64,000 nucleotides of DNA from Pseudanabaena sp. FACHB-2040 (lineage in GTDB: Bacteria; Cyanobacteriota; Cyanobacteriia; Phormidesmidales; Phormidesmidaceae). The stretch spans positions 124,001-188,000 of the forward strand of contig NZ_JACJQO010000010.1 in assembly GCF_014696715.1 (NCBI RefSeq), given 5' to 3'. Of this stretch, positions 1-64,000 are shown piece after piece; within the stretch, counting starts at the first letter, position 1; the number at the start of each line of letters is the position of its first letter. The notes under the pieces are model-generated. The model was not told the DNA's origin. It made no database searches and saw only the letters and a list, made by a program, of their open reading frames with translations. Both the position numbers and the translations under genes were made by a program.

Positions 1-2167
1 AAATTCGCAGCGCCACCCCATAGCCATCGGCAACAGTTTGCAGAGACTGTTGGGCCTTATGAATCTCCCAGTTACTGCTCAAAAAGCCGGAGTCTTTGTT
101 GCTGTCGGAGTAGCCCAACATGACCTCCTGCAGCGGCACCACCGGAGGCGCTGCCAGGTCAGGGTGTTCTGGCCCCTTCTGCTGCAGCACCTTGCGGTAA
201 AACGGCATTTCAAATAGCTCGTGCAGTACTGCAGGAGCCCGCTGCAGATCTTCTACCGTTTCAAACAAAGGTACTGCCTGAATACTCGCGACACCTGTTG
301 CAGGGTCATAGAGTCCGGCTTCTTTAGCCAGCAGCAGCACCTCTAGCAGGTCACTGACGCTGTGGCTCATACTGATGACATAGCTGCGGCAAATTTCTGA
401 GCCAAACTCCTGATGCAGCCGACGCACCATCCGCAGCGTCTCGATGGTCTCACAGGTTTTGTCAGAGAAGGACAGCTCTGCCGGGATCAGCGGGCGACGG
501 GTTTCCAGTTCAGTTACCAGCCACGCCACCTTCTCAGCCTCGGAAAGGTCATTGTAAGGCTGCGGCAAAATCTGTAGATACTGGGTGATCTCGTTGAGCG
601 CATCGGAGTGGCGCGAACTTTCCTGGCGCAGATCGAGCTGGGCCAGATTAAAGCCATACAGCTCCACCTGGCAAATCAAGGTCTCAAGATCGTCACAAGT
701 CAGGCCAGTTTCCTCCAGGTTGCGCTGAATTAACCGCAGCTCGTCTAGAAACTCTTCTCCTGAGTGGTAGCTGTTGGCCGACTGAAAATCTTTGCCAGGT
801 TGGCTGAGGGAGTAGTTGCCCTCATAGAGCCGAAGGCTACGGTGCAGAGTATTTTCTAGCCGCTGCTGGATATAGGCTAGCTTTAGCCGGTAGGGTTCTT
901 GTCGATATCGAATGGCCAGCCGGTCGTAGATCTCAGGCATTTTGACCTGGTCTTGCTCTAGCGACTCCAGGAGCTCTGGCAGCACTTCGCTCCAGTGGAG
1001 TGAGAGGCTGAGCAGGTTGGTCAGGTTCTTAATTGAGATAACGTACTTTTCCAGCACCAGGTTGCGCTGAAAACAGGCTGTTTTGAAGGTGACTTCGGGG
1101 GTCACCGAGGGGTTGCCATCGCGATCGGAGCCTACCCAGGAGCCAAAGCGGCAGTAGCGATGGCGGGGCGGCTGCAGGTGGGGGAAGGTGGCCTTTAGCG
1201 CCCGCTCGAAACGCAGGTAGAGCTGGGGCAGCGCATCAAACAGCACCACCTGAAAGTAGTGGAGCGTGTAGTCTACTTCATCAAGGACGGAGGGCTTGAA
1301 CTGGTGCAGCTCATCTGTGCGCCACCACAGCCTAACTTCTTCAGTGAGCTGAGATTTAAGGCCTTCAACTTCCCAGGTAGAAGACAGCCCAATATTTTGG
1401 GCTCCTTCTTCTGCCAGATCTAGCCGACGCAGAATATCGGCAATGCGCCGCTGCTTATCTCGAATGGTGTGGCGCACAATTTCGGTGGGGTGGGCCGTGA
1501 ACACTAGCCGCACATCGAGCTGATTGATCAGGTTTTGAATTAGCTGGGGCGGCACATTTAGCCGCTTCAGCATGGGGAACAGCCAGTAAAAGGTGCCCAT
1601 TTCCTTACGGCTGTCGGCTCCTTCCTGCAGGCTGCGATTGAGCAGATCGGCCTGAAAGAGGTGGCTACGAGCATCGGCGGTGGGGCCATCTTCTAGCAGC
1701 TGGGCTGGAGCCTCGAGGTGGTTAAAGATGGACTGGGCTTGGGCTTGCGATCGCTCCGAGTCTTCGTAAGCTGCTCGATACTGCTGCTGCTGCCCTCGCT
1801 GCTCATAGTGCTGCTCAACGATATTGATTAGCTGAAAATAGAGGGCAAAGGCTCGCGAAGCCCGAATCGCATCTTCTAAATCCAGCGCTTCGACGACGTC
1901 TACAACCGCTTTGACTCTGGCCTCATTTGCCGTGGGAGCCTGCCCTTCGGGGGAGCACATCTGGCGCAGCTGACGCAGTAGGTCGAGAAGATTTTGGCCA
2001 CATTCGTGCTGCAGAACGTTTTCCCAGATATCTTCAACGACCTTGAGTCGGTGCCGCAAAGAGAAATCCTGGGCAGAGGCATCTGCCATTGAAGTAGAGT
2101 TTGGCAATTCCAAAAGGGTTTGCCCCGCAGGGTAAGCGTCACCAGGCGTGTTCAAGGTTGAACTCAT
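1..2167 (-). CDS. ppc: Phosphoenolpyruvate carboxylase, N-terminal ~722 residues (truncated by window edge)
   Basis: Catalyses HCO3- addition to phosphoenolpyruvate to give oxaloacetate, the main anaplerotic carboxylation in cyanobacteria; cytosolic. Reading the minus strand from the ATG at 2167 gives an uninterrupted frame to base 2. It passes through the family signature [12 protein letters not shown] just before the window edge, followed by [10 protein letters not shown]. The N-terminus reads [13 protein letters not shown] and then the conserved start-region motif [13 protein letters not shown]. Family members are about 1000 residues, so roughly the last 290 residues lie outside the window. 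The gene is open throughout the visible part and contains HIP1 sites, so it looks native. The start is the first ATG in frame; a second Met about 30 codons downstream is less likely. Confidence 0.95.
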
Positions 2168-2636
2168 GAAAGTAAGCCATTGTGCAGTACAGCAATATCG
2201 CCCAGGCCCTAACAAATTTCAAGTTCCCTTTTTAGGGGTCTGCTAGGTGGGTAGCAAATTCGCAAACAAGTTCTTTATACAGCATCCTACAGAACTTTCC
2301 TGTTGTCGCACTGACACGCTGATCACCCTTCTTGTGATTAGCCTGGAATTGGAGGTGCAGCCTGAGCGAGTGAGCTGCTCGGTAGTGCTGATTGCGTTTG
2401 CGATCGCCCGCTTAACGGGGCACCTGTTGAAGCCCCTGCGCAGTTTTGCAGCGGTGGCTGGTTAGGGATAGTTTTGTGTAGTGGTTGAGCAGTACTTTGA
2501 TCCGGGTTTAGGGGGAGTAGCGGGCCTCAGTTCTGACCCAGGAGCACACCGCCCTCCCTGCCAGTATCTTTTGAAGCCGGATAACGACTAGATCTGCTTC
2601 AGTGGTTGCTCCTCCCACAGCTCTCCAGCAGAAAAA
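2168..2636. other. Intergenic stretch, nothing recognised
   Basis: These 469 bases hold the ppc promoter region at their left side and a HIP1 palindrome near 2400. A 72-codon open frame on the plus strand (2247-2465) has no ribosome-binding site and no recognisable protein features, and I do not count it as a gene. No tRNA, repeat or convincing terminator was seen. Confidence 0.5.
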
Positions 2637-3035
2637 TCAAGAATTGGCTGCCTGCTTTTTCTGCTTTTGCTGACATCTGGCAATACGATTGTCCCAGTCA
2701 TCAGCCCAGCCCAGGGCTTGAGCTTCACGACAAAGGCAAATGGCCTCTGCGAATCGCGCTTGCTGCTCTCGAATAATGGCGAGTTGGGTGTAGCCGGTGT
2801 GTACTGGCAAAGCTACAACAGGCGTTGCTAAAGGCTGTTTGTTGTCCTTGGTTGAAGGCTGATTCAACGCCTCAAATTCTTGATGAAAAAGCTGTGCTAC
2901 TTCAGGCGCGATCGCAATTTGCTCGTTGCAGGCCGAAATTGCTTTTTTCAAGGCTCCAGCCTCTATATCCCGCAATCTGTAGTTGCTCTCGATTACCTGA
3001 ATTAACTCAAAGTGTTTTTTTATCAGAGGTTTCAT
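2637..3035 (-). CDS. Small helical protein, possible TPR-like C-terminus
   Basis: About 132 residues, no signal peptide or membrane segment. The C-terminal half (GYTQLAIIREQQARF, AEAICLCREAQALGW) resembles a tetratricopeptide helix pair. The middle is a Pro/Thr linker, and the N-terminal half (LIQVIESNYRLRDIEAG) looks helical. I chose the ATG at 3035 (MKPLIKKHF); the frame is open to a TTG at 3080, but that would add a low-complexity Ser/Pro leader. No ribosome-binding site marks either. It stands alone between ppc and the next small gene. I do not recognise a function; TPR proteins usually mediate protein contacts. Confidence 0.6.
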   Translation of the reverse strand: MKPLIKKHFELIQVIESNYRLRDIEAGALKKAISACNEQIAIAPEVAQLFHQEFEALNQPSTKDNKQPLATPVVALPVHTGYTQLAIIREQQARFAEAICLCREAQALGWADDWDNRIARCQQKQKKQAANS

Positions 3036-3176
3036 GAAGGAGGGACTGTCCACGCTCGATACAGGGGACTGCGATCGCAAATCCCAACTGCCTTGATCTG
3101 CAACCTGTCCAAAACTAGTAGTGGCTCTAGACCCTAACGAGCAAGTGCGATCGCAAGTACAGCAATTAGAGTCGTT

Positions 3177-3395
3177 TTAATCTTCGAAAGGCGGCTCAGG
3201 AATGGTCAAGGACGGTAGGCGATCGCCACGAAACAGTTCTTCACTAGCTAGGCCAACCTGCTGTAGCGCATCTGCCAACGAGCGAATGCCTACAATGCCG
3301 ACCAACAGCGGTGGCGTCAGGAGGCTGAGCCACAAATCGGCTGGCTTTAAGGATGCAGCAGCGGGTGGAGAAGCCGGGGAGCGAGATGAGTCCAT
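3177..3395 (-). CDS. Small single-span membrane protein, unknown function
   Basis: 72 residues. After a Ser/Pro/Ala-rich N-terminus comes one hydrophobic stretch (DLWLSLLTPPLLVGIVGI, about residues 20-37), then an amphipathic helix with GLASEELFRGDRLPSL and an acidic C-terminus. The composition looks like a real small membrane protein rather than chance, and I recall similar short proteins in other cyanobacteria, but I cannot name a family. It is monocistronic as far as can be seen. The divergent plus-strand neighbour starts 430 bases away. Confidence 0.55.
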   Translation of the reverse strand: MDSSRSPASPPAAASLKPADLWLSLLTPPLLVGIVGIRSLADALQQVGLASEELFRGDRLPSLTIPEPPFED

Positions 3396-3828
3396 AGGGA
3401 GCAGAAAAGGGTGAGGGAATTAAGCGTGGTCTATTTACGGTAGTTACCTGCCCGCCTGCCCGTGAGTCTTTGTCACAGGAACGCAAGCTTTCTTTGCATG
3501 ACTACAATAGAGGGCAAATAATTGACTGAGTGAATTGAGCCCAAAAATTTTGGTCTAATGTATTCTTCACTGCTATACCTTCACTGCTATATTTGAAGCG
3601 CATTGATGGAAGCCGTGTTACCGAAATTTACTTAGTTGCGGTAAAACTGGGCTTAAGCATTTTGTCAAGGGAGTGCTCGCTTTGAGGAACTTCCCACAGC
3701 TTAAACCCAGGGGCAAGTTCAGAGTCAAGTTCAGCCTGGGTCAAGTTGATGAAGTACCGCCCGAAGTTTTGCACCTTTTGTCCCTAGTGCCTATATCTTT
3801 GGCGATTGAGGACTCGTTGTAGACATCT
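3396..3828. other. Intergenic region between divergent genes; short tandem repeat
   Basis: 433 bases that must hold promoters for the minus-strand small membrane gene and the plus-strand DUF1574 gene. Around 3565-3592 the string TTCACTGCTATA occurs twice in tandem (14-base period). Near 3710-3750 three short copies of CAAGTT recur. No RNA gene or terminator was recognised. Confidence 0.4.
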
Positions 3829-6800
3829 ATGCCTGTGCCCCTTTCCCGTACACCCTCCAATATACCCTCGACGGCTGGGCCAACGGTTGGGCCAACTGTT
3901 GGGATTGTGCCCTGGCTGCAGCAAATCGTGGGTACCCCTGCAGCCAAGCTCCACATAAAGCTGCGGGGCAACATTTTGCATCTCCTCTGTGAGACACCAG
4001 AGGCCCTTGAGCAGGCACCTGTCCTTCTAAATCTAGTTCGGGGGCTGCTGGACCCTCAAGGGGCAACCCTGATAAAGCAGGCATATCCTCAGGTCTACCA
4101 GATCTATCTTTACAGCCGGGCCGTAGGAAATCCGGTTCCGGCATGGACCGCCCCCATCTACCTGAACCGCTTGGAGCGCCACCTAGCCCAGCTAGTGCTG
4201 GAGTCTCAAGACGAGGCCGATCTCAAGGCCACCCAGGCCCTCCTGCGGAGCTACACCGAGGGCGACCCCAAGACGCTGAAGGCCTATGCCGAAGATGGGG
4301 CCGGAGGCGCTATTGTGCTCTCTAACCTGAGCCTGGCCCGTAAGGGGGACCCTGAGGCGATTGCCTGGTATCTCAGTGAGACGCTGAGCACCTTAGATGT
4401 GGGAGTTTGGGTCAGCATCAAGGCGATTCCGGGAACGGCCCACTTGCCTAAGGCCGCCATTACGATTGAAGACCATGGGGCAGAAGCAGCAGCCCCAGTT
4501 GAGCAGCCCGGTCCGGGCGAAGCCGCCATTCCCCGGCTGTGGATTCTCTGTGAAGCGGTCTATAGCCCGGATCCCTCACTGATAGCTCTGCCCACCGCTG
4601 AGCGGCTGCGGCAGCTCCAGCTCACCCAGTATAAAGATGCCGTCCTGCTGATGCAGGTGCGGGGAGAGGCCACTCCAGACTGGAGCCTGCGCATTGACCT
4701 CACTCCGCCAGAGGAGATGCTGCGGGAATGGGCTCGCTGGGGTGAGGTAGATGCGATCGCAACCCTTCTAACCACGCGCCTAGAACCGCTACACCTGAAG
4801 GCCACGGCTGAGCTGAAAGAAAGCACCCTGCATGTGGTGTGCCAGTCTGACCCAGGGGCTGACCTGCCCCCCTGGGCTACGGTGCAGGAAGCGGTGCTGC
4901 CCCTGCTGGAGCCTTTAGCCCCCCAGGGCATTCACCGCCTTGTGGTCTATGGTCAGGCGGCGGCAGATGCAGCAGCTTGGGTTGGCTATGCCGATCTGCC
5001 GGGAGCTGAGCACGAAAATTTGGCTCTGACGCCGGAGGCGCTAGCCGCTGTCGGAGACCTGCCAGCTATCGCGTTTTTGTTGACGCGGCTGCTCAACCCC
5101 AATTTAGAGGAGCAGCTAGCCACGGGTGGACTGCGGGTGCAGCTGTTGGTGCGAGACAAGCTGCTCCACGTCATGGTCGATGGACCTATTGCGCCCCAGC
5201 GGCGGCAGGTGGCTGCTAGCGCCAGTCAGCGGCTGCGCCAGCTCGATATCAGCGGCATTCAAGGTGTGCGCATCTATGGTCGGCGCTCAGGCCAAGCCCA
5301 GCCTAGCTGGAGCTATGGGGCTGACTTTACCTCTCGCCGCCGCCTAGTGCCTGAGGCGACGCCCGAATTCACGGCCTCTGATGCCTATGTCAACGAACTG
5401 CTAGCTCGACCTGAAGGCCCCGTCCAGGAACTGGAGATCGACGATACCCAGACCCAGATAGGGCCAGCCTTGGGGCAGTGGAGCAATGGGCTGCTGCAGA
5501 TAATCCGGCAAGGGCTGGTGCGATCGCACCTATTTGCCCCCCAGTCTGCCCCCGATTTTCTTCAGTCTGCCCCCGATCCTGCGACTCAAGACGGTATGCG
5601 AATTGCCGTTGTCTGGGGCGCGGTGGGCCTGCTGATGGCTCTACAGCTAGACTGGCTGATGGGCCAGCTGCTGCGACCTCCAGCGGCTGCGGGAGTTGCA
5701 GAAGCAACTCCTCTGCCCGAGGTGGTCGAGCCCACCCGCCCCGAAACAGCAGAACCCACTCTGGAAGAACAGCTAGCTGACTTAAACTGGGGCCAGGAAG
5801 GTACAAACCTTGAGGATGGCGGCACCTTTACCGGAACGCCCAGCCAGCCCTTTGGGGCAACTTCGGCAGACTTGCCGACCAGCCCACAGCAGCCCATTGC
5901 CATGACCGATGACCTGCTGGGAGCCTCGCCCTATCCTTCCTTCCGCAGTCAGCAGATGGATGAGAAATTGGCCCTTTACCACCAGCGTCTACAGCAGGAG
6001 GGCCCAACCGATGTCCTGATTGTAGGCAGCTCTCGGGCGCTGCGAGGAGTTGACCCGGTAGCTTTACAAAAAGAGCTGTCTAACTTGGGCTATGAAGGCG
6101 TCAGCGTTTTTAACTTCGGCATCAACGGGGCTACGGCCCAGGTTGTAGAGCTGACCCTGCGCCGCATTTTGCAGCCAGGTCAGCTTCCTAAGGTGATTAT
6201 TTGGGCAGATGGGGCGCGCGCCTTTAACAGCGGCCGGGAAGATGTTACGTACAATGCGATCGCAACTTCCGAAGGCTACCGTGAACTGCTCAGCGGTCAG
6301 CTTGCTGTCGAAGGCAGCGCCTCAGAAGATGCTGGAGCAGACAGCTCAGGCATTGCTAAATCTTTAGCCAATAGCTATCAGTCAATGGACACCTGGTTAA
6401 GCGATCAGCTGGTCAGCTTTTCAGCCGTGTATCCTGATCGAGAACGGCTCAAGACCTGGTTTCAGCAGCAAATGAGCGTTTTGGCTACCCCAGTTGCAAC
6501 CGCAACGGGCGAAGCCGAACCTATGGACGCCGTCATGCCAGAGGGCAGCTTCATCGACTTTGATGGGTTCTTGGCCCTCTCCCTGCGGTTCAATCCGGCT
6601 ACCTACTACCAAAAGCATGCTCGGGTTCAGGGCGTTTACGACGGCGACTACGAATCTTTCCGGCTAGACGGCCAGCAAGACGAGGCTTTTAGAGAACTGT
6701 TGCAGTTCACTCAGGCTCAGGGAGTGCCCCTTGTCTTTATCAACACTCCCCTCACCGACGAGTACCTAGACGACTATCGCAAAGAAGCAGAAGACGCTTT

Positions 6801-7023
6801 CTTACAGTACATGCTGCGGTTGTCTGCAACCGAAACCGGCTTTATCTTCCGCGATCTTGGCCAGGCCTGGATCAATCGCTATGACTACTTCTCTGATCCC
6901 AGTCACCTAAACCGATACGGTGCTTACCAGGTTTCCCAGAAGATCGCTCAAGACCCCATGATTCCCTGGCCCAGAATTCGGGCTCAGTCAGCCGCCAGTT
7001 CCCTGCCTTCAGAGGTGAACTAA
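3829..7023 (+). CDS. DUF1574-type protein: four cytoplasmic repeats, one membrane span, periplasmic SGNH/AlgJ-like domain
   Basis: 1064 residues. Residues ~24-510 hold four diverged copies of a ~95-residue repeat. Each copy begins near a GD.AIA..L motif, has a central strand such as LHVVCQ or LHVMVDG, and ends in a (V/I)YGR..G...P.W pattern. A hydrophobic span (about 590-613) follows, then a Pro/Glu-rich linker. The C-terminal domain has a GSSRALRG block (Ser ~733) and a DPSHLNRYG block (Asp/His ~1022-1025) typical of SGNH hydrolase/AlgJ-like O-acetyl-transfer proteins. It ends 4 bases before an MBOAT gene, so the two are probably one operon. Inference: the MBOAT moves acyl groups across the membrane and this protein places them on an extracellular glycan. 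The role of the repeats is unknown. Confidence 0.85.
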   Translation: MPVPLSRTPSNIPSTAGPTVGPTVGIVPWLQQIVGTPAAKLHIKLRGNILHLLCETPEALEQAPVLLNLVRGLLDPQGATLIKQAYPQVYQIYLYSRAVGNPVPAWTAPIYLNRLERHLAQLVLESQDEADLKATQALLRSYTEGDPKTLKAYAEDGAGGAIVLSNLSLARKGDPEAIAWYLSETLSTLDVGVWVSIKAIPGTAHLPKAAITIEDHGAEAAAPVEQPGPGEAAIPRLWILCEAVYSPDPSLIALPTAERLRQLQLTQYKDAVLLMQVRGEATPDWSLRIDLTPPEEMLREWARWGEVDAIATLLTTRLEPLHLKATAELKESTLHVVCQSDPGADLPPWATVQEAVLPLLEPLAPQGIHRLVVYGQAAADAAAWVGYADLPGAEHENLALTPEALAAVGDLPAIAFLLTRLLNPNLEEQLATGGLRVQLLVRDKLLHVMVDGPIAPQRRQVAASASQRLRQLDISGIQGVRIYGRRSGQAQPSWSYGADFTSRRRLVPEATPEFTASDAYVNELLARPEGPVQELEIDDTQTQIGPALGQWSNGLLQIIRQGLVRSHLFAPQSAPDFLQSAPDPATQDGMRIAVVWGAVGLLMALQLDWLMGQLLRPPAAAGVAEATPLPEVVEPTRPETAEPTLEEQLADLNWGQEGTNLEDGGTFTGTPSQPFGATSADLPTSPQQPIAMTDDLLGASPYPSFRSQQMDEKLALYHQRLQQEGPTDVLIVGSSRALRGVDPVALQKELSNLGYEGVSVFNFGINGATAQVVELTLRRILQPGQLPKVIIWADGARAFNSGREDVTYNAIATSEGYRELLSGQLAVEGSASEDAGADSSGIAKSLANSYQSMDTWLSDQLVSFSAVYPDRERLKTWFQQQMSVLATPVATATGEAEPMDAVMPEGSFIDFDGFLALSLRFNPATYYQKHARVQGVYDGDYESFRLDGQQDEAFRELLQFTQAQGVPLVFINTPLTDEYLDDYRKEAEDAFLQYMLRLSATETGFIFRDLGQAWINRYDYFSDPSHLNRYGAYQVSQKIAQDPMIPWPRIRAQSAASSLPSEVN

Positions 7024-7027
7024 TCGT

Positions 7028-8518
7028 ATGCTGCTGCCCTCGATTACCTATGCCCTCTTTCTGCTCAGCATTGTCGGTCTTTTCTGGTCTTTGACCTCAC
7101 TGCGCCTGCGGCTCTGGCTTTTGTTTGCAGCCAGCCTGATTTTCTATGCCTCCCTACAGCTCCAGTACCTGCCCCTGATGCTGGTGCTGGCAGGGGTAAC
7201 TTTCTACTTCGGCAAAATCCTGACGGCTCCCCTAGACTGGCGCATCTCAAACGAAAACTGGCAGGTGGCCGAACACGGCTGGAACCAGCGGAGAACTCTC
7301 CTGCTAGGCGTGGGCATTGCCATTAACGTTCTGTTGCTGTTGGGGTTTAAGTATGCCGAGGCGCTGCCCCGGCTGTTGGGCTGGACCGGAGGGGCCACTG
7401 GCAGCAGGCCAGAAGATCCCTTTTGGCAGATCTTGATGCCCCTGGGCATCAGCTTTTTCTGCTTTGAGTGTATTGCTTACCTGGTAGACGTCTATCGGGG
7501 CTCACCCCCTGCTCCAAGCTTTATTAATTTTTCGGCCTATAAGTTTTTCTTCCCCAAGCTTATTTCAGGGCCTATTACCCGCTATCACACCTTTATTGAC
7601 CAGTTTGCCCAACCTACGCCCCCCAGTCTGGCTACCGCCATTGAGGGGGGCTGGCTGATTGCCTCCGGCGCAGTTAAGAAGCTGCTGCTGGCAGACCACA
7701 TCGCCATCTTGGTCAACCTTAGCTTTGATAACCTGCCGCGAGCCGGTAGTGCCGATATTTGGCTGGCCGTATTCGCCTATGGCCTTCAGCTCTATATCGA
7801 TTTCAATGCCTACGTCGATATTGCCCGGGGCAGTGCGCTGCTGCTGGGGGTTGTGCTGCCGCTAAACTTTGACTTTCCCTATTTCAGTACCAGCATTGCT
7901 GACTTTTGGCGGCGCTGGCACATGACTCTAGGAGCCTGGCTGCGTAACTACCTCTATTTTCCGCTGGGCGGCTCTCGCCAAAGCCTTTGGCGCACCTGCC
8001 TGAATCTAATGATCGTGATGCTGATTGCCGGAGTCTGGCATGGCAACAACTGGGGATTTTTGATTTGGGGGGGAATTCACGGCCTAGCGCTGGGGGTACA
8101 CCGGCTCAATCAGGCCGCAGCCAAAGCCTGGGCTCCGTTAAAACAGCTTTGGGAAACTGTTCCTGGGGCAATTTTGAGCTGGGGAATAACCCAACTGGTC
8201 GTGTTTTTTAGCTGGCTGTTTTTCCGCCTGCCCGATCCGCAACAGTTCATGCTGGCCCTACAGCGGCTCTGGGGGGTGCCTGCAGATGCCCAGTTTGCCC
8301 AGAGGGTCTATCTTGAGTCTCTAGGATTCACCTACACTGAGCTGGCCATTATGCTATGGGGTCTGGTGGGTCTAATGGGGGTGGCCTACTTCTTTAACCG
8401 AGGGTTGAAGATTGAGCTGAGCTGGCCGGTCAAACTGCTGCTGCTGCCCATCTTCTGTTTTCTAGCCTGGCTGCTAGCCCCAGCAGAGACTTTGCCCTAC
8501 ATCTATTTTGATTTCTAG
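7028..8518 (+). CDS. MBOAT-family membrane O-acyltransferase (AlgI-like)
   Basis: 496 residues with about ten hydrophobic segments across its whole length. The MBOAT core is clear: FWRRWHMTLGAWLRNYLYFPLGG is followed by GVWHGNNWGFLIWGGIHG, which carries the presumed catalytic His (about residue 337) and the second conserved His about 20 residues later. AlgI, DltB and PatA-type members use this core to transfer acetyl or acyl groups to exported polymers. The start lies 4 bases after the stop of the SGNH/DUF1574 gene, mirroring the algI/algJ-type pairing. The acceptor cannot be told from sequence; an exopolysaccharide or cell-wall glycan is the natural guess. It begins directly with hydrophobic sequence and no extra domain. 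Confidence 0.93.
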   Translation: MLLPSITYALFLLSIVGLFWSLTSLRLRLWLLFAASLIFYASLQLQYLPLMLVLAGVTFYFGKILTAPLDWRISNENWQVAEHGWNQRRTLLLGVGIAINVLLLLGFKYAEALPRLLGWTGGATGSRPEDPFWQILMPLGISFFCFECIAYLVDVYRGSPPAPSFINFSAYKFFFPKLISGPITRYHTFIDQFAQPTPPSLATAIEGGWLIASGAVKKLLLADHIAILVNLSFDNLPRAGSADIWLAVFAYGLQLYIDFNAYVDIARGSALLLGVVLPLNFDFPYFSTSIADFWRRWHMTLGAWLRNYLYFPLGGSRQSLWRTCLNLMIVMLIAGVWHGNNWGFLIWGGIHGLALGVHRLNQAAAKAWAPLKQLWETVPGAILSWGITQLVVFFSWLFFRLPDPQQFMLALQRLWGVPADAQFAQRVYLESLGFTYTELAIMLWGLVGLMGVAYFFNRGLKIELSWPVKLLLLPIFCFLAWLLAPAETLPYIYFDF

Positions 8519-8931
8519 CTATTTCGATTTCTAATCGTTATTCAATTCACCATTGCTATTGTCGATGGTGTTTGTCGACTGAGAGAGGGGCTACTGGCTG
8601 GCTCCTAACTGTTCTGCTCTAAATTTTGGCAGTAGAAAGTTATTTAGGCATTTTTGACCTGACTTTTGGCTCTTCTTAGAAGTCGGCGCTATGAACGCTA
8701 CAGCAAGGGTTTGGAGGCGGGCTTATGCCTTTAGTTTTGGCAAGCTCAACCTTTTGCTAGACCTGAGTGGCTCTTGTGTTTCTAACCATGGGTGAATTTG
8801 ACTTGCTAGGGAAATGGATAAGGTAAGAACCAAGCGATGGCTGAGGCCCGCTTTTAGCGAGTCATAGAGTTAAGCAAACCTAGCTTAGCCATCCATAAAA
8901 CCTGATGCAATCAATTACTGGGGTACGAAAT
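8519..8931. other. Intergenic region, no gene recognised
   Basis: 413 bases following the MBOAT stop. A short inverted repeat, GTCGATGGTGTTTGTCGAC (around 8561-8579), lies about 45 bases after the stop and is not followed by a T-run. The remainder precedes the WGxxGxxG gene and should hold its promoter. I see no coding potential, tRNA or repeat. Confidence 0.4.
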
Positions 8932-9267
8932 ATGCAACGCAATTCTTTGACTAAGTGGTTTGGTGCAAGTGCTTTGGCATTGAGCCTGGCTGTCCTGCCC
9001 TCTGCTATGCCCGCTGCTGCGCAGACCACCACTGGCACTGGCACTACTGATACCACCACTGCTCCTGGCACCACTGGCACCACCACTGGCACCGATCCTG
9101 TTTACGCCACTGAAACTGAAGATGACGGTTTTGACTGGGGCTGGTTGGGTCTGCTGGGCCTAATCGGTTTGGCAGGTCTGATGGGTCGGAAAGATAACGA
9201 CACCGCTACTCGCTATCGCACGACCGATGATGTAACCACCACCACCACTCCCGGTTCTCGGTACTAA
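8932..9267 (+). CDS. WGxxGxxG-family exported protein
   Basis: 111 residues from the ATG at 8932. This start leaves a clean signal peptide (MQRNSLTKWFGASALALS, with an AxA-like end at PAAAQ). An upstream in-frame ATG at 8905 would add nine polar residues. The mature protein is a Thr/Gly-rich region built from TTGTGTTD-like repeats, then an acidic patch, then the family motif WGWLGLLGLIGLAGL followed by a basic/polar tail. This is the layout of WGxxGxxG-CTERM proteins, exported and held in the membrane by the C-terminal hydrophobic motif. Function is not established for the family. Monocistronic; a strong terminator lies 230 bases downstream. Confidence 0.85.
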   Translation: MQRNSLTKWFGASALALSLAVLPSAMPAAAQTTTGTGTTDTTTAPGTTGTTTGTDPVYATETEDDGFDWGWLGLLGLIGLAGLMGRKDNDTATRYRTTDDVTTTTTPGSRY

Positions 9268-9500
9268 TCCCGGGAGGATTTCCGGAAGTTGCCGCTGTCC
9301 TATATAGGCTAAGCCTACTGTAGTGAACAGCTTAGGACATTGCGGCATTCCAGAGTGGGTAAACAGCGATGTTTGGACTGTCTTGTGCAGGGACGCTGGT
9401 ATAGCGACTCCTAGGTTCTACCCTCGTCCCTGCCCTCTCTATCTGAGGCTCTGTTTAGAACGCTGCTGATTCTGCAATATCGACTCTTAAAATCCTCACC

Positions 9501-9530
9501 GGCACTGCATTGCAGTGCCTTTTATTTTTA
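9501..9530 (+). terminator. Rho-independent terminator
   Basis: GGCACTG-CATTG-CAGTGCC followed by TTTTATTTTT. It sits 233 bases after the WGxxGxxG stop and only 8 bases before the convergent selU stop. It reads best on the plus strand. The long leader before it leaves room for a 3'-UTR or a separate small RNA. Confidence 0.85.
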
Positions 9531-9537
9531 AAGGAAC

Positions 9538-10626
9538 CTATTCAACCGCAAGCGGAGATAACAAGGGCGAAGAGGCTTGGGGCTGCTGATTGCTGAGCTG
9601 TAGGTCGTCAAATAGCTGAGCTGCGGCCTGACACAGGCACTGGGCACTGGCTTTGGCAGAAAGCCCGGTTATGTCAATTTGAGGTATCTTTTTCTGGCGG
9701 CGATCGAGGTCGTAGCGATAGGTGCGATCGTAGTAGTCGAGAATGATTTCCAATGCACCTCTGAAATTGCGTTGGCGGATTAGCGCGATCGCAACCTGGG
9801 TTCGCTGGCCGCCTAACCGCTTGCCAATTCGCTCTGTCGCTACTACCAAGTCTTCTGGGTTTACCTGGCCGTAGAGCTGCACCAACAAATCTAGCCGCTC
9901 TGAGAGAGGCCGGGTTACTTCTAGGGTGGGGGCTGCCTCCATCTGTTGAAACAGCTCATCGGGCAAGCGACAGGTGCCAATCCGGCGACTTTCGGCCTCT
10001 ACCCACACGGGTTCTGCTGGGTTAAATGCTGCCCACTCTACGGCAATCAGGTTTTCAAACTGCTCGGTTGAGGGTTGGGGCGGCATGTCTAAGCCGCCGT
10101 AGCTGCTGCCCCGGTGGTTTGCCAGAGCTTCTAGATCCAGAGCCTGGGCTCCCTGCCCAACCAAGGCGTGGAGAATAGAGGTTTTATCAGTGCCGGTCAT
10201 GCCGCCTAGCATGATGATGGGTCGGGGGAGCACCAGCGTTTGGCGCACCCAGCGGCGGAAGGACTTGTAGCCGCCCTCTAGAGTCGTCACCTGAAATCCG
10301 GCTAGCTCCAGCGCCCAAGCTATGCCACCACTGCGCATGCCGCCTCGCCAGCAGTGAACTCGCACTCGTTTATCTGGGGCTAGTTTCTTAGCTTGGCGGA
10401 TGAACTCGGCTGACTTAGGGCCTGCGATCGCAAACCCCAGCTCCACTGCCGCATCTCGGCCCTGGTGTTTGTAGCAGGTGCCCACCTCAGCCCGCTCCTC
10501 GTCGCTAAATAGCGGGAAGCTCACGGCCCCTGGCAAATGCCCCTGCTCAAACTCGCCCGGACTGCGCACGTCTAGAACGGGGCCAGTGTCGTTGAGAAAA
10601 GCTTCAATCTGAACGAGTCTCACCAT
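9538..10626 (-). CDS. selU: tRNA 2-selenouridine synthase (SelU/MnmH), with altered P-loop
   Basis: Replaces sulphur by selenium in 2-thiouridine at the tRNA wobble position, using selenophosphate from SelD. The 362 residues match the usual length. An N-terminal rhodanese domain (VLDVRSPGEFEQGHLPGA) carries the catalytic Cys in VHCWRGGMRS. A P-loop NTPase-like domain follows from about residue 138. The Walker A reads GGMTGTDKTS where the family has GxTGxGKT: the Gly before Lys is Asp (codon GAT; GGT would restore Gly). The start overlaps the selD stop by 7 bases, so the two are translationally coupled. Identity is certain from domain order and context; activity of the ATPase half is open. Confidence 0.95.
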   Translation of the reverse strand: MVRLVQIEAFLNDTGPVLDVRSPGEFEQGHLPGAVSFPLFSDEERAEVGTCYKHQGRDAAVELGFAIAGPKSAEFIRQAKKLAPDKRVRVHCWRGGMRSGGIAWALELAGFQVTTLEGGYKSFRRWVRQTLVLPRPIIMLGGMTGTDKTSILHALVGQGAQALDLEALANHRGSSYGGLDMPPQPSTEQFENLIAVEWAAFNPAEPVWVEAESRRIGTCRLPDELFQQMEAAPTLEVTRPLSERLDLLVQLYGQVNPEDLVVATERIGKRLGGQRTQVAIALIRQRNFRGALEIILDYYDRTYRYDLDRRQKKIPQIDITGLSAKASAQCLCQAAAQLFDDLQLSNQQPQASSPLLSPLAVE

Positions 10627-12911
10627 TTACTGATCTTAATTGGTTGGGCTGAATTCTTGAGCGGTATGACCTCACCGATTACGGTGCTCTCCCTATAGCC
10701 CTTAATTTGCAGCGCTTCTAGGCAGGCAGCCGCTTGATCTGCTGGGACCGAAGCAATTAGCCCTCCAGCCGTCTGCGGGTCGAACAAGAGCGGGTAATCG
10801 GGACGGGATGTAAAGGGTTCTCTATTGTCAATTGCGATCGCAGCTGCTTCGTTTTGGGTCTGCAAAGAGCTGACAATTCCCAGAGCTAGGGTTTCTCTGG
10901 CACCTGCTAGCACTGGCAACTGGCTTAGATCAAGCTCCACGCTGACCTGAGCCGCCTGCACCATCTCCAAGAGGTGCCCCAGCAGACCAAATCCTGTCAC
11001 GTCGGTGCAGGCTGTTGCCCCATGCGCCTGGAAGCAGTAGGCCGCCTCTCGGTTAGAGTGCAGCATCTGAGCGACTGCCCCTTCAATCCACCGGCCTTTG
11101 GCCTGCTGACGCATATCGGCGGCAAACAGAGTGCCCGTCCCCAACGGCTTAGTCAGAATGAGGTGATCCCCCAGCTGCATCCCGCCCTTGCGCAGCAGTT
11201 GAGCCGGATCCGCCAGCCCATTGCAGGCAAATCCCAAAGCCAGTTCTGCCCCTTCGGTCGTGTGACCACCGACTAAGGGAGCTGCCGCTGCCCCTAGCGC
11301 CTTTTGCACCCCAGCGAGCAGCTGGTACAGCGTCTCCTCCTGCAGGGCTTCGCTGGCGTAGGGCACAACCGCCAGCGCTAGAGCACTCTGGGGCTCAGCT
11401 CCCATCGCATAGAGGTCGCTAAGGCAGTGGTTGACACAAATCTGGGCAAAGACAAAGGGATCATCCAGCATGGCCCGAAAGTAGTCCACCGTATGCAGCA
11501 TGACCTTTCCGGTGGGTACAGTCACCACCGCTGCATCGTCTGGAGCCTCTAGCCCCAAAAGAATCTCGCCCATGGAGGTGCCGGCAACGGGGGGAAGCTC
11601 TGCCGTCACCCGGCGTAGCGCCCGTCTCAAGGCCCCGCTGCCCACTTTGGAACCGCATCCGGCACAAAACATCGCTGGGGTGGGCGGCGCTGACTCAGCC
11701 AGAGATAGCTCCCTGGGATTTGCCATGTCAGGAAAGTCAGTAAAGAGCCGCATGAATTTGCGGTCGATCCGGTCTTTCCACTGACGAGCGAGGGGAGATT
11801 CAACAGTAAAAGGGCCTCTTGATGCGATCGCACTGCCGCCGCCAATATCAATAATGTTGAGAAACCGTCGCTGGGGCCGAAAAGGCTGGAGCGGCTGCCC
11901 CTGCAGGTAGCGCACCAGATTTTTGAATAGCGGTGGTCCTTGGCGCACCGCAAAGACTCCGGCCTTGGGCCGAGGGTGATTGACCATTGTCGCCACATCC
12001 CCGGCCGCAAACACATTGCCGTGGGAGCAGCTCTGCAGCGTATCACGCACCTCAACAAAGCCTTCATCGTCTAGAGAGAGGCCGCTGTCCTGCAGCCAGG
12101 CTGGGGCAGCGGCGCTGGTCACCCAGAAGATGCGATCGCACTTCACTCGCCGCCCCGACTCACAGATCACCTGCTGAGTGGAGCCGTCAGCTGACGGCTC
12201 TACCGCCACTACTGTCTCGCTCAGATGTAGCTGAATGCCCCGCTCTCGAAAAATCTGCTGCAGCCGCCGCCGGGTTAAGCCGTTGCGCCCGGTAGCAATC
12301 GTGTCCCCCCGATGAAAAACGTGAATTGTTACCTGATCTAGCGAGCGGCCCAGTTCAGTCAGCAGGTTTCGCAGCCGCTCCTGCAGGTTCAGCGTCAGCT
12401 CCACCCCGCCTACCCCCGCTCCCACCACGCCTAGGGTCAAAGGTTGGTCTGGCGCTTGCCGCACCGCTGCCAAAATCTGATCCCACTGGCGCAGCAGTTC
12501 CGGCACCGGCTTGGCTGGAATGGTGTATTCTGCCGCTCCCGGCACCGCTACCGTCCCTGGTGTGCTGCCCGTATCAAGCGACAGCACATCGTACCTGACT
12601 GGCGGATGGTTAGCACAAATCACCTGCTGCTTTTCCAGATCTAGCCCAATGGCTCGATCCATAAACAGGCGACAGCGAGCAAAGCGAGTCAGCGGCCGCA
12701 GGTCAATATGAGACTCATCAAAGCCATACACGCCGGCAATGTGGCAGGGCAGCATCCCAGAATAGGGAGTATCTGCCAGGTTAGTAATCAGCGTCAGCCG
12801 CACCCCTGGCAGAGCTACCATACCCAGTTTGCGCAACACAATTGCATGGGTATGTCCGCCCCCAACCAGCACCACGTCGGTTGTTATCGGTTGGGTCGCC
12901 TGCATTGCCAT
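10620..12911 (-). CDS. selD: Fused FAD/NADH-dehydrogenase-like oxidoreductase and selenide, water dikinase (SelD)
   Basis: 763 residues. Residues 1-~400 are a two-dinucleotide-fold flavoprotein related to type II NADH dehydrogenases (VVLVGGGHTHAIVLRK, GVVGAGVGGVELTLNL, VFAAGDVATM). From about residue 414 a complete SelD follows, beginning MFCAGCGSKVGSGALRR. The catalytic Cys and Lys of the GCGxK motif are present, with Ser replacing the second, non-essential Cys of the E. coli protein. Later blocks (DDAAVV, VDYFRA, GGHTTEGAE, DVTGFGLLGH, DPQTAGGL) are intact. SelD makes selenophosphate from selenide and ATP. This fusion is known in cyanobacteria; the flavoprotein part may supply reduced selenium, which is inference. 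Operon with selU downstream. Confidence 0.95.
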   Translation of the reverse strand: MAMQATQPITTDVVLVGGGHTHAIVLRKLGMVALPGVRLTLITNLADTPYSGMLPCHIAGVYGFDESHIDLRPLTRFARCRLFMDRAIGLDLEKQQVICANHPPVRYDVLSLDTGSTPGTVAVPGAAEYTIPAKPVPELLRQWDQILAAVRQAPDQPLTLGVVGAGVGGVELTLNLQERLRNLLTELGRSLDQVTIHVFHRGDTIATGRNGLTRRRLQQIFRERGIQLHLSETVVAVEPSADGSTQQVICESGRRVKCDRIFWVTSAAAPAWLQDSGLSLDDEGFVEVRDTLQSCSHGNVFAAGDVATMVNHPRPKAGVFAVRQGPPLFKNLVRYLQGQPLQPFRPQRRFLNIIDIGGGSAIASRGPFTVESPLARQWKDRIDRKFMRLFTDFPDMANPRELSLAESAPPTPAMFCAGCGSKVGSGALRRALRRVTAELPPVAGTSMGEILLGLEAPDDAAVVTVPTGKVMLHTVDYFRAMLDDPFVFAQICVNHCLSDLYAMGAEPQSALALAVVPYASEALQEETLYQLLAGVQKALGAAAAPLVGGHTTEGAELALGFACNGLADPAQLLRKGGMQLGDHLILTKPLGTGTLFAADMRQQAKGRWIEGAVAQMLHSNREAAYCFQAHGATACTDVTGFGLLGHLLEMVQAAQVSVELDLSQLPVLAGARETLALGIVSSLQTQNEAAAIAIDNREPFTSRPDYPLLFDPQTAGGLIASVPADQAAACLEALQIKGYRESTVIGEVIPLKNSAQPIKISKW

Positions 12912-12976
12912 TTATCCTCAGTCCTGTCAGCCTTTTCAGGATAACGAGTCGAACCGCAGATGCGTTTAGCGTCAGC

Positions 12977-13639
12977 CTAAACGGGAGTTTCTGCCAGCCC
13001 GATCTGTTCCTCCGGTAAAGGGGGCCGTAGCGTTAGATAGGCTGCCGCCCCTATTAACGGCAGCAGCACTACTACCCAAAACCAGGCAGGCTGCTTGAGC
13101 CCCCGCCGGGCCATGTCATCTCCCAGCAGCACCGGAAACAGCCCCCACAGCAGGCAAAAGTCTAAGCTGGCCACATGGATAAAGCGGCTGGTGCGCCACT
13201 GCTGCCAAAAGTCGCTCCAGTCCCCCGCAATCAGGCCAAAGGCCACTAGCCCCAAAGAGGAGAGCAGCAGCCCCAGTCCCAACCAGCGAGAGTCTAGCAG
13301 CTTCAGCAGCCAGTTCTTAGCCCCGTTAAAAGTCGGGTTGGGCGATCGCCAAATTAGGTATGGCAAAATCGCAAAGGCCCCCGTCCCAAAGGAGGCCACT
13401 ACAAAAGGCCAAGCTTTTGCCTGCTGCTGATGGCCATCGATCAGTGCGATCGCAGCATAGATCATGGGCCAGATTCCCATGACACTAAACAGGGCTGAAA
13501 CAGCTGGATTAATGCCGTCCCAGTCACCCACAGAAAGCCTCACAATCAAATCAGTAGTGCCCGGCTGATTGGGCGGTGCGAACACAAAAGCGTAAACTAG
13601 AACACTAATCCAGAGGACAGATAAACCAAAGCGCATCAT
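12977..13639 (-). CDS. Multi-span membrane protein, unknown function
   Basis: About 220 residues with six or so hydrophobic segments (for example FGLSVLWISVLVYAFVFA at the start, WPMIYAAIALIDG, WLGLGLLLSSLGLVAFGLI, and AWFWVVVLLPLIGAAAYL near the end). I start it at the ATG at 13639; a GTG 18 bases upstream is possible. The loop TSRFIHVASLDFCLLWG and the FAPPNQPGTTD stretch look like a conserved cyanobacterial membrane family, but I cannot assign a function. It lies 65 bases upstream of selD on the same strand and could be the first gene of that transcript. Confidence 0.8.
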   Translation of the reverse strand: MMRFGLSVLWISVLVYAFVFAPPNQPGTTDLIVRLSVGDWDGINPAVSALFSVMGIWPMIYAAIALIDGHQQQAKAWPFVVASFGTGAFAILPYLIWRSPNPTFNGAKNWLLKLLDSRWLGLGLLLSSLGLVAFGLIAGDWSDFWQQWRTSRFIHVASLDFCLLWGLFPVLLGDDMARRGLKQPAWFWVVVLLPLIGAAAYLTLRPPLPEEQIGLAETPV

Positions 13640-13657
13640 GATACTTAAAATAAACAC

Positions 13658-13988
13658 CCAGAACTACTAAGTTTCAATCCAATTTATCAATCAAATTAAA
13701 ACAAAGCAGACAGTGAGGCTCCCAGCAACTAGGCTTGGATAGAGAGTTCTGTCATTTACCTAAAGCAAGCCTTAAGAAGAAATTAAAAACAGTTTCAGTA
13801 CAGACCTCTCCACTGTTGTGTTCACCCAGTTCAAACGTCTGATCTGGAGACAAAAACTTTTAAAGAACAATTTTTATACCCTCAGATAGTAAGTTTCGTT
13901 ACGTTCAATTCTCATTTCCGGGGAAAGCACTGTGCCCCTTGCTACTGTTCGATGGCCGCAGCAAACACCGGCCGGTAACCGCCGTGCT
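13658..13988. other. Divergent promoter region
   Basis: 331 bases between the minus-strand membrane gene and the plus-strand pentapeptide-repeat gene. It is AT-rich compared with the flanks, fitting a double promoter region. The frame of the pentapeptide gene is open back to a GTG at 13932, but those 19 codons do not resemble the family. No repeat or RNA structure was recognised. Confidence 0.4.
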
Positions 13989-14921
13989 ATGCACATCAAT
14001 TATTTTCTAGAGCTATACGAGTCTGGATACCGGGAATTTGCCGGGATTCATTTGAGTGGTGCCGATCTCAAGAACAGAATTTTGGTCGACGTCAACTTGA
14101 CGGGGGCGAATCTAACCGGAGCCGACCTCAAGCGCACCTTTTTGACCAAAGCCAACCTAAAAGGAGCCAAGCTCAACTGGGCCGATTTTAGCTTTACCAA
14201 AATGAGCGAGAGCAGCCTAGCCCAGGCTGACTTGACCAAAGCCAATCTACGAGGTTCCTTCTTGGTCAGATCCGACCTGGCAGGGGCGCGGCTGAGCGGC
14301 AGCAATCTCAGCCATGCCAACCTGAGTCGGGCCAACCTAGCTGGGGCCAATTTGTGTGGGGCCAATTTGTGTGGGGCTAACCTGCGGGGCGCTAACCTCA
14401 GTGGAGCCAACTTGGCCTGGGCTCACCTCAGCGGTGCCCGCCTCAGCGGCGCAGAACTCGATGAAACTCGCCTTGATGCAGCCAATCTTGAGGGAGCCTG
14501 GCTCAACGGAGTCGATCTGCACGGCATGGACCTCAGTGGCGTTAACCTGAAGGATGCCAAGCTCAACGGCTCAAACCTAGACAATACCAATCTGAGTGCC
14601 GCTAACCTAACCCAGGCAACCCTACGAGGTGTCAGCCTTGTTGGAGCCAACCTCAGCAGCTCTGACCTGACGGGAGCCATTCTATGGAATGCCCGACTAA
14701 ATGGAGCCGACTTAACTCGGGCCGACCTGACCCGGGCCAATTTAGGCGACGCTTCCTTAGAAGGAGCCGTGGTCGAAGGCACTGAGTTTACCGATGCTGT
14801 TTTGCCTAAGGCTGCCAGAGCTTACCTGCTGGAAGCTGTACGCGGCACCACCCGATGGACTCACCGAGAGTCGCGCGACACGCTGAAAAACTCAGAATTT
14901 ATTGATCGCCTCAATTTTTGA
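13989..14921 (+). CDS. Pentapeptide-repeat protein
   Basis: 310 residues from the ATG at 13989 (MHINYFLELYES). I prefer this start because the usual short leader (GYREFAGIHLSGADL) follows at once; a GTG at 13932 would add 19 atypical residues. Nearly the whole protein is A(D/N)Lxx repeats (GANLCGANLCGANLRGANLS and so on). These form a right-handed quadrilateral beta-helix. The last 40 residues leave the pattern and end in a basic/acidic tail. There is no signal peptide, so it is probably cytosolic. Cyanobacteria encode many such proteins and most have no known role. Confidence 0.9.
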   Translation: MHINYFLELYESGYREFAGIHLSGADLKNRILVDVNLTGANLTGADLKRTFLTKANLKGAKLNWADFSFTKMSESSLAQADLTKANLRGSFLVRSDLAGARLSGSNLSHANLSRANLAGANLCGANLCGANLRGANLSGANLAWAHLSGARLSGAELDETRLDAANLEGAWLNGVDLHGMDLSGVNLKDAKLNGSNLDNTNLSAANLTQATLRGVSLVGANLSSSDLTGAILWNARLNGADLTRADLTRANLGDASLEGAVVEGTEFTDAVLPKAARAYLLEAVRGTTRWTHRESRDTLKNSEFIDRLNF

Positions 14922-14941
14922 GCAACCTCTGAAGTAGACTT

Positions 14942-14967
14942 AGCCCCCTTAAGCTTCAGGGGCTTTG
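14942..14967 (+). terminator. Probable terminator after the pentapeptide gene
   Basis: AGCCCC and GGGGCT form a 6-bp stem around an 11-base loop, 20 bases after the stop codon, followed by only a short T-run (TTG). A weak but plausible intrinsic terminator on the plus strand. Confidence 0.45.
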
Positions 14968-15035
14968 TCGTTATACCCACTAGGTCAACTCCAGCTTGCA
15001 GCATTGTCACAACGGCAGACCAAGAGGAGAAAATC

Positions 15036-15356
15036 ATGTCAACTTTTGGAGTGGTTCTCGTCACCGCTAGCTCCCGCGAGGAGGCTCTGCGCTTGGCCGA
15101 CCACTTGGTAAATGAGTCTTTAGCTGCGTGCGTCAGCTTCTTTCCTATGCACTCGGTCTACTCCTGGCAGGGCACAATCCATCACGATGATGAGTGGCAG
15201 ATGGTGATTAAGACCAACCTAGACTATTTCAACCTGCTCGCAGCCCGAGTTAAAGAACTTCATTCCTATGAGGTGCCAGAGGTGATTGCCTTGCCCATTA
15301 CCCAGGGATCAAAACCCTACTTAGATTGGCTAGCCGAGCAAACAACATTCAAGTAG
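15036..15356 (+). CDS. cutA: CutA-family divalent cation tolerance / PII-fold protein
   Basis: 106 residues, the full family length. Recognisable blocks are VVLVTASSREEALRLADHLV at the start, LAACVSFFPMHSVYSWQG in the middle (the CVN/S..P...Y.W signature), EWQMVIKTN, and the C-terminal YEVPEVIALPITQGSKPYLDWL. CutA forms trimers with a PII-like ferredoxin fold. It was named for copper tolerance in E. coli, but its role in cyanobacteria is unclear. The start ATG at 15036 lies after an AGGAGAAAATC ribosome site. The gene converges on the short-chain dehydrogenase gene, their stops only 2 bases apart. Confidence 0.95.
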   Translation: MSTFGVVLVTASSREEALRLADHLVNESLAACVSFFPMHSVYSWQGTIHHDDEWQMVIKTNLDYFNLLAARVKELHSYEVPEVIALPITQGSKPYLDWLAEQTTFK

Positions 15357-15358
15357 TC

Positions 15359-16069
15359 CTACCAGGGAATGGGGCTGCGATCGCGCCAAAATAGCCCCGA
15401 CGGAGCATCATCCGGCAGGGTTGCCAGCCACACAACTGTGTCGGCTCCCTGTTCTGGACTGCGCGTTGCCCCTGTGCCTCCCATATCCGTCTTAACCCAA
15501 CCTGGACAGACACTATTTACCTTAATGTTGGTGCCCTCTAGCTCGTTGGCCAAAATTCGGGTGATAGCGTTCAGAGAAACTTTAGACAGCCGGTATGCAG
15601 TGTGGCCGCCGCCCATGTCGCTCAGCTGCCCCATGCCCGAAGACACATTGACAATGCGGCCATAGCCCTGTTGCTTCATCAGCGGCACAAATGACTGAGC
15701 CAGCAGGATAGGGGCATAGGCATTAGTCTCCATTGCCTCTCGAATCGGCCCCACATCGATACTGAGAATGCTGCCGTCGTGAGCATCGGGCAAAATTCCG
15801 GCGTTGTTTACCAGAATGTCTACCCGACCGAACTCAGACTCCAGCAGCTCCGCCAGAATTTTGATGCCGCCTGAATCTGTCACACTCAGCTGATGGGCCA
15901 CGACATCTAGCCCCTCCTGCCGGAGCTTTTCTGCTGCCGCCTCACCTTTTTTGGGGTCGCGGCTGCCCAGAACTACCTTGATCCCCTGTTTGGCTAGCTG
16001 CCGAGTTGTCTCAAAACCAATGCCACGATTGGCTCCCGTTACCAAAGCGACTCGCTGTTCTGCCGCCAT
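15359..16069 (-). CDS. Short-chain dehydrogenase/reductase
   Basis: 236 residues, a classical SDR. The cofactor motif is TGANRGIG near the N-terminus (residues ~11-18), NNAG is at ~88-91, Ser is in VNVSSGMGQ, and the catalytic pair is in YRLSK. The tail DDAPSGLFWRDRSPIPW is typical of carbonyl-reductase-like SDRs. The motif VLGSRDPKKGEAAAEKL after the second strand favours NADP(H). The substrate cannot be deduced. It follows gvpG by 113 bases on the same strand, which may be a chance neighbour rather than a functional link. Confidence 0.93.
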   Translation of the reverse strand: MAAEQRVALVTGANRGIGFETTRQLAKQGIKVVLGSRDPKKGEAAAEKLRQEGLDVVAHQLSVTDSGGIKILAELLESEFGRVDILVNNAGILPDAHDGSILSIDVGPIREAMETNAYAPILLAQSFVPLMKQQGYGRIVNVSSGMGQLSDMGGGHTAYRLSKVSLNAITRILANELEGTNIKVNSVCPGWVKTDMGGTGATRSPEQGADTVVWLATLPDDAPSGLFWRDRSPIPW

Positions 16070-16182
16070 TTTTACCTACCTGTGCCTGTAACAACTGTTA
16101 ATCAGCTTTTACTGACACCTTACGCAATCGCGCTTCGTCTAGCCTCTGTTGGCGGGTATGTCTTTAATATTTTCTCTAGGCC

Positions 16183-16425
16183 CTAGGCTTCCTCACTGGC
16201 CTGAATTTGCAGATCCTCAATCGCCAGCAGCAGCTCCTCTTCCTGGGCTTCAAAAAGATCTTCATCGAGTTCGCCCATGTCAAAGGCTAGCTGTAGAGCC
16301 AGCAACTGCTTTTGGAGCACCTCTAGGTCGTTTGTCTCGCCCTCGGCCTGCTCAAGCAGCTTTTCAGCAACCCAGGTAACGCCGCTAAGGGGGCCGGTCA
16401 CAGGCAGCAGTAGAAGATTCAACAT
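16183..16425 (-). CDS. gvpG: Gas vesicle protein GvpG
   Basis: 80 residues. The N-terminus MLNLLLLPVTGPLSGVTWVAEKLLEQ is the GvpG signature. It is followed by an acidic, helical region (LQKQLLALQLAFDMGELDEDLFEAQEEELL). GvpG is an accessory factor needed for gas-vesicle assembly, probably acting with GvpF/L. The start lies 2 bases after the gvpF/L stop, so the two are coupled. Length and sequence are typical and the gene looks intact. Confidence 0.93.
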   Translation of the reverse strand: MLNLLLLPVTGPLSGVTWVAEKLLEQAEGETNDLEVLQKQLLALQLAFDMGELDEDLFEAQEEELLLAIEDLQIQASEEA

Positions 16426-16427
16426 GG

Positions 16428-17171
16428 TTAATCCAGCCGATCAAGCTGTGCGAAGTTGTAGGGAGCCGTGAAATTGTTGTAGCGAATCCGCAGCCGCTCC
16501 TCGAATTGAGCATCTAGGGCTTCAATGGCTTGGCTGAAGGAGGGTTCGTCCTCCCAGTCAATTAGGTAGGCTGCGTTGTAAATCATTGAATCCATCATCG
16601 GGTCGTTTTCCACGGCTTCGACGGCTAGCGAGTTCAAGGCTGCTCTAAAGGCGGTGATAATTCCCTGTTTGCGAGCATTCATTGCCTGCTCGATATCTTG
16701 GCCAATGCTGATTATCTGATCCATACTGAGCTGCTTGCCTTCTAAGGCATCGCGCTCCTGCCGGAGTGAGGCATTTTCCTGCATCAGCATCTCTAGCTCG
16801 GCTGCCTGGTCCCACAGCACTTTAACGCTGACCTCTCGCCGCCCCTCTAATCGCTCAAACAGCCGGTTGAGTCCTGATCCGTGGGGTTCTACGAGCTGCT
16901 GCACAACCTGCTCCCAGCCCTCAATGATTAGCCCAAACTGCAGCGGCAGCAGCGTGCGGTGGCCGTGCTGCATCGCTTCTTCTAAAACTTTCTCGTGACC
17001 CAGCAAGTTCTTGCGGCTAGCTAGGTAGCGCTCCTGCCCGGTTTCTGAATAGAGAAACGTGAATCCCTCTAGCGGGTGCGATCGCACTTGCTGTTTATCT
17101 AGTCCCTCAACCTCAAGCTCACTAGGGCCAGGAGCCGGAAAAATACCGTATAGGTAGTAGCGATCTGCCAT
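16428..17171 (-). CDS. gvpF: Gas vesicle protein GvpF/GvpL family
   Basis: 247 residues with the family start RYYLYGIFPAPGP and the block TLLPLQFGLIIEGWEQVV typical of GvpF/GvpL. A helical, charged middle (LEMLMQENASLRQERDALEG) follows, then the C-terminal YLIDWEDEPSFSQAIEALDAQF. GvpF contacts GvpA and is thought to help nucleate or chaperone the vesicle wall. It sits between gvpK (88-base gap) and gvpG (2-base gap). F and L are homologous; cyanobacterial clusters often have one gene annotated either way. Confidence 0.93.
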   Translation of the reverse strand: MADRYYLYGIFPAPGPSELEVEGLDKQQVRSHPLEGFTFLYSETGQERYLASRKNLLGHEKVLEEAMQHGHRTLLPLQFGLIIEGWEQVVQQLVEPHGSGLNRLFERLEGRREVSVKVLWDQAAELEMLMQENASLRQERDALEGKQLSMDQIISIGQDIEQAMNARKQGIITAFRAALNSLAVEAVENDPMMDSMIYNAAYLIDWEDEPSFSQAIEALDAQFEERLRIRYNNFTAPYNFAQLDRLD

Positions 17172-17259
17172 ATCAGTAGAGTGGCCCAGCCACCCGCATT
17201 AATTTAAGGAGTCAGTCAGCAATCCGATAAGACTTCTCCCTGCGTCAAAAGAGAAGCTT

Positions 17260-17742
17260 TTAGATCGGTTTAGAGGTCAGCACTAGCCGCAGCTTGGCAT
17301 GAATCAAATTCAGCTGCGCCAGCCCCAAATCGACATCTCCCTCGACCACTACCCCAGTGCTCAGGAGTCGATCCAGCAGCTCTAAAATCGTGGGTTTTTG
17401 GGAGTTTCCACCGGGGTAGTAGCCCCCTTCCTTAGGCAGCAGCGTACCCACTTCTCCCAAGTCGAGATTCAAATCTGCTGGATCCACGTCAAAAACTTCA
17501 CAGAGGTTAAGCACCTGCTCTTCAAGCTTGCGAATACTCTCAGCTGCTCGATCTAGCTCCTCATCACTGAGGTAGCCCGCCTCCATACGGCGAATCACCT
17601 GAGCTTCCATGAGTTGACGCAACAGCTCAATCACCGTTAGCAGCAACGGAGCTAGGCCCGCATCCGCTCCTTTCTTAGGCTGAATCGCCACGTCAGGGAG
17701 GCGTTCAAAAGCAGAATTTCCAGCAGGATTCTTGGAGGTCAT
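17260..17742 (-). CDS. gvpK: Gas vesicle protein GvpK
   Basis: 160 residues. The diagnostic parts are GLAPLLLTVIELLRQLMEAQVIRRMEAGYLSDEELDRA and the C-terminal PTILELLDRLLSTGVVVEGDVDLGLAQLNLIHAKLRLVL, the GvpK core. The N-terminal 30 residues are variable and polar. GvpK is an accessory protein required for vesicle growth. It leads the K-F-G run and is preceded by a small gene 9 bases upstream. No gvpA, gvpC, gvpN or gvpJ is present in this window. Confidence 0.94.
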   Translation of the reverse strand: MTSKNPAGNSAFERLPDVAIQPKKGADAGLAPLLLTVIELLRQLMEAQVIRRMEAGYLSDEELDRAAESIRKLEEQVLNLCEVFDVDPADLNLDLGEVGTLLPKEGGYYPGGNSQKPTILELLDRLLSTGVVVEGDVDLGLAQLNLIHAKLRLVLTSKPI

Positions 17743-17751
17743 GGCCTCAGC

Positions 17752-17943
17752 CTAGTGCCGACGCCACATCATATCGCGCCACTGCCTCTGAGAGTCGTGA
17801 GCCAGCATTTGGGTGTAGCCTGCTACCATCCGCCCCTGATCCTGAATCAGGCTGGCAGACATCGAGCTAGTCGTGCGGCAAGAGCGAAAACTGGGAATTG
17901 TCCGGCTCGTAGCAATGTGCTTCATTGTGCGGACTGTGAGCAT
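17752..17943 (-). CDS. Small Arg/Ser/Thr-rich protein ahead of gvpK
   Basis: 63 residues from the ATG at 17943, which has a strong GGAGG ribosome site 5 bases upstream. The frame is also open to a TTG just before this site, which I reject. The stop is 9 bases before gvpK, so co-transcription is very likely. It is basic at the N-terminus (RTIPSFRSCRTTSSMSAS) with an Arg/Trp/Met-rich tail (QRQWRDMMWRRH). It could be a diverged GvpV-like accessory protein, but I cannot confirm this from memory. No membrane segment or signal peptide. Confidence 0.6.
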   Translation of the reverse strand: MLTVRTMKHIATSRTIPSFRSCRTTSSMSASLIQDQGRMVAGYTQMLAHDSQRQWRDMMWRRH

Positions 17944-18100
17944 GGGTGCCTCCAAAGAGCAGCTAAGTGAAGACTCTCTCTAGAGTGCCCCTCAAGTTCA
18001 GAAGTCCTACAGACTCAGCAGACCGAAATATGCTGATTTAATCTTGGATACTTCTCAGTGCTAGGAAACGCATTCTTAGGAGGCGCAGCGTGCTCTTTAG

Positions 18101-18142
18101 GATTGCTGCGCAATGACCCTATTAAGCCATTGCGCAGCAATC
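18101..18142. repeat. 15-bp perfect inverted repeat
   Basis: GATTGCTGCGCAATG (18101-18115) and its exact complement CATTGCGCAGCAATC (18128-18142) enclose a 12-base loop. No T-run follows on either strand. It lies 72 bases after the hflX stop and about 160 bases upstream of the gas-vesicle transcript, so it could be a terminator without a tail, an mRNA-stabilising hairpin, or an operator. Confidence 0.75.
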
Positions 18143-18213
18143 TTCAGCAACCTCTATCGCACAGCTGGTGCTTGTGCTTGCAGACTTGCAGATCAGACGG
18201 TTGCAGCATCAGC

Positions 18214-19716
18214 CTATACGCTGACAGCGTAATCTACGAGCTGCAGCAGCTTTTGCCGTAGGGTTTCTAGGCCGAGGCGCTGGGTGGCGGAGATAAAGAG
18301 AGCTTGGGGGTATTCTTCTTGTGCGATCGCAAGCTCATCGCTGCCCACGTCATCTAGCTTGTTAAACACCAGCAAGATGGGGCCGGGCGTTATCGGCATC
18401 TGCTGCAGTAGCCCCATCACTGAGTGGATCTGCGCCTGCCAGGCCGGGTGCGATAGATCAACTACGTGCAGCAGCGCATCGGCCTCGGTGACCTCCTCTA
18501 GAGTGGCCCGAAAGGCATCCATTAGCGGCGGCGGCAGGTCCTCAATAAAGCCCACTGTGTCGGTCAGGATAAGGCTGCGCGGGGCGTGGGTGTCGGGGTC
18601 GAGCACCGTGAGCTGGCGGGAGGTTGGATCGAGGGTGGCAAAGAGCTGGTCGGCGGCGTAGACCTCAGAATTGGTCAGCGCATTGAGCAGTGTAGACTTG
18701 CCCGCGTTGGTATAGCCCACCACGGCCAGAGAGGGCACCTCCTGGTGCTGTCGCCGCTGCCGCAGCCGAGCTCGGTGAGCCTGGAGCTGGTTGACCTCCT
18801 GCTGCAGTCGGGCGATGCGCCGCTGAATCGCTCGCCGCTCGGTTTCTAGCTTGGTTTCACCGGGGCCTCGGGTGCCAATGCCGCCGCCCAGTCGAGACAT
18901 CGCCTGCCCGCGTCCGGTTAGCCGGGGCATCTGGTACTCAAGCTGAGCCAGCTCCACCTGAAGTTTGCCCGCTCCGCTCTTGGCCCGCTGAGCGAAAATA
19001 TCCAAAATCAGCTCAGTGCGGTCTACCACGCGAATGCCGATCTGATTTTCCAGGTTACGCACCTGGGTGGGAGACAGATCTCGGTCAAACACGATCAGGT
19101 TAGCGCCTAGGGTCTGAGCCGCCAAAGACACTTCCTGCACCTTTCCAGCTCCCAAAACCGTTTGGGGATGGGGCCGCTCTCGCCGCTGGTGCAGCCTATC
19201 GAGAACATCGCCCCCGGCGCTTTCAACCAGCCGCTCCAGCTCCATAATTCGGTTCTGAAACTGCTGCTTGCTTTGTTTGGCCGTCATCATGCCAACAATT
19301 AACACCCGGTCGTGGTCAGCATCAACCTGACGGGCAATGAACTGCTTACGAAACTCCTCTTCTAGCCCTTCTGCCAGCTCTAAAAAGTCCTGCTGGGTTA
19401 ATATATCTAGGCTGAGAGGTGGCGAGACTGTCCAGCGCTCTTCAGGATGGGCTACCAAATGAGCCAAGTAGGTTTCCTGCACATAGCCGGTTGCGCCGCC
19501 TCCGCGCCGTTCAAAGCCTCCCCCCGTTAGCGTGATCAGCACTAGAGCATCGAGCCGCTGCAGGGCCATTGCGGTGAGGACGCTGTGGCTGGGTGGTTCA
19601 GCCTTGAGCTGGGTAGCGACACAGCGAATACCCGATAAACGCTCGGCTCCGTAGCGGGGTAGCTCTAAGGGTGGAATTTGGGTTTGGCGTGGGGTGCCCA
19701 CACCAATGCGAATCAC
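18214..19716 (-). CDS. hflX: GTPase HflX (ribosome rescue/recycling); N-terminus probably begins further upstream
   Basis: HflX binds stalled 70S ribosomes and splits them. The annotated frame from the GTG at 19716 gives 500 residues. It includes the HflX domain (LGAGKVQEVSLAAQTLGANL, VDRTELILDIFAQRA), the RLGGGIGTRGPGETKLE linker, and a G domain with GYTNAGKST (G1), DPTSR (G2), DTVGF (G3) and NKLD (G4). The same frame stays open upstream to 19929 and reads family-like sequence from about 19899 (TIYGQLQGLKPSQLKQLQ ... FNRRGQ). The true protein is therefore probably ~61 residues longer. No ATG, GTG or TTG exists in that extension, although a GGAGG site lies at 19911-19915. Confidence 0.95.
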   Translation of the reverse strand: MIRIGVGTPRQTQIPPLELPRYGAERLSGIRCVATQLKAEPPSHSVLTAMALQRLDALVLITLTGGGFERRGGGATGYVQETYLAHLVAHPEERWTVSPPLSLDILTQQDFLELAEGLEEEFRKQFIARQVDADHDRVLIVGMMTAKQSKQQFQNRIMELERLVESAGGDVLDRLHQRRERPHPQTVLGAGKVQEVSLAAQTLGANLIVFDRDLSPTQVRNLENQIGIRVVDRTELILDIFAQRAKSGAGKLQVELAQLEYQMPRLTGRGQAMSRLGGGIGTRGPGETKLETERRAIQRRIARLQQEVNQLQAHRARLRQRRQHQEVPSLAVVGYTNAGKSTLLNALTNSEVYAADQLFATLDPTSRQLTVLDPDTHAPRSLILTDTVGFIEDLPPPLMDAFRATLEEVTEADALLHVVDLSHPAWQAQIHSVMGLLQQMPITPGPILLVFNKLDDVGSDELAIAQEEYPQALFISATQRLGLETLRQKLLQLVDYAVSV

Positions 19717-20116
19717 CTGCCCCCGACGGTTGAAATAGGCACAGACTGGCTGGTTAATCTCTGTACTGATCGCGGCTAACCGCTGGGCAAATTCTGGAGT
19801 GGTAATGCGATCGCCCGGCAGTCGCTGGTAGTAGAGCCTCTGAAGCTGTTTGAGCTGACTGGGTTTGAGTCCCTGCAGCTGACCATAGATCGTATCGATA
19901 AGTGCCCCGCCCTCCTGAGCAAAAAATAGTTAGCTATATGACGTATTTTAATAGAGCCGACAGGGTTGCTCAGGCTAAAGACAATTCTCTAGAAAATTGT
20001 AACAAGCAGTCACATCTCTCAGGAGAGAGAATCTTTTTCGGGCATTTGCCAGGAAGATTAATGTAGGCAGAGTTTAGTACGTTTGAACCGATCGCAATAG
20101 GATAGGATTCCCTGAG

Positions 20117-20287
20117 ATGACCAAACCTTCCAATCAAGGGCAATCGAGATACCGATTTATTCAACATCTTCCTCGACAGCCCAGCCTTGATCAAGCGAGA
20201 TCAAGCTCGGCCGACCCTGAGATTGTCATCGATCGCCGTAAGCTCCGTAATCTACTAAATTCCTTGGAGAGCTTTTCTGGTGAGTAG
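20117..20287 (+). CDS. Possible small protein of 56 residues
   Basis: An ATG frame reading MTKPSNQGQSRYRFIQ ... IVIDRRKLRNLLNSLESFSGE. It is polar and basic with a helical C-terminal end. No clear ribosome-binding site precedes it. It fills part of the otherwise empty 19933-20455 region between the divergent hflX and CAAD genes. I do not recognise a family, and it may be chance. Confidence 0.3.
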   Translation: MTKPSNQGQSRYRFIQHLPRQPSLDQARSSSADPEIVIDRRKLRNLLNSLESFSGE

Positions 20288-20455
20288 AGAAACGCTAGAT
20301 CGTTGGAACTAGACCAATGGTTTAGTCGTCGCAGGCAATTCTCACCCTTTTGAGGATTTGAAAAACTTCGAGTTTCGGTCTATAACTCTGCTAACGCTCA
20401 AAAATTGAGTGTATTCTTATCTGTTGTTGTTAGAAGACCCCCCGGAAGATTAAAC

Positions 20456-20911
20456 ATGGAAACAGAATTTCAGTCGGAACCCATGCTGCTTGAACCGGAC
20501 GGCTCGGTTACTACACCTGAAGCGACTGCACAGTCTGAAGCGACTGCACTGTTAGAGTCCTCAGATCCATATCTGGGTGGTGGCAATTCTCAACAGGTGC
20601 AGCGGGTTTTGGACAAGGTTTCAGAACTGCTAGGTGACCTGCCCGAGTACGTAACGGACTTCTTCAGGGAATACCAGCGCCCGATTATCACAGTAGGCCT
20701 TATTTTTGCCAGCATCATTTCAGTCAAACTGGTGCTTGCAATCCTAGGGGCTATCAATGAGATTCCGCTCTTGTCTCCCACCTTTGAGCTGATTGGCTTG
20801 ACCTACAGCGGCTGGTTTGTTTATCGCTATCTGCTGCGAGCCTCAAACCGTCAGGAACTGGTCGAAGATATCAATACCTTAAAAGCTCAGGTGCTGGGCA
20901 AAAGTGCTTAG
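20456..20911 (+). CDS. CAAD-domain (CURT1-like) thylakoid membrane protein
   Basis: 151 residues from the ATG at 20456 (METEFQSEPML); the frame is open to a non-family leader at 20405. An acidic, low-complexity N-terminal third is followed by an amphipathic helix (VQRVLDKVSELLGDLPEYVTDFF). Then come two membrane helices (PIITVGLIFASIISVKLVLAIL and LIGLTYSGWFVYRYLL) and a C-terminal amphipathic helix. This is the CAAD/CURT1 layout, shared with the domain appended to some cyanobacterial aminoacyl-tRNA synthetases and with plant CURT1 proteins that curve grana margins. A curvature or membrane-anchoring role is family-based inference. A strong terminator follows. Confidence 0.9.
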   Translation: METEFQSEPMLLEPDGSVTTPEATAQSEATALLESSDPYLGGGNSQQVQRVLDKVSELLGDLPEYVTDFFREYQRPIITVGLIFASIISVKLVLAILGAINEIPLLSPTFELIGLTYSGWFVYRYLLRASNRQELVEDINTLKAQVLGKSA

Positions 20912-20966
20912 AGTCCGTTCTAACAAGCCCCAGTTCTAAATCACTGTGCAGCTAATTTTCTGATTG

Positions 20967-21004
20967 AGCAGGTCAACGGCCCAAAAGCGCTTGGCCTGCT
21001 TTTT
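20967..21004 (+). terminator. Strong Rho-independent terminator after the CAAD gene
   Basis: AGCAGGTCAA pairs with TTGGCCTGCT (10 bp, one G-U) around a 14-base loop, followed directly by TTTTT. It lies 56 bases past the CAAD stop on the plus strand. Confidence 0.9.
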
Positions 21005-21112
21005 AATGGGTTAGGGAGGACAAACGGGTTACCTGCGTTCGGTTTGCCGCCTAAGGGAGCAGTCGGCAATTTCTATACTAGAAGAGACTGCAAATCCGAA
21101 GGAATTTTCGAC

Positions 21113-22414
21113 ATGGCTCAAAACGCCGCAGTTTTGCAGGCGGTTGAACGGCTGGGCTACCGGGTTACGGTGGGGGATGTGGCTGCTGAAGCAGGCCTAC
21201 CCCTGAATGTGGCTCAGCAGGGAGTCCTGGCGCTAGCTAGTGATGTTCAAGCGCACCTGCAGGTGTCTGAAGTTGGGGAAATTGCTTATCAGTTTCCTCG
21301 CAATGCCCGTACTATCTTACTCAGCAAGTCCTGGCGACTGCGGCTCCAAGAAACTTGGAACCGGATCTGGCGCGTTCTCTTCTACCTGATCCGCATCTCT
21401 TTTGGGATTCTGCTGATCCTGTCGCTGGTGCTAATTGCGGTGGCCATTTTCGCTCTGGTGATGGCTGCCCAGTCTTCTCAGCAAGGAGACAATCGAAATG
21501 ATCGAAGAGGCGGGGGTGGCTTTATCTTTATGCCCCGCATTTGGTTGGGCAACCCGTTCTACCTGTTTGACTTTAACTACGGATACGGTCGGCAGCGACG
21601 GCCCCGAGAGAAGAGTGAGTTCAATTTTCTAGAAGCGATTTTTTCGTTTCTCTTTGGCGACGGTGACCCTAACGCTGATTTAGAAGATAGGCGCTGGCAG
21701 ACCATCGCTGCTGTGATTCGCAACAATCGGGGTGCAGTGGTGGCCGAGCAAATTGCTCCCTATCTCGATACTTTGGGTCAAGGCTGGTCACGAGAATACG
21801 AGGACTTTATGCTGCCCGTGCTGAGCCGCTTCAACGGTCAGCCTGAGGTCAGCCCTCAGGGGCAGCTGGTCTACCATTTCCCCGAACTGCAGGTAACTGC
21901 TGACAATCGCCGGTCTATTTCTGTGCCCCAGTTTTTGCAGGAACTGCCGCGCCGCTTTAGTCAGGCTACCTCAGGCCAGATCATGATGGCGATTGGCTTG
22001 GGCTCAGCGAATCTGATCGGAGCCTTGGTTTTGGGAAATCTGCTGCAAGATCAGGTTCTAGTCGCTGAACTGGGTGGGCTGGTTGCTTTTGCTAGCTCTA
22101 TCTACTGGCTGCTGCTGGGCTATGGAGCTGCCTTTTTGGGTCTACCTCTGGTGCGCTATTTCTGGGTGCAGCAGCAAAACCGCAAGATCGATGCTCGCAA
22201 CAGTCGGCGGGAGGAGCATGCGATCGCACTGGCCGCCACCGACTCAACCCTCCAGGAGAAGTTGAGCTTTGCTCGTCAGTTTGCGGCTCAGGCCATCATC
22301 ACCCAAGACAACCTGGCCTATACCACCGAGCAGGATCTAATCGAGCAAGAAGCTGCCAACCCTGACAAGGTGGATGAAGAATGGCGACGTCGTCTCCGAG
22401 AATCGAACCCATAA
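21113..22414 (+). CDS. Conserved cyanobacterial/plastid-type membrane protein, unknown function
   Basis: 433 residues from the ATG at 21113, which follows an AAGGA ribosome site. Upstream in-frame codons do not look like protein. The N-terminus (AVLQAVERLGYRVTVGDVAAEAGLPLNVAQQGVLAL) resembles a winged-helix-type fold. Membrane segments are near 85-125 (FYLIRISFGILLILSLVLIAVAIFALVM) and 295-365. Between them lie a Gly/Arg patch, the motif GNPFYLFDFNYGYG, and a second helical domain (YEDFMLPVLSRFNGQPEVSPQGQLVYHFPEL) that echoes the first. I know it as a widespread conserved hypothetical in cyanobacteria but cannot name a function. Confidence 0.85.
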   Translation: MAQNAAVLQAVERLGYRVTVGDVAAEAGLPLNVAQQGVLALASDVQAHLQVSEVGEIAYQFPRNARTILLSKSWRLRLQETWNRIWRVLFYLIRISFGILLILSLVLIAVAIFALVMAAQSSQQGDNRNDRRGGGGFIFMPRIWLGNPFYLFDFNYGYGRQRRPREKSEFNFLEAIFSFLFGDGDPNADLEDRRWQTIAAVIRNNRGAVVAEQIAPYLDTLGQGWSREYEDFMLPVLSRFNGQPEVSPQGQLVYHFPELQVTADNRRSISVPQFLQELPRRFSQATSGQIMMAIGLGSANLIGALVLGNLLQDQVLVAELGGLVAFASSIYWLLLGYGAAFLGLPLVRYFWVQQQNRKIDARNSRREEHAIALAATDSTLQEKLSFARQFAAQAIITQDNLAYTTEQDLIEQEAANPDKVDEEWRRRLRESNP

Positions 22415-22468
22415 TCCTCACCCTACCTGTAGAGCGGCGACTAGCTGCTCTCTACAAGGTTTGGCAGT

Positions 22469-23749
22469 TTATGATGTCGGATCCATTACCCAGCCCATAA
22501 ACAAAATCGAACCGCTAACCTGATCTTGAATTGCTAGGAAGAAGGGCCGATTAACCGTCATTACAAAGGGCAAGGGCTGCTGAATTGGAGCTGAAGTCAC
22601 GCTGATGCCGATAGATGTGGCTCCAGCCGCCTCAGTGCCAGCCTCATTCACCTCAATGAAAGTCTTGTGTTTGACCTCACTGATAAAGGTTGATGCGTCG
22701 CTGAGGTTACTAAAATTGGCCTGATCGGGGTCAAAGGCAATGCCCAATCCCAGGTCTTTCAGCGGCTCATTTAGGCCCACGCCGTACTCCATTTGAAACC
22801 GGGGCAGCTTCAGGTTACCGGGGCGCTGGCGAAATTCACTGCGCCACTGCTGCCAGGTATCGGCTGTAAGCTGAGTTTGCAGCTCTGCTAAGGCCGCCTC
22901 TGTTTTGGGCAGCACCACTACCATGCTGAGGCGGCCATTGCCATAGGGCAGGTTAACGGCCTGAAAGTTCTCGGCTTCGGTATAGGAAAAGTCGCCGAAC
23001 TGGGACATTAAGGGTCGATTGGTAGTGCTGCCATCGGCCTGGTAAAAAGGCTCCTCACGGGTCTGGCTAGGATCAAAGGGAGACTGCCAGGCCCCTTTGA
23101 AATAAACGGCGTTGAGCAAAAACAGCACATCGCTTTGGATGATCTCATCGAGAATACCGGGAATTTTACCCGCTGTGGCGCGCTCGACCCAGCTGTTGAT
23201 CGTCTGCAGGGCTGAGGGCTGGCTGAAATCCAGCACCTGCACCTCCGCTCGGTAGGCAGACTTAGCAATGTCTACAAAGTCTGGCTTGAGGTCGATACCG
23301 CCAGCTTTGGCCCAAAGGGAGTTGGCTAGCTCTAGCTGGGTATCGGGGTCAGCCGCTTCTAGAATGGCAATTTGGGTTGCGATCGCATCATTGACCGCCG
23401 TCACCTCCATGCCCTGCAGGTTGAGCGTTAGCTTCATCGCGTCCAGCGTTGTGCCAGCCGCTCCCGCCTGAGCCATAGACAGAGCCATAGACACACTCAG
23501 GGGAGACAGCACCCGGTTTTCTTGTGGAGTCTCTTGCTGCAGCTGGGAGAGCAGCTCAAAGCCAAAGCGGTTTTGGGCCTCAACCAGTTTGGGGTCAACT
23601 GGGGCAGTTAAATCCACTGCCGGGGTTTCTCGAGCATCAGAGTCGGGAACTGCGCCAGAACCAACCTGTCCTGGAACACGGGCACAGCCCCAAAAATTCA
23701 CTGTAACCAGGGCCGCTAGGGTGAGCCAGCCCAGCCATTTGAGTGCCAT
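22469..23749 (-). CDS. Secreted serpin (serine protease inhibitor)
   Basis: 426 residues. A hydrophobic signal with a possible lipobox (FWGC) leads into the serpin fold (LSPLSVSMALSMAQAGAAGTTLDAM, FLLNAVYFKGAWQSPFD, TFIEVNEAGTEAAGA, NRPFFLAIQDQVSGSILFMG). The hinge of the reactive-centre loop, EAGTEAAGAT, has small residues at P15-P9, as expected of an inhibitory serpin. Counting from the conserved hinge Glu (P17, ~369) places P1-P1' at about Thr385-Ser386. It would act outside the cytoplasm. It lies downstream of a subtilisin-like protease and a lipase on the same strand, suggesting it restrains a co-secreted or environmental protease. Confidence 0.93.
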   Translation of the reverse strand: MALKWLGWLTLAALVTVNFWGCARVPGQVGSGAVPDSDARETPAVDLTAPVDPKLVEAQNRFGFELLSQLQQETPQENRVLSPLSVSMALSMAQAGAAGTTLDAMKLTLNLQGMEVTAVNDAIATQIAILEAADPDTQLELANSLWAKAGGIDLKPDFVDIAKSAYRAEVQVLDFSQPSALQTINSWVERATAGKIPGILDEIIQSDVLFLLNAVYFKGAWQSPFDPSQTREEPFYQADGSTTNRPLMSQFGDFSYTEAENFQAVNLPYGNGRLSMVVVLPKTEAALAELQTQLTADTWQQWRSEFRQRPGNLKLPRFQMEYGVGLNEPLKDLGLGIAFDPDQANFSNLSDASTFISEVKHKTFIEVNEAGTEAAGATSIGISVTSAPIQQPLPFVMTVNRPFFLAIQDQVSGSILFMGWVMDPTS

Positions 23750-23841
23750 GTATAGATCCTACTTAGCAAAACAGTCACCGTATCACCGTGGCACGGCTCT
23801 GCTTTCCCCTTCCCCCGATTACAGATTTGGTAACGGCCCAG

Positions 23842-24585
23842 TTATTTCAAACCGGCTTCCTGGCCCTTAGTTTCTTCCGCTAGGGCCGAGATGTAGTTGT
23901 CGATGGCATGGTCACTAAAGCGGCGGCTAAGAACCCTCCAGGTCCAGCGAGACCCCAGCACGACCTCTTTTTCTACATGGGTATAGCCCTGCCAAGAACG
24001 GGGAGTGCGGGTTACAATGTCCCAGCCAAAGACGTAGCGGAAGCTGTCGGGTACCCGTTGATTGTAGGACTCAGCTAGGGCCTGGTTGCCCACACGAGGT
24101 GCACCAAAGGTATAGACCTCAATGGCCTGGTTATTCTTGCTGGTGATGTTGTACTGAATATCTAGAGCCGCAATAGTAGCCAGAGCACCACCAAGGCTGT
24201 GGCCGGTAATCACAATTTTGGGCTGGGGAATTTTTTCGATCGCAGGCAGCAGCCGATCTCGCACGGCAAAATAAGCCGTCATAAACCCGCAATGAAATTT
24301 AACGTCACTGTTGCCGTCGCCATAGGGGTAAACCTGCTGGCGGATCTGAAAGTTGTTCATCCAGTCAACCGATCTGTCGCTGCCTCGAAAGACAACGAAT
24401 ATCTGCTCCGACCCTTCTTTGTGAAGAAACGCTACCTGAGTGTCGGTAAAGCCAGAATCTTCACTCTGAATTAGGGTGGTGTCGGTGTCGGGCAGGGCTT
24501 CAAACTTGATACCCGAAAAGTCCTTATAGACCTCCTGGCAGAGGCGGGCACAGGTCAATGCGATCGCATTATCAACTTCAGCCAT
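23842..24585 (-). CDS. Class 3 lipase / alpha-beta hydrolase
   Basis: 247 residues, one lipase_3 domain. The nucleophile elbow is GHSLGGA (Ser130). The expected Asp is in FGWDIVTR (Asp189) and the His in SDHAIDNY (His226), so the triad is complete. The FVVFRGSDRSVDWMNNF block is the family lid and oxyanion region. No signal peptide is evident. It hydrolyses acylglycerols or other esters; the natural substrate is unknown. It starts 31 bases after the stop of the subtilisin-like gene, and its own stop is 92 bases from the serpin start, so all three may form one transcript. Confidence 0.92.
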   Translation of the reverse strand: MAEVDNAIALTCARLCQEVYKDFSGIKFEALPDTDTTLIQSEDSGFTDTQVAFLHKEGSEQIFVVFRGSDRSVDWMNNFQIRQQVYPYGDGNSDVKFHCGFMTAYFAVRDRLLPAIEKIPQPKIVITGHSLGGALATIAALDIQYNITSKNNQAIEVYTFGAPRVGNQALAESYNQRVPDSFRYVFGWDIVTRTPRSWQGYTHVEKEVVLGSRWTWRVLSRRFSDHAIDNYISALAEETKGQEAGLK

Positions 24586-24616
24586 AGACGCAAATTCCCC
24601 AGCGATGAGTAGGCAG

Positions 24617-26284
24617 CTACCGGGCCGGGACCGCCCACCACGCTAGTGCGTAAGGCTGGATAATCTCGTCCGGCACCTGCTGCCGATAGATAACTCTCAG
24701 TTTGTACCGCCCTGTTTCCGGAATTTGATAAAAAATGTGTTCAGTACTGTCGACATCGCTCTCAGACGACCAAATGCTGGCGCTCAGGTCTTCATCCTCA
24801 GCCCGCATCAGGTAGACGTCGAGGTTGTTGAGCCCCCGATCATTAAAGGTTTCGCCTAGGTCATAGAGATCGTTGCCGTTGGCATCGTCAAGCACGACCT
24901 GCCGGTCCCATGTCAGCGTGGCAGAGATAAAGCTGTTTGCCTGCAGAGGCGATTCAAAAACGTAGTCTTCGTAGCGGATCTCAGTGCTAGTGCGAGGCAG
25001 ATCGGTAGGCGGTACCGGAGACTCTAGAGTGCTATAGTTCCAGCCAATTGCGGGAACTGGGGCATCGGGCGAAAAGGCCCCCGGATTGAACTGCTCATAG
25101 GCCCGATAGGCATTGAGATGGCCTGTGCCTAGCTCATTGTGTAGAGGAATTTTGCGATCGCGATAGGCATCCGACTGCCGCCAGTCCTGATTCTTCTGAT
25201 CCAGCAGCGTTCGAGACATGCCCAGCCGCAGCCCATCCCCCGTATCCGCCAGCTTATCAGCAGAGTTAAGCAAGATAGCTTTGATCACAGTTGGCTTACG
25301 GGCGTCCAAACTCCAGTTGGGTGAGCCTGAGCGGATCTGCCGGTCGGCCAGCTGCTGCAGCAACGCCACAGTGCCCACCACATGAGGCGCAGCGAAACTG
25401 GTACCGCTGCCCACCCGCGGCTGCCCGTCTGGGTCAAGCAGCGCAATCTGGCTGCCGGGGGCTACCAAATTGATTGATCGGCGCGGCCCTTCGTTGGTTT
25501 CTGGCCCCGCCGCCCGTGTGGGCTGAAACGCGGGCTCACTACTCAGGTTAGAGAAGTCCACCTTAGTAAACATCCCATCCTGCAGCCGCGAATAGGCCAC
25601 ATTGATGCCGTTAAAGTTATCTGTCGGAATCGGAATGCCGCCACCGCCTTGGTTACCCGCAACCACATAGAGCACGTCATGAACTCGGTGAGACCAATCA
25701 ATACATTGGGTTAACAGGGCATTGCCATCTAGCACCGGCTCCGGTCGCGGGTCGCGGCCCAAAGATTCACCAAAGCTGAAGTTGATCGCCCGCACATCAC
25801 CGCTATTTTGCAGCGCCAAGTGCTGGGAGGCGAGGCACTCCTCCGGCTGCCCGCTTCTGTCTAACAGCGGCCCCACCGCCGCAGAATAGAGCATCGCTTC
25901 GGGAGCCACCCCAGTATTTTGCTTGTCTTGGCTGACCATAATGCCTGCCACATTGGCGGCATGACCATCAATAAATTCATCCGCAGAGGCCGAGCGGTTG
26001 AGCAGAAAAACCTGCCGCACCGTAACCGGCATGTTTTCGTAGGCAACCTTGTCAAGGCCAAACTGACTAGGCCGACCAATTTCCACCTGTCCAATAGCAA
26101 TTTTTTGCCCAGTCAGGTTGTAGGGCGCAGCGTGTAAACGTCGTGCATCAATGCCCTCAGGCCCAACCGAGAGGGAGAGCGCCATCACCGGCAGGGCCAG
26201 AGCACTGGCTCCCAAGGCCGACCCCAGATAAAGGGCAGGCTTAGTCAGCGAAGTAGGTAGCCAGGCGCGAACAGATTTGACCAT
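24617..26284 (-). CDS. Subtilisin-like (S8) secreted peptidase with unusual Asp position
   Basis: 555 residues with a long basic/hydrophobic signal sequence (residues ~1-36). The catalytic His is in DGHAANVAGI (His108), the oxyanion Asn in VVAGNQGGGG (Asn211), and the nucleophile in GSGTSFAAPH (Ser296). At the place of the family's D(T/S)G the sequence reads IGQVEIGRPSQFG, with no Asp; Glu69 is the nearest acid. After the catalytic domain a ~170-residue beta-rich C-terminal domain (STEIRYEDYVFESPL, YKLRVIYRQQVPDEIIQPYALAWW) resembles proprotein/pre-peptidase C-terminal modules. Probably exported. It heads a protease-lipase-serpin run. Confidence 0.9.
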   Translation of the reverse strand: MVKSVRAWLPTSLTKPALYLGSALGASALALPVMALSLSVGPEGIDARRLHAAPYNLTGQKIAIGQVEIGRPSQFGLDKVAYENMPVTVRQVFLLNRSASADEFIDGHAANVAGIMVSQDKQNTGVAPEAMLYSAAVGPLLDRSGQPEECLASQHLALQNSGDVRAINFSFGESLGRDPRPEPVLDGNALLTQCIDWSHRVHDVLYVVAGNQGGGGIPIPTDNFNGINVAYSRLQDGMFTKVDFSNLSSEPAFQPTRAAGPETNEGPRRSINLVAPGSQIALLDPDGQPRVGSGTSFAAPHVVGTVALLQQLADRQIRSGSPNWSLDARKPTVIKAILLNSADKLADTGDGLRLGMSRTLLDQKNQDWRQSDAYRDRKIPLHNELGTGHLNAYRAYEQFNPGAFSPDAPVPAIGWNYSTLESPVPPTDLPRTSTEIRYEDYVFESPLQANSFISATLTWDRQVVLDDANGNDLYDLGETFNDRGLNNLDVYLMRAEDEDLSASIWSSESDVDSTEHIFYQIPETGRYKLRVIYRQQVPDEIIQPYALAWWAVPAR

Positions 26285-26558
26285 AAGACGTTGTCAGCAA
26301 AGCATTCTCTGGCCAAACTCTACCCTATAAAACCTGTGGGCGGGTACAAATCCCAAGCCTCGTCTAAGGGTTTTTCAAAAATTTTTGCCCAACATTTCGA
26401 GCGGGCTGAAGCAATTGCCCTTAAGCAAAATCAGCATGCGGCAGCAGGGCTCGTAAAGAAATGAGTATTTTGGCCTAAAAAAGCGACCTTGAAATGTGAG
26501 AAAAACTTAAGGTTTTGTTACGATAGACACATGCTGATGACAGGAGAACTCGCTCACC

Positions 26559-27266
26559 ATGACCCAGGCCAAATCCAATAAGTCCACTGTTATTGCACCT
26601 TCCATTTTGTCGGCTGATTTTAGCCGTTTGGGCGACGAGATCCGGGCTGTCGACCAGGCAGGCGCGGACTGGATTCACGTGGATGTCATGGATGGTCGGT
26701 TTGTACCGAACATCACCATCGGCCCCCTGATTGTCGAGGCCATCCGTCCGGTCACCCAAAAGCCGCTAGATGTGCACCTGATGATTGTGGAGCCAGAGAA
26801 GTACGTAGAAGGCTTTGCCAAAGCCGGAGCCGATATCATCTCTGTTCACGCCGAGCACAATGCGTCTCCCCACCTGCATCGCACCCTAGGCCAAATTAAG
26901 GAACTGGGCAAGCAGGCAGGTGTTGTGCTCAACCCCTCCACCCCCCTATCGCTAATCGAGTATGCGCTGGAGCTTTGCGATCTAGTGCTGATCATGAGCG
27001 TCAACCCCGGCTTTGGAGGGCAGAGCTTCATCCCCGGCGTCCTTCCTAAGATTCGGGCTCTGCGCCAGATGTGCGACGAGCGCGGCCTCGACCCCTGGAT
27101 TGAGGTAGACGGCGGACTCAAGGCCAACAACACCTGGCAGGTGCTAGAGGCAGGAGCCAATGCTGTTGTGGCTGGATCTGCGGTCTTTAATGCGCCTGAC
27201 TACGCAACGGCTATCGAAAGCATTCGCAGCAGCAAGCGGCCTACGCCCGAACTGGCTGCGGTTTAG
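26559..27266 (+). CDS. rpe: Ribulose-phosphate 3-epimerase
   Basis: Interconverts ribulose 5-phosphate and xylulose 5-phosphate in the Calvin-Benson cycle and pentose phosphate pathway. 235 residues, a TIM barrel of normal length. Conserved blocks are [34 protein letters not shown] (metal ligands His and Asp), [21 protein letters not shown] and [10 protein letters not shown]. The start ATG follows a CAGGAG ribosome site. The gene is followed by a strong terminator and looks monocistronic. Confidence 0.97.
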
Positions 27267-27292
27267 ATTTTCAGTTTGAAAGGAATTAGCTT

Positions 27293-27324
27293 ATAGGGGG
27301 AGCAGTCGCTCTCCCTATTTTTTT
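27293..27324 (+). terminator. Rho-independent terminator after rpe
   Basis: TAGGGGGAG-CAGTCG-CTCTCCCTA followed by TTTTTTT, 26 bases after the rpe stop. One base bulges or mispairs in the stem. Confidence 0.9.
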
Positions 27325-27732
27325 GAGTTATTTCGGTTGCAGCGGTTTTCGGCCCCCCAGCTCCCAATTCTTGGGAAAGATTGAACCCTCCCCAGAAGAT
27401 AGCCCTCCGGGCATTAAGAAAGGGAAATTTAAAGAGCAAGTACAATTCAGAGAAGTATTGTACTTACCCGAAAACGGCTGTATCAGCATCGCTATCCTCT
27501 GCAGATGCTTCAGTAATTTTGCCCAGGAACTTGCTGCTTCTAATTGAAACTGCTCTCTATCTGTAGCAAGTTGTTTTTTGGCTTTATAAAGAAATACGTT
27601 AGAGCACCGATGCTGTGATGGAAACTTTTTTTTAGATTAAAGAAGTGCCAGCCGTATCGGTATATCTAGGGTGCCTCCCGGTCAACAAACTATTGCATTT
27701 CCTATTTCGTCACGTAATCAGTGTGCACAACC
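27325..27732. other. Intergenic region with a 9-bp inverted repeat
   Basis: 408 bases between rpe and a small gene. AAGTACAAT (27438-27446) and ATTGTACTT (27457-27465) form a perfect 9-bp inverted repeat around 10 bases, which could be a dimeric repressor site or a weak hairpin. It is not the NtcA GTA-N8-TAC form. The rest shows no convincing coding frame. Confidence 0.45.
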
Positions 27733-27909
27733 ATGACCACCCTTGAGCAAACCATTGAGAAAATTCTGTCGACTCGGCGTATTACCCGAAATGACCAGAC
27801 TTTAATCATGACAACCTTCGCCAAGAAAACTCTAAGCCCCAAGGATGCTGCTCTAATCAATCGGGTTCACGATGCGCTTCATCAAGGGCGACTTCGTGTA
27901 GTTGATTAA
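27733..27909 (+). CDS. Small conserved helical protein
   Basis: 58 residues from the ATG at 27733 (MTTLEQTIEKILSTRR); a GTG four codons upstream is less likely. The sequence ITRNDQTLIMTTFAKKTLSPKDAALINRVHDALHQGRL is the sort of two-helix small protein I recall as a conserved hypothetical across cyanobacteria. Basic and soluble, no Cys. Function unknown. It is monocistronic and followed by two hairpins. Confidence 0.75.
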   Translation: MTTLEQTIEKILSTRRITRNDQTLIMTTFAKKTLSPKDAALINRVHDALHQGRLRVVD

Positions 27910-28019
27910 GCATTACGGGGCTCAGAAGCTATGAAGTAGTCTCTAAACTAAGAACTTTTTAAGCGAAGCTAAGAGACTATTTGAGAAGTAGCATAGTTTA
28001 CTGCTCTCTCTTTCTATAA

Positions 28020-28084
28020 CCCTATGGGTGCATATCCATAGGGTAGAGGAAGGTGGATGAAAAGTCCCCTGCTTCAGGGGACTT
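28020..28084. repeat. Two consecutive hairpins
   Basis: CCCTATGG/CCATAGGG (28020-28027 with 28036-28043) and AAGTCCCCTG/CAGGGGACTT (28062-28071 with 28075-28084, 3-base loop) follow the small gene by about 110-175 bases. Both are perfect. Neither has a T-run, so they are not classical terminators; they may end or stabilise transcripts. Confidence 0.7.
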
Positions 28085-28240
28085 CTGAGGTCTTGAGCGA
28101 GTAATGCCAATTCTCTAAATAGCCGCTACTCATTCACCTATCTACCTATCCACTCTCCCACTTCCTATCCGCAGCACTTTTTTCAGAATTAGCATAAGGG
28201 GGCTGAAAATGACTTTTTAGACAGCCTCTAAACCGGACAT

Positions 28241-28271
28241 CCCCCCTGCTTCTAATTGATAAGTAGGGGGG
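28241..28271. repeat. GC-rich hairpin downstream of the linker gene
   Basis: CCCCCCTGCTT (28241-28251) and AAGTAGGGGGG (28261-28271) pair with one mismatch around 9 bases. It lies 45 bases beyond the stop of the minus-strand linker gene, in the right place for a 3' hairpin, but lacks a T-run on that strand. Confidence 0.65.
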
Positions 28272-28315
28272 ATAAAGATTAGAAACCGCTCTAGAATCGC
28301 TCCAGCGGCTTAGAA

Positions 28316-29038
28316 TTACGCTGGCTGCATCAAAGCTTGGCGCAGTTTTTCTCGCTGATCGGCAGAGAGGGCAGAGGCGATCTGCTCTAGATCCGATGGG
28401 TTCATAGACCGCAGCATCTGCAGAAAGTCGCCCTGAGATCGGGCCGGGGGCTGGGTGGGTGCTGCTAGGCTGTTTTTCAGACGGCAGTTTCCTCCGTCGC
28501 AAGTCAGGCCCAGTTCGTGCCAAAGCATTGTCGGCAGTACTTTACCTCGACGACCGTGCAGTTCACGGTTCAGGATAAAGGTTTCTAGGTAGGCTTTGGG
28601 AGATCCGTAGGTTTCCTCCTGGGGAGAGTAGGGGACTGTAAAGCAGCCGAAGTGCTTTCGGTACTCCTCAGAGTCAATCATGTAGGTAATCAGGGCCTGT
28701 ACACCATCGCGCATGAGGATATCGCAATAGAGCCGCATTTCCTGGCGGTCCCGAGGGGCTCGTCCCATGAAGTGCTTAAAGCAAAGCTCTAAAAACTTTA
28801 GGTTTGACGAACCATGGTAAAACTCATCAAGGTAAACTGCTGAATGGCCCAGTGCCTTTAAGAAACGCTTGACGCCAATTTTGTCGTGCAGAAAATCGTC
28901 TTCTGCTTTGACTAGCTGCTTTCGCTCAAAGGCATAGGGCTGTCGCTCTAGCACCTGGACATAGATTTGATAAAGGGCTGCTTTGCGCTCCTCTCGGGAA
29001 GAGTGCCTGCTGACAGTGACTTCTTGGGTGTAATTCAT
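28316..29038 (-). CDS. Phycobilisome linker-domain protein
   Basis: 240 residues from the ATG at 29038 (MNYTQEVTVSRH). Residues ~15-150 form one linker domain of the rod/core type (ALYQIYVQVLERQPYAFERKQL, VKRFLKALGHSAVYLDEFY, LELCFKHFMGRAPRDRQEM, ITYMIDSEEYRKHFG). It is closest by eye to the ApcE (core-membrane linker) repeats. The C-terminal ~80 residues differ from CpcG and include CDGGNC and a Ser/Pro hinge before a terminal helix (LEQIASALSADQREKLRQAL). Linkers join phycobiliprotein hexamers. It is transcribed with an allophycocyanin-like gene 177 bases upstream. Which assembly it serves is not clear. Confidence 0.85.
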   Translation of the reverse strand: MNYTQEVTVSRHSSREERKAALYQIYVQVLERQPYAFERKQLVKAEDDFLHDKIGVKRFLKALGHSAVYLDEFYHGSSNLKFLELCFKHFMGRAPRDRQEMRLYCDILMRDGVQALITYMIDSEEYRKHFGCFTVPYSPQEETYGSPKAYLETFILNRELHGRRGKVLPTMLWHELGLTCDGGNCRLKNSLAAPTQPPARSQGDFLQMLRSMNPSDLEQIASALSADQREKLRQALMQPA

Positions 29039-29215
29039 AATTAAGGTCTTCCTCAAAGCTGGACAACCACGATTGGGTGGGGCTATCTAGAGCCGTTAGA
29101 GGGGGCACGGCGTAGGGGAAACAGAGTCACGAGTCAAGCAGTATCACCTCCCAGCTCTAAAGCCAGGCAGTTTGACCCGTAACCCGTGAGATTATGAGGG
29201 GCACTTGCTGCTGAT

Positions 29216-29689
29216 TCAGGTGTAGGGCTGAAGAGAGTTGAGCACAATGCTGATGTAGGGGCGGATCAGGCTGCTGTTAGCGGGGGTTAGTGTCTCATCA
29301 ACAGCTTCTTGAAGATACTGATAAGCTTTGGAGCAGGCCACTTGTTTATGGTGGGCTCGCAGCACGGTATCTAGCCAGAACATGACCTTTTCTAAAAATA
29401 GAAATTCGTCATCTCGCAAGATAGACAGAGCAATATAGCGCAGCACTTCACTCATGTCATACTGGCAGCGTTTGGCACTTTGCTGAATAATTTCGGGATG
29501 CACCCGAGCAAATTTTCTCAAAGCACTTAGCACCATAGCATCACTGTGCTGGCTGATCTTTTGGTAGGTCTCTAGCCGCTGAGCGTAGCTGTTGACATAG
29601 TTCTCTAAAGATCGCAGTTCTTCTGGTGTTAAATAGCGGCCATCGGCGGCGACGATCTGTTGTTCTAGGCTGTGATTTAGGGCTGGCAT
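29216..29689 (-). CDS. Allophycocyanin-like phycobiliprotein, divergent
   Basis: 157 residues, the length of an allophycocyanin subunit. The globin-like helices and the bilin site are recognisable: RCQYDMSEVLRYIAL aligns with the canonical C-x-x-D-x5-LR. The chromophore-attachment Cys and the Asp that contacts the pyrrole nitrogens are kept, while the usual basic residue between them is Tyr. The N-terminus (LNHSLEQQIVAADGRYLTPEEL) also fits the family. It is more divergent than ApcA, ApcB, ApcD or ApcF, so it is likely a specialised subunit. Its partner gene downstream encodes a single linker domain. Confidence 0.85.
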   Translation of the reverse strand: MPALNHSLEQQIVAADGRYLTPEELRSLENYVNSYAQRLETYQKISQHSDAMVLSALRKFARVHPEIIQQSAKRCQYDMSEVLRYIALSILRDDEFLFLEKVMFWLDTVLRAHHKQVACSKAYQYLQEAVDETLTPANSSLIRPYISIVLNSLQPYT

Positions 29690-29973
29690 AGCGGCTCAAA
29701 GTACATCAATAACGGAAATAGGGGTTTGCTGTTAGTGAAGCCTGTCTGTTCTGTAGATTTCCCGGTGGGCTAGTACCAGCGACAGCGTGATGTGTTTCTT
29801 AATACGGAGTCTGGTGGCTGCTTTAGCAGCGGTTCTTTACAAAAATTCGACCAGTACTTTTGAACTCATGATATAGTTCACGTGTACCAACGGGGACAAA
29901 GGTGCCCATACCTGCTGCTGCCCCGTTTAGGCGCTCATTTCAACTCTGCTTAAAGCCCCGTTGAGGTAACTCT

Positions 29974-31002
29974 ATGACCCCGGCTACCAAAACCAGACGC
30001 TCTGTGCGATCGCAAGCCCCCGACCCCAGCCCTATCCCTCGCACCCTGGCCCTCGATGCCGGGAACTATGACCTTAAGTTTTTTGACGGCAACGGTCATC
30101 CTAAAGCGATTCGTTCGGTTCGTTACCAGTTGCCCCGAGGCCGAGATGCGGTCAGCTACTCTGAAGCCTCGCCGCTGATTGAGCTGCCCGATGGTCGCCG
30201 CTACCACTTTGGAGCCCAGGCATATAAATACCGCCGCCAGCAGCAAACTGTGATCGAAAACAAAGTGGAGCTGGCCCGACTCCACCTCTATGCCTGCCTA
30301 GAGCCGATTGCCGAAACCGTAGCCGAGTTTCCGCTCCAGCTCTACATCTCCACCCCCGATCCGGGCCGCAATGCAGTTGAGATCGAAGAGCAGCTTGTAG
30401 GGCCGCATGAATTTCGGCGCAATGGCCTCGACTTTCGGGTGATGGTCGAGTCGGTGCAGGTCAGACGCGAAGGCATGGGCGCTTACCACTATGCCCAGAA
30501 GCAGGGGTTAATCCCTGATACGGGCTACACTATCGTCGTTGATATTGGGGGCGGCACCTGGCTGACCCGTCTGGTAGACGCCGATGGCGAAGTCATCGAC
30601 GAAAACATCATGGACCGGGGCGGCACCTACGAACTGGCAACCGCCATCAGCTTCGACCGTCGCTTGAGCGATGCCTTAGGCACCACAGCCGACCCCTGCA
30701 TTGTGATGGACGGTTTCCGAGTGGGTCACCTCTATGCCGATACTGGACTGGGCTGGACAGGCTGGCTAGACGAGTACCTCGACCCATGGTTTAAGGGCAT
30801 TTTTCAGACAATTAAGGCCCAATTTACGCCTTTCATGCCTAGAGTCACCCGCTTTTTGGTTACTGGCGGCGGCTCTCACCTAATCTCTGATCGGCTAGTA
30901 GGCCGAAATCTATTCGCTGTCATGGGCGACCCCCAGTTTGCCAACGTGCGGGGGCTATTTCTGCTATCGAGTGATACCCAATTATGCATGACAACAAAGT
31001 AA
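29974..31002 (+). CDS. ParM/StbA-like actin-family ATPase
   Basis: 342 residues with actin-fold nucleotide motifs: LALDAGNYDLKFF (phosphate 1, ~residue 25), VVDIGGGTWLTRLVD (phosphate 2, ~190) and FLVTGGGSHLI (adenosine, ~308). A GAGGT ribosome site lies 6 bases before the ATG. ParM-type proteins polymerise to push plasmids apart; chromosomal copies in cyanobacteria have no settled role. The C-terminal end overlaps by 19 bases with a small gene in another frame, the arrangement of parM and its adaptor parR. No plasmid genes or mobile elements lie nearby. Confidence 0.85.
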   Translation: MTPATKTRRSVRSQAPDPSPIPRTLALDAGNYDLKFFDGNGHPKAIRSVRYQLPRGRDAVSYSEASPLIELPDGRRYHFGAQAYKYRRQQQTVIENKVELARLHLYACLEPIAETVAEFPLQLYISTPDPGRNAVEIEEQLVGPHEFRRNGLDFRVMVESVQVRREGMGAYHYAQKQGLIPDTGYTIVVDIGGGTWLTRLVDADGEVIDENIMDRGGTYELATAISFDRRLSDALGTTADPCIVMDGFRVGHLYADTGLGWTGWLDEYLDPWFKGIFQTIKAQFTPFMPRVTRFLVTGGGSHLISDRLVGRNLFAVMGDPQFANVRGLFLLSSDTQLCMTTK

Positions 31003-31265
31003 GGCTCAGCCGAGACGTGCTAGAAAAGGCAGAATCTATCGCTGCTGAGTGGGGGCTAAAAAATGCCCGTGCCGCTATCGAAGCCGTGTTTCGCCGCTAC
31101 TGCGACGACTATCTTTATGGGCGGCTGCCTACCGATACCGCCCCTCCCCTAGCGGCCTCACCCTCTCGTCGGATGCCCGACCCGCCCACTGCGGCTAAGG
31201 CTGATAGGGGAGATCCATCTCAGTGTGAGGCGCTAGATGCCTTAGATGAGCTGCTCTCCCTGTAG
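30984..31265 (+). CDS. Small partner of the ParM-like ATPase, ParR-like candidate
   Basis: 93 residues, starting inside the last codons of the actin-like gene (19-base overlap), so translation is coupled. The N-terminal half (VRLSRDVLEKAESIAAEWGLKNARAAIEAVFRRYCDDY) reads like a ribbon-helix-helix segment: a short strand and then two helices. It is followed by a Pro-rich linker and an acidic C-terminus (CEALDALDELLSL). In plasmid systems ParR binds centromere DNA through an RHH fold and binds ParM through its C-terminal tail. That layout fits, but no homology can be claimed by eye. Confidence 0.7.
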   Translation: MHDNKVRLSRDVLEKAESIAAEWGLKNARAAIEAVFRRYCDDYLYGRLPTDTAPPLAASPSRRMPDPPTAAKADRGDPSQCEALDALDELLSL

Positions 31266-31341
31266 GCATCTGGGGTTGGAGGGGAAGCAGTGTGGCAAAA
31301 TGGAAGACAGTCATTAAATACTGTTACTGTCAGAAGCGCCC

Positions 31342-32451
31342 GTGAATCCTACCGTTGCAGCCTCTCCTACCCCGACCCCTGCGCCCCGCCGTGCAGTCTT
31401 TCCGTTTACTGCCGTGATTGGCCAGGAAGAGATGAAGCTGGCGCTGTTGCTCAACGTGATCGACCCCAAAGTTGGGGGAGTCATGATCATGGGCGATCGC
31501 GGCACCGGCAAGTCCACCACCATCCGGGCCCTAGCTGACCTCCTGCCAGAGATCGATATCGTGGCCGATGACCCCTTCAACCGCGCTCCTGAAGATGCAG
31601 ATCTGCTGGCAGAACGAGGCGTTACCGAACTGCCTTTAGCCAAGAAAAAGGTGCCGATGGTCGATTTACCCCTAGGGGCTACCGAAGATCGAGTCTGCGG
31701 CACCATCGATATTGAAAAGGCTCTTTCAGAAGGGGTGAAAGCCTTTGAACCGGGGCTGCTGGCAAAGGCAAACCGAGGCATTCTCTATGTCGATGAGGTG
31801 AACCTGCTCGACGATCACCTGGTAGACGTACTGCTAGACTCGGCCGCTTCTGGCTGGAACACGGTCGAACGCGAAGGTATCTCCATTCGTCACCCGGCTC
31901 AGTTTGTGCTGGTTGGCTCTGGCAACCCAGAGGAGGGAGAGCTGCGCCCTCAGCTCCTCGACCGCTTTGGCATGCACGCCGAAATTCGTACCGTCAAAGA
32001 TCCAGAGCTGCGGGTGCAGATTGTAGAGCAGCGCTCTGAGTTTGACCGCAATCCTCAGGAATTTTTGAACACTTACCAGGCTCAGCAGACGGAACTGCAG
32101 CACCGACTGGTTAGCGCTCAAGAAAGGCTGGGCGGAGTCGCTCTTGACCATGACTATCGGGTCAAAATTTCCCAAATTTGCGCTGAGCTAGATGTAGACG
32201 GTCTGCGTGGCGATATTGTGACTAACCGAGCCGCTAAAGCATTAGCCGCCTACGAAGGTCGTACTGAGGTGACGGTAGACGACATCCGCCGGGTTATTAC
32301 CCTCTGCCTGCGACACCGACTGCGGAAAGACCCGCTAGAGTCGATTGACTCTGGCCATAAGGTCGAGAAGGTCTTTTGCCAGGTATTTGAGCTGGCCGAT
32401 CCGGATGCGGCAGCAGCGGCTAATGGCCGTCAGCCGATGGGTGTTCGCTAA
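31342..32451 (+). CDS. chlI: Magnesium chelatase ATPase subunit I
   Basis: AAA+ subunit that, with ChlD and ChlH, inserts Mg2+ into protoporphyrin IX, the first committed step of chlorophyll synthesis. 369 residues from a GTG at 31342. After a Pro/Ala-rich leader come the ATPase motifs: Walker [10 protein letters not shown] (~52-60), [16 protein letters not shown] (Walker B, ~150), a [20 protein letters not shown] sensor region and the C-terminal helical lid ending in DPLESIDSG. The length is typical for cyanobacteria. ruvC begins 6 bases after its stop, so the two share a transcript. Confidence 0.97.
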
Positions 32452-32457
32452 TACGCT

Positions 32458-32946
32458 ATGACAACTCGAATCTTAGGACTTGATCCAGGTCTGGCAATTC
32501 TAGGGTTCGGGGTGATTGAAGCCTCTGCGGGCTCCGTTGGGTCGTTGGCAGGGGCTTCTGTTTTGGATTTTGGCATTATCGAAACGCCTGCCAAGACTGA
32601 TATTGGGGAGCGGCTGTGCACGATCTACGATGATTTGCACAGCTTAATGAAGCAGGTCACCCCAGACTTGGTCGTGATTGAAAAGATGTTTTTTTACCGG
32701 ATGGGAAACACTATTTTGGTTGCACAAGCTCGCGGGGTGGTGATGCTGGTGCTAGCTCAGTACCGGGTTCCGCTGATGGAGTTTACGCCTGCCCAGGTGA
32801 AGCAGGCTTTGACGGGGTATGGCAATGCTGATAAGGCCTCGGTGCAAGAAGCGGTAGCCCGTGAACTGTGTCTTAACAAAATTCCCAGACCCGATGACGC
32901 GGCCGACGCTCTAGCCCTGGCGCTAACTGGCTGGTATAAGCGCTAG
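32458..32946 (+). CDS. ruvC: Holliday junction resolvase RuvC
   Basis: Cuts Holliday junctions with RuvA/RuvB during homologous recombination. 162 residues, RNase H-like fold. The acidic metal ligands are visible in ILGLDPGLA (first Asp), VVIEKMFF (Glu) and [13 protein letters not shown] (the two C-terminal Asp). The start ATG is 6 bases after chlI, which appears to share the promoter. The gene is complete and ordinary in length. Confidence 0.97.
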
Positions 32947-33285
32947 CAAGAGGTCTAGTGTGCAAATCAGTTTGTGGGAAGGGCGGGCATGAGAGAGCCT
33001 ACCCTTCCTCGCGAAAGCCTTTTTTGTGTAAATCGTGACTTGTGTTTGAGGATCGGATGGACTAATATCAATCCTCATAGCTGTGTCTCGCAGCTTGCTT
33101 TTCCCCGAAAACTGGATCGACGCTACCGGCAAGTGCGACCAACACAAACCGGCAGCTGACCCAAACGACAGAATCTGGCTGTCGCGTGGGCTGTGCTAAT
33201 TTTAGCCGCCCTGCTGCTCGCTCATGTCCTTGGGAACCCAGGATTCGGGGATTCCTACCCATTGAATTGAAGGAATCCCCTGATC
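32947..33285. other. Intergenic region
   Basis: 339 bases after ruvC. I found no clear terminator, RNA gene or repeat. Short open frames on both strands have no recognisable features. GGATTCGGGGATTCC near 33239 is a partial repeat just upstream of the next gene. Confidence 0.35.
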
Positions 33286-33588
33286 ATGCTGCAAATTCAA
33301 TATTTTTTGTCGTCTCCCCAGACGTTTACTTTGGGGGCGGCGGCTCAGCCTGCTGTGCCTCAAATTCCTTTAGTGCGGCCTCGGCGGAGGCGGTTACGGC
33401 TGTATTTAGTGGGGTCTGAGGGGGATACGCGGGGTGCGATCGCAAGTCTCCATCACCTTGGCTATGCCGAACAGTTTGAGTGGAGCCGCGTCATCGAAAT
33501 TCCTGAAAACGGCCTGCTGGTGCAGGCGGACCCTGGCGATGTGTTGCGCTACCTCCAGCGCTACCCATCTGCTAGGCTGCCACTATAG
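33286..33588 (+). CDS. Small conserved cyanobacterial protein, unknown function
   Basis: 100 residues; a GAAGGA ribosome site precedes the ATG. The N-terminal 30 residues are Pro/Ala-rich and variable. The core (RLRLYLVGSEGDTRGAIASLHHLGYAE, EWSRVIEIP, VLRYLQRY) looks conserved, and I recall the GDTRGAI..LHHLGYAE motif from many cyanobacterial hypotheticals. No membrane span or signal. Function unknown; soluble and basic. Confidence 0.75.
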   Translation: MLQIQYFLSSPQTFTLGAAAQPAVPQIPLVRPRRRRLRLYLVGSEGDTRGAIASLHHLGYAEQFEWSRVIEIPENGLLVQADPGDVLRYLQRYPSARLPL

Positions 33589-33630
33589 TGGGCTGATATC
33601 GCCTAATTTGAGAAATCAACGGGCAAATTC

Positions 33631-33730
33631 TTAGGGTGTGTCATCGCAGCGCGTGACACACCAAATCTCCTAAAAGGCAAGTCTTATCGACAAAATAGGT
33701 GCGTTGCGCCAAGGCGACAACACACCCTAA
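33631..33730. mobile_element. MITE-like palindromic element (100 bp)
   Basis: The ends TTAGGGTGTGTCATCGC (33631-33647) and GGCGACAACACACCCTAA (33713-33730) are imperfect inverted repeats, with the outer 11 bases exact. The left arm also contains a perfect sub-hairpin, GGTGTGTCA/TGACACACC (33634-33642 with 33653-33661), and the right arm an imperfect one. It has no coding capacity. It looks like a small non-autonomous repeat of the sort scattered in filamentous cyanobacteria. No target duplication is obvious. Confidence 0.6.
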
Positions 33731-33744
33731 TGGAACCCTGCCAA

Positions 33745-34272
33745 TTACTCAGCTCTCATTGATGCGGCAGTCACGTTATCGCACTGGGCATTTGACGCAG
33801 TTTTGATGCTGCCGAGTAGGTTGGCGACAATTACACACTGCTGCACCCCTGCCCCATCAGGTCGAATTCTGACCACGAAAGGAATGCTTGCTGTTTCTAC
33901 AGGCATGCCCCGGTAGTCAAAGGAAATGGTGGCAGGCGTTATGTTTGAAGACAGCGTGATAAATCCGGGGTTGATGTTGCCACTGCCCAAGACTTGGGGC
34001 GCACCATTGACCCTTACCGTGGGCACGTCTGCTGCTGTGTCAATAGTGACAAATTGCTGGCTGCGAAGCTGTTCGGCATTGGTCTGGGCTTGTCTAAAGA
34101 CTTCGGTCAGGTCGTTTTGCACTGTCTTCATGCGCTGGCGGTTAACAAAGGCAAACCAGCCCGGCGCGGCAATACCCATGAGGATAGCGACCATAATAAC
34201 AACGATTAGAGCCTCGATTAGCGTGAAGCCCCCGTTGGTGGATGCTTTTTGTCTTGACTTAAAGCGGTTCAT
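33745..34272 (-). CDS. Prepilin-like protein (GspH/FimT type), HpsD-like
   Basis: 175 residues. A class III signal with the prepilin peptidase site GFTLIEALIVVIMVAIL after a basic leader (residues ~14-31), conserved Glu at +5, then a helix and a beta-rich pilin-like domain (QFVTIDTAADVPTVRVNG, PFVVRIRPDGAGVQQCVIV) with two Cys. An AAGGATG ribosome site lies before the ATG. It is last in a run hpsA-hpsB-hpsC-this gene on the minus strand. In Nostoc punctiforme hpsB-D encode pseudopilins needed for hormogonium polysaccharide secretion; calling it HpsD rests on position. Confidence 0.82.
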   Translation of the reverse strand: MNRFKSRQKASTNGGFTLIEALIVVIMVAILMGIAAPGWFAFVNRQRMKTVQNDLTEVFRQAQTNAEQLRSQQFVTIDTAADVPTVRVNGAPQVLGSGNINPGFITLSSNITPATISFDYRGMPVETASIPFVVRIRPDGAGVQQCVIVANLLGSIKTASNAQCDNVTAASMRAE

Positions 34273-34308
34273 GAGACTTCATCCTTACAGCAATGGATGG
34301 CAAAACTA

Positions 34309-35358
34309 TTATGGCCTCTTGTCTAAGATTCCTCGTACTAAGATGCGAGACTCTAACGTGGGCAGACGACTGTTTTCGTTGTAAGTGGTGAATAGACCCG
34401 CTCTGTTAGAAGTTGCATTGCCTCTGAGGTAGACAATTAAGTCTTGGTTGTTTCGGGCAACTTCCTCATCGCCCAACTCAATGGATAGAGCAAGCTCTTC
34501 ATCTGTAGATAAAACAGGATCTCGAACGCAGACAAAGAAGCTAGTCACTGTTGGGTCACTGGGAATGCGCTGATAGCCAGCAGCTGTATCACAAGCAGGT
34601 AGACCTGGGAGGCTAGCAGGCGGAGTATTAGCATCTATTGAATCGACCAAAACAGCAGGCGGATTGCCCTCGGTTGTAGTTGCACCTGCTTTGATTTTCC
34701 AACCCTGATTGCCGTTAGCAACCGTTGGAGCTTCAAAGTTACTGGGAGCTGGGTCGGTGAAGCCAGTTCGTTCTTCCAGTGTCGTTAAATTTCTAAACTG
34801 GGGAAATTCGTAGCGAAGGATGCGAGCATCGCCTGCCCAAATGCCGTTAGGGTCATTTCCCTGTCGCAGGTACACAACCAGCGTGTAGGTGCTTTGTCGC
34901 AAGGAGACGAGTTCACAGTTTGCCCTGAAAGCGATATCTCCTGTGGTGCAGTTGCTGCTGTTAGTACGTAGAGTTTTCAAGGCTGCATTATCAACCGGGT
35001 CGATTCGCCAGAAAGCTACAACGGGTGTGGGCGGAAAAGATCCGCCTCTAGGCAAATCTGTCAGCTGATTAGTAATAGCATCCATGTCTGCCTGACTAGG
35101 GTACACAAACACCGCCTCTTGGAGTTCGCGGCTGATGTAATCCATTGCGTTGTTTACGTCTTGCTGGGTCTGGTTCAAGACGGCTTCGCTTTGGTCGGCC
35201 CTCAGCATTTCCACAACTAGGAACAGCAGGCTAGAAATAATAATTCCAGCAATGACTATAGAAACTAGCAGTTCGGTTAGGGTAAACCCGCCCCGTGAAC
35301 TTCGCCGTTTTTGTAGCAGCGTTTGGTAAAGCCGAAATGCGAAAGGTGATGAAGCCAT
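34309..35358 (-). CDS. hpsC: Hormogonium polysaccharide secretion pseudopilin HpsC-like
   Basis: 349 residues. The prepilin motif GGFTLTELLVSIVIAGIIISSLLFLVV lies at about residues 22-48, followed by a long pilin helix (LNQTQQDVNNAMDYISRELQEAVF). A large PilW-like extracellular domain makes up the rest, with Cys pairs (SSNCTTGDIAFRANCE) and an ILRYEFPQF block. Cleavage by the prepilin peptidase and assembly into a type II secretion or type IV pilus-like machine follow from the motif. It lies 36 bases upstream of the HpsD-like gene and 37 bases downstream of hpsB. Confidence 0.83.
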   Translation of the reverse strand: MASSPFAFRLYQTLLQKRRSSRGGFTLTELLVSIVIAGIIISSLLFLVVEMLRADQSEAVLNQTQQDVNNAMDYISRELQEAVFVYPSQADMDAITNQLTDLPRGGSFPPTPVVAFWRIDPVDNAALKTLRTNSSNCTTGDIAFRANCELVSLRQSTYTLVVYLRQGNDPNGIWAGDARILRYEFPQFRNLTTLEERTGFTDPAPSNFEAPTVANGNQGWKIKAGATTTEGNPPAVLVDSIDANTPPASLPGLPACDTAAGYQRIPSDPTVTSFFVCVRDPVLSTDEELALSIELGDEEVARNNQDLIVYLRGNATSNRAGLFTTYNENSRLPTLESRILVRGILDKRP

Positions 35359-35395
35359 GATTGAAAAGCCAGAACGGAGGACAGGACGACGGGCA

Positions 35396-36166
35396 TCAGT
35401 CGCATCTAAAGTTAGCCGAGGGAGTTGAGCCTAGATATGTAAAGTAGTCGCAGTAGGAGTTGGTTACGTCTCCTTTAGCGACGGAGGTGTAAAGCACTGC
35501 CAGGGGTTGCCTGCGCCGATCGCCTTCGCCTGCCGTCATTGCTGCCCGGCTCTGCTCAACAGGCAAATTACCGGTGTTGCCTCCTTCAAATGCCTGAATG
35601 TCATAGACGCGCACGCCCATAACAAAATTTACGGGAAGATTGGAGCCTGGTCTGAGCCGACCAGGGCTGCGGTAGACCTGGACAGCTAGGTCGGGGTTGC
35701 CGTCTCCATTGACATCGACTCGCCGGGCATCAAAAGGACCTAAGCCGGTATAGGCAGTAGTTGAATCGCGCAGATTGCCAACTTGAGGGCCATCTACCGA
35801 TTCAGGGTATTCAATCACGTACTGGCTGCCTCTCACTGCGGTTTTGTTTTCAGTGGTAACTGGGGTGGACTGGGGTAGTTCTACGGTTTCATAGGTGCCG
35901 CGTTCTACGATGGTCCGCACCCGGTCAATTTCGGCCTGGGCAACTTTGAGGGCCTGCTCGGTCTTTTGGCTTTGAATGCGGGTGGCCGTGCTAATCACTA
36001 GGGCGGGAGCGACCGTGCCAATAACTAGAGACACCATCACAATTGCGACTAGACACTCAATTAGGGTTAGGCCCTTATCGGGGAGGCCCGATGGCAGGGT
36101 CGGGTCAGCTTTGAGCAGCCGAGCCGTCAGTCTTTGCAACAGTTGGGCAGATTTGGCATTTGACAC
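35396..36166 (-). CDS. hpsB: Hormogonium polysaccharide secretion pseudopilin HpsB-like
   Basis: 256 residues from a GTG at 36166, chosen because a near-perfect GGGAGGTGAT ribosome site lies 5 bases upstream. The prepilin peptidase motif GLTLIECLVAIVMVSLVIGTV (residues ~30-50) has the +5 Glu. The pilin helix follows (QALKVAQAEIDRVRTIVE). The outer domain contains a calcium-loop-like DVNGDGNPDLAV near residue 152, echoing the two such loops in HpsA. PilV-like by position and sequence. Tight spacing to hpsA (29 bases) and hpsC (37 bases) supports an operon. Confidence 0.83.
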   Translation of the reverse strand: MSNAKSAQLLQRLTARLLKADPTLPSGLPDKGLTLIECLVAIVMVSLVIGTVAPALVISTATRIQSQKTEQALKVAQAEIDRVRTIVERGTYETVELPQSTPVTTENKTAVRGSQYVIEYPESVDGPQVGNLRDSTTAYTGLGPFDARRVDVNGDGNPDLAVQVYRSPGRLRPGSNLPVNFVMGVRVYDIQAFEGGNTGNLPVEQSRAAMTAGEGDRRRQPLAVLYTSVAKGDVTNSYCDYFTYLGSTPSANFRCD

Positions 36167-36195
36167 GGTCTATCACCTCCCGAGGTTAGATGCGA

Positions 36196-39100
36196 TTAGG
36201 CAGGGCAAGTTTCATTGGGGAAGAGGGGGACGAAGTTACCGCCATCTCGGTATCGGCCACAGCGCAGCAGGTTGTTGTAAGGGTCGTCAACGGGGACTTC
36301 GCGGTAGTACTCACTGCGGGGGGTGCCATAGGAGACAAAGCGTCGGGACACCGGAGCAGGCGGTACGTACTGTAGGCCTACGTCATAACCCCATCGACGT
36401 CCAGGCGGCTCGTAGTAGCTGATGAATTCGTCGGCTACTGGCCTTTCGCCTCGTTCCCAAGCATCCTGGTCAAAGGGTGCGGTAGAAGCGGTACTGAAGT
36501 CGAGCTGGAGAAATGCTCCCGCGATATTAAGTGGATGTTCGCTGTTAGCTCCGCTCTTCCAGCTTTCATTGAAGTGGGGGAAGTTGTGGAACCCGCCATA
36601 GGCTTGATTAGGCCGGGCTGGTACTAACCCACTCACGATAGTGGTGTTGACAAAGGTAGTCGTACCTTCAATCAAGTTCCTGATCCGCAGTGGCTTATTA
36701 CCAAACGAGGTAAATTCGTTAACTCCACCTAAAACGGGAGCGTTTTGAGGGGCTTTCAGCTGGTACGTGCCGTTACGGTCAATCCAGACGGGGGTTAGTA
36801 GGTTTAGTCTTTCAACGTCGGGGGCAGTACCCGTAGCAGTACCTTCAGCACTAGCAGTCCACTCATTTTCCTGAATCCAGTTGACCGCGTTAAAGACGTT
36901 ATTAGTTTCGAAATATGGCCGGTTTTGGTTTTGGTAGGAATATGTGCCCCCACGATCCACAGTTGGGGTGGGCATGACGAAAGTATCGCCAATGTTGCCA
37001 TCTCTGAACCTCCCAGAGAGTATTCCGACTGCATCAGCCAGGATTTCAACAGGTCGCCAATGATCCACAGTGACGTTGGCGAAATTAGTGGTGTTTAGCT
37101 TGCCTTCAGTCCGACTGCCGGCATAGAAGTCGTTGGGGCCCCAGTCTACGTTGAACAGCCTGTCTGTAAACTCCTCTAAAATGTTGCCAACAGTGCCGTT
37201 GGAACTGTGGAGGTTGAAGTTGCCAAGAATGTAAACAGAGTTATCGGTGACAAAGGTCATCCCTGTTCTACGAGTTTTACCAGCACTGATATCTGCTCCG
37301 TTTCGGAAGCGGAACCCATGGGGGCGGCGCTCTGGATCAGGATAGTAGTCAACTGGTTTGAGGCTAATCTTCCAAGGAGTGAGCGGTGGGTCTTGGAGAA
37401 TTGGAGTTGTACCTGGAATAACGGTCATTCGACAGTTAGCATCATTTTCTAGATTGAACTGTCTTGGGCTAGTGACAGCAGCGAGATTAGAACATGTTGC
37501 AGCTGTCGCTGCCGCTGCCTTGGGCCTAACGATTTCATCTTCTCGCACCGCATCTTCCCTGTAGGCATAGACAATGCCCTCAGCATTTTTGGTCGGGTCG
37601 TCGGACAACCAGGTGTCAGCACCGTTTGAGGTTGAGGCAAGCAGACCAATGTTTATGTCGAGGACTCGAACACTCATCTGTTCGCGACCGTCGTATATGC
37701 CTTTATCAAGGAAGGGAACAGTGGCACCAGCAGGAGCAGCAGGAGCAGGGCGATTAACGCTGATACGGAAGGCTTGAGGCTGCTGGCCACTGGTTAGCTC
37801 GTCTGGAGCTGTCAGTGTTTGTGTAATAGATGTGACAGGCAATGCCCAACCCGTCAGGTCCATTGAGGCAGGTACGGAGGCGATGTGCTGCACACCTCTA
37901 AGAACAGAAATGGTGTCAGTCGGATCAGTACCTTTCCTGACTATTTTGTAGCGCTCAACACCAGCGTTTTCAGTTTGAATGTACGGCTGAGTAATGTACT
38001 CCTCAGGGTCCTGATCTAATACAGCTTCGCTGCCACCCGGTTGAGCATGGAGACCACCCCCATCATGGTCGTGGTTTACAAGCGGGAACAGGTAATACAA
38101 AGAGGGATATCGGACATCAGCTAATCCTGTTTCGCTACAAGCAAGCAAACCAGCCATAACCACGTTATTGTTACCACCGCCTCCACCAGCACCTATTGAG
38201 CGGAAGATGTTAGGGTCACACTTCACTGTAAAAACAGACTGATTCCCTCCAGTTCCTTGGGGTGCTATTAGCTGGGTGTACTTTGTCGTGGAATTCCAAG
38301 TTACTGGTCGGGTACCGATTGTAAGGTTGAGGGTTTCTTGAGTGACTCCTCTTCTAAATCCTAGTTCGCGGTCTCTAATTAAGGAGTCGAGGTGGGAAAC
38401 TCTTGTCGCGACCCCAATTAGATCCTGAACCTCAGCTGCAGATAGCTGCTGGCCTGCCGGTCTTGTGCTCGAGATTGAGAGCCAATCATTTAGCCTAAAA
38501 GTTGCAAAGTATTGAGCTGCTCCACAAGCTACGGTTCCCGCTCCTGCTCCTCCTGCATCACCTAAGAAAGTAGCAGGAGTGTACGTGCCGCACCGGGCTA
38601 GCCAGCCAGCCCGATTGAAGCCAAGCTGTTGGAGGCGAGTTTCTGTTGCTGTGCTTATGTTCCCTCCTGTCATGTAGGTAATAAGGTCATTGACCATATT
38701 GCCAACCTTGGTCGTCACGTTTTGCAGGCTTGACGGAGGCGTGTAGTTATTTAGTGTTAAGTAATCTTGAGCCTCTTTATCAATGTTGTAAGCCAGCATG
38801 CCTAATGTGCAAGCTGCGGTATGCACCGTGGCTCTATCAGCAGGGCTAAGGGCATTAAAGGCAGTAGCACTATTTAGGCCACCAGCATCAATGATGCGTC
38901 GTAGGGGTGAAAAGTCTCCCCACATAGACATCTGGGGGAAAGGGTGAACATAGGTATCTTGAATTGGCTCAAAGGAAGGAGCACCCCCTTTGGGATCACC
39001 CGCGAAGTAAGCAAGGTTTCTTAAAGCAATTCCTAAAGGTGCACCAGCTACAACTTGGCTCGCAAACTCACCTGGTGTGTCAAAGTCGGGATGGTATTTA

Positions 39101-41136
39101 AATTCCCAACCATTGGTCCCTTCACCTTTGAAGAAGTCGGTTTTTACGCCGCCTGAAGCCCAAGGATTGAAGGTACGGCTGTCGATGACAGTTTTTCGGG
39201 TGCCAGGGTGTGCTGTCGTTGCAACACAGGCTAGAGGGAATGCTCCATCATTGGTCAGGTAATGGTACACAGCCATGCCTTGGACAGCAGCCAAGTTATC
39301 TCTCAGCGACTTCCGTTGAATGACTTCATGGATGCCCCCTGGATAGGTTTTTTGAGCAGCATTATTGCCAGCGGTGGTCGGGCGAGCAGCACCGGACCCT
39401 GCGGCTGCGTTGGGTGGGTAGAGAGGGTCGATATTAGCGACCGGCTTACCTACGTTTGGATTAGGCAGTCCACCGGGCAATAATGTAGGACGGGGATCGA
39501 CATTCCAACCAAAGGTGTTGCCCAGTTCCAGCCGCTGCCCCACAATCATCCGCAGACCCGTGGAAATAGCTTGACGCTCCCAGTAGCCGTCTAACCCTTC
39601 TCCATCTGCCAAACCGGGATAAACAGCATTCTCAACTGGGGTTCCTAGGGTAATCCCCCTGTTAGTGTATTCCTCACGCAGGTCAAAGTCCTTATATTCA
39701 GGTTTGGGACCCCAACGGTTGTCTGCCCGGAAGAAGTCATCAACGAAGGGCTTTCTCTCGCTTTTGTTGTATATCCGCCCACGGGCTACTGCTTGGGAGT
39801 TTTCCCAAGCAGGGTCGCGCTCCCAAGTAGCGGGGTTGATACTTCTGGAAATGCCCTCAGTAAATAGTCTAATAGGGTTAACTGCAATATCTTGTACACT
39901 TGTTGCTGCCCCACCTCTGGGCCTAACAGAATCTCGATCAGATGCAGCATTTTCATTGTCAGCTAACTGCAAGCCATCGCCGCCCACTTTTGGAAAAGCA
40001 GCATCGTTATAGAAGTGAAACTCAGGGGTGTCCTCGAGCCTTTCAAACGTGTTGGTTTTTGAGGTGCCCCGAACAAATTGCCCGGTAAAGTCTGAACCGT
40101 CTTCACCCAAGGTAATTTCAGAGGCAGTTTGACTGTAAATACAGGACTCGTTCGAGCTAATCATGTAGCCCTTGAAGTTGTCCTGCACAAAGAGGTTACT
40201 GGCGGCGTGCATCGCCCCGTTCCACTTAAACTCAGGACCGGGAAAAACCTCTAGGTCGTAGCGGAACCAGGCTCCCCACTTACTGCCCCGAGCCGCTTCA
40301 CGCGACTGCTGAAACTCTAGGGTTTGGGCTGTGCGATTGACATCAGAACCGGCTCCCCGGTTGAGCACAAAGGCGTTTACCTGGAAGTTTTTCTGCAGTG
40401 TGTCTGTAGAGCGGTTCACTAGCTGCCAACCTGATTCAGGAGAGCGAGCCGCGCGGCACTTGTTAGTCAGCCTGGAGCTACTAACCGGGCCAGTACGAGT
40501 TACCAAAGCCTTGGCCTTATCATCACTGACCGCGTCAGATACCCCAACCTTAGTAGTCTTGCCGGGTGGAGTAGCATCGTCATCCATCAAGATGGAGTAG
40601 GCAACGACCTCATTGTCGTCGAGCGCCCCGTCTCCATTGATGTCAGTTCTAAAGAACCAGGCATTGTCGATAGTGCCGTCCCCGTTGATGTCCATCCGGG
40701 TTTCGTCGGGCAGCGTGTAAACATCTTCTCCTCTGGCCGTTACACCCAGAGTGGCATTGCCCGTCGGGCTCATCATGGCCGATAGAAAATCACTGGGAGG
40801 CAGACTGCCCGGAAAGCGATCATCTCGCTGGAAAAGATACTCAAGCTTTGCCTTGGCCCGGTCAATTGCAGGCGTGGCAGCGTTGGTAATTACCCTTTGC
40901 TCACGTTGGGCAATAGCTTGGTCACTGCGACTAAAGGCGCGATAGGTCAGTGCCCCGGCCGATAGGGAAACGACCAACAGCAGCAGCACCGTTGTTGGCA
41001 GTACAAAGCCAGTTCTGCCTAGTCGATCAGGACGATTTGAGATCATCAGTACTCTCAAAATCCCGACCATTAAGCGTTTGGCCCAGAAGCGGGGAAGCTT
41101 TGTGAGACGACGAAGACGACGATTTAGAGAAGACAT
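36196..41136 (-). CDS. hpsA: Hormogonium polysaccharide biosynthesis protein HpsA
   Basis: 1646 residues. A basic leader (about 40 residues) precedes a pilin-like hydrophobic helix, TGFVLPTTVLLLLVVSLSAGALTYRAF, resembling a prepilin signal but with Pro and no +5 Glu. Near residues 148-157 and 165-176 two EF-hand-type loops (DINGDGTIDN, DINGDGALDDNE) could bind calcium. The rest is a long extracellular region of mainly beta character with scattered Cys and Trp. HpsA is the first gene of the hps locus needed for motility polysaccharide and gliding of hormogonia in Nostoc. Here it heads the pseudopilin operon. The glycosyltransferase part of the locus is not in the window. Confidence 0.85.
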   Translation of the reverse strand: MSSLNRRLRRLTKLPRFWAKRLMVGILRVLMISNRPDRLGRTGFVLPTTVLLLLVVSLSAGALTYRAFSRSDQAIAQREQRVITNAATPAIDRAKAKLEYLFQRDDRFPGSLPPSDFLSAMMSPTGNATLGVTARGEDVYTLPDETRMDINGDGTIDNAWFFRTDINGDGALDDNEVVAYSILMDDDATPPGKTTKVGVSDAVSDDKAKALVTRTGPVSSSRLTNKCRAARSPESGWQLVNRSTDTLQKNFQVNAFVLNRGAGSDVNRTAQTLEFQQSREAARGSKWGAWFRYDLEVFPGPEFKWNGAMHAASNLFVQDNFKGYMISSNESCIYSQTASEITLGEDGSDFTGQFVRGTSKTNTFERLEDTPEFHFYNDAAFPKVGGDGLQLADNENAASDRDSVRPRGGAATSVQDIAVNPIRLFTEGISRSINPATWERDPAWENSQAVARGRIYNKSERKPFVDDFFRADNRWGPKPEYKDFDLREEYTNRGITLGTPVENAVYPGLADGEGLDGYWERQAISTGLRMIVGQRLELGNTFGWNVDPRPTLLPGGLPNPNVGKPVANIDPLYPPNAAAGSGAARPTTAGNNAAQKTYPGGIHEVIQRKSLRDNLAAVQGMAVYHYLTNDGAFPLACVATTAHPGTRKTVIDSRTFNPWASGGVKTDFFKGEGTNGWEFKYHPDFDTPGEFASQVVAGAPLGIALRNLAYFAGDPKGGAPSFEPIQDTYVHPFPQMSMWGDFSPLRRIIDAGGLNSATAFNALSPADRATVHTAACTLGMLAYNIDKEAQDYLTLNNYTPPSSLQNVTTKVGNMVNDLITYMTGGNISTATETRLQQLGFNRAGWLARCGTYTPATFLGDAGGAGAGTVACGAAQYFATFRLNDWLSISSTRPAGQQLSAAEVQDLIGVATRVSHLDSLIRDRELGFRRGVTQETLNLTIGTRPVTWNSTTKYTQLIAPQGTGGNQSVFTVKCDPNIFRSIGAGGGGGNNNVVMAGLLACSETGLADVRYPSLYYLFPLVNHDHDGGGLHAQPGGSEAVLDQDPEEYITQPYIQTENAGVERYKIVRKGTDPTDTISVLRGVQHIASVPASMDLTGWALPVTSITQTLTAPDELTSGQQPQAFRISVNRPAPAAPAGATVPFLDKGIYDGREQMSVRVLDINIGLLASTSNGADTWLSDDPTKNAEGIVYAYREDAVREDEIVRPKAAAATAATCSNLAAVTSPRQFNLENDANCRMTVIPGTTPILQDPPLTPWKISLKPVDYYPDPERRPHGFRFRNGADISAGKTRRTGMTFVTDNSVYILGNFNLHSSNGTVGNILEEFTDRLFNVDWGPNDFYAGSRTEGKLNTTNFANVTVDHWRPVEILADAVGILSGRFRDGNIGDTFVMPTPTVDRGGTYSYQNQNRPYFETNNVFNAVNWIQENEWTASAEGTATGTAPDVERLNLLTPVWIDRNGTYQLKAPQNAPVLGGVNEFTSFGNKPLRIRNLIEGTTTFVNTTIVSGLVPARPNQAYGGFHNFPHFNESWKSGANSEHPLNIAGAFLQLDFSTASTAPFDQDAWERGERPVADEFISYYEPPGRRWGYDVGLQYVPPAPVSRRFVSYGTPRSEYYREVPVDDPYNNLLRCGRYRDGGNFVPLFPNETCPA

Positions 41137-41577
41137 GGCAGTGCCCTATAAAACCAAATATCCCAATGAGCAATTCGGGCGGCAGCAAAAAACCTACGCA
41201 CCTTTGACAACAAGGTTGTTAAGAGACAGCAGAGGACAGCGGCAGTTCTATTTAGAACCTGTAGAGCTGAACTGGATTGACTCAAGCAGACTCCCTGTGA
41301 AAAGGGATACCGCTACTGACAGGGAACACCAGAGAAATTGTGCCAATTTTCTTCACGTTTGTGAAGACACGGTAATAGACGTATCTAGGGTAGGCTACCC
41401 AGTTTTGCCCTAAAAGCCATCATGTACAAACCAAAAGGCATGACACACAACCCTAGGAATTACCGCTTTTAGACAATCCGTAGACTCACTCAGTACAGTT
41501 TACCCTTGATGTAAAAAAGAGTGATGCCGCTAAAGTGATGCAGCTAGCTTAACTTAGGTTTCTAGACTACGGACATG
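41137..41577. other. Intergenic region upstream of hpsA
   Basis: 441 bases, AT-rich, between hpsA (minus) and the rpmB terminator. It should carry the hpsA promoter. TCCCTGT/ACAGGGA (about 41290-41325) form a loose 7-bp inverted repeat. No gene or RNA was recognised. Confidence 0.4.
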
Positions 41578-41631
41578 CTAAAAACCCTTAGAACATGCGT
41601 CCCATTCAAAATAGGACAAGCTCTAAGGGTT
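41578..41631 (-). terminator. Probable rpmB terminator with nested hairpin
   Basis: On the minus strand AACCCTTAGA pairs with TCTAAGGGTT (10 bp exact; 41622-41631 with 41583-41592), followed by TTTTAGC. The 29-base loop contains its own GTCC/GGAC pairing. It lies 92 bases beyond the rpmB stop. Confidence 0.7.
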
Positions 41632-41722
41632 GAAATTATACGGATATTTTCGGAGGGGGGTGCCGCCAAATCGCAACGATTTACAGAAACTTGGCATTCC
41701 ATGTGCTGGACATGGAAGAAAC

Positions 41723-41959
41723 CTAGTACTTTCTGAGATCGATGCCTGCCTCGCGGGCCATGACTTCCAGGCCCTTCTTTTGAAGCGTTTTGATAGCTTT
41801 TGTAGAAATACGCAGCTTTACCCAACGTTTACCTTGAGGCCACCAAATTCGCTTTTCTTGCAGGTTAGCGTGTTGCAAACGCTTGGTACGGCGGTGAGAG
41901 TGAGAAATGGCAAAGGCATTATTTGCCTCCTTGCCAGTCAGGTCACATTTACGGCCCAT
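41723..41959 (-). CDS. rpmB: 50S ribosomal protein L28
   Basis: 78 residues. The family pattern is clear: [26 protein letters not shown] then [36 protein letters not shown]. This is the cyanobacterial/plastid form with one N-terminal Cys and therefore without the zinc-binding four-Cys set. Monocistronic, highly basic, complete, with a terminator downstream. Confidence 0.97.
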
Positions 41960-41999
41960 GATAATCTCCAGCAGTTAGTCTACGCAATTGACACAATCG

Positions 42000-43952
42000 T
42001 CAATTATACCGGATTGCCTCTAAAAAAGGCGGGATGGGGCAATCAAGCGTGATCACAATTGCCCGTAGCAGCTCTGCTTCGCGGGGAGTGACATCGTTAT
42101 CTACCAGCACCGTATGAGCACAAGCATCTACCACGGCCTGCTTGAGCTTAGGCACCGCCTGACCAACTCGGCTCAAGCTTTGGCCCAAGTCGTACAGCTT
42201 TACTGGGGGCAGATCATTGGGCAGCACTCGCTTTTTAGCCCCTGGCAGTCGGTATAGCCCCGACTTAAAGGCATAGGTGGCATCTTGAGCATTCTTGTGA
42301 CCCAGCCGCGCCAGCACCGAAAGAATCGCTAAACAGTCTGACCAAATCAGGTCAATCGAGGCAATTTCTTGGGGCTGTTCTACAGCAGTTTGAAAGTGGG
42401 GCCGTAGCCGCTTTTGCAGAATCAGCTGCAGCACGTATTCTGAGATCGAGAGCTGCTTATCTGCTCGCATTAGTGCCTTGATTTTGTTAAAAAAGGCACT
42501 GCACTGCTGAGCTGTTAGCGTGCGGAGGGCTGGCACTGCGAGGTCAACTAACGAGAGGTGCTGCCGCGTATCCACCGCTTTTAGCAAATCAGCCAGCTGC
42601 ACCACCGTCTTAACGACTGCCAGGTCAGACTCTTTTAAGATCGCAATCTGAAGCGAGCGAATTGGAGCTTTGGTGTCGAGTAGGAGGGCGTAGATAAGTG
42701 CGATCGCACCTTCGGGCTGTCGCAGTGCCGCAACGATTTCTGCTGGCAACTCCTTGAGAAACGTATGAGCCGAGGCCAGATTTTGTGGGCTGAGGGTGCC
42801 TACTGCCGCTATAAAAGCTTCAGGCGACTGGGCTACGGCAGGAGCCGTTGACGGGCCAGCACCCCCCTGAAGCGCCATGACCCCGGTATCGGGAGCGGCA
42901 ATCTCGGCCAGAAATTGGGGCATTGGCGTGGGGCCTGAGCCTGAGGCGACTGCAGTTACCCCAGTTCCGCCTAAGCGACGAATCCGATCTTTGAGCGGTG
43001 GATGGGTGGCAAACAAGTCGCCCATAAAGGACAGGCCCGACAAGGCTTCGCCAAAAAATAAATGGCTGGCCTCTTCGGCGCGGGGGGCGGCAATCTCAGA
43101 GCCTTTGGTGTAGCCACCAATTTTGCGCAGAGCATCGGCAATGCCGTGGGGATTGCGCGTAAACTGCACTGCCGAAGCATCGGCCAGAAACTCTCGCTGC
43201 CGCGAGACAGCACTTTTGATCAAACGGCCAAAGACCAGACCAATGCCGCCAATGCCAATCATGGCTAGCCCTGCGAGCAGGGCAACGTTGAGGCTTTCCT
43301 TGTCTCGCTTGCCGCTACTGCCGATGCGAACCTCGGCCCCGACCCGCAAAACTAACCGACCCAGAATATAAATCATCAGTAGGCCCTGCAGCACCCCGAT
43401 CAGCCGCAGGTTAAGGCGCATATCGCCGTTGAGAATGTGGCTAAACTCATGGCCGATCACGCCCTGCAGCTCGTCACGGTTGAGCTGGTCGAGACAGCCC
43501 CGCGTTACCCCAATTACGGCATCATCGGGCGAGTGGCCTGCCGCAAAGGCATTAATGCCGGGTTCGTGGTCCAGCAGATACACGGCAGGGAGCGGCGTGC
43601 CTGCGGCTAGCGACATTTCAGCCACGACGTTGAGCAGCTGCAGCTCAGCTGGGTCATCGGTTTGGGGGCTGAGCTGCCGTCCGCCCAGGCTGCTGGCTAC
43701 GACGCTGCCGCCGCCCTTGAGCTGGGCCATTTTAGTCAGGCTGCCAAAGCCGATGATGGCTAGGGTAGCGATCGCAACCAGCACTAGCAAGTCGGGCTGC
43801 CACCAGCCCATCTGCTGACCTAATCCCTGACTCAGGATCAGCAGCGCCACGGTGTAGAAAGCCAGGATCATGGTTGCGATCGCAACGGCAAACAACAGCA
43901 CCAGACGGTTCGTGTTGCGGCGCGCCTCGTCTTGATGTTCAAAGAAGTTCAT
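42000..43952 (-). CDS. M48-family membrane zinc metalloprotease with long C-terminal extension
   Basis: 650 residues. Two membrane helices (VLLFAVAIATMILAFYTVALLIL and LLVLVAIATLAIIGFG) precede the zinc site GVIGHEFSHILNGDMRLN, and the third ligand region is REFLADASAVQF. More hydrophobic stretches follow. The last ~280 residues are an extra helical domain not present in the ~290-residue HtpX (LVDLAVPALRTLTAQQC, ADKQLSISEYVLQLILQKRL). It probably degrades damaged membrane proteins. It lies 15 bases after lemA, a pairing common for M48 proteases. Confidence 0.92.
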   Translation of the reverse strand: MNFFEHQDEARRNTNRLVLLFAVAIATMILAFYTVALLILSQGLGQQMGWWQPDLLVLVAIATLAIIGFGSLTKMAQLKGGGSVVASSLGGRQLSPQTDDPAELQLLNVVAEMSLAAGTPLPAVYLLDHEPGINAFAAGHSPDDAVIGVTRGCLDQLNRDELQGVIGHEFSHILNGDMRLNLRLIGVLQGLLMIYILGRLVLRVGAEVRIGSSGKRDKESLNVALLAGLAMIGIGGIGLVFGRLIKSAVSRQREFLADASAVQFTRNPHGIADALRKIGGYTKGSEIAAPRAEEASHLFFGEALSGLSFMGDLFATHPPLKDRIRRLGGTGVTAVASGSGPTPMPQFLAEIAAPDTGVMALQGGAGPSTAPAVAQSPEAFIAAVGTLSPQNLASAHTFLKELPAEIVAALRQPEGAIALIYALLLDTKAPIRSLQIAILKESDLAVVKTVVQLADLLKAVDTRQHLSLVDLAVPALRTLTAQQCSAFFNKIKALMRADKQLSISEYVLQLILQKRLRPHFQTAVEQPQEIASIDLIWSDCLAILSVLARLGHKNAQDATYAFKSGLYRLPGAKKRVLPNDLPPVKLYDLGQSLSRVGQAVPKLKQAVVDACAHTVLVDNDVTPREAELLRAIVITLDCPIPPFLEAIRYN

Positions 43953-43967
43953 AGACGTAGCTAGGGC

Positions 43968-44558
43968 CTAGCTAAAGGAAACGCGAGGAACGGCCTTGAC
44001 CTCCGGCGGGCTTTCTTCCAGTAGCTGGGCTGAGCGGAAGTTAAAGCTGCTGGCAACGAGGTTGCTGGGAAAGACCTCACGCTTGGTGTTGTAAAGCGTC
44101 ACCGAGTCGTTGAAGGCTTGACGGGCAAAGGCAATCCGGTTTTCGGTGGAGCGCAGTTCCTCCATGAGTTGGGCCATGTTTTCATTGGCCTTGAGGTCAG
44201 GATAGGCCTCTGAGAGAGCAAACAGGCGGCCCAAAGAGCCGGTAAGTGCGGCTTCTGCGCTGGATAACTGCTGCATTGCCTGAGGATCGCTGGGGTCTTG
44301 AGCAGCTTGGCGGTTGGCACTAATGGCGCTGTTGCGGGCGGCGATCACCGCTTCTAGGGTGTCGCGCTCGTGCTTCATATAGCCCTTGACCGACTCCACC
44401 AGGTTGGGAATCAGGTCGTAGCGTCGTCGCAGCTGCACATCAATTTGGGAAAAGGCGTTTTGGTAACGGTTGCGGAGGGTCACCAGGCGATTGTAAGCAT
44501 CCATCACAATGAAGCCCACAAGCAGGACGACCGCAACTAGGAATATAAAAATACCCAT
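43968..44558 (-). CDS. lemA: LemA-family membrane protein
   Basis: 196 residues. An N-terminal membrane helix (FIFLVAVVLLVGFIVMDAYN) is followed by the LemA helical domain: LVTLRNRYQNAFSQIDVQLRRRYDLIPNLVESVKGYMKHE, then YPDLKANENMAQLMEELRSTENRIAFARQAFNDSVT. Family members have a short outside N-terminus. Their role is poorly defined, but lemA-htpX/M48 pairs recur widely, suggesting a partner or regulator of the protease. The C-terminus ends in PEVKAVPRVSFS. Confidence 0.95.
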   Translation of the reverse strand: MGIFIFLVAVVLLVGFIVMDAYNRLVTLRNRYQNAFSQIDVQLRRRYDLIPNLVESVKGYMKHERDTLEAVIAARNSAISANRQAAQDPSDPQAMQQLSSAEAALTGSLGRLFALSEAYPDLKANENMAQLMEELRSTENRIAFARQAFNDSVTLYNTKREVFPSNLVASSFNFRSAQLLEESPPEVKAVPRVSFS

Positions 44559-44714
44559 AGGTGTTTTTCTGGGGGTGTTACGGCAGGGTTCAAGCCAGGA
44601 CTACACCCTTCCGAGAACAGGTTACGGAAAGATGAGGTCGCCCCTAGCGTTCCCAAATCGGCCCCACTGATGTAGAAAGCGGGCCAACTTCACTGCTTAT
44701 TTACCTGCTCACCT

Positions 44715-45203
44715 TCACATTTCTAGAGATGCGGTGGCTTTTGCGGCTAGCTCTACCGGATCGTCGGTTGCGATCGCGCCCTCTACCAAAACGCGAGCAT
44801 AGACGCGGCTGCTGCCGGGGTAGTGAGTCTGGCTGATACGGCTGAATCGACGATCAGCAAACCAGCGCATATTTTTACGGCAGGGCTGAGCGTAGTCGGT
44901 AACTTCCAGCAGTACTGTTTCGCCCAGACGAATCTGGGTGCCTGGTTTAACTTCAGACCAATTTAGCCCGGTAACGGTGACATTTTCTCCGGCGTTGCCA
45001 GGTGCGATCGCATGACCCTCTTGCCGCAAGCTTTCGATCACCTCCAGCGACCACAGGCAAACTGCTCGGTCGGGGCCACCATGAAACTTGAGATTAGCTT
45101 GGCGATCTCCAGATAGCCCAGCCACCGAAACCTGCGCAGCGACAACGGGAAGCTTGGGCACGCCTCCCTGGGAAACACTGATCTGCACAATTTTTCCAGG
45201 CAT
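44715..45203 (-). CDS. MOSC-domain protein
   Basis: 162 residues, one MOSC domain. The N-terminal QISVSQGGVPKLPV and the GLSGDRQANLKFHGGPDRAVCLWS block resemble YiiM-type proteins. The invariant Cys expected to bind molybdenum cofactor or sulphur is in YAQPCRKNMRWF. YiiM-like proteins reduce N-hydroxylated compounds using molybdopterin; this small form has no ferredoxin or N-terminal domain. It lies 11 bases after the acylphosphatase gene, so the two are probably co-transcribed. Confidence 0.88.
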   Translation of the reverse strand: MPGKIVQISVSQGGVPKLPVVAAQVSVAGLSGDRQANLKFHGGPDRAVCLWSLEVIESLRQEGHAIAPGNAGENVTVTGLNWSEVKPGTQIRLGETVLLEVTDYAQPCRKNMRWFADRRFSRISQTHYPGSSRVYARVLVEGAIATDDPVELAAKATASLEM

Positions 45204-45214
45204 AGGCTTGGCCC

Positions 45215-45490
45215 TCAGCGTTCGATAGAGAAGTTTTGAAAACTGCTGGAGGCCGCCTGTTCAACCACAACTACACGGGTGACGCGAGCCGCCGCTGGCC
45301 CCTGATGCGCCCAAGCCAGGAGAGCCTGGATCTGCGAGTCTGTCCCTTCAGCGACAATTTCGACGGTACTGTCGGGCAAATTGCGGACGTAGCCCGTCAC
45401 GCCCAACCGGAGCGCTTCTTGCTGGGTGTAGTAGCGAAAGCCGACACCTTGAACGGTGCCGTGAACAGTAGCTTGGATGCGCTTCATCAT
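45215..45490 (-). CDS. acyP: Acylphosphatase
   Basis: 91 residues from the ATG at 45490 (a second ATG is adjacent). This is the normal size and begins just before the core RIQATVHGTVQGVGFRYYTQQEA, whose Arg in GVGFR binds phosphate. The catalytic Asn is in GYVRNLPDSTVEIVAEG. The frame remains open upstream only because an 18-base tandem repeat (45523-45592) is in phase and would encode HPPHLL repeats; those residues are not part of the family. It hydrolyses acyl phosphates. It leads an operon with the MOSC gene. Confidence 0.93.
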   Translation of the reverse strand: MMKRIQATVHGTVQGVGFRYYTQQEALRLGVTGYVRNLPDSTVEIVAEGTDSQIQALLAWAHQGPAAARVTRVVVVEQAASSSFQNFSIER

Positions 45491-45522
45491 GGGGGACAGG
45501 GGGAGAGGGGAGGCGCAGGGAG

Positions 45523-45592
45523 AGGGATGGAGAAGGTGAGGGGGATGGAGAAGATGAGGGGGATGGAGAAGATGAGGGGGATGGAGAAGATA
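45523..45592. repeat. 18-bp tandem repeat, about 3.9 copies
   Basis: Units of GGGGATGGAGAAGATGAG (plus strand), the first copy slightly different (AGGGATGGAGAAGGTGAG) and the last truncated. It sits just upstream of the acylphosphatase start and is purine-rich on the plus strand. The period being a multiple of three extends the acylphosphatase reading frame without stops. Confidence 0.9.
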
Positions 45593-45696
45593 GTTCTTGT
45601 ATCTTAGGTTTCTGAACATCTCCAGAGTATCAGCCTTCCCCTGCACAAGACACTAGGCATTTGCCTCTCGTTGTCGCCCCTGTTCCTCTACCCCCC

Positions 45697-46125
45697 CTAC
45701 CCCTCCCAATTGGGGGGCTGGGAGAGCTGCTGCTCAATTTTTGCTAGGCAAGCAGTTACAGCTGCTGCTTCGTCAGGATCAATGCTGCCTAGCCGGGTCA
45801 ACCGCCAGTGAACTGACCGGCGCAGATCTTCTATTTCCTGGTGCAAAATGGCGATCTGGGCGCTGTCTGGAGCGTGTATTTCTGCTTCTGCCAGTTCGGC
45901 TTCGAGATTGGCCAGTTCACGTTTTAGGTGGGCTTGGGCGGCTTCGGTTTGCACCTCCACCCCTCCAGTTTTTACCACGCAGTAAATCTCCATCAGCCGC
46001 CGCAGGCGATCCGGAAAAGCAGACGAAATGCCGGCAGCTGAGGTGGATGTGGCTTCTCCGGGGTTTAGGTGAGCCAGTAGGTGATCAATTTCTGCCACCG
46101 TCAGCTTGGGTTCAGGCGGGTTCAT
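45697..46125 (-). CDS. Conserved coiled-coil protein coupled to uvrC
   Basis: 142 residues, acidic and mostly helical. The central part ([46 protein letters not shown]) looks like a coiled coil. The start overlaps the end of uvrC by 14 bases, so translation is coupled. No motif for catalysis and no signal. I do not recognise a family with a known function; the position suggests but does not show a link to repair. Confidence 0.75.
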
Positions 46126-48013
46126 CGGCTGTTTCTGTGGCGGGATGGAAATAGTCGTAGATCTGCTGCGCTAAGTGGGGGCCAATGCCAGGAACGGTCG
46201 CTAGCTGCTGGGGTGAAGCTTCTCGGATATAGTCGATGGAGCGGAAGGCTGCTAGCAGCTCCTTTTGGCGGTGCTGGCCCAAGCCCGGAATTTCTGAGAG
46301 CCGGGACCGGCGCATGCGATCGGTGCGTTTTTGGCGGTGGAAACTGACGGCAAAGCGGTGGGCTTCGTCGCGCAGGCGACGTAGCAGCTGCACTCCCGGC
46401 TGCTCGGCTTCGGTTTCTATAGGCTTAGACTCACCAGGGAGAAAGATCTCTTCACGCTTTTTGGCTAGGCTAACGACTTTAAGTTCTTGCAGCAGGTTGA
46501 GTTCTCGCAGCACCTCAACTACCGCAGAGAGCTGCCCCTTACCGCCATCAATCATCACCAAATCAGGCCAATCAGGATCGCCATGCCGCCGCTTTTCTGG
46601 GTGGGCGGCATAGCGGCGGAAGCGGCGGCGAATGACTTCGGCCATGCTGGCAAAGTCATCGGAGTGCCCAGCTCGGACCTCGGGATTTTTAATCTTGTAG
46701 TGACGATAGTGCTGCTTGGCAGGCAGTCCGTCGACGAAGACCACCTGGGAGGCTACGGCATCAGACCCCTGAATGTGGGAGATGTCATAGCCCTCAATGC
46801 GGCGGGGCAGGTCGGGCAGGTCGAGCATGTCTGCCAGATCGAGCACGGCCTGGGCATTGCGGTCAGCAAACTGTTGGGTGCGGGCCAGTTCGTATTGGGC
46901 GTTGCGCTCGACCATTTCCACGAGGTTGGCCTTGGTCTGGCGCTGAGGCACTTCAACGGTAACTTTGCGACCCCGACGGCTGCTTAAATATTCAGCCAAG
47001 ATGTCGCCCTCAGGCAGCTCGTGCTGGGCCAAGATGACTGCCGGAATTTCTACCGGATCTACGCTCTGGTAATGGTTCTCCAAAACCCGCTGGAGAATTT
47101 CGCCGAGGGTACCCGACTGGGCATCGGCAACAAAGCCTAGCCGCCCTACCAGCCGTCCGGCCCGCACCTGAAAGATCTGGATGCAGGCGTGCTGTTCGTC
47201 GGTTGCGAGTGCGATCGCATCGCGCGACACGGTATCGTCGGGCAGGGCAACTTTTTGGTCGGCGCACAGCCGCTCTAATCCCTTAATCTGATCGCGCAGG
47301 CGGGCAGCCTGCTCAAACTTAAGGTCTTCTGCTGCTTTTTCCATTTGCTGGGTGAGCACATCCACCAGCTCTGTCGTTCGCCCCTGAAAGACCATCGCCA
47401 CGCGCTGCACGATCTTGTGGTAGTCCTCGGGGGAAATCAGCTCCTGGCAGACGCCAGGGCAGCGCCCGATGTCGTAGTTAAGGCAGGCGCGGTCTTTAAA
47501 CAGGGGCTGGGGCCGCTGCCGCAGCGGAAAAATTCGCTTGACTAGATTCAGCGTGCTCCGCAGCAGCCCGACGTCTACATAGGGGCCGTAGTAGCGGTCT
47601 TTAAGGCTTTTGCGCCGCTTGCGGGTGATGTAGATGCGGGGGTAGTCTTCAGACCACGTGATGCAGAGGTAGGGATATTTTTTGTCATCTTTCAGCAGCA
47701 CGTTGAAGTGGGGCTGGTGCTGCTTGATCAGGTTGGCCTCTAGGGCCAGCGCCTCGGCCTCAGTGTCGGTAACGATGAACTCGATTTCTGCAATGTGCAT
47801 CACCATAATGGCGGTGCGGGGCGCGTGTCCGTGGGTGTCGCGGAAGTAGGAGCGAACACGCGATCGCAGACATTTGGACTTGCCAATATACAAAATCTGG
47901 TCGCGGGCATCGCGCATGAAGTAAACCCCTGGCTCCTTGGGGATCTCCTTCAGTCGTGCCTCAAGCTTCTCGGGGTTATGAATTAGGGTTAGAGCCGGGG
48001 CGATCGAGTCCAC
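46112..48013 (-). CDS. uvrC: Excinuclease ABC subunit C
   Basis: Makes both incisions in nucleotide excision repair with UvrB. 633 residues from a GTG at 48013. Domains in order: GIY-YIG nuclease ([29 protein letters not shown], ~28-58), Cys-rich segment ([17 protein letters not shown]), UVR/UvrB-binding helix pair ([22 protein letters not shown]), RNase H-like endonuclease ([34 protein letters not shown]) and a C-terminal helix-hairpin-helix ([16 protein letters not shown]). Complete. A coiled-coil gene follows in a 14-base overlap. Confidence 0.97.
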
Positions 48014-48441
48014 AAACGATATAGCAATTACATCTCTGCGACCTCTAGGATAACGAGAAACGGAGCTAGCAGCGGATTGGCTTGCCGATCTGTAACCATA
48101 GGAAAACCGAACCGAGCTGTGGCTTAGGCGCGGTCGTCATGAGGTATCTCATAACACTTGGGAATGCTATGTAGCTTAGCAAGAAGATTAGCGAGAGAAT
48201 TTTTTGCGCAGAATTTTATTCTTAAGTCCTCCGCTTTATGGCTGAATTTTAGTTGTATTTCCGTCCGTATATTTACTTTTAATTTAAGTGCTATTGATAA
48301 CTGATTTCGAAGCTTAAAAAAACTAGCCTTTTATGCAAAGATTACCTGAGTAAAGCATTTTTTAGCGGAATAGGAAAGAGAACTAAAGTATCTTTTTTTA
48401 CAGACAGTTCCTTGTCGTCATTGTTGATTACCTAAAGTCCT
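48014..48441. other. Divergent AT-rich intergenic region
   Basis: 428 bases between uvrC (minus) and a small plus-strand gene, clearly more AT-rich than the flanks from about 48190 onward. It should carry both promoters. I looked for tRNA, terminator and repeat signals and saw none that convince. Confidence 0.4.
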
Positions 48442-48642
48442 ATGGAAAGAAGAGAGTTTGAGGACCGATATCGAGAGCAGGTCAGAGTGATTCTGAACCA
48501 GCTGCAATCGGCCATGATGGTGTCGTCACGACTAGAAGTTTCTTTGGCGGATATCGGCCATTCTGTTCAGGCGTTAACCCGTGACGTAGAAAAGTTTTTG
48601 TCAGAAGAGGAACCCGGAGACCCGCCCGGTTCAACCTTATAA
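48442..48642 (+). CDS. Small helical protein, unknown
   Basis: 66 residues, charged, predicted by eye as a single long amphipathic helix pair (EFEDRYREQVRVILNQLQSAMMVSSRLE, DIGHSVQALTRDVEKFLSEEE) with a Pro-rich tail. I recall comparable short proteins in other cyanobacteria. Its stop overlaps the stop region of the convergent receiver-domain gene by 6 bases. No signal or membrane span. Confidence 0.65.
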   Translation: MERREFEDRYREQVRVILNQLQSAMMVSSRLEVSLADIGHSVQALTRDVEKFLSEEEPGDPPGSTL

Positions 48643-49035
48643 GGCGCAGTATCTAGCGACCGACTGAACCAGTTCCTGCAGCCGGATAGGTTTGACCAGG
48701 TACGCCTGAATGCCTAAAGCTTCTGCTTTTTCGCGGTCGGCATCAAAGGCGTACCCTGACACTACGATGATGGGCAAGTGCTGCCAGTCGCCATCGGAGC
48801 GGATTTGTTGAATGAGTGTAGATCCGTCAATTTCTGGCAGGCATAGGTCTAGCACCAAGACATGAGGCCGAAATTCCTTGAGGTGTAGAAACAGATTTAA
48901 GCCCTCTGACAAAGCCAGAACCTGATACCCGCAGTAGCGTAAGTATTCTGAGAAAAACATCCGGTTGGCGTAGTCGTCTTCTACTAGCAGGATGCGGTTT
49001 TGTGAAGGTATTAAGGATGGAGGTAGGGGTTCCAT
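48637..49035 (-). CDS. Stand-alone response-regulator receiver domain
   Basis: 132 residues from the ATG at 49035. This ATG shares its A with the TGA stop of the aminotransferase gene; a TTG one codon upstream is less likely. The receiver motifs are intact: acidic pocket in LLVEDDYANR, phospho-acceptor Asp in VLVLDLCLPEIDG, switch Ser in IIVVSGY and Lys in AYLVKPI. There is no output domain. No histidine kinase is near, so its partner is unknown. The tight coupling to an aminotransferase is unusual. Confidence 0.92.
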   Translation of the reverse strand: MEPLPPSLIPSQNRILLVEDDYANRMFFSEYLRYCGYQVLALSEGLNLFLHLKEFRPHVLVLDLCLPEIDGSTLIQQIRSDGDWQHLPIIVVSGYAFDADREKAEALGIQAYLVKPIRLQELVQSVARYCAL

Positions 49036-50237
49036 CAAGACTGGGTTCCGGAGAAAGGCATATTATTCCTCAAATTTAAGAACTGAGCAACTTTTTCAAT
49101 TGCGGCTGTCAGTATCTCTGGGGGATATACCAGGGCAATGCGAACGTAGCCTTCTCCAGCTTTACCAAAGCCTCGACCGGGAGCCATTGCTACCCCTGTT
49201 GCCTGCACTAGACGGGTGCAGAAATCGATTGAGTCTTGAGCCCAAGGTTCTGGGAGTTTGGCCCAAAGATACATCGTGGCCTCAGGGACGCTCACGTTCC
49301 AACCGATCTGCTGCATGGCTTGAACACAGGCATCGCGGCGCTGGCGGAAGGTGTTGACGGTCTGCTGCACGCAGTCTTGAGGGCCGTTGAGGGCTGCGAT
49401 CGCACCCCGCTGAATGCCTCGATACTGGTTGAAGTCTACGTTGGCCTTGACCTGGCGTAGCGCCCTAATGATAGTTGGGTTGCCGATAGCGTAACCAATG
49501 CGAAAGCCCCCCATGTTGTAGGACTTGGACATAGAGAAGAATTCGATTGAAACAGTTTTATCTGGGTCGGCCTGGAGCACAGAGGTGGCGGGCTTGCCGG
49601 TAAAGGTGACATCGGCATAGGGAAAGTCGTGGGCCAACACCAGGTTGTGCTGTTGGCAAAAGGCTACGGCTTCTTGCCAAAAACTGAGAGGCGCTGAGGC
49701 GGTGGTGGGATTGTGCGGGTAGCTCAAGACCATGAGGCGAGACTGCTCTAGCACCGCTAGGGGGATCTCGTCAAAGCGGGGCAAAAAGCCGTCCTCGGCT
49801 CGCAGCGGCATCGGGTAAATCTGGCCGCTAGCTAGGTATACCCCACCAGCATGGGATGGATAGCCGGGGTCCATCAGGAGGGCAAAGTCGCCTGGGTTGA
49901 GCAGGGCCAAGGGCAGGTGGGCCGTGCCTTCCTGAGAGCCGACCAGCAGCAGCACTTCCGTTTCAGGATCGACAGCTCCCCCGAACTTGCGGGTATACCA
50001 ATCAGCGGCAGCCTGCCGAAATGCCTGGGTGCCGGAAAAGAGACAGTAGCCGTGGCTCTGAGGGTCGGGCAGAGCAGTTGCGATCGCATCTAGTACGTGC
50101 TGAGGGGTTGGCAGATCGGAGGATCCCAGAGAGAGGTCAATGACCTGCTGGCCATTTGCGATCGCTTGAGCCTTAGCCCGATCCATATCGGCAAAAACAT
50201 TCGCCTGAAGCGGCTCCATCCGTTTAGCAATCTGCAT
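49035..50237 (-). CDS. Class I/II PLP-dependent aminotransferase (DapL/aspartate aminotransferase-like)
   Basis: 400 residues, fold type I. The PLP Lys is in SMSKSYNMGGFRIGYAIG (~243). Other markers are LSLGSSDLPTPQHV, LLLVGSQEGTAHLPLALLNPGD, SYPHNPTTA (Asn-Pro motif), FPYADVTF (Asp/Tyr) and a C-terminal YVRIALVYP (Arg for the substrate carboxylate). The sequence is of the type annotated as LL-diaminopimelate or aspartate/alanine aminotransferase in cyanobacteria; the exact substrate cannot be fixed by eye. Its stop overlaps the start of a receiver-domain gene. Confidence 0.9.
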   Translation of the reverse strand: MQIAKRMEPLQANVFADMDRAKAQAIANGQQVIDLSLGSSDLPTPQHVLDAIATALPDPQSHGYCLFSGTQAFRQAAADWYTRKFGGAVDPETEVLLLVGSQEGTAHLPLALLNPGDFALLMDPGYPSHAGGVYLASGQIYPMPLRAEDGFLPRFDEIPLAVLEQSRLMVLSYPHNPTTASAPLSFWQEAVAFCQQHNLVLAHDFPYADVTFTGKPATSVLQADPDKTVSIEFFSMSKSYNMGGFRIGYAIGNPTIIRALRQVKANVDFNQYRGIQRGAIAALNGPQDCVQQTVNTFRQRRDACVQAMQQIGWNVSVPEATMYLWAKLPEPWAQDSIDFCTRLVQATGVAMAPGRGFGKAGEGYVRIALVYPPEILTAAIEKVAQFLNLRNNMPFSGTQS

Positions 50238-50454
50238 AACCTAACCTCTCGGGGGTATCTCCTCTCTTATAGCAAGTGCAGCGATCTCTAAGCGCATTTT
50301 TTGAGGAGACATTCTGCACGCTCACCTACCCATTGCCCAGCAAAATATCCTCAGTTTGGACCTGTGCGCAGCGCCATGTGCCCTGGGTGCAAACCCATAG
50401 CCCCTCGGGTATGGCTTCGCTAGTGCACCCCACCAGGAATTGCATATTCCTACG

Positions 50455-50484
50455 AAAAATCCCCAGGTCTACAGACCTGGGGAT
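50455..50484 (-). terminator. Rho-independent terminator after vipp1
   Basis: On the minus strand ATCCCCAGGTCT-GT-AGACCTGGGGAT (12-bp perfect stem) is followed by TTTTCG. It lies 44 bases past the vipp1 stop. Confidence 0.88.
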
Positions 50485-50527
50485 GCTTGAAATTTATTAA
50501 ATAGAGACTTTGAAAAACTTAATCGCC

Positions 50528-51301
50528 CTACAGCTGATCTAGCTGAGACTTTAGTTCTTCAAGTTCTTTGTCTACGGCTACGTCTTGGGGTGCTGTTGCG
50601 GCAGGTTCTTCACTAGCAGGCAGCGAGGCCTGACCCACAGAACCACCCGAAAGCTGGGCCTTCATGGCTTCTAGCTCAAGATCGACATCGCCCCCAGCCT
50701 CTAGCGCGGCAAACTGGCTTTCTAGATCAGCGCCAGCCAGTTCTGCTGCTGCCTGCGACTGAGCCTCAATCTGCAGAACCTTTTCCTCCATGCGCTCAAA
50801 AGCCCCAATGGCACTTGTGGTGCTCATGCGGCCCATTGTGTTTTGTAGCTGCTCATTGGCCTTGGCCGCACTGGCCCGAGCCTTGAGCATGTCTTTCTTG
50901 GTTTTGGCCTCAGAGATCTTGCTCTCTAAAGCGATCAGGTTGCGCTTAAGCTGATCGACCGTACCTGCCTGCTGGTCTAGCTGGCCTTTTAACGCCGCCG
51001 CTGTCTCAGACTGGGTCTTCCGCCGCACCAGCGCTTCACGAGCCAGCGCTTCATCGCCCTTTTGCAGCGCTAGCTGAGCCCGCTGCTGCCAGTTGCCCGA
51101 CTCTGTATGCGCTCGCTCATACTGCTGCTGTACCCGCTTTTGGCTGGCAATGGCGCTGGCAACCGCCTGGCGCATTTGCACCAGATCTTCCTGCATGTCA
51201 ATAATGGCCTGCTCCAAAATCTTTTCTGGATCTTCGGCTGAACTTACTGCTGCGTTCAGGTTGGCCCGAACCACTCGACTAACTCGATCAAATAACCCCA
51301 T
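50528..51301 (-). CDS. vipp1: VIPP1/IM30, PspA-family thylakoid membrane remodelling protein
   Basis: 257 residues, almost wholly helical. The start MGLFDRVSRVVRANLNAAVSSAEDPEKIL is the membrane-binding first helix and hinge of the ESCRT-III-like PspA/VIPP1 family. Long coiled helices follow (ALAREALVRRKTQSETAAALKGQL, KTKKDMLKARASAAKANEQL). The C-terminal extension beyond PspA (VDKELEELKSQLDQL after a Pro/Ala linker) marks VIPP1 rather than PspA. It forms rings and rods that maintain thylakoids under stress. Monocistronic with a good terminator. Confidence 0.95.
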   Translation of the reverse strand: MGLFDRVSRVVRANLNAAVSSAEDPEKILEQAIIDMQEDLVQMRQAVASAIASQKRVQQQYERAHTESGNWQQRAQLALQKGDEALAREALVRRKTQSETAAALKGQLDQQAGTVDQLKRNLIALESKISEAKTKKDMLKARASAAKANEQLQNTMGRMSTTSAIGAFERMEEKVLQIEAQSQAAAELAGADLESQFAALEAGGDVDLELEAMKAQLSGGSVGQASLPASEEPAATAPQDVAVDKELEELKSQLDQL

Positions 51302-51593
51302 GACCGTTTCCTTACAATCGTGGTCTCATACAACTAGGGTACTCACTGAGGTTGCGGTCTGTAACCCAAGACCTCAGACGGCAAGAGCAAGCCCCGCCTG
51401 CCCTAGTCTTAACATACCTAGTCGTGTCCCCTGGTACGCTTAGCACTAATTTCAGCAAGACTATCGGGTTCTATAGGGAAACGCACCCTGCCAATGGGGA
51501 GAGTTGCAGATCAACAGCGGCAAGTCGCCAATCAGTGCCTCCTAAGCTCGGTTGGCGGTCAAGCCGGGAAAATTCCCTGATCGGCAGAAATTT

Positions 51594-52466
51594 TTAGGGA
51601 TTGCAGTAATTACATTGGGCGGGGTCTGCTTTCTCTTGCTGATTGGGGAATAAAACCTTTTGCTGGAAACTGCACTTTTGACAGGCATAGCGAGTGGCCA
51701 GTATCAAATGGGTAGGAGATCCACACCAAGCGCAGGGCAATCCAGCCTGCTGCTCAACTATGTCCAATCCTGGGCAACCGCACTGGGGGCAACACTGGCG
51801 GATCTTCTGAACCAGGTTTTCGGTGGCTTGAGCAATGATCTTCATGCGAGTCGGATTATGCATTGCTCGCATGTCTGTTTCTAGATGAGCCTGACCAAAT
51901 CGGCTTAGCATCTCAGTCACTGCTTCGGTCAAGGCTTCTGCTGTAGTGATGTCTTTGATGATGTCGGCTGGCGCTGCTGATGGCGCTGCCATCACCACCA
52001 ATCCGTGGGTTGGAAAATCTACTTTTTGGGCAAAGGTGTGAGCTTCTTCTAACTGGGTTACCTGAATATGGCTGAAATTTGTCTCCGTCGAAAGGGCTGT
52101 GCCCACAATCTCTAGATCATTAACCAGATCGATCAAGACGACAATTTCCCGGCTGTAGGGCAGAAAGGGAATAGCAGGATGCATGCCAAAGCTGCCCTCA
52201 CTCGCCAGCGCCAAATCGCTGCCGGTAAGCTGCAATGCGGCTTCGGCTTTGAGCCGGGCCGCACTGAGCTGATCGCCCGAACGTTTAACATCGCGGGTAA
52301 AGGTGCCAAACTGATCGGTGTCTAAAGCGGGAACAACAACCTGTATCCCCAATTCCTGCTGCAGTAACGGGGTAATGACCTGCTCTTTGCGGTGCATGGT
52401 GGCCAATACCGCCGTTCTGCCGTGGAATAGAGAATCACGCTGCTGTTCAATCGTCGTCATGGGCAA
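51594..52466 (-). CDS. DUF6671-type protein with C-terminal zinc ribbons, at the end of the cmp operon
   Basis: 290 residues. The N-terminal part (GRTAVLATMHRKEQVITPLLQQELGIQVVVP, ALDTDQFGTFTRDV, ASEGSFGMHPAIPFLPYSREIVVLID) has the look of a conserved catalytic or binding domain of unknown function. The C-terminus has four Cys pairs (CPQCGC, CAWC, CQKC, CNYC), most likely two zinc ribbons. The start overlaps the cmpD stop by 20 bases, so it is translationally coupled to the bicarbonate transporter. I assign DUF6671 from memory; no function is established. Confidence 0.75.
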   Translation of the reverse strand: MPMTTIEQQRDSLFHGRTAVLATMHRKEQVITPLLQQELGIQVVVPALDTDQFGTFTRDVKRSGDQLSAARLKAEAALQLTGSDLALASEGSFGMHPAIPFLPYSREIVVLIDLVNDLEIVGTALSTETNFSHIQVTQLEEAHTFAQKVDFPTHGLVVMAAPSAAPADIIKDITTAEALTEAVTEMLSRFGQAHLETDMRAMHNPTRMKIIAQATENLVQKIRQCCPQCGCPGLDIVEQQAGLPCAWCGSPTHLILATRYACQKCSFQQKVLFPNQQEKADPAQCNYCNP

Positions 52467-53292
52467 AGCGGTTATAGAGATAGTCCAGAATGTAGTTTCG
52501 CAGCTTATAGAATTCAGGATCTTCCATAATGCGATCGCGATCGCGCGGGCGAGGAAAGGGAATATCGATTACCTCACCGATGGTAGCAGCCGGACCGTTG
52601 GTCATCAGCACCAGGCGATCGGCCAGAAAAAGGGCCTCATCAATGTCGTGCGTAATCATTAGAACTGTGCAGCGATGATCGTTCCAGATCTTGAGCAGTT
52701 CAACCTGCAGTTCCTCTTTAGTAATCGCATCCAGCGCACCAAAGGGCTCATCTAGAATCAAGACCTCTGGCCGAACGGCTAGGGCACGGGCAATGGAAAC
52801 TCGCTGCCGCATGCCGCCTGAGAGTTGTCCGGGCTGTTTGTGGGCAGCGTCTGCTAGCCCCACCATCGTTAGGTGCTCGCGGACAATCTGCTTTTTCTCT
52901 GCTTCAGACTTGCGGGGATGCACAGAATCTACCGCCAGATAAATATTCTCGTAAGCGGTGAGCCAGGGCAGTAGAGCATAGCCTTGAAACACCACCATGC
53001 GATCGGGGCCGGGTTCTTTGATGCGTTTACCGTGTAGCGTAACGAGCCCATCACTTGGCTGGGAAAACCCTGCCACCATGTTGAGCAGCGTTGTTTTACC
53101 GCAGCCAGAATGACCAATCACGCAAATAAATTCACCTGCTTGGACCTGGAGGTTGACATCTTTTAGAACGACGTAGTCCCCTTTGGGAGTTGGGTAGACC
53201 TTAGAAACCTTCTGAATGTCAAGAAGGGCTTCTTGATGCGAGAGTGAAACTTGCCGTCTGGATTGGGTAGTTAGCGTTTTCATAGTAAGCAA
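52447..53292 (-). CDS. cmpD: Bicarbonate (CmpD) / nitrate (NrtD)-type ABC transporter ATPase
   Basis: 281 residues, one ABC ATPase domain: Walker A GHSGCGKTT, Q-loop VFQGYALLPWLT, signature LSGGMRQRVSIARAL, Walker B VLILDEPFGALD and switch His in MITHDIDEAL. The N-terminus has a 25-residue Ser/Gln-rich extension. With CmpC it powers uptake through CmpB. CmpD and NrtD cannot be told apart by sequence at this level; bicarbonate is inferred from the CmpA residues and from the neighbouring carbonic anhydrase and SbtAB genes. Lies 123 bases after cmpC. Confidence 0.85.
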   Translation of the reverse strand: MLTMKTLTTQSRRQVSLSHQEALLDIQKVSKVYPTPKGDYVVLKDVNLQVQAGEFICVIGHSGCGKTTLLNMVAGFSQPSDGLVTLHGKRIKEPGPDRMVVFQGYALLPWLTAYENIYLAVDSVHPRKSEAEKKQIVREHLTMVGLADAAHKQPGQLSGGMRQRVSIARALAVRPEVLILDEPFGALDAITKEELQVELLKIWNDHRCTVLMITHDIDEALFLADRLVLMTNGPAATIGEVIDIPFPRPRDRDRIMEDPEFYKLRNYILDYLYNRFAHDDD

Positions 53293-53415
53293 GAGGAGGA
53301 GTATTTGGCAGTGTCGTGGACTTGAGGTGATTGGCTGTTGTGCAAAGCAGCTTTTACAAATGGGCTGGACCTATTTAGAGCCAACCTCGGCAGCAGAGAG
53401 ATGCGGTTATCTCTG

Positions 53416-55419
53416 CTACGCAGATTTAGGCAAGGGATTTGCTAAGGCCACATCTGCCATGTAGATGTCGTGCTTAACATCCAGGCTGTTTAGGTAAGCG
53501 ATCGGATCATCTGCATTGAAGGTTGTGCCGTCAAACAATCGAATAGGTCCTCGGCTGTAGGTGATATCTGATAGGCCTAGTTCCCGAGCCGCTGTACTAA
53601 ACACGCTGACTCGACAAACCCGTTCCAAAATCTCAACCCAGTTGCGGGGAAAGGGAACGTCGCCCCAGCGGGCCATTTGCGTCATCATCCACAGGTGTTC
53701 TGTGCGGCTGGGCCGGTTCATGCCTTGGCCGTAAAACTGGTGGTGGGCATACTCACGAGGGGAAGGATGAATGCTGCATACCTGAGGGTTGGGGTCACCT
53801 AAGTAGATATATTGCAAATCAGTTCCCAGGTACTCGCGGCGAGATAAAATCTCGCGAATTTCCTCGTGGTTGGCCTCATCCATGCAGTAGCGGCAGGCTT
53901 CTAGCAAGGCTTTGACCAGCGCAATGTGGGTGTTGGGATAGGCGAGCGCCCAATCTTCCCGCACACCCAACACTTTGCCCGGATGCCCGTTCCACACTTC
54001 TAAGTCGGTGGCAATTGTGTATCCGATCCCTTCGACGGCGGCTCGTACATTCCAGGGCTCGCCGACGCAGAAACCATCGATATTTCCGGCCTGCAGGTTG
54101 GCAATCATTTGGGCGGGTGGAATCGTGTCGAGCTGAACATCTTGATCAGGATCGATGCCGCCTGCTGCTAGCCAGTACCGGAGGAGAAGATTGTGCATCG
54201 ATGCCGGGTGAACCATGCCAAATGTATGGCGGGTATTTGGCGTTTGTAGCAACAGGTGTTTTAGGTCTTTCAGGGTGAAAATGCCCTGATCATAGAAGCG
54301 TTTGTCTAGCGTGATGGCGTTGCCGTTACGGGTTAGCGTTAGGGCACTGACTACGGGAAGAGAGCGACCATCCACTCCGCCTAGGGTTAACCAGACGGGC
54401 ATGCCTGCAGGCATTTGAGCTGCATCTAAGTAGCCGCCTGCAAGACCATCCTGAATACCGCGCCAGCTGGTCTCGCGCACCAGGCTAACCTCATCGAGAC
54501 CGTGATGAGCAAAGAAGCCTTTCTCTTTAGCGATTGCTAACGGGGCGCAGGCCGTCAGCGGCACAAAGCCTAGCTCCAGGTTGACTTTCTCTAAGCCATG
54601 ACGGGCAACGGCTCCTTTTTTGCGCGCTCGCAACTGCTTGATTCGCTTTTGCTGGTTGAGAAAGTAGATAATCTCGCTCCGCATGGAGTAATAGCTGGGA
54701 TGGTTTACCACCTCTAGCCGCTTGCGGGGGCGGGGAATATCGACTTCCATGATCTGGCCGATCTTAGATTCGGGGCCATTGGTGAGCATGACAACGCGAT
54801 CGCTCAGCAGCAGCGCCTCATCGACATCGTGTGTCACCATCACGGCGGTCACGTTGCTCTCTTCGCAGATTTTCATCAGCTGTTCCTGCAGGTTGCCGCG
54901 CGTGAGTGCATCGAGTGCACCAAAGGGCTCATCCAGCAGCAACAGCTTGGGGCGAATAGCTAGGGCACGTGCGATCGCAACCCGCTGTTTCATCCCTCCA
55001 GACAGTTGGCTAGGGGGCTTGTCGGCAGCATGGCGCAGTCCTACTAAGTCAATCTGCCGTTCAACGATGGCGCGTCGTTCTGGAGGCGGCATGTGAGAGA
55101 GCACCTCATCTACAGCCAGGGCGATATTTTCTCGTACCGTCAACCAGGGCAATAAAGAGTAGTTTTGAAATACCACCATCTTGTCAGGCCCAGGTCGGCG
55201 AACCGTTTCACCATCGAGGATGACCAGGCCCTCCGTAGGCAAATCCAGACCAGCAATCATATTTAGCAGGGTCGACTTACCGCAACCAGAGTGACCAATT
55301 AGCGAGATAAACTCACCTCTTTGGATGTCTAGATCAATGCCCTTCAACGCGACGTAAGAATCGCCATTGGCTAGGGGAAACGTCTTCTCAATGTTTTCAA
55401 CAGCAACAAAGGTCTTCAT
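53416..55419 (-). CDS. cmpC: CmpC/NrtC-type fusion: ABC ATPase plus substrate-binding-like regulatory domain
   Basis: 667 residues. Residues ~1-260 are an ABC ATPase (GHSGCGKST, VFQNYSLLPWLT, LSGGMKQRVAIARALA, LLLLDEPFGALD). A basic linker (LRARKKGAVARHG) leads to a CmpA/NrtA-like domain from ~280 ([62 protein letters not shown]) that lacks an export signal and so is cytoplasmic. In NrtC this domain inhibits transport in response to nitrogen status; the same kind of control is likely for bicarbonate. Operon with cmpB (77-base gap) and cmpD. Confidence 0.88.
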   Translation of the reverse strand: MKTFVAVENIEKTFPLANGDSYVALKGIDLDIQRGEFISLIGHSGCGKSTLLNMIAGLDLPTEGLVILDGETVRRPGPDKMVVFQNYSLLPWLTVRENIALAVDEVLSHMPPPERRAIVERQIDLVGLRHAADKPPSQLSGGMKQRVAIARALAIRPKLLLLDEPFGALDALTRGNLQEQLMKICEESNVTAVMVTHDVDEALLLSDRVVMLTNGPESKIGQIMEVDIPRPRKRLEVVNHPSYYSMRSEIIYFLNQQKRIKQLRARKKGAVARHGLEKVNLELGFVPLTACAPLAIAKEKGFFAHHGLDEVSLVRETSWRGIQDGLAGGYLDAAQMPAGMPVWLTLGGVDGRSLPVVSALTLTRNGNAITLDKRFYDQGIFTLKDLKHLLLQTPNTRHTFGMVHPASMHNLLLRYWLAAGGIDPDQDVQLDTIPPAQMIANLQAGNIDGFCVGEPWNVRAAVEGIGYTIATDLEVWNGHPGKVLGVREDWALAYPNTHIALVKALLEACRYCMDEANHEEIREILSRREYLGTDLQYIYLGDPNPQVCSIHPSPREYAHHQFYGQGMNRPSRTEHLWMMTQMARWGDVPFPRNWVEILERVCRVSVFSTAARELGLSDITYSRGPIRLFDGTTFNADDPIAYLNSLDVKHDIYMADVALANPLPKSA

Positions 55420-55496
55420 AGCGGCAGAGAAATAGAGAGTGGATAGTTGGAACCGAAAGGTGAAACAGCTCAGCGCACGGTATGCGGTGTTTGCAA

Positions 55497-56345
55497 TTAC
55501 CGTTTCCCTTCAGGCAAAATCGCGCCCTGCAGCCAGGCCATAAATTTGTCGAGCAACAGTCCAATGACACCGATATAGACCACCGCCAAAATAACTTCGC
55601 TGACGTAGTTTTGCTGATAAGCATCCCAGATGAAGAAGCCAATGCCGACCACACCAGACATCACGATTTCAGCGGCAATAATGGCCAACCAGGCTAGACC
55701 AATGGCAATCCGAAGACCTGTGAAAATGTAGGGCAATGCAGAGGGAATCAAAATTTTGAAGAAGTACTTGCGAGGCGATATTTTCAGTACGCGAGCCACA
55801 TTTTTGTAGTCTTCTGGAATTTGCTGCACGCCTACAGTTGTGTTGATTAGAATGGGCCAAACTGATGTAATGAAAATCACAAAGATCGCTGCCGTTTGCA
55901 CATTTGGTAGCGCAATTAGCGTAATTGGTACCCACGCTAAGGGCGCAATCATTCGCAAAAACTGGAAGATGGGGTCGAGGGCTTTGTTGACTTTAGGCCG
56001 TGTGCCCACCAAAATCCCTAGACCAATGCCAACAATTGCGGCTGCGCTATAGCCGAGCGCTACCCGCTGCAAACTCGCCCAGGTTTGCCAAAACAGTCCT
56101 TTATCTAATCCGCCGCGATCCATAAAGGGATAAAGCAGCAGGATGCGGGTGTTCTCATCGGTCACTATGGCACTGGGCGGCGGCAGCTTTGTTATCCCCG
56201 TCATTGACAGCAGCTGCCAAATGATTAGAAAGCTAAGCACCCCGATGATGGGTAGCAGAATGTCTTGCGTATTCTTGGGCAGGCGAGATCGCAGCGGCCC
56301 TAAAAAACTAGCTCTAGTAGCCCGGCTTCTTGTATTCGCAACCAT
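55497..56345 (-). CDS. cmpB: CmpB/NrtB-type ABC transporter permease
   Basis: 282 residues with six membrane spans, for example ILLPIIGVLSFLIIWQLL and VALGYSAAAIVGIGLGILVG. The cytoplasmic EAA-type coupling motif is GLAWLAIIAAEIVMSGVVGIG. The N-terminal 25 residues are basic. It forms the channel for anion import, probably bicarbonate here. The gene lies between cmpA (74-base gap) and cmpC. Confidence 0.88.
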   Translation of the reverse strand: MVANTRSRATRASFLGPLRSRLPKNTQDILLPIIGVLSFLIIWQLLSMTGITKLPPPSAIVTDENTRILLLYPFMDRGGLDKGLFWQTWASLQRVALGYSAAAIVGIGLGILVGTRPKVNKALDPIFQFLRMIAPLAWVPITLIALPNVQTAAIFVIFITSVWPILINTTVGVQQIPEDYKNVARVLKISPRKYFFKILIPSALPYIFTGLRIAIGLAWLAIIAAEIVMSGVVGIGFFIWDAYQQNYVSEVILAVVYIGVIGLLLDKFMAWLQGAILPEGKR

Positions 56346-56373
56346 TGGAGAGTCCTCTAAACGCTGAAGGTAA

Positions 56374-56410
56374 AAAAACGCTGTCGGTCTGGATGAAAAA
56401 CGCTGTCGGT
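56374..56410. repeat. 15-bp direct repeat between cmpA and cmpB
   Basis: AAAAACGCTGTCGGT occurs at 56374-56388 and again at 56396-56410, 7 bases apart, in the 74-base cmpA-cmpB gap. It may be a replication-slippage duplication. Confidence 0.8.
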
Positions 56411-56419
56411 TTGCTAGCT

Positions 56420-57787
56420 TTAAGCCCGCTTGATCTTCAGGCTTGCTAGGTAAGCTTCTGGGTTTTCAGGGTCAAAAGTGACGCCGTCAAAGAAGGTTTC
56501 AATGCCGCGAGAAGTGGAGGTAGGAATGTCTGCCGCCGCAAAGCCAGCTTCTTTCGCCGCCTCTAGCCACAGGTCTTCGCGGTTGACCCGATCTATCAGA
56601 TTTCTGGCCATATCAAAGTCTTGGATAGCGCCATTGTGGAAGTTCCAGCGCATTGTCTCGGTTAAGAACCAGAGGTCATGGCTCTTGTAGGGATAGGAGA
56701 CACTGCCGATATCGTCTTTCCAATACAGGGGGCCTGCCTTGAAGTCGTTGACTTCTGGCTTGCCGTCTCCCAGCGCGTATTTGCCCTCATAGGGCGCAGT
56801 CAGCACTTCGGACGGGACATTGAAGTAGTTGCGGCCTGAGCAAATCTGCACAAGTTCCTGCCGATTTGCCGGATCATCACACCATTGTTGGGCCTCCATA
56901 ACGGCTTTTAGCAAAGCTTTGGTTGCTTTGGGGTTCTGGTCTACCCAATCGGCTCGAAGGGCCAGATATTCTTCGGGGTGAAACTTCCACATTTGGTGGG
57001 TCAGGATTGACATAAATCCAATATCGTCAGCCACGATGCGGTAGGGCCAAGGATCGCCGGTGCTAAAGGCATCCATCGTGCCAGTGCGCATGCCCTGCAC
57101 CGTTTCTGCCGGGGGTACGGCGAGCAGGTCAATATCGCTGTCTGGATCAACGCCACTGGAGGCAAACCAGTAGCGAATCCAGAAATCTTGGTTCACGTTG
57201 GGGAAGGTATGGGCGGCCTTAAACTTACGGCCTTGATTGCGCTCAAATCCCTTGACATACTCTGGGTCATTAATCTTTAGACCCATTCCTTTCTGCCGAT
57301 TCATGCCCGAAATGGCAATGCCGTTGCCCTGAGTATTAAGCTGGGCTAAGACGTACATGGGGACCTTATTGCCGTTGGTAATGATGCCCTCAGTGATGAG
57401 ATGAGGCATTGGCATTTGCCACTGGCCTCCATCAATACCGCCGCCAGCAGATCCAATCACCACGTTATCCCGTGCGGAGGCCCAATTTGCCTGTTTTGAA
57501 ACCTCCACTCCTGTCATGCCATACCTATCAAAAAATCCTTTTTCTTTGGCAATAACGAGAGGAGCAGATTCCACAATGGGAATGAATCCGAGCTTAATTG
57601 TTGTTACCTCGGGCGTTTCACCTGTACCGACATTAGCAGCAGGTAAAGCGGCTGAACCAACCGTAGCAGCTGTGGTAGCGGTAGTATCGGGTGGATTGCC
57701 CAAACAGCCCTTCAATAAAACAGCTCCAGAGGATGCAGCTGCTAGCTTTACAAAACGTCGGCGAGAGACATTTGAAAAATTGGACAT
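56420..57787 (-). CDS. cmpA: Periplasmic bicarbonate-binding lipoprotein CmpA (CmpA/NrtA family)
   Basis: 455 residues from the ATG at 57787, which has an AGGAG site 6 bases upstream; the frame runs on to a non-family leader at 57916. The N-terminus combines a twin-arginine motif ([10 protein letters not shown]) with a lipobox (LLKGC, Cys28), so it is an exported lipoprotein. Ligand-pocket residues point to CmpA: Trp102 is kept; at NrtA His196 the protein has Gln (NQDFW, Gln200); and at NrtA Lys269 it has Glu (HPEE, Glu273). Those comparisons are from memory of the Synechocystis NrtA and CmpA structures. It delivers HCO3- to CmpB. NrtA (nitrate) is the alternative. Confidence 0.85.
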
Positions 57788-58148
57788 AAGAGCTCCTAAC
57801 AGCCTCCATGAAGGTTGCAAATCAAAGCGCAAAAGCTTAAAAGCTCTGTGCTTTCGGAAGAGAAATGAGCTTGCCTTACGGGCTCTAATGGCCCCCCAGA
57901 CAAGCTCATTTTTCAATTAGCAATACCGAGTCCATTTCAGATCTAGAACTTCTGTTGAGGGAAAATTCCAGTTATGGCTTTGGACAAGGAATGAATCAAA
58001 AACTAGGAGTAAGATGCGTTAGCTGCATCTGTTTTTTAACTTGAAACCAAGTCTACAGGGTTTAAGCCTGGAGTAGTTGCTTTGAGAACCTGATCTTTTA
58101 GATAAAAAACCAATAATGGGTATAAGCAAACATTGATATATATCTGGG

Positions 58149-58184
58149 TTACATAGAAATAACATTGATATTAATCTATGTTAA
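58149..58184 (-). promoter_or_regulatory. Two LysR-type boxes (TTA-N8-TAA), candidate CmpR sites
   Basis: TTACATAGAAATAA (58149-58162) and TTAATCTATGTTAA (58171-58184) each fit TTA-N8-TAA, the LysR-family form reported for CmpR, which activates cmp operons under low CO2. They lie about 360 bases upstream of the cmpA start in an AT-rich stretch and are spaced 22 bases apart, two helical turns. No NtcA-type GTA-N8-TAC site was seen here. Confidence 0.55.
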
Positions 58185-58220
58185 AGCAGTATGTGCGTAC
58201 TATTCCTAAAGATTTTATAC

Positions 58221-58263
58221 GCTGCATAGGGCCAGGAAAGCAAATTTCCTGGCCCTATGCAGC
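58221..58263. repeat. 19-bp perfect hairpin between carbonic anhydrase and cmpA
   Basis: GCTGCATAGGGCCAGGAAA (58221-58239) and its exact complement (58245-58263) enclose GCAAA. It lies 28 bases beyond the carbonic anhydrase stop on the minus strand. There is no T-run, so it may be a tailless terminator, an RNase-processing or mRNA-stability hairpin, or a repeat element. Confidence 0.85.
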
Positions 58264-58291
58264 GCTTATAGCGATCTGGTTCAGCTGATCC

Positions 58292-59014
58292 CTAGGCGAT
58301 AATGACTACTCTGCCGGTATCCAGGTCGTATCGACCTCCTACGATTTTTAGGCTGCCAGACTGTAGCCGCTCGGTGAGCAGTTGCGATCGCATCAGCTCT
58401 TCAATCTGATACTGCACATTAGCAGACACAACATTGTCTATGACGTCCCCCGGCTGGTCTTTGACCCGTGTTACGGCGGGCAAAATGGCCTCCACAAACG
58501 TGCCAATGGCACCCGGCAGCGCTTTATTTTGGACAGCGGCGGTAACTGCGCCACATCGCTCATGCCCAAGCACCATCAGCAGTGGGGTGCCCAGCAGCAC
58601 CACCGCGTATTCAATACTGCCAAGCGCTTCAGGCGTTGCGATGTTGCCCGCAATCCGCACATCAAAAATGTCGCCAATGCCCTGATCAAAAACAATCTCA
58701 GCCGGTACCCGTGAGTCAGCACAGCTCAACACAGTAGCAAATGGATACTGCGCTTGGGCCACCTCCCGCACCCGGTCTTCAGTTTGATCGGGATATTGGG
58801 GCTGGTGCTGCGCGAACCGCTGATTTCCTTCCACCAGTTTTTGTAGGGCGGCGTCGGGACTTAGGGCGGGGCGCGCGGCTGCAGATGATTCGGCTGCTTG
58901 AGCGGATTTAACCTGCCAGATCAGGTTGCTTGCCGTTGCTGTCAGCCCAAGAGCTCCGATTGATCCAAGCTTTAGCAGATCACGACGACCGATGAAACCA
59001 TTTAGGTGACTCAT
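58292..59014 (-). CDS. Periplasmic (Tat-exported) beta-carbonic anhydrase
   Basis: Interconverts CO2 and HCO3-. 240 residues. A Tat signal (GRRDLLKLGS then a hydrophobic stretch and AQAAES) predicts export. The beta-class zinc site is complete: Cys98 and Asp100 in SCADSR, His151 and Cys154 in GHERCG. The order (sbtA, sbtB, carbonic anhydrase, cmpA) on one strand suggests it supplies or recaptures HCO3- in the periplasm for the uptake systems. It is comparable to EcaB of Synechocystis in class and location, but orthology is not shown. The gene is 117 bases from sbtB and followed by a long hairpin. Confidence 0.93.
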   Translation of the reverse strand: MSHLNGFIGRRDLLKLGSIGALGLTATASNLIWQVKSAQAAESSAAARPALSPDAALQKLVEGNQRFAQHQPQYPDQTEDRVREVAQAQYPFATVLSCADSRVPAEIVFDQGIGDIFDVRIAGNIATPEALGSIEYAVVLLGTPLLMVLGHERCGAVTAAVQNKALPGAIGTFVEAILPAVTRVKDQPGDVIDNVVSANVQYQIEELMRSQLLTERLQSGSLKIVGGRYDLDTGRVVIIA

Positions 59015-59131
59015 GTTAGTTCCTGGCAGGAATTGAGCGATTAACTGAGAAATTAGAGGTGCAAAATAAAACCTATTAAAAGCGTTGAGCTTTAGTAAGG
59101 TCTAATTCATGAAGGTTTAGTTTGTGCTGGC

Positions 59132-59443
59132 TCACAGGGATGCAATGCATTTAACTGAGCGAATCTCCATGACATCGGAAATATAACAGGTTCCCCCAAA
59201 CTTATTGAGCAAAGGTCGGACGTTTTCGGCAACAGTCTTGATCTGATCAGGCATGCAGAAAGCAATGATATAGACATTGTCAAGCATTGTCATGTCTAGA
59301 TCTTCACTGCCTTCTCGCAATCCTTTACCCGCAACATTGCGAATGACGGCATGACCATGAACACCTGATTTATTTAAGCTATCTAAAATTTTGGCTAGCT
59401 CAAATGAATTGGCAATGATTTCTATTTTTTTAACAAGATGCAT
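59132..59443 (-). CDS. sbtB: SbtB-like PII protein lacking the C-terminal redox loop
   Basis: 103 residues, PII-like ferredoxin fold (KKIEIIANSFELAKILDSLNKSGVHGHAVI, then NVYIIAFCMPDQIKTVAENVRPLLNKFGGTCYISDV). SbtB proteins bind adenine nucleotides and regulate SbtA from the cytoplasm. The C-terminus ends MEIRSVKCIASL, without the CGPxGC loop found in many SbtBs, including the second copy at 63.7 kb. The loop region NVAGKGLREGSEDLD is the T-loop equivalent. It starts 4 bases after the short sbtA, so the two are coupled. Confidence 0.88.
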   Translation of the reverse strand: MHLVKKIEIIANSFELAKILDSLNKSGVHGHAVIRNVAGKGLREGSEDLDMTMLDNVYIIAFCMPDQIKTVAENVRPLLNKFGGTCYISDVMEIRSVKCIASL

Positions 59444-59447
59444 GGGA

Positions 59448-60416
59448 TTACCTCCACAACAGGTTAATTCCGTATAGGTAGAGCGGAATGCCTACAATGA
59501 TGTTGAACGGGAAAGTTACCGCTAAAGCCGTCGAAACGTACAGGCTGGGGTTTGCTTCAGGAACAGTCAACCGCATTGCTGCCGGAACAGCAATGTAAGA
59601 AGCACTGGCACACAGGACGGCAAACAGGAGAGCATTTCCTTGAGGCATGTTGATGAATCTAGCGATCAGCAACCCAATGCCTGCGTTTATTATAGGAATT
59701 AGGATGGAAAACGAGATGAGAAAAACACCGGTTTTTTGCAAGTCTTTAATTCTTCTGGCGGCAACAAGTCCCATGTCGAGCAGAAAGAAGGTTAGAACAC
59801 CATAAAACAGTCCTTGCGTGAAGGGCTCTAAAACTTGCCAACCATGCTCTCCTGTCAACACGCCAATGATGAGGCTGCCAACGAGCAGAAAAACTGAACT
59901 GTTAAGAAATGCCTCTTTTAGCACTTCAGGCCAGGTAATCTCTCGCTTGCCATCAACCGTAAATAGATTAACTAAGAGCAAACCTACAATGATTGCTGGA
60001 GATTCCATCAAAGCCAATGCTGCTACCATGTAGCCATCAAAATCAATGCCAAGTTCAGTCAGAAAAGCACTGGCGGTAATAAAGGTAACGGCGCTGATGG
60101 AGCCGTAGGTTGCTGCGATCGCAGCTGCATCATAAGTGTCAAGCCTCAATCTAAGAATAAAAAAGGTGTATAGCGGGACAAAACAAGCCATCAGCATTGC
60201 TGCAAGAAGCGTTAGCACGACTTCTTGAGTCACCCCGCTCTTAATCAGCTCTACGCCGCCCTTAAACCCAATTGCAAGTAGCAGGTAAAGCGAAAAGAGT
60301 TTGGGGATAGGTGCGGGAATTTCTAGGTCAGATTTGACGATGACAGCCGTCATTCCCAGGAAGAAAAAGAGGATAGGTGGGTTTAGGATATTGGATATGA
60401 TTAAGCTGGCATCCAT
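59448..60416 (-). CDS. Short SbtA-type sodium-dependent bicarbonate permease family protein
   Basis: 322 residues, about ten hydrophobic segments, in the DUF897/SbtA family (LFSLYLLLAIGFKGGVELIKSG, YMVAALALMESPAIIVGLLLVNLF, LCASASYIAVPAAMRLTVPEANPS). It is about 50 residues shorter than canonical SbtA. Where canonical SbtA has GGLFGAVSGSTM and SSSDISGPPTLRAG it reads ATYGSISAVTFI and SASYIAVPAAMRL, so the ion/substrate site is not conserved. Bicarbonate is therefore only one possibility. The sbtB-like gene follows immediately. The composition is more AT-rich than the second sbtA. Confidence 0.85.
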   Translation of the reverse strand: MDASLIISNILNPPILFFFLGMTAVIVKSDLEIPAPIPKLFSLYLLLAIGFKGGVELIKSGVTQEVVLTLLAAMLMACFVPLYTFFILRLRLDTYDAAAIAATYGSISAVTFITASAFLTELGIDFDGYMVAALALMESPAIIVGLLLVNLFTVDGKREITWPEVLKEAFLNSSVFLLVGSLIIGVLTGEHGWQVLEPFTQGLFYGVLTFFLLDMGLVAARRIKDLQKTGVFLISFSILIPIINAGIGLLIARFINMPQGNALLFAVLCASASYIAVPAAMRLTVPEANPSLYVSTALAVTFPFNIIVGIPLYLYGINLLWR

Positions 60417-60658
60417 GTCTATCTCTCCTGAGGACGATAAAGCAGAAAGTTCGGAAAACTTTGCACTGTGAAAAATTGATGTAACGGCTGAACCATCATG
60501 TATCGTGTCCTGTCACCTTATGTCAATGAGATGATGAATTGCCATAGAAATTGTTAGATTAACGCTGAAAATCCGATTCTCGATGCGAAGGGGATGCGCT
60601 GATAGGCAAGGTTCACGGCGCGCTAACCTGACGGTTCTGACACTAGCTATATCGTTAC

Positions 60659-61105
60659 CCGGTCTAGCAATTGCTGAATGCGACTGTAGGGGGCTCCCTT
60701 CCAATAAACTTGACCGCAGCCTTAGCACACAGCAAAGTCACTGTAGTGAAGACGGGTGATCGTAGGCAGTCGATCGGCTACCTGCGCTTTGTCTACTAGG
60801 GCGATCCGTCCGTTACAGCGAGGGTAGCGTTCCAGCGAGCCACTGCATCCTGCAGGCTGAACCGCTCTAGCACCGCTCTAGCCTGCTGCTTTGGGTGATG
60901 CGGTCGCACAACGTACCTGTAGGTGACAACACTGCATTTCAATAGGCCCTGGTCTTGAGCCAGCAGGATCCGCTGCTCCTCGCTCGATATCTGGGCAAGC
61001 TCAGTATCGTGGTAATGGTTGTGATGAAGCGCATCGAACCCCAGCAGCCGGAGATAGGTAGCGCATATATAGGTACTGGGTAAGGCCTGTAAATTATCAA
61101 AGAAG
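60659..61105 (-). pseudogene. Decayed Mut7-C/DUF82-type RNase-domain gene
   Basis: On the minus strand the sequence reads YLRLLGFDALHHNHYHDTEL ... RILLAQDQGLL ... VLERF, characteristic of Mut7-C proteins, and then shifts frame near 60830-60845. In the new frame it continues RYPRCNGRIALVDKAQVADRLP ... FAVC-stop-GCGQVYWKGAPYSRIQQLLDR, with an in-frame TAA (60722-60724) inside the zinc-ribbon CxxC. The N-terminal part of the family is missing. It is broken by at least one frameshift and one stop, and is flanked by a fragment of sbtB. Confidence 0.8.
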
Positions 61106-61203
61106 GTCTTGCGGGGGCAGGTGCGATCGCAGCAGGCTGTACTTTTAGTCGAGCAATTCCAGTACGGTATGTCCGCCAGAATGAGAATTGCTGGGGTTTT
61201 GAG

Positions 61204-61300
61204 TTAGAACGTGCGCGTGTGCAGTACCTCCGTCTCACAGATGTAGGCGATGCCCGGCTGATCGTCAAAAAACTTGCACTGGTGCGGTATAGCCAAGCAG
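61204..61300 (-). pseudogene. C-terminal fragment of a third sbtB
   Basis: The minus strand reads FFDDQPGIAYICETEVLHTRTF and then TAA (61204-61206). This matches [22 protein letters not shown] of the intact SbtB at 63.9 kb; the CGPGGC tail is lost. Upstream of about 61300 the similarity stops, so only the last ~30 residues remain. It lies just upstream (on the minus strand) of the Mut7-C remnant. Confidence 0.75.
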
Positions 61301-61579
61301 GTTCAATCTATAAGTTTCGATTATCAAAAGATTCAATAAGTTTGAGGCAATATTTTGTAGAAAATGCTGCTTATTAACCAGGCATTGCATAAACTTAAGA
61401 ATATGGTATTCGCTTGAAGCATAGATTTAAATCTATAAGCTCAGCGAAAGCAGCTTAAAGACACAACCACTGTTCTGAAGCCGCTACATACATCACACAG
61501 GTGGATTTTCGGCAGGTCTTCCGTTCGATACAGGCTGTTGCCTGTAGGCGATATACACAATCAGCATGGAGTGAAAACC

Positions 61580-61822
61580 ATGAACAGGTTTGAATCGAGA
61601 CAGTCGCAGCCAAAGTTGGATACGGATGAGGGGTGGGTCGTGCAGGTGTATGGCAGTAATCGCCGCTTGCTCTGTGTTTTAGAGCCCTCCCATGGTTGGG
61701 TCTTCTTGATCGGTTGCAGTGTTGGTTTACTGCTTTCAGTAATTTGGATTAACGTCGCTCGCTACAGTCCCCCCTTAGAGCCGACCCCACCTAGAGAGTC
61801 ACCTGCATTGCAAGTGGATTGA
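61580..61822 (+). CDS. Small single-span membrane protein
   Basis: 80 residues from the ATG at 61580 (MNRFESRQSQPKL); the frame is open further back but only with non-family residues. A soluble N-terminal part with WVVQVYGSNRRLLCVLEPSHGW is followed by one membrane helix (WVFLIGCSVGLLLSVIWINVA) and a Pro-rich tail. I recall similar proteins with the RRLLCVLEPSH motif in cyanobacteria, without known function. It lies between the decayed region and the second sbtA. Confidence 0.7.
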   Translation: MNRFESRQSQPKLDTDEGWVVQVYGSNRRLLCVLEPSHGWVFLIGCSVGLLLSVIWINVARYSPPLEPTPPRESPALQVD

Positions 61823-62377
61823 TACGGCCCATCGTAGGGGCAGGTATTTTCCTTGAAACGTCGTATATTTGGCCTCAAGGCGATCATGGTGCGACCCATC
61901 ACAGAGACGGGGCGACTAAGCCAACATCTGCAAGGGTTTCGGATGGGTCGATCTAGCGAAAAGAGGAAATGACAGCCATTTGGCTCTTTGGTAAAGGGCA
62001 GGTCGCATTGGGGAAACTCTGCGATCGCAATTTACATTGACCAGAAATATGCAAGTCTTCTGAAATAAAAGGAAAACTTATGATTTGAATTTGACATTAT
62101 TTAGCAGATCCGTATAAAGCGATCGCAAATTTGTGCGGTTTTCGGTATAGACTTAAGCACATAAAGATTCAGAACTTAATAGATAAGGGTCTATGAAGGG
62201 TCTGCGGGACAACTATCACCTTCCAGCCCCATTCAGAGAGTGCCAATCTCTGAACACCCTGTCGACAGGTTCTCGTGTAACACCTGTGCTGTAGGGGTGA
62301 AGCACTTCACCCCTACTCCTTAAAGCTCACTCATCACAGTAATCACCCCTCGTTAGAGGGGGCGGAAGGAGGTCTTA
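61823..62377. other. Long leader of the canonical sbtA gene with three palindromes
   Basis: 555 bases. Three palindromes stand in a row: TTCAGAGA/TCTCTGAA (62232-62254), CCTGTCGACAGG (62258-62269) and GTAGGGGTGAAG/CTTCACCCCTAC (62291-62316, 2-base loop). They end about 60 bases before the sbtA ribosome site. Two HIP1 sites lie at about 62020 and 62119. I see no gene. The GTAGGGG palindrome resembles repeats common in filamentous cyanobacteria. Confidence 0.6.
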
Positions 62378-63580
62378 GTGGATTTCTTGTCAGAATTCTT
62401 AACGAATTTTGGGGCTCAGTTGCAGTCCCCGACCCTTGGCTTTTTGATTGGCGGTATCGTTATTGCTGCCCTCGGTAGCGAACTGCAAATTCCCGATGCG
62501 ATCTATAAGTTCATCGTTTTCATGCTGCTCATCAAAGTCGGCCTGACCGGCGGCATGGCAATTCGCAATGCTAGTCTGGCGGAGATGCTGCTGCCTGCGC
62601 TGTTCGCCGTGATAACGGGGATCGTGATTGTGCTCATCGCGCGTCACACGTTTGCCAAACTGCCGGGTATCAGAGTTGTGGATGCCGTTGCGACCGGGGG
62701 CTTGTTCGGTGCCGTGAGTGGCTCTACCATGGTCGCCGGCATAACGGTACTGGAAGGGCAAGGCATCGAATACGAGGCCTGGGCCGGCGCACTCTATCCC
62801 TTCATGGACATCCCGGCGCTCGTGACTGCGATCGTCGTAGCCAGCATTTATACCAACAAGCAGAAGCGCGACAAGTATCTCAAAAACGAGAAGTATCTCA
62901 GAAATGAAGATTATGTCGGCATGCAGCCGGTTGCCGCAGGCGGGGCTCCAATCGACCACCCAGTTGCCAGCGGGACTCCAATCGACCAGCGCAGCGGTAG
63001 TGCAAGCGGATATTCCGGCGAGTCAGGTGGTTCCGCAGGCGGGTATTCCAGTGGGCCGGGCGGTTCTCCAAGTGGGCGAGTCAAGATCTGGCCCATCGTG
63101 AAGGAAAGCATCCAGGGATCTGCCCTATCGGCACTGCTGCTCGGTCTTGCCCTAGGCATCCTAACCCGGCCGGAAAGTGTCTACGAGAGCTTCTACGATC
63201 CCCTCTTCCGCGGCCTGCTTTCGATCCTGATGCTGATCATGGGTATGGAGGCTTGGGCAAGACTCAACGAGCTGCGCAAGGTGGCTCAGTGGTACGCCCT
63301 ATATGCCTTTGTGGCACCATTCCTGCATGGGTTTGTCGCCTTCGGTCTCGGCATGATTGCCCACTATGTAACGGGTTTCAGCGCTGGCGGTGTCGCGCTC
63401 CTGGCCGTCATTGCCGCCTCTAGTTCAGACATTTCAGGGCCGCCCACGCTACGAGCTGGTATCCCGACAGCCAATCCCTCTGCCTACATCGGCGCGTCCA
63501 CAGCCATCGGCACGCCGGTTGCGATTGCATTGTGCATACCGCTCTTCGTCGGGCTCGCCCAGGCTCTGATAGGCAGCTAA
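62378..63580 (+). CDS. sbtA: Sodium-dependent bicarbonate transporter SbtA (canonical type)
   Basis: 400 residues from a GTG at 62378; AAGGAGG lies 5 bases upstream. It follows the Synechocystis SbtA layout: an N-terminal block (FLIGGIVIAALGSELQIPDA), TGGLFGAVSGSTMVAG and a second half ending SSSDISGPPTLRAGIPTANPSAYIGASTAIGTPVAIALCIPLF, all substrate/sodium signature regions. The cytoplasmic loop between halves (residues ~165-235) is unusual: near-repeats of PVA.G.PID and a Gly/Ser stretch (GYSGESGGSAGGYSSG) replace the shorter acidic loop. SbtA imports HCO3- with Na+ at high affinity. The sbtB gene follows by 84 bases. Confidence 0.96.
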   Translation: MDFLSEFLTNFGAQLQSPTLGFLIGGIVIAALGSELQIPDAIYKFIVFMLLIKVGLTGGMAIRNASLAEMLLPALFAVITGIVIVLIARHTFAKLPGIRVVDAVATGGLFGAVSGSTMVAGITVLEGQGIEYEAWAGALYPFMDIPALVTAIVVASIYTNKQKRDKYLKNEKYLRNEDYVGMQPVAAGGAPIDHPVASGTPIDQRSGSASGYSGESGGSAGGYSSGPGGSPSGRVKIWPIVKESIQGSALSALLLGLALGILTRPESVYESFYDPLFRGLLSILMLIMGMEAWARLNELRKVAQWYALYAFVAPFLHGFVAFGLGMIAHYVTGFSAGGVALLAVIAASSSDISGPPTLRAGIPTANPSAYIGASTAIGTPVAIALCIPLFVGLAQALIGS

Positions 63581-63997
<417 letters not shown>

Positions 63998-64000
63998 ATC

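Follow-up and report, generated by a model that had tools for sequence, protein, structure and literature searches.

A conserved pairing of a BBAG-lineage globin with a dedicated phycobilisome-type linker in cyanobacteria

Why would a single biliprotein-type gene and a single linker gene lie together, apart from the main phycobilisome genes of their genome? This question is raised by two minus-strand genes, P1 and then P2 after a gap of 177 bp, in a stretch of 64,000 nucleotides from Pseudanabaena sp. FACHB-2040 (hereafter the window, meaning the whole of the DNA that was analysed; Table 1). The original prediction described an allophycocyanin-like subunit and a lone linker domain similar to an ApcE repeat, with no apcA/B, cpc or far-red genes adjacent. 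The last point is borne out by a profile search of the genome's contigs. P1 and P2 are the sole PF00502 and PF00427 matches on their contig (C10), and the remaining matches of the genome, including the canonical Apc and Cpc genes, are located on other contigs. P1 scores 71 bits against Pfam PF00502 (cut-off 22.2), and P2 scores 124 bits against PF00427 (cut-off 28.7). None of the named NCBI subfamily models comes near its own cut-off for the pair; the ApcA, ApcB and CpcB equivalog models give P1 just 23–27 bits (cut-offs 228–279). The start of P2 was corrected to the ATG at 29038, from a TTG at 29056.

Table 1. Features of the globin–linker locus, in window coordinates.
Feature	Coordinates	Strand	Basis
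P1, 157-aa phycobiliprotein-fold globin of the BBAG lineage	29216..29689	-	PF00502, AlphaFold2 model, tree, residues
P1 motif R74-C75-Q-Y77-D78; second invariant Cys119	29216..29689	-	orthologue alignment
P2, 240-aa dedicated linker	28316..29038	-	PF00427, model, closest folds, conservation
P2 parts: PF00427 domain, residues 14-138; conserved arm, ~139-190, with C180-x4-C185; C-terminal helical tail, ~202-237
Promoter box A, TTAAGAAACACATC, upstream of P1	29789..29802	-	kept across families; one exact copy in the entire 6.3-Mb genome
Promoter box B, GGGAAATCT (consensus GGGCARTCT), located 39 bp downstream, counted from the start of box A	29755..29763	-	conserved spacing; pattern search

Both P1 and P2 are maintained genes: in comparison with the nearest relative, P1 has a dN/dS of about 0.03 (0.022/0.672) and P2 one of about 0.07 (0.051/0.686). 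Divergent from P1 is an actin-like ORF (ParM/StbA-type, by eye), which together with a small downstream ORF occupies 29974–31265 (+) of the window and is not conserved beside P1 in other families. A ChlI-like (Mg chelatase) gene is found at 31342–32946 (+), and also in L023 and L085–L087; it lies near P1 in close relatives only. It is adjoined by a RuvC-like gene, which comes after it in the window, and in L087 the ChlI-like gene is preceded by divergence from P1. These chlI–ruvC neighbours were left out of the functional evidence.

A survey of the distribution of the pair covered 390 genomes of the class and scored P1 in 90, P2 in 110 and both together in 79 (Fisher p 2.5e-44, counting genomes as independent and ignoring phylogeny). 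The counts are approximate, because P1 calls in family f23, at 30–40% identity, were assigned from the tree placement of representatives. Where both genes are present, P2 is directly downstream of P1 on the same strand in 71 of the 79 genomes, with a median gap of 160 bp, and the adjacent pairs are spread over many families. Comparison of flanking genes revealed no conserved third neighbour beyond close relatives, and no conserved lyase gene near the pair. As the flanking genes are otherwise unconserved, P1 and P2 are not being carried along by a larger syntenic block. Plasmid records returned just weak matches, to other linkers.

The two genes are not strictly dependent on each other, since P1 occurs without a detected P2 in 11 genomes, and genus g7 has retained P2 and its promoter element in the absence of P1. 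In g7, relatives of another globin, P1b (mostly two), are found elsewhere in the genome. In L140 and L144, P2 is located near cpc genes without the promoter element, and may there serve ordinary phycobilisome rods. A further variant, with two tandem P1 genes ahead of P2 (G098, L106:8058–9362), is perhaps a heteromeric version.

P1 and P2 also have a promoter element in common. A box A, resembling RTTAAGAAWCRCWKC, is found upstream of P1 and is followed 39–41 bp on by box B (GGGCARTCT). Some families have another box A, 20 bp upstream of the first, which gives an outer spacing of 59–60 bp. At a score of at least 20, the element was detected in 27 of 33 P1 upstream regions, a partly circular result given that the weight matrix was trained on such regions. 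Independent tests are provided by unlinked P2 upstream regions (7/10), background regions (0/601) and pattern searches of whole genomes. Across 36 genomes, the pattern search returned 16 matches, 14 of which are at P1 or P2. A stricter pattern had matches in 9 genomes, all of them at P1 or P2 (control 0). The exact box A, searched in 22 genomes, occurred in 12 places, of which 11 are at P1 or P2 and one falls within a different gene (control 0). Where P1 and P2 are apart (G138), both are preceded by the element, and where P2 is alone (G330), it has the element as well. The element is absent upstream of f23 P1, of P1b, of the canonical phycobilisome genes and of those P2 genes that lie close to cpc. 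Searches upstream found no HLR1, Fur or Pho boxes, and the one Rfam RNA match was a sub-threshold chance match. NtcA boxes, detected in 4 of 38 upstream regions against a background rate of 4.9%, were rejected as an explanation. Co-occurrence, adjacency and the common promoter uphold the original proposal that a biliprotein-type globin and a lone linker function as one unit, separate from the main phycobilisome genes. P1–P2 is a conserved, co-regulated globin–linker unit.

What kind of globin is P1? Its AlphaFold2 model (pLDDT 89.8) has the phycobiliprotein fold, and the best solved matches are phycobiliproteins (Z 15–19). The bilin Cys and Asp, which had been read as kept from the single sequence, are Cys75 and Asp78, and both are invariant in all 51 orthologues, as are Arg38, Pro65, Trp105, Cys119 and Tyr123. 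Arg74 is present in 50 of the 51, Arg84 in 48 and Asp16 in 44. The last two correspond to positions that pair alpha with beta subunits in phycobiliproteins, and their retention suggests that P1 may self-associate. The CXRD motif is absent. All 51 orthologues have C-x-[YF]-D, so that the bilin-contacting Arg is replaced by Tyr or Phe, and bilin binding by P1 is for this reason a genuine question. In addition, the loop ahead of the Cys lacks eight residues relative to allophycocyanin.

Phylogenetic trees took in ApcA, ApcB, ApcD, ApcF, CpcA, CpcB, the genome's own AplA-like protein, and the far-red ApcD3 and ApcD5. P1, P1b and the globins of FeS–V4R clusters form one clade (support 100), with every one of these reference proteins outside it. 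P1 is nested among the FeS–V4R-linked globins (support 100), and the globins of L145, which is from outside the cyanobacterial class, are basal. This clade corresponds to the lineage of bilin biosynthesis-associated globins (BBAGs) of Rockwell et al. 2023 (PMC10151467), recognised here by cluster context (FeS, V4R-A, globin, V4R-B) and not by the sequences of that study. The description 'allophycocyanin-like' therefore holds for the fold of P1 but not for its ancestry, and P1 has no clear core-subunit orthologue among ApcA/B/D/F and the far-red variants. Neither FeS/V4R nor bilin biosynthesis genes are conserved beside P1, and in the window's genome a V4R cluster is found separately, on contig C22 (L126). 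P1 has left the FeS–V4R cluster.

P1b (L125:7979–8443, contig C5 of the same genome) is a second solo BBAG-lineage globin. It is 34% identical to P1, keeps CXRD, adjoins a cytochrome c-like ORF and has a patchy distribution. As an obligate partner of P1 it was ruled out, being missing in most P1 genomes outside the window's family. Contig C22 also encodes a possible double or fused globin, a 358-aa protein (L011:1465–2541) in which the C-terminal half is a globin distantly like PF00502 and contains SCLRD.

P2 has a single PF00427 domain, with no PF00502 and no PF01383 above cut-off. The folds closest to its model (pLDDT 83.5) are ApcH and an ApcE repeat with its arm (Z 22–23, 28–30% identity, residues 1–176). 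The similarity to an ApcE repeat proposed at the outset is thus one of fold and does not extend to ancestry, as the P2 linker domain forms its own clade in the linker-domain tree, apart from the ApcE repeats, CpcC and CpcG of the same genome. The CDGGNC noticed in the C-terminus proves to be a general feature, with C-x4-C present in 64 of 68 P2-type linkers. Along with C180-x4-C185, the arm carries R164-G165, P169 and W173, and many of these are among the most conserved alignment columns. The Cys pair flanks a predicted hairpin (pLDDT about 60–75 there), and a predicted helical tail comes next. P2-type linkers consist of one or two whole 190-residue units with a single tail, as expected for stacking; in f23, P2 often has two such units, each with its own C-x4-C. 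P2 is a linker family of its own, with a conserved Cys-x4-Cys arm.

Linkers of this type are associated with globins in genus g18 as well. A P2-type match was obtained in six g18 genomes, and each of them has a short linker (172 aa in L123, with no Cys arm) placed divergently beside FeS, V4R-A, two globins and V4R-B, although the six count as one observation, being non-independent members of one genus. Because the g18 cluster globin falls outside the P1 clade in the tree, linkers and BBAG-lineage globins are associated in two arrangements. Each of these genomes (L123, L124, L155–L158) carries two V4R pairs, and the short linker adjoins one of these pairs together with an extra 190-aa globin. 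L145:4119–10680, from a genome that belongs to the same phylum but not to the cyanobacterial class, holds an FeS–V4R–globin–V4R cluster and a double-globin ORF.

From the predicted folds, ancestry, conservation, synteny, co-occurrence and shared dedicated promoter, we infer, with an even chance of being right, that P1 and P2 make up one co-regulated, small, non-bulk pigment complex in which P2 organises a ring of P1. P1 would most likely carry one linear tetrapyrrole on Cys75 and would self-associate into a ring like a phycobilisome disk, with the PF00427 domain of P2 placed in its cavity. The Cys-x4-Cys arm and helical tail of P2 would then serve either to stack the ring or to attach it to a partner (phycobilisome or photosystem), and the dedicated promoter element would switch the complex on. 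As a small accessory, the complex would more probably be an energy trap or quencher, or a condition-specific sensor, than a bulk antenna. A P2-organised, bilin-bearing ring is preferred because Cys75 and Asp78 are invariant, because linkers of one or two units imply stacking, and because characterised BBAGs from other bacteria bind bilins with weak fluorescence (3–7%; PMC10151467), which also argues against bulk light harvesting. A wider generalisation can be offered more tentatively. PF00427 linkers may organise BBAG-lineage globins too, as a parallel phycobilisome-like principle, with P1–P2 as a pigment-bearing, non-harvesting quencher or photosensor under its own regulator, and with a linker–BBAG link that reaches the FeS–V4R lineages.

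Several other explanations deserve consideration. In a light-harvesting mini-antenna, comparable to a small rod or core, P1 would hold a bilin and hand on its energy, and P2 would act as the linker. The phycobiliprotein fold of P1 and its PF00427 partner would suit such a role, as would the resemblance of one- and two-unit P2 proteins to disk-stacking linkers and the P2 genes near cpc in L140 and L144. We nevertheless consider it unlikely, as P1 is outside every light-harvesting clade, has lost the Arg of CXRD, adjoins no alpha/beta pair, and has weakly fluorescent BBAGs as its known relatives (PMC10151467). It is likewise improbable that P1–P2 is a photosystem II (PSII) assembly or repair factor, that is, a relocated offshoot of the slr0144–slr0152 type of module with the linker as scaffold. 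This is nonetheless a serious rival because related clusters are implicated in PSII assembly: the closest relatives of P1 are the BBAGs of FeS–V4R clusters, one of which is flanked by a P2-type linker in each of the six g18 genomes, and the slr0144–slr0152 operon has itself been implicated (PMC9145668). However, the PSII role may belong to the neighbouring slr0150–slr0152 (PMC10151467), P1–P2 is unlinked to V4R genes in the window and in most genomes, and the window's genome has a V4R cluster elsewhere.

Because the bilin site is altered, a pigment-free scaffold must also be weighed. P1 would have lost bilin binding, and Cys75 and Cys119 would act together with the P2 Cys pair in a structural or redox role. 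The replacement of Arg in every orthologue, the shortened loop, the invariance of Cys119 and the prevalence of C-x4-C among P2-type linkers all fit this idea, but the equally invariant bilin-attaching Cys75 and bilin-contacting Asp78 make it distinctly unlikely. Lastly, mere proximity, with P2 serving ordinary phycobilisomes and P1 acting alone, would fit the g7 genomes, where P2 is present and P1 is not, and also L140 and L144, where P2 is close to cpc genes, but is very unlikely given adjacency in 71 of 79 genomes across many families and a common element even where the genes are separated (G138).

Returning to the preferred P2-organised ring, the sequence evidence suggests a small, previously undescribed pigment–protein complex that exists alongside the normal antenna. 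With a phycobilisome linker of its own, this widespread BBAG-lineage protein offers a tangible experimental system in which to ask what these globins do, and how pigment arrays came to be organised by linkers. The nearly genome-unique promoter element provides a route to the controlling signal.

The BBAGs, a group without an assigned function, are proposed to be related to the ancestor from which all phycobiliproteins descend (PMC10151467). P1 shares with the cyanobacterial BBAGs of slr0144–slr0149 type clusters its clade (support 100), its fold and the shortened loop before the Cys position. It differs in lying outside the FeS–V4R cluster, in having CXYD rather than CXRD, and in being paired with a linker; that paper reports no linker partner, its two uses of 'linker' being unrelated. 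No published account of a P1–P2 pair, or of a BBAG with a linker, was found in the open-access papers searched. P1 and P2 each belong to known superfamilies. Their combination, the Cys-arm linker family and the dedicated promoter are apparently new as far as those open-access papers go, and an earlier description may exist.

Among phycobiliproteins, ApcA/B/D/F share with P1 the fold (Z 16–17), Cys75 and Asp78, but P1 is in a different clade, with a shortened loop, a replaced Arg and no adjacent alpha/beta partner gene; trees, motif and loop together rule out an allophycocyanin identity. AplA of Fremyella diplosiphon resembles P1 in being a biliprotein reported outside phycobilisomes, and is reported to have a 28-residue N-terminal extension, which the 157-aa P1 is without. 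The genome's own AplA-like protein (contig C12, 192 aa) has an extension of this kind and falls outside the P1 clade, and an AplA identity of P1 is ruled out on both grounds. Far-red (FaRLiP) ApcD3 and ApcD5 are the top structural matches of P1 (Z 18.6–19.2), only slightly above other phycobiliproteins; they group with ApcD, far from P1, which rules out a far-red identity.

Similarly, P2 shares its PF00427 domain and following arm with ApcE repeats, ApcH, CpcC and CpcG. ApcE has an N-terminal biliprotein domain and several linker repeats, neither of which is present in P2, and the rod linker CpcC has a C-terminal PF01383 domain that P2 lacks. P2 does not group with the rod-core linker CpcG/CpcL in the linker-domain tree. 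It is set apart from all of these linkers by its separate clade, its own C-x4-C arm and its helical tail.
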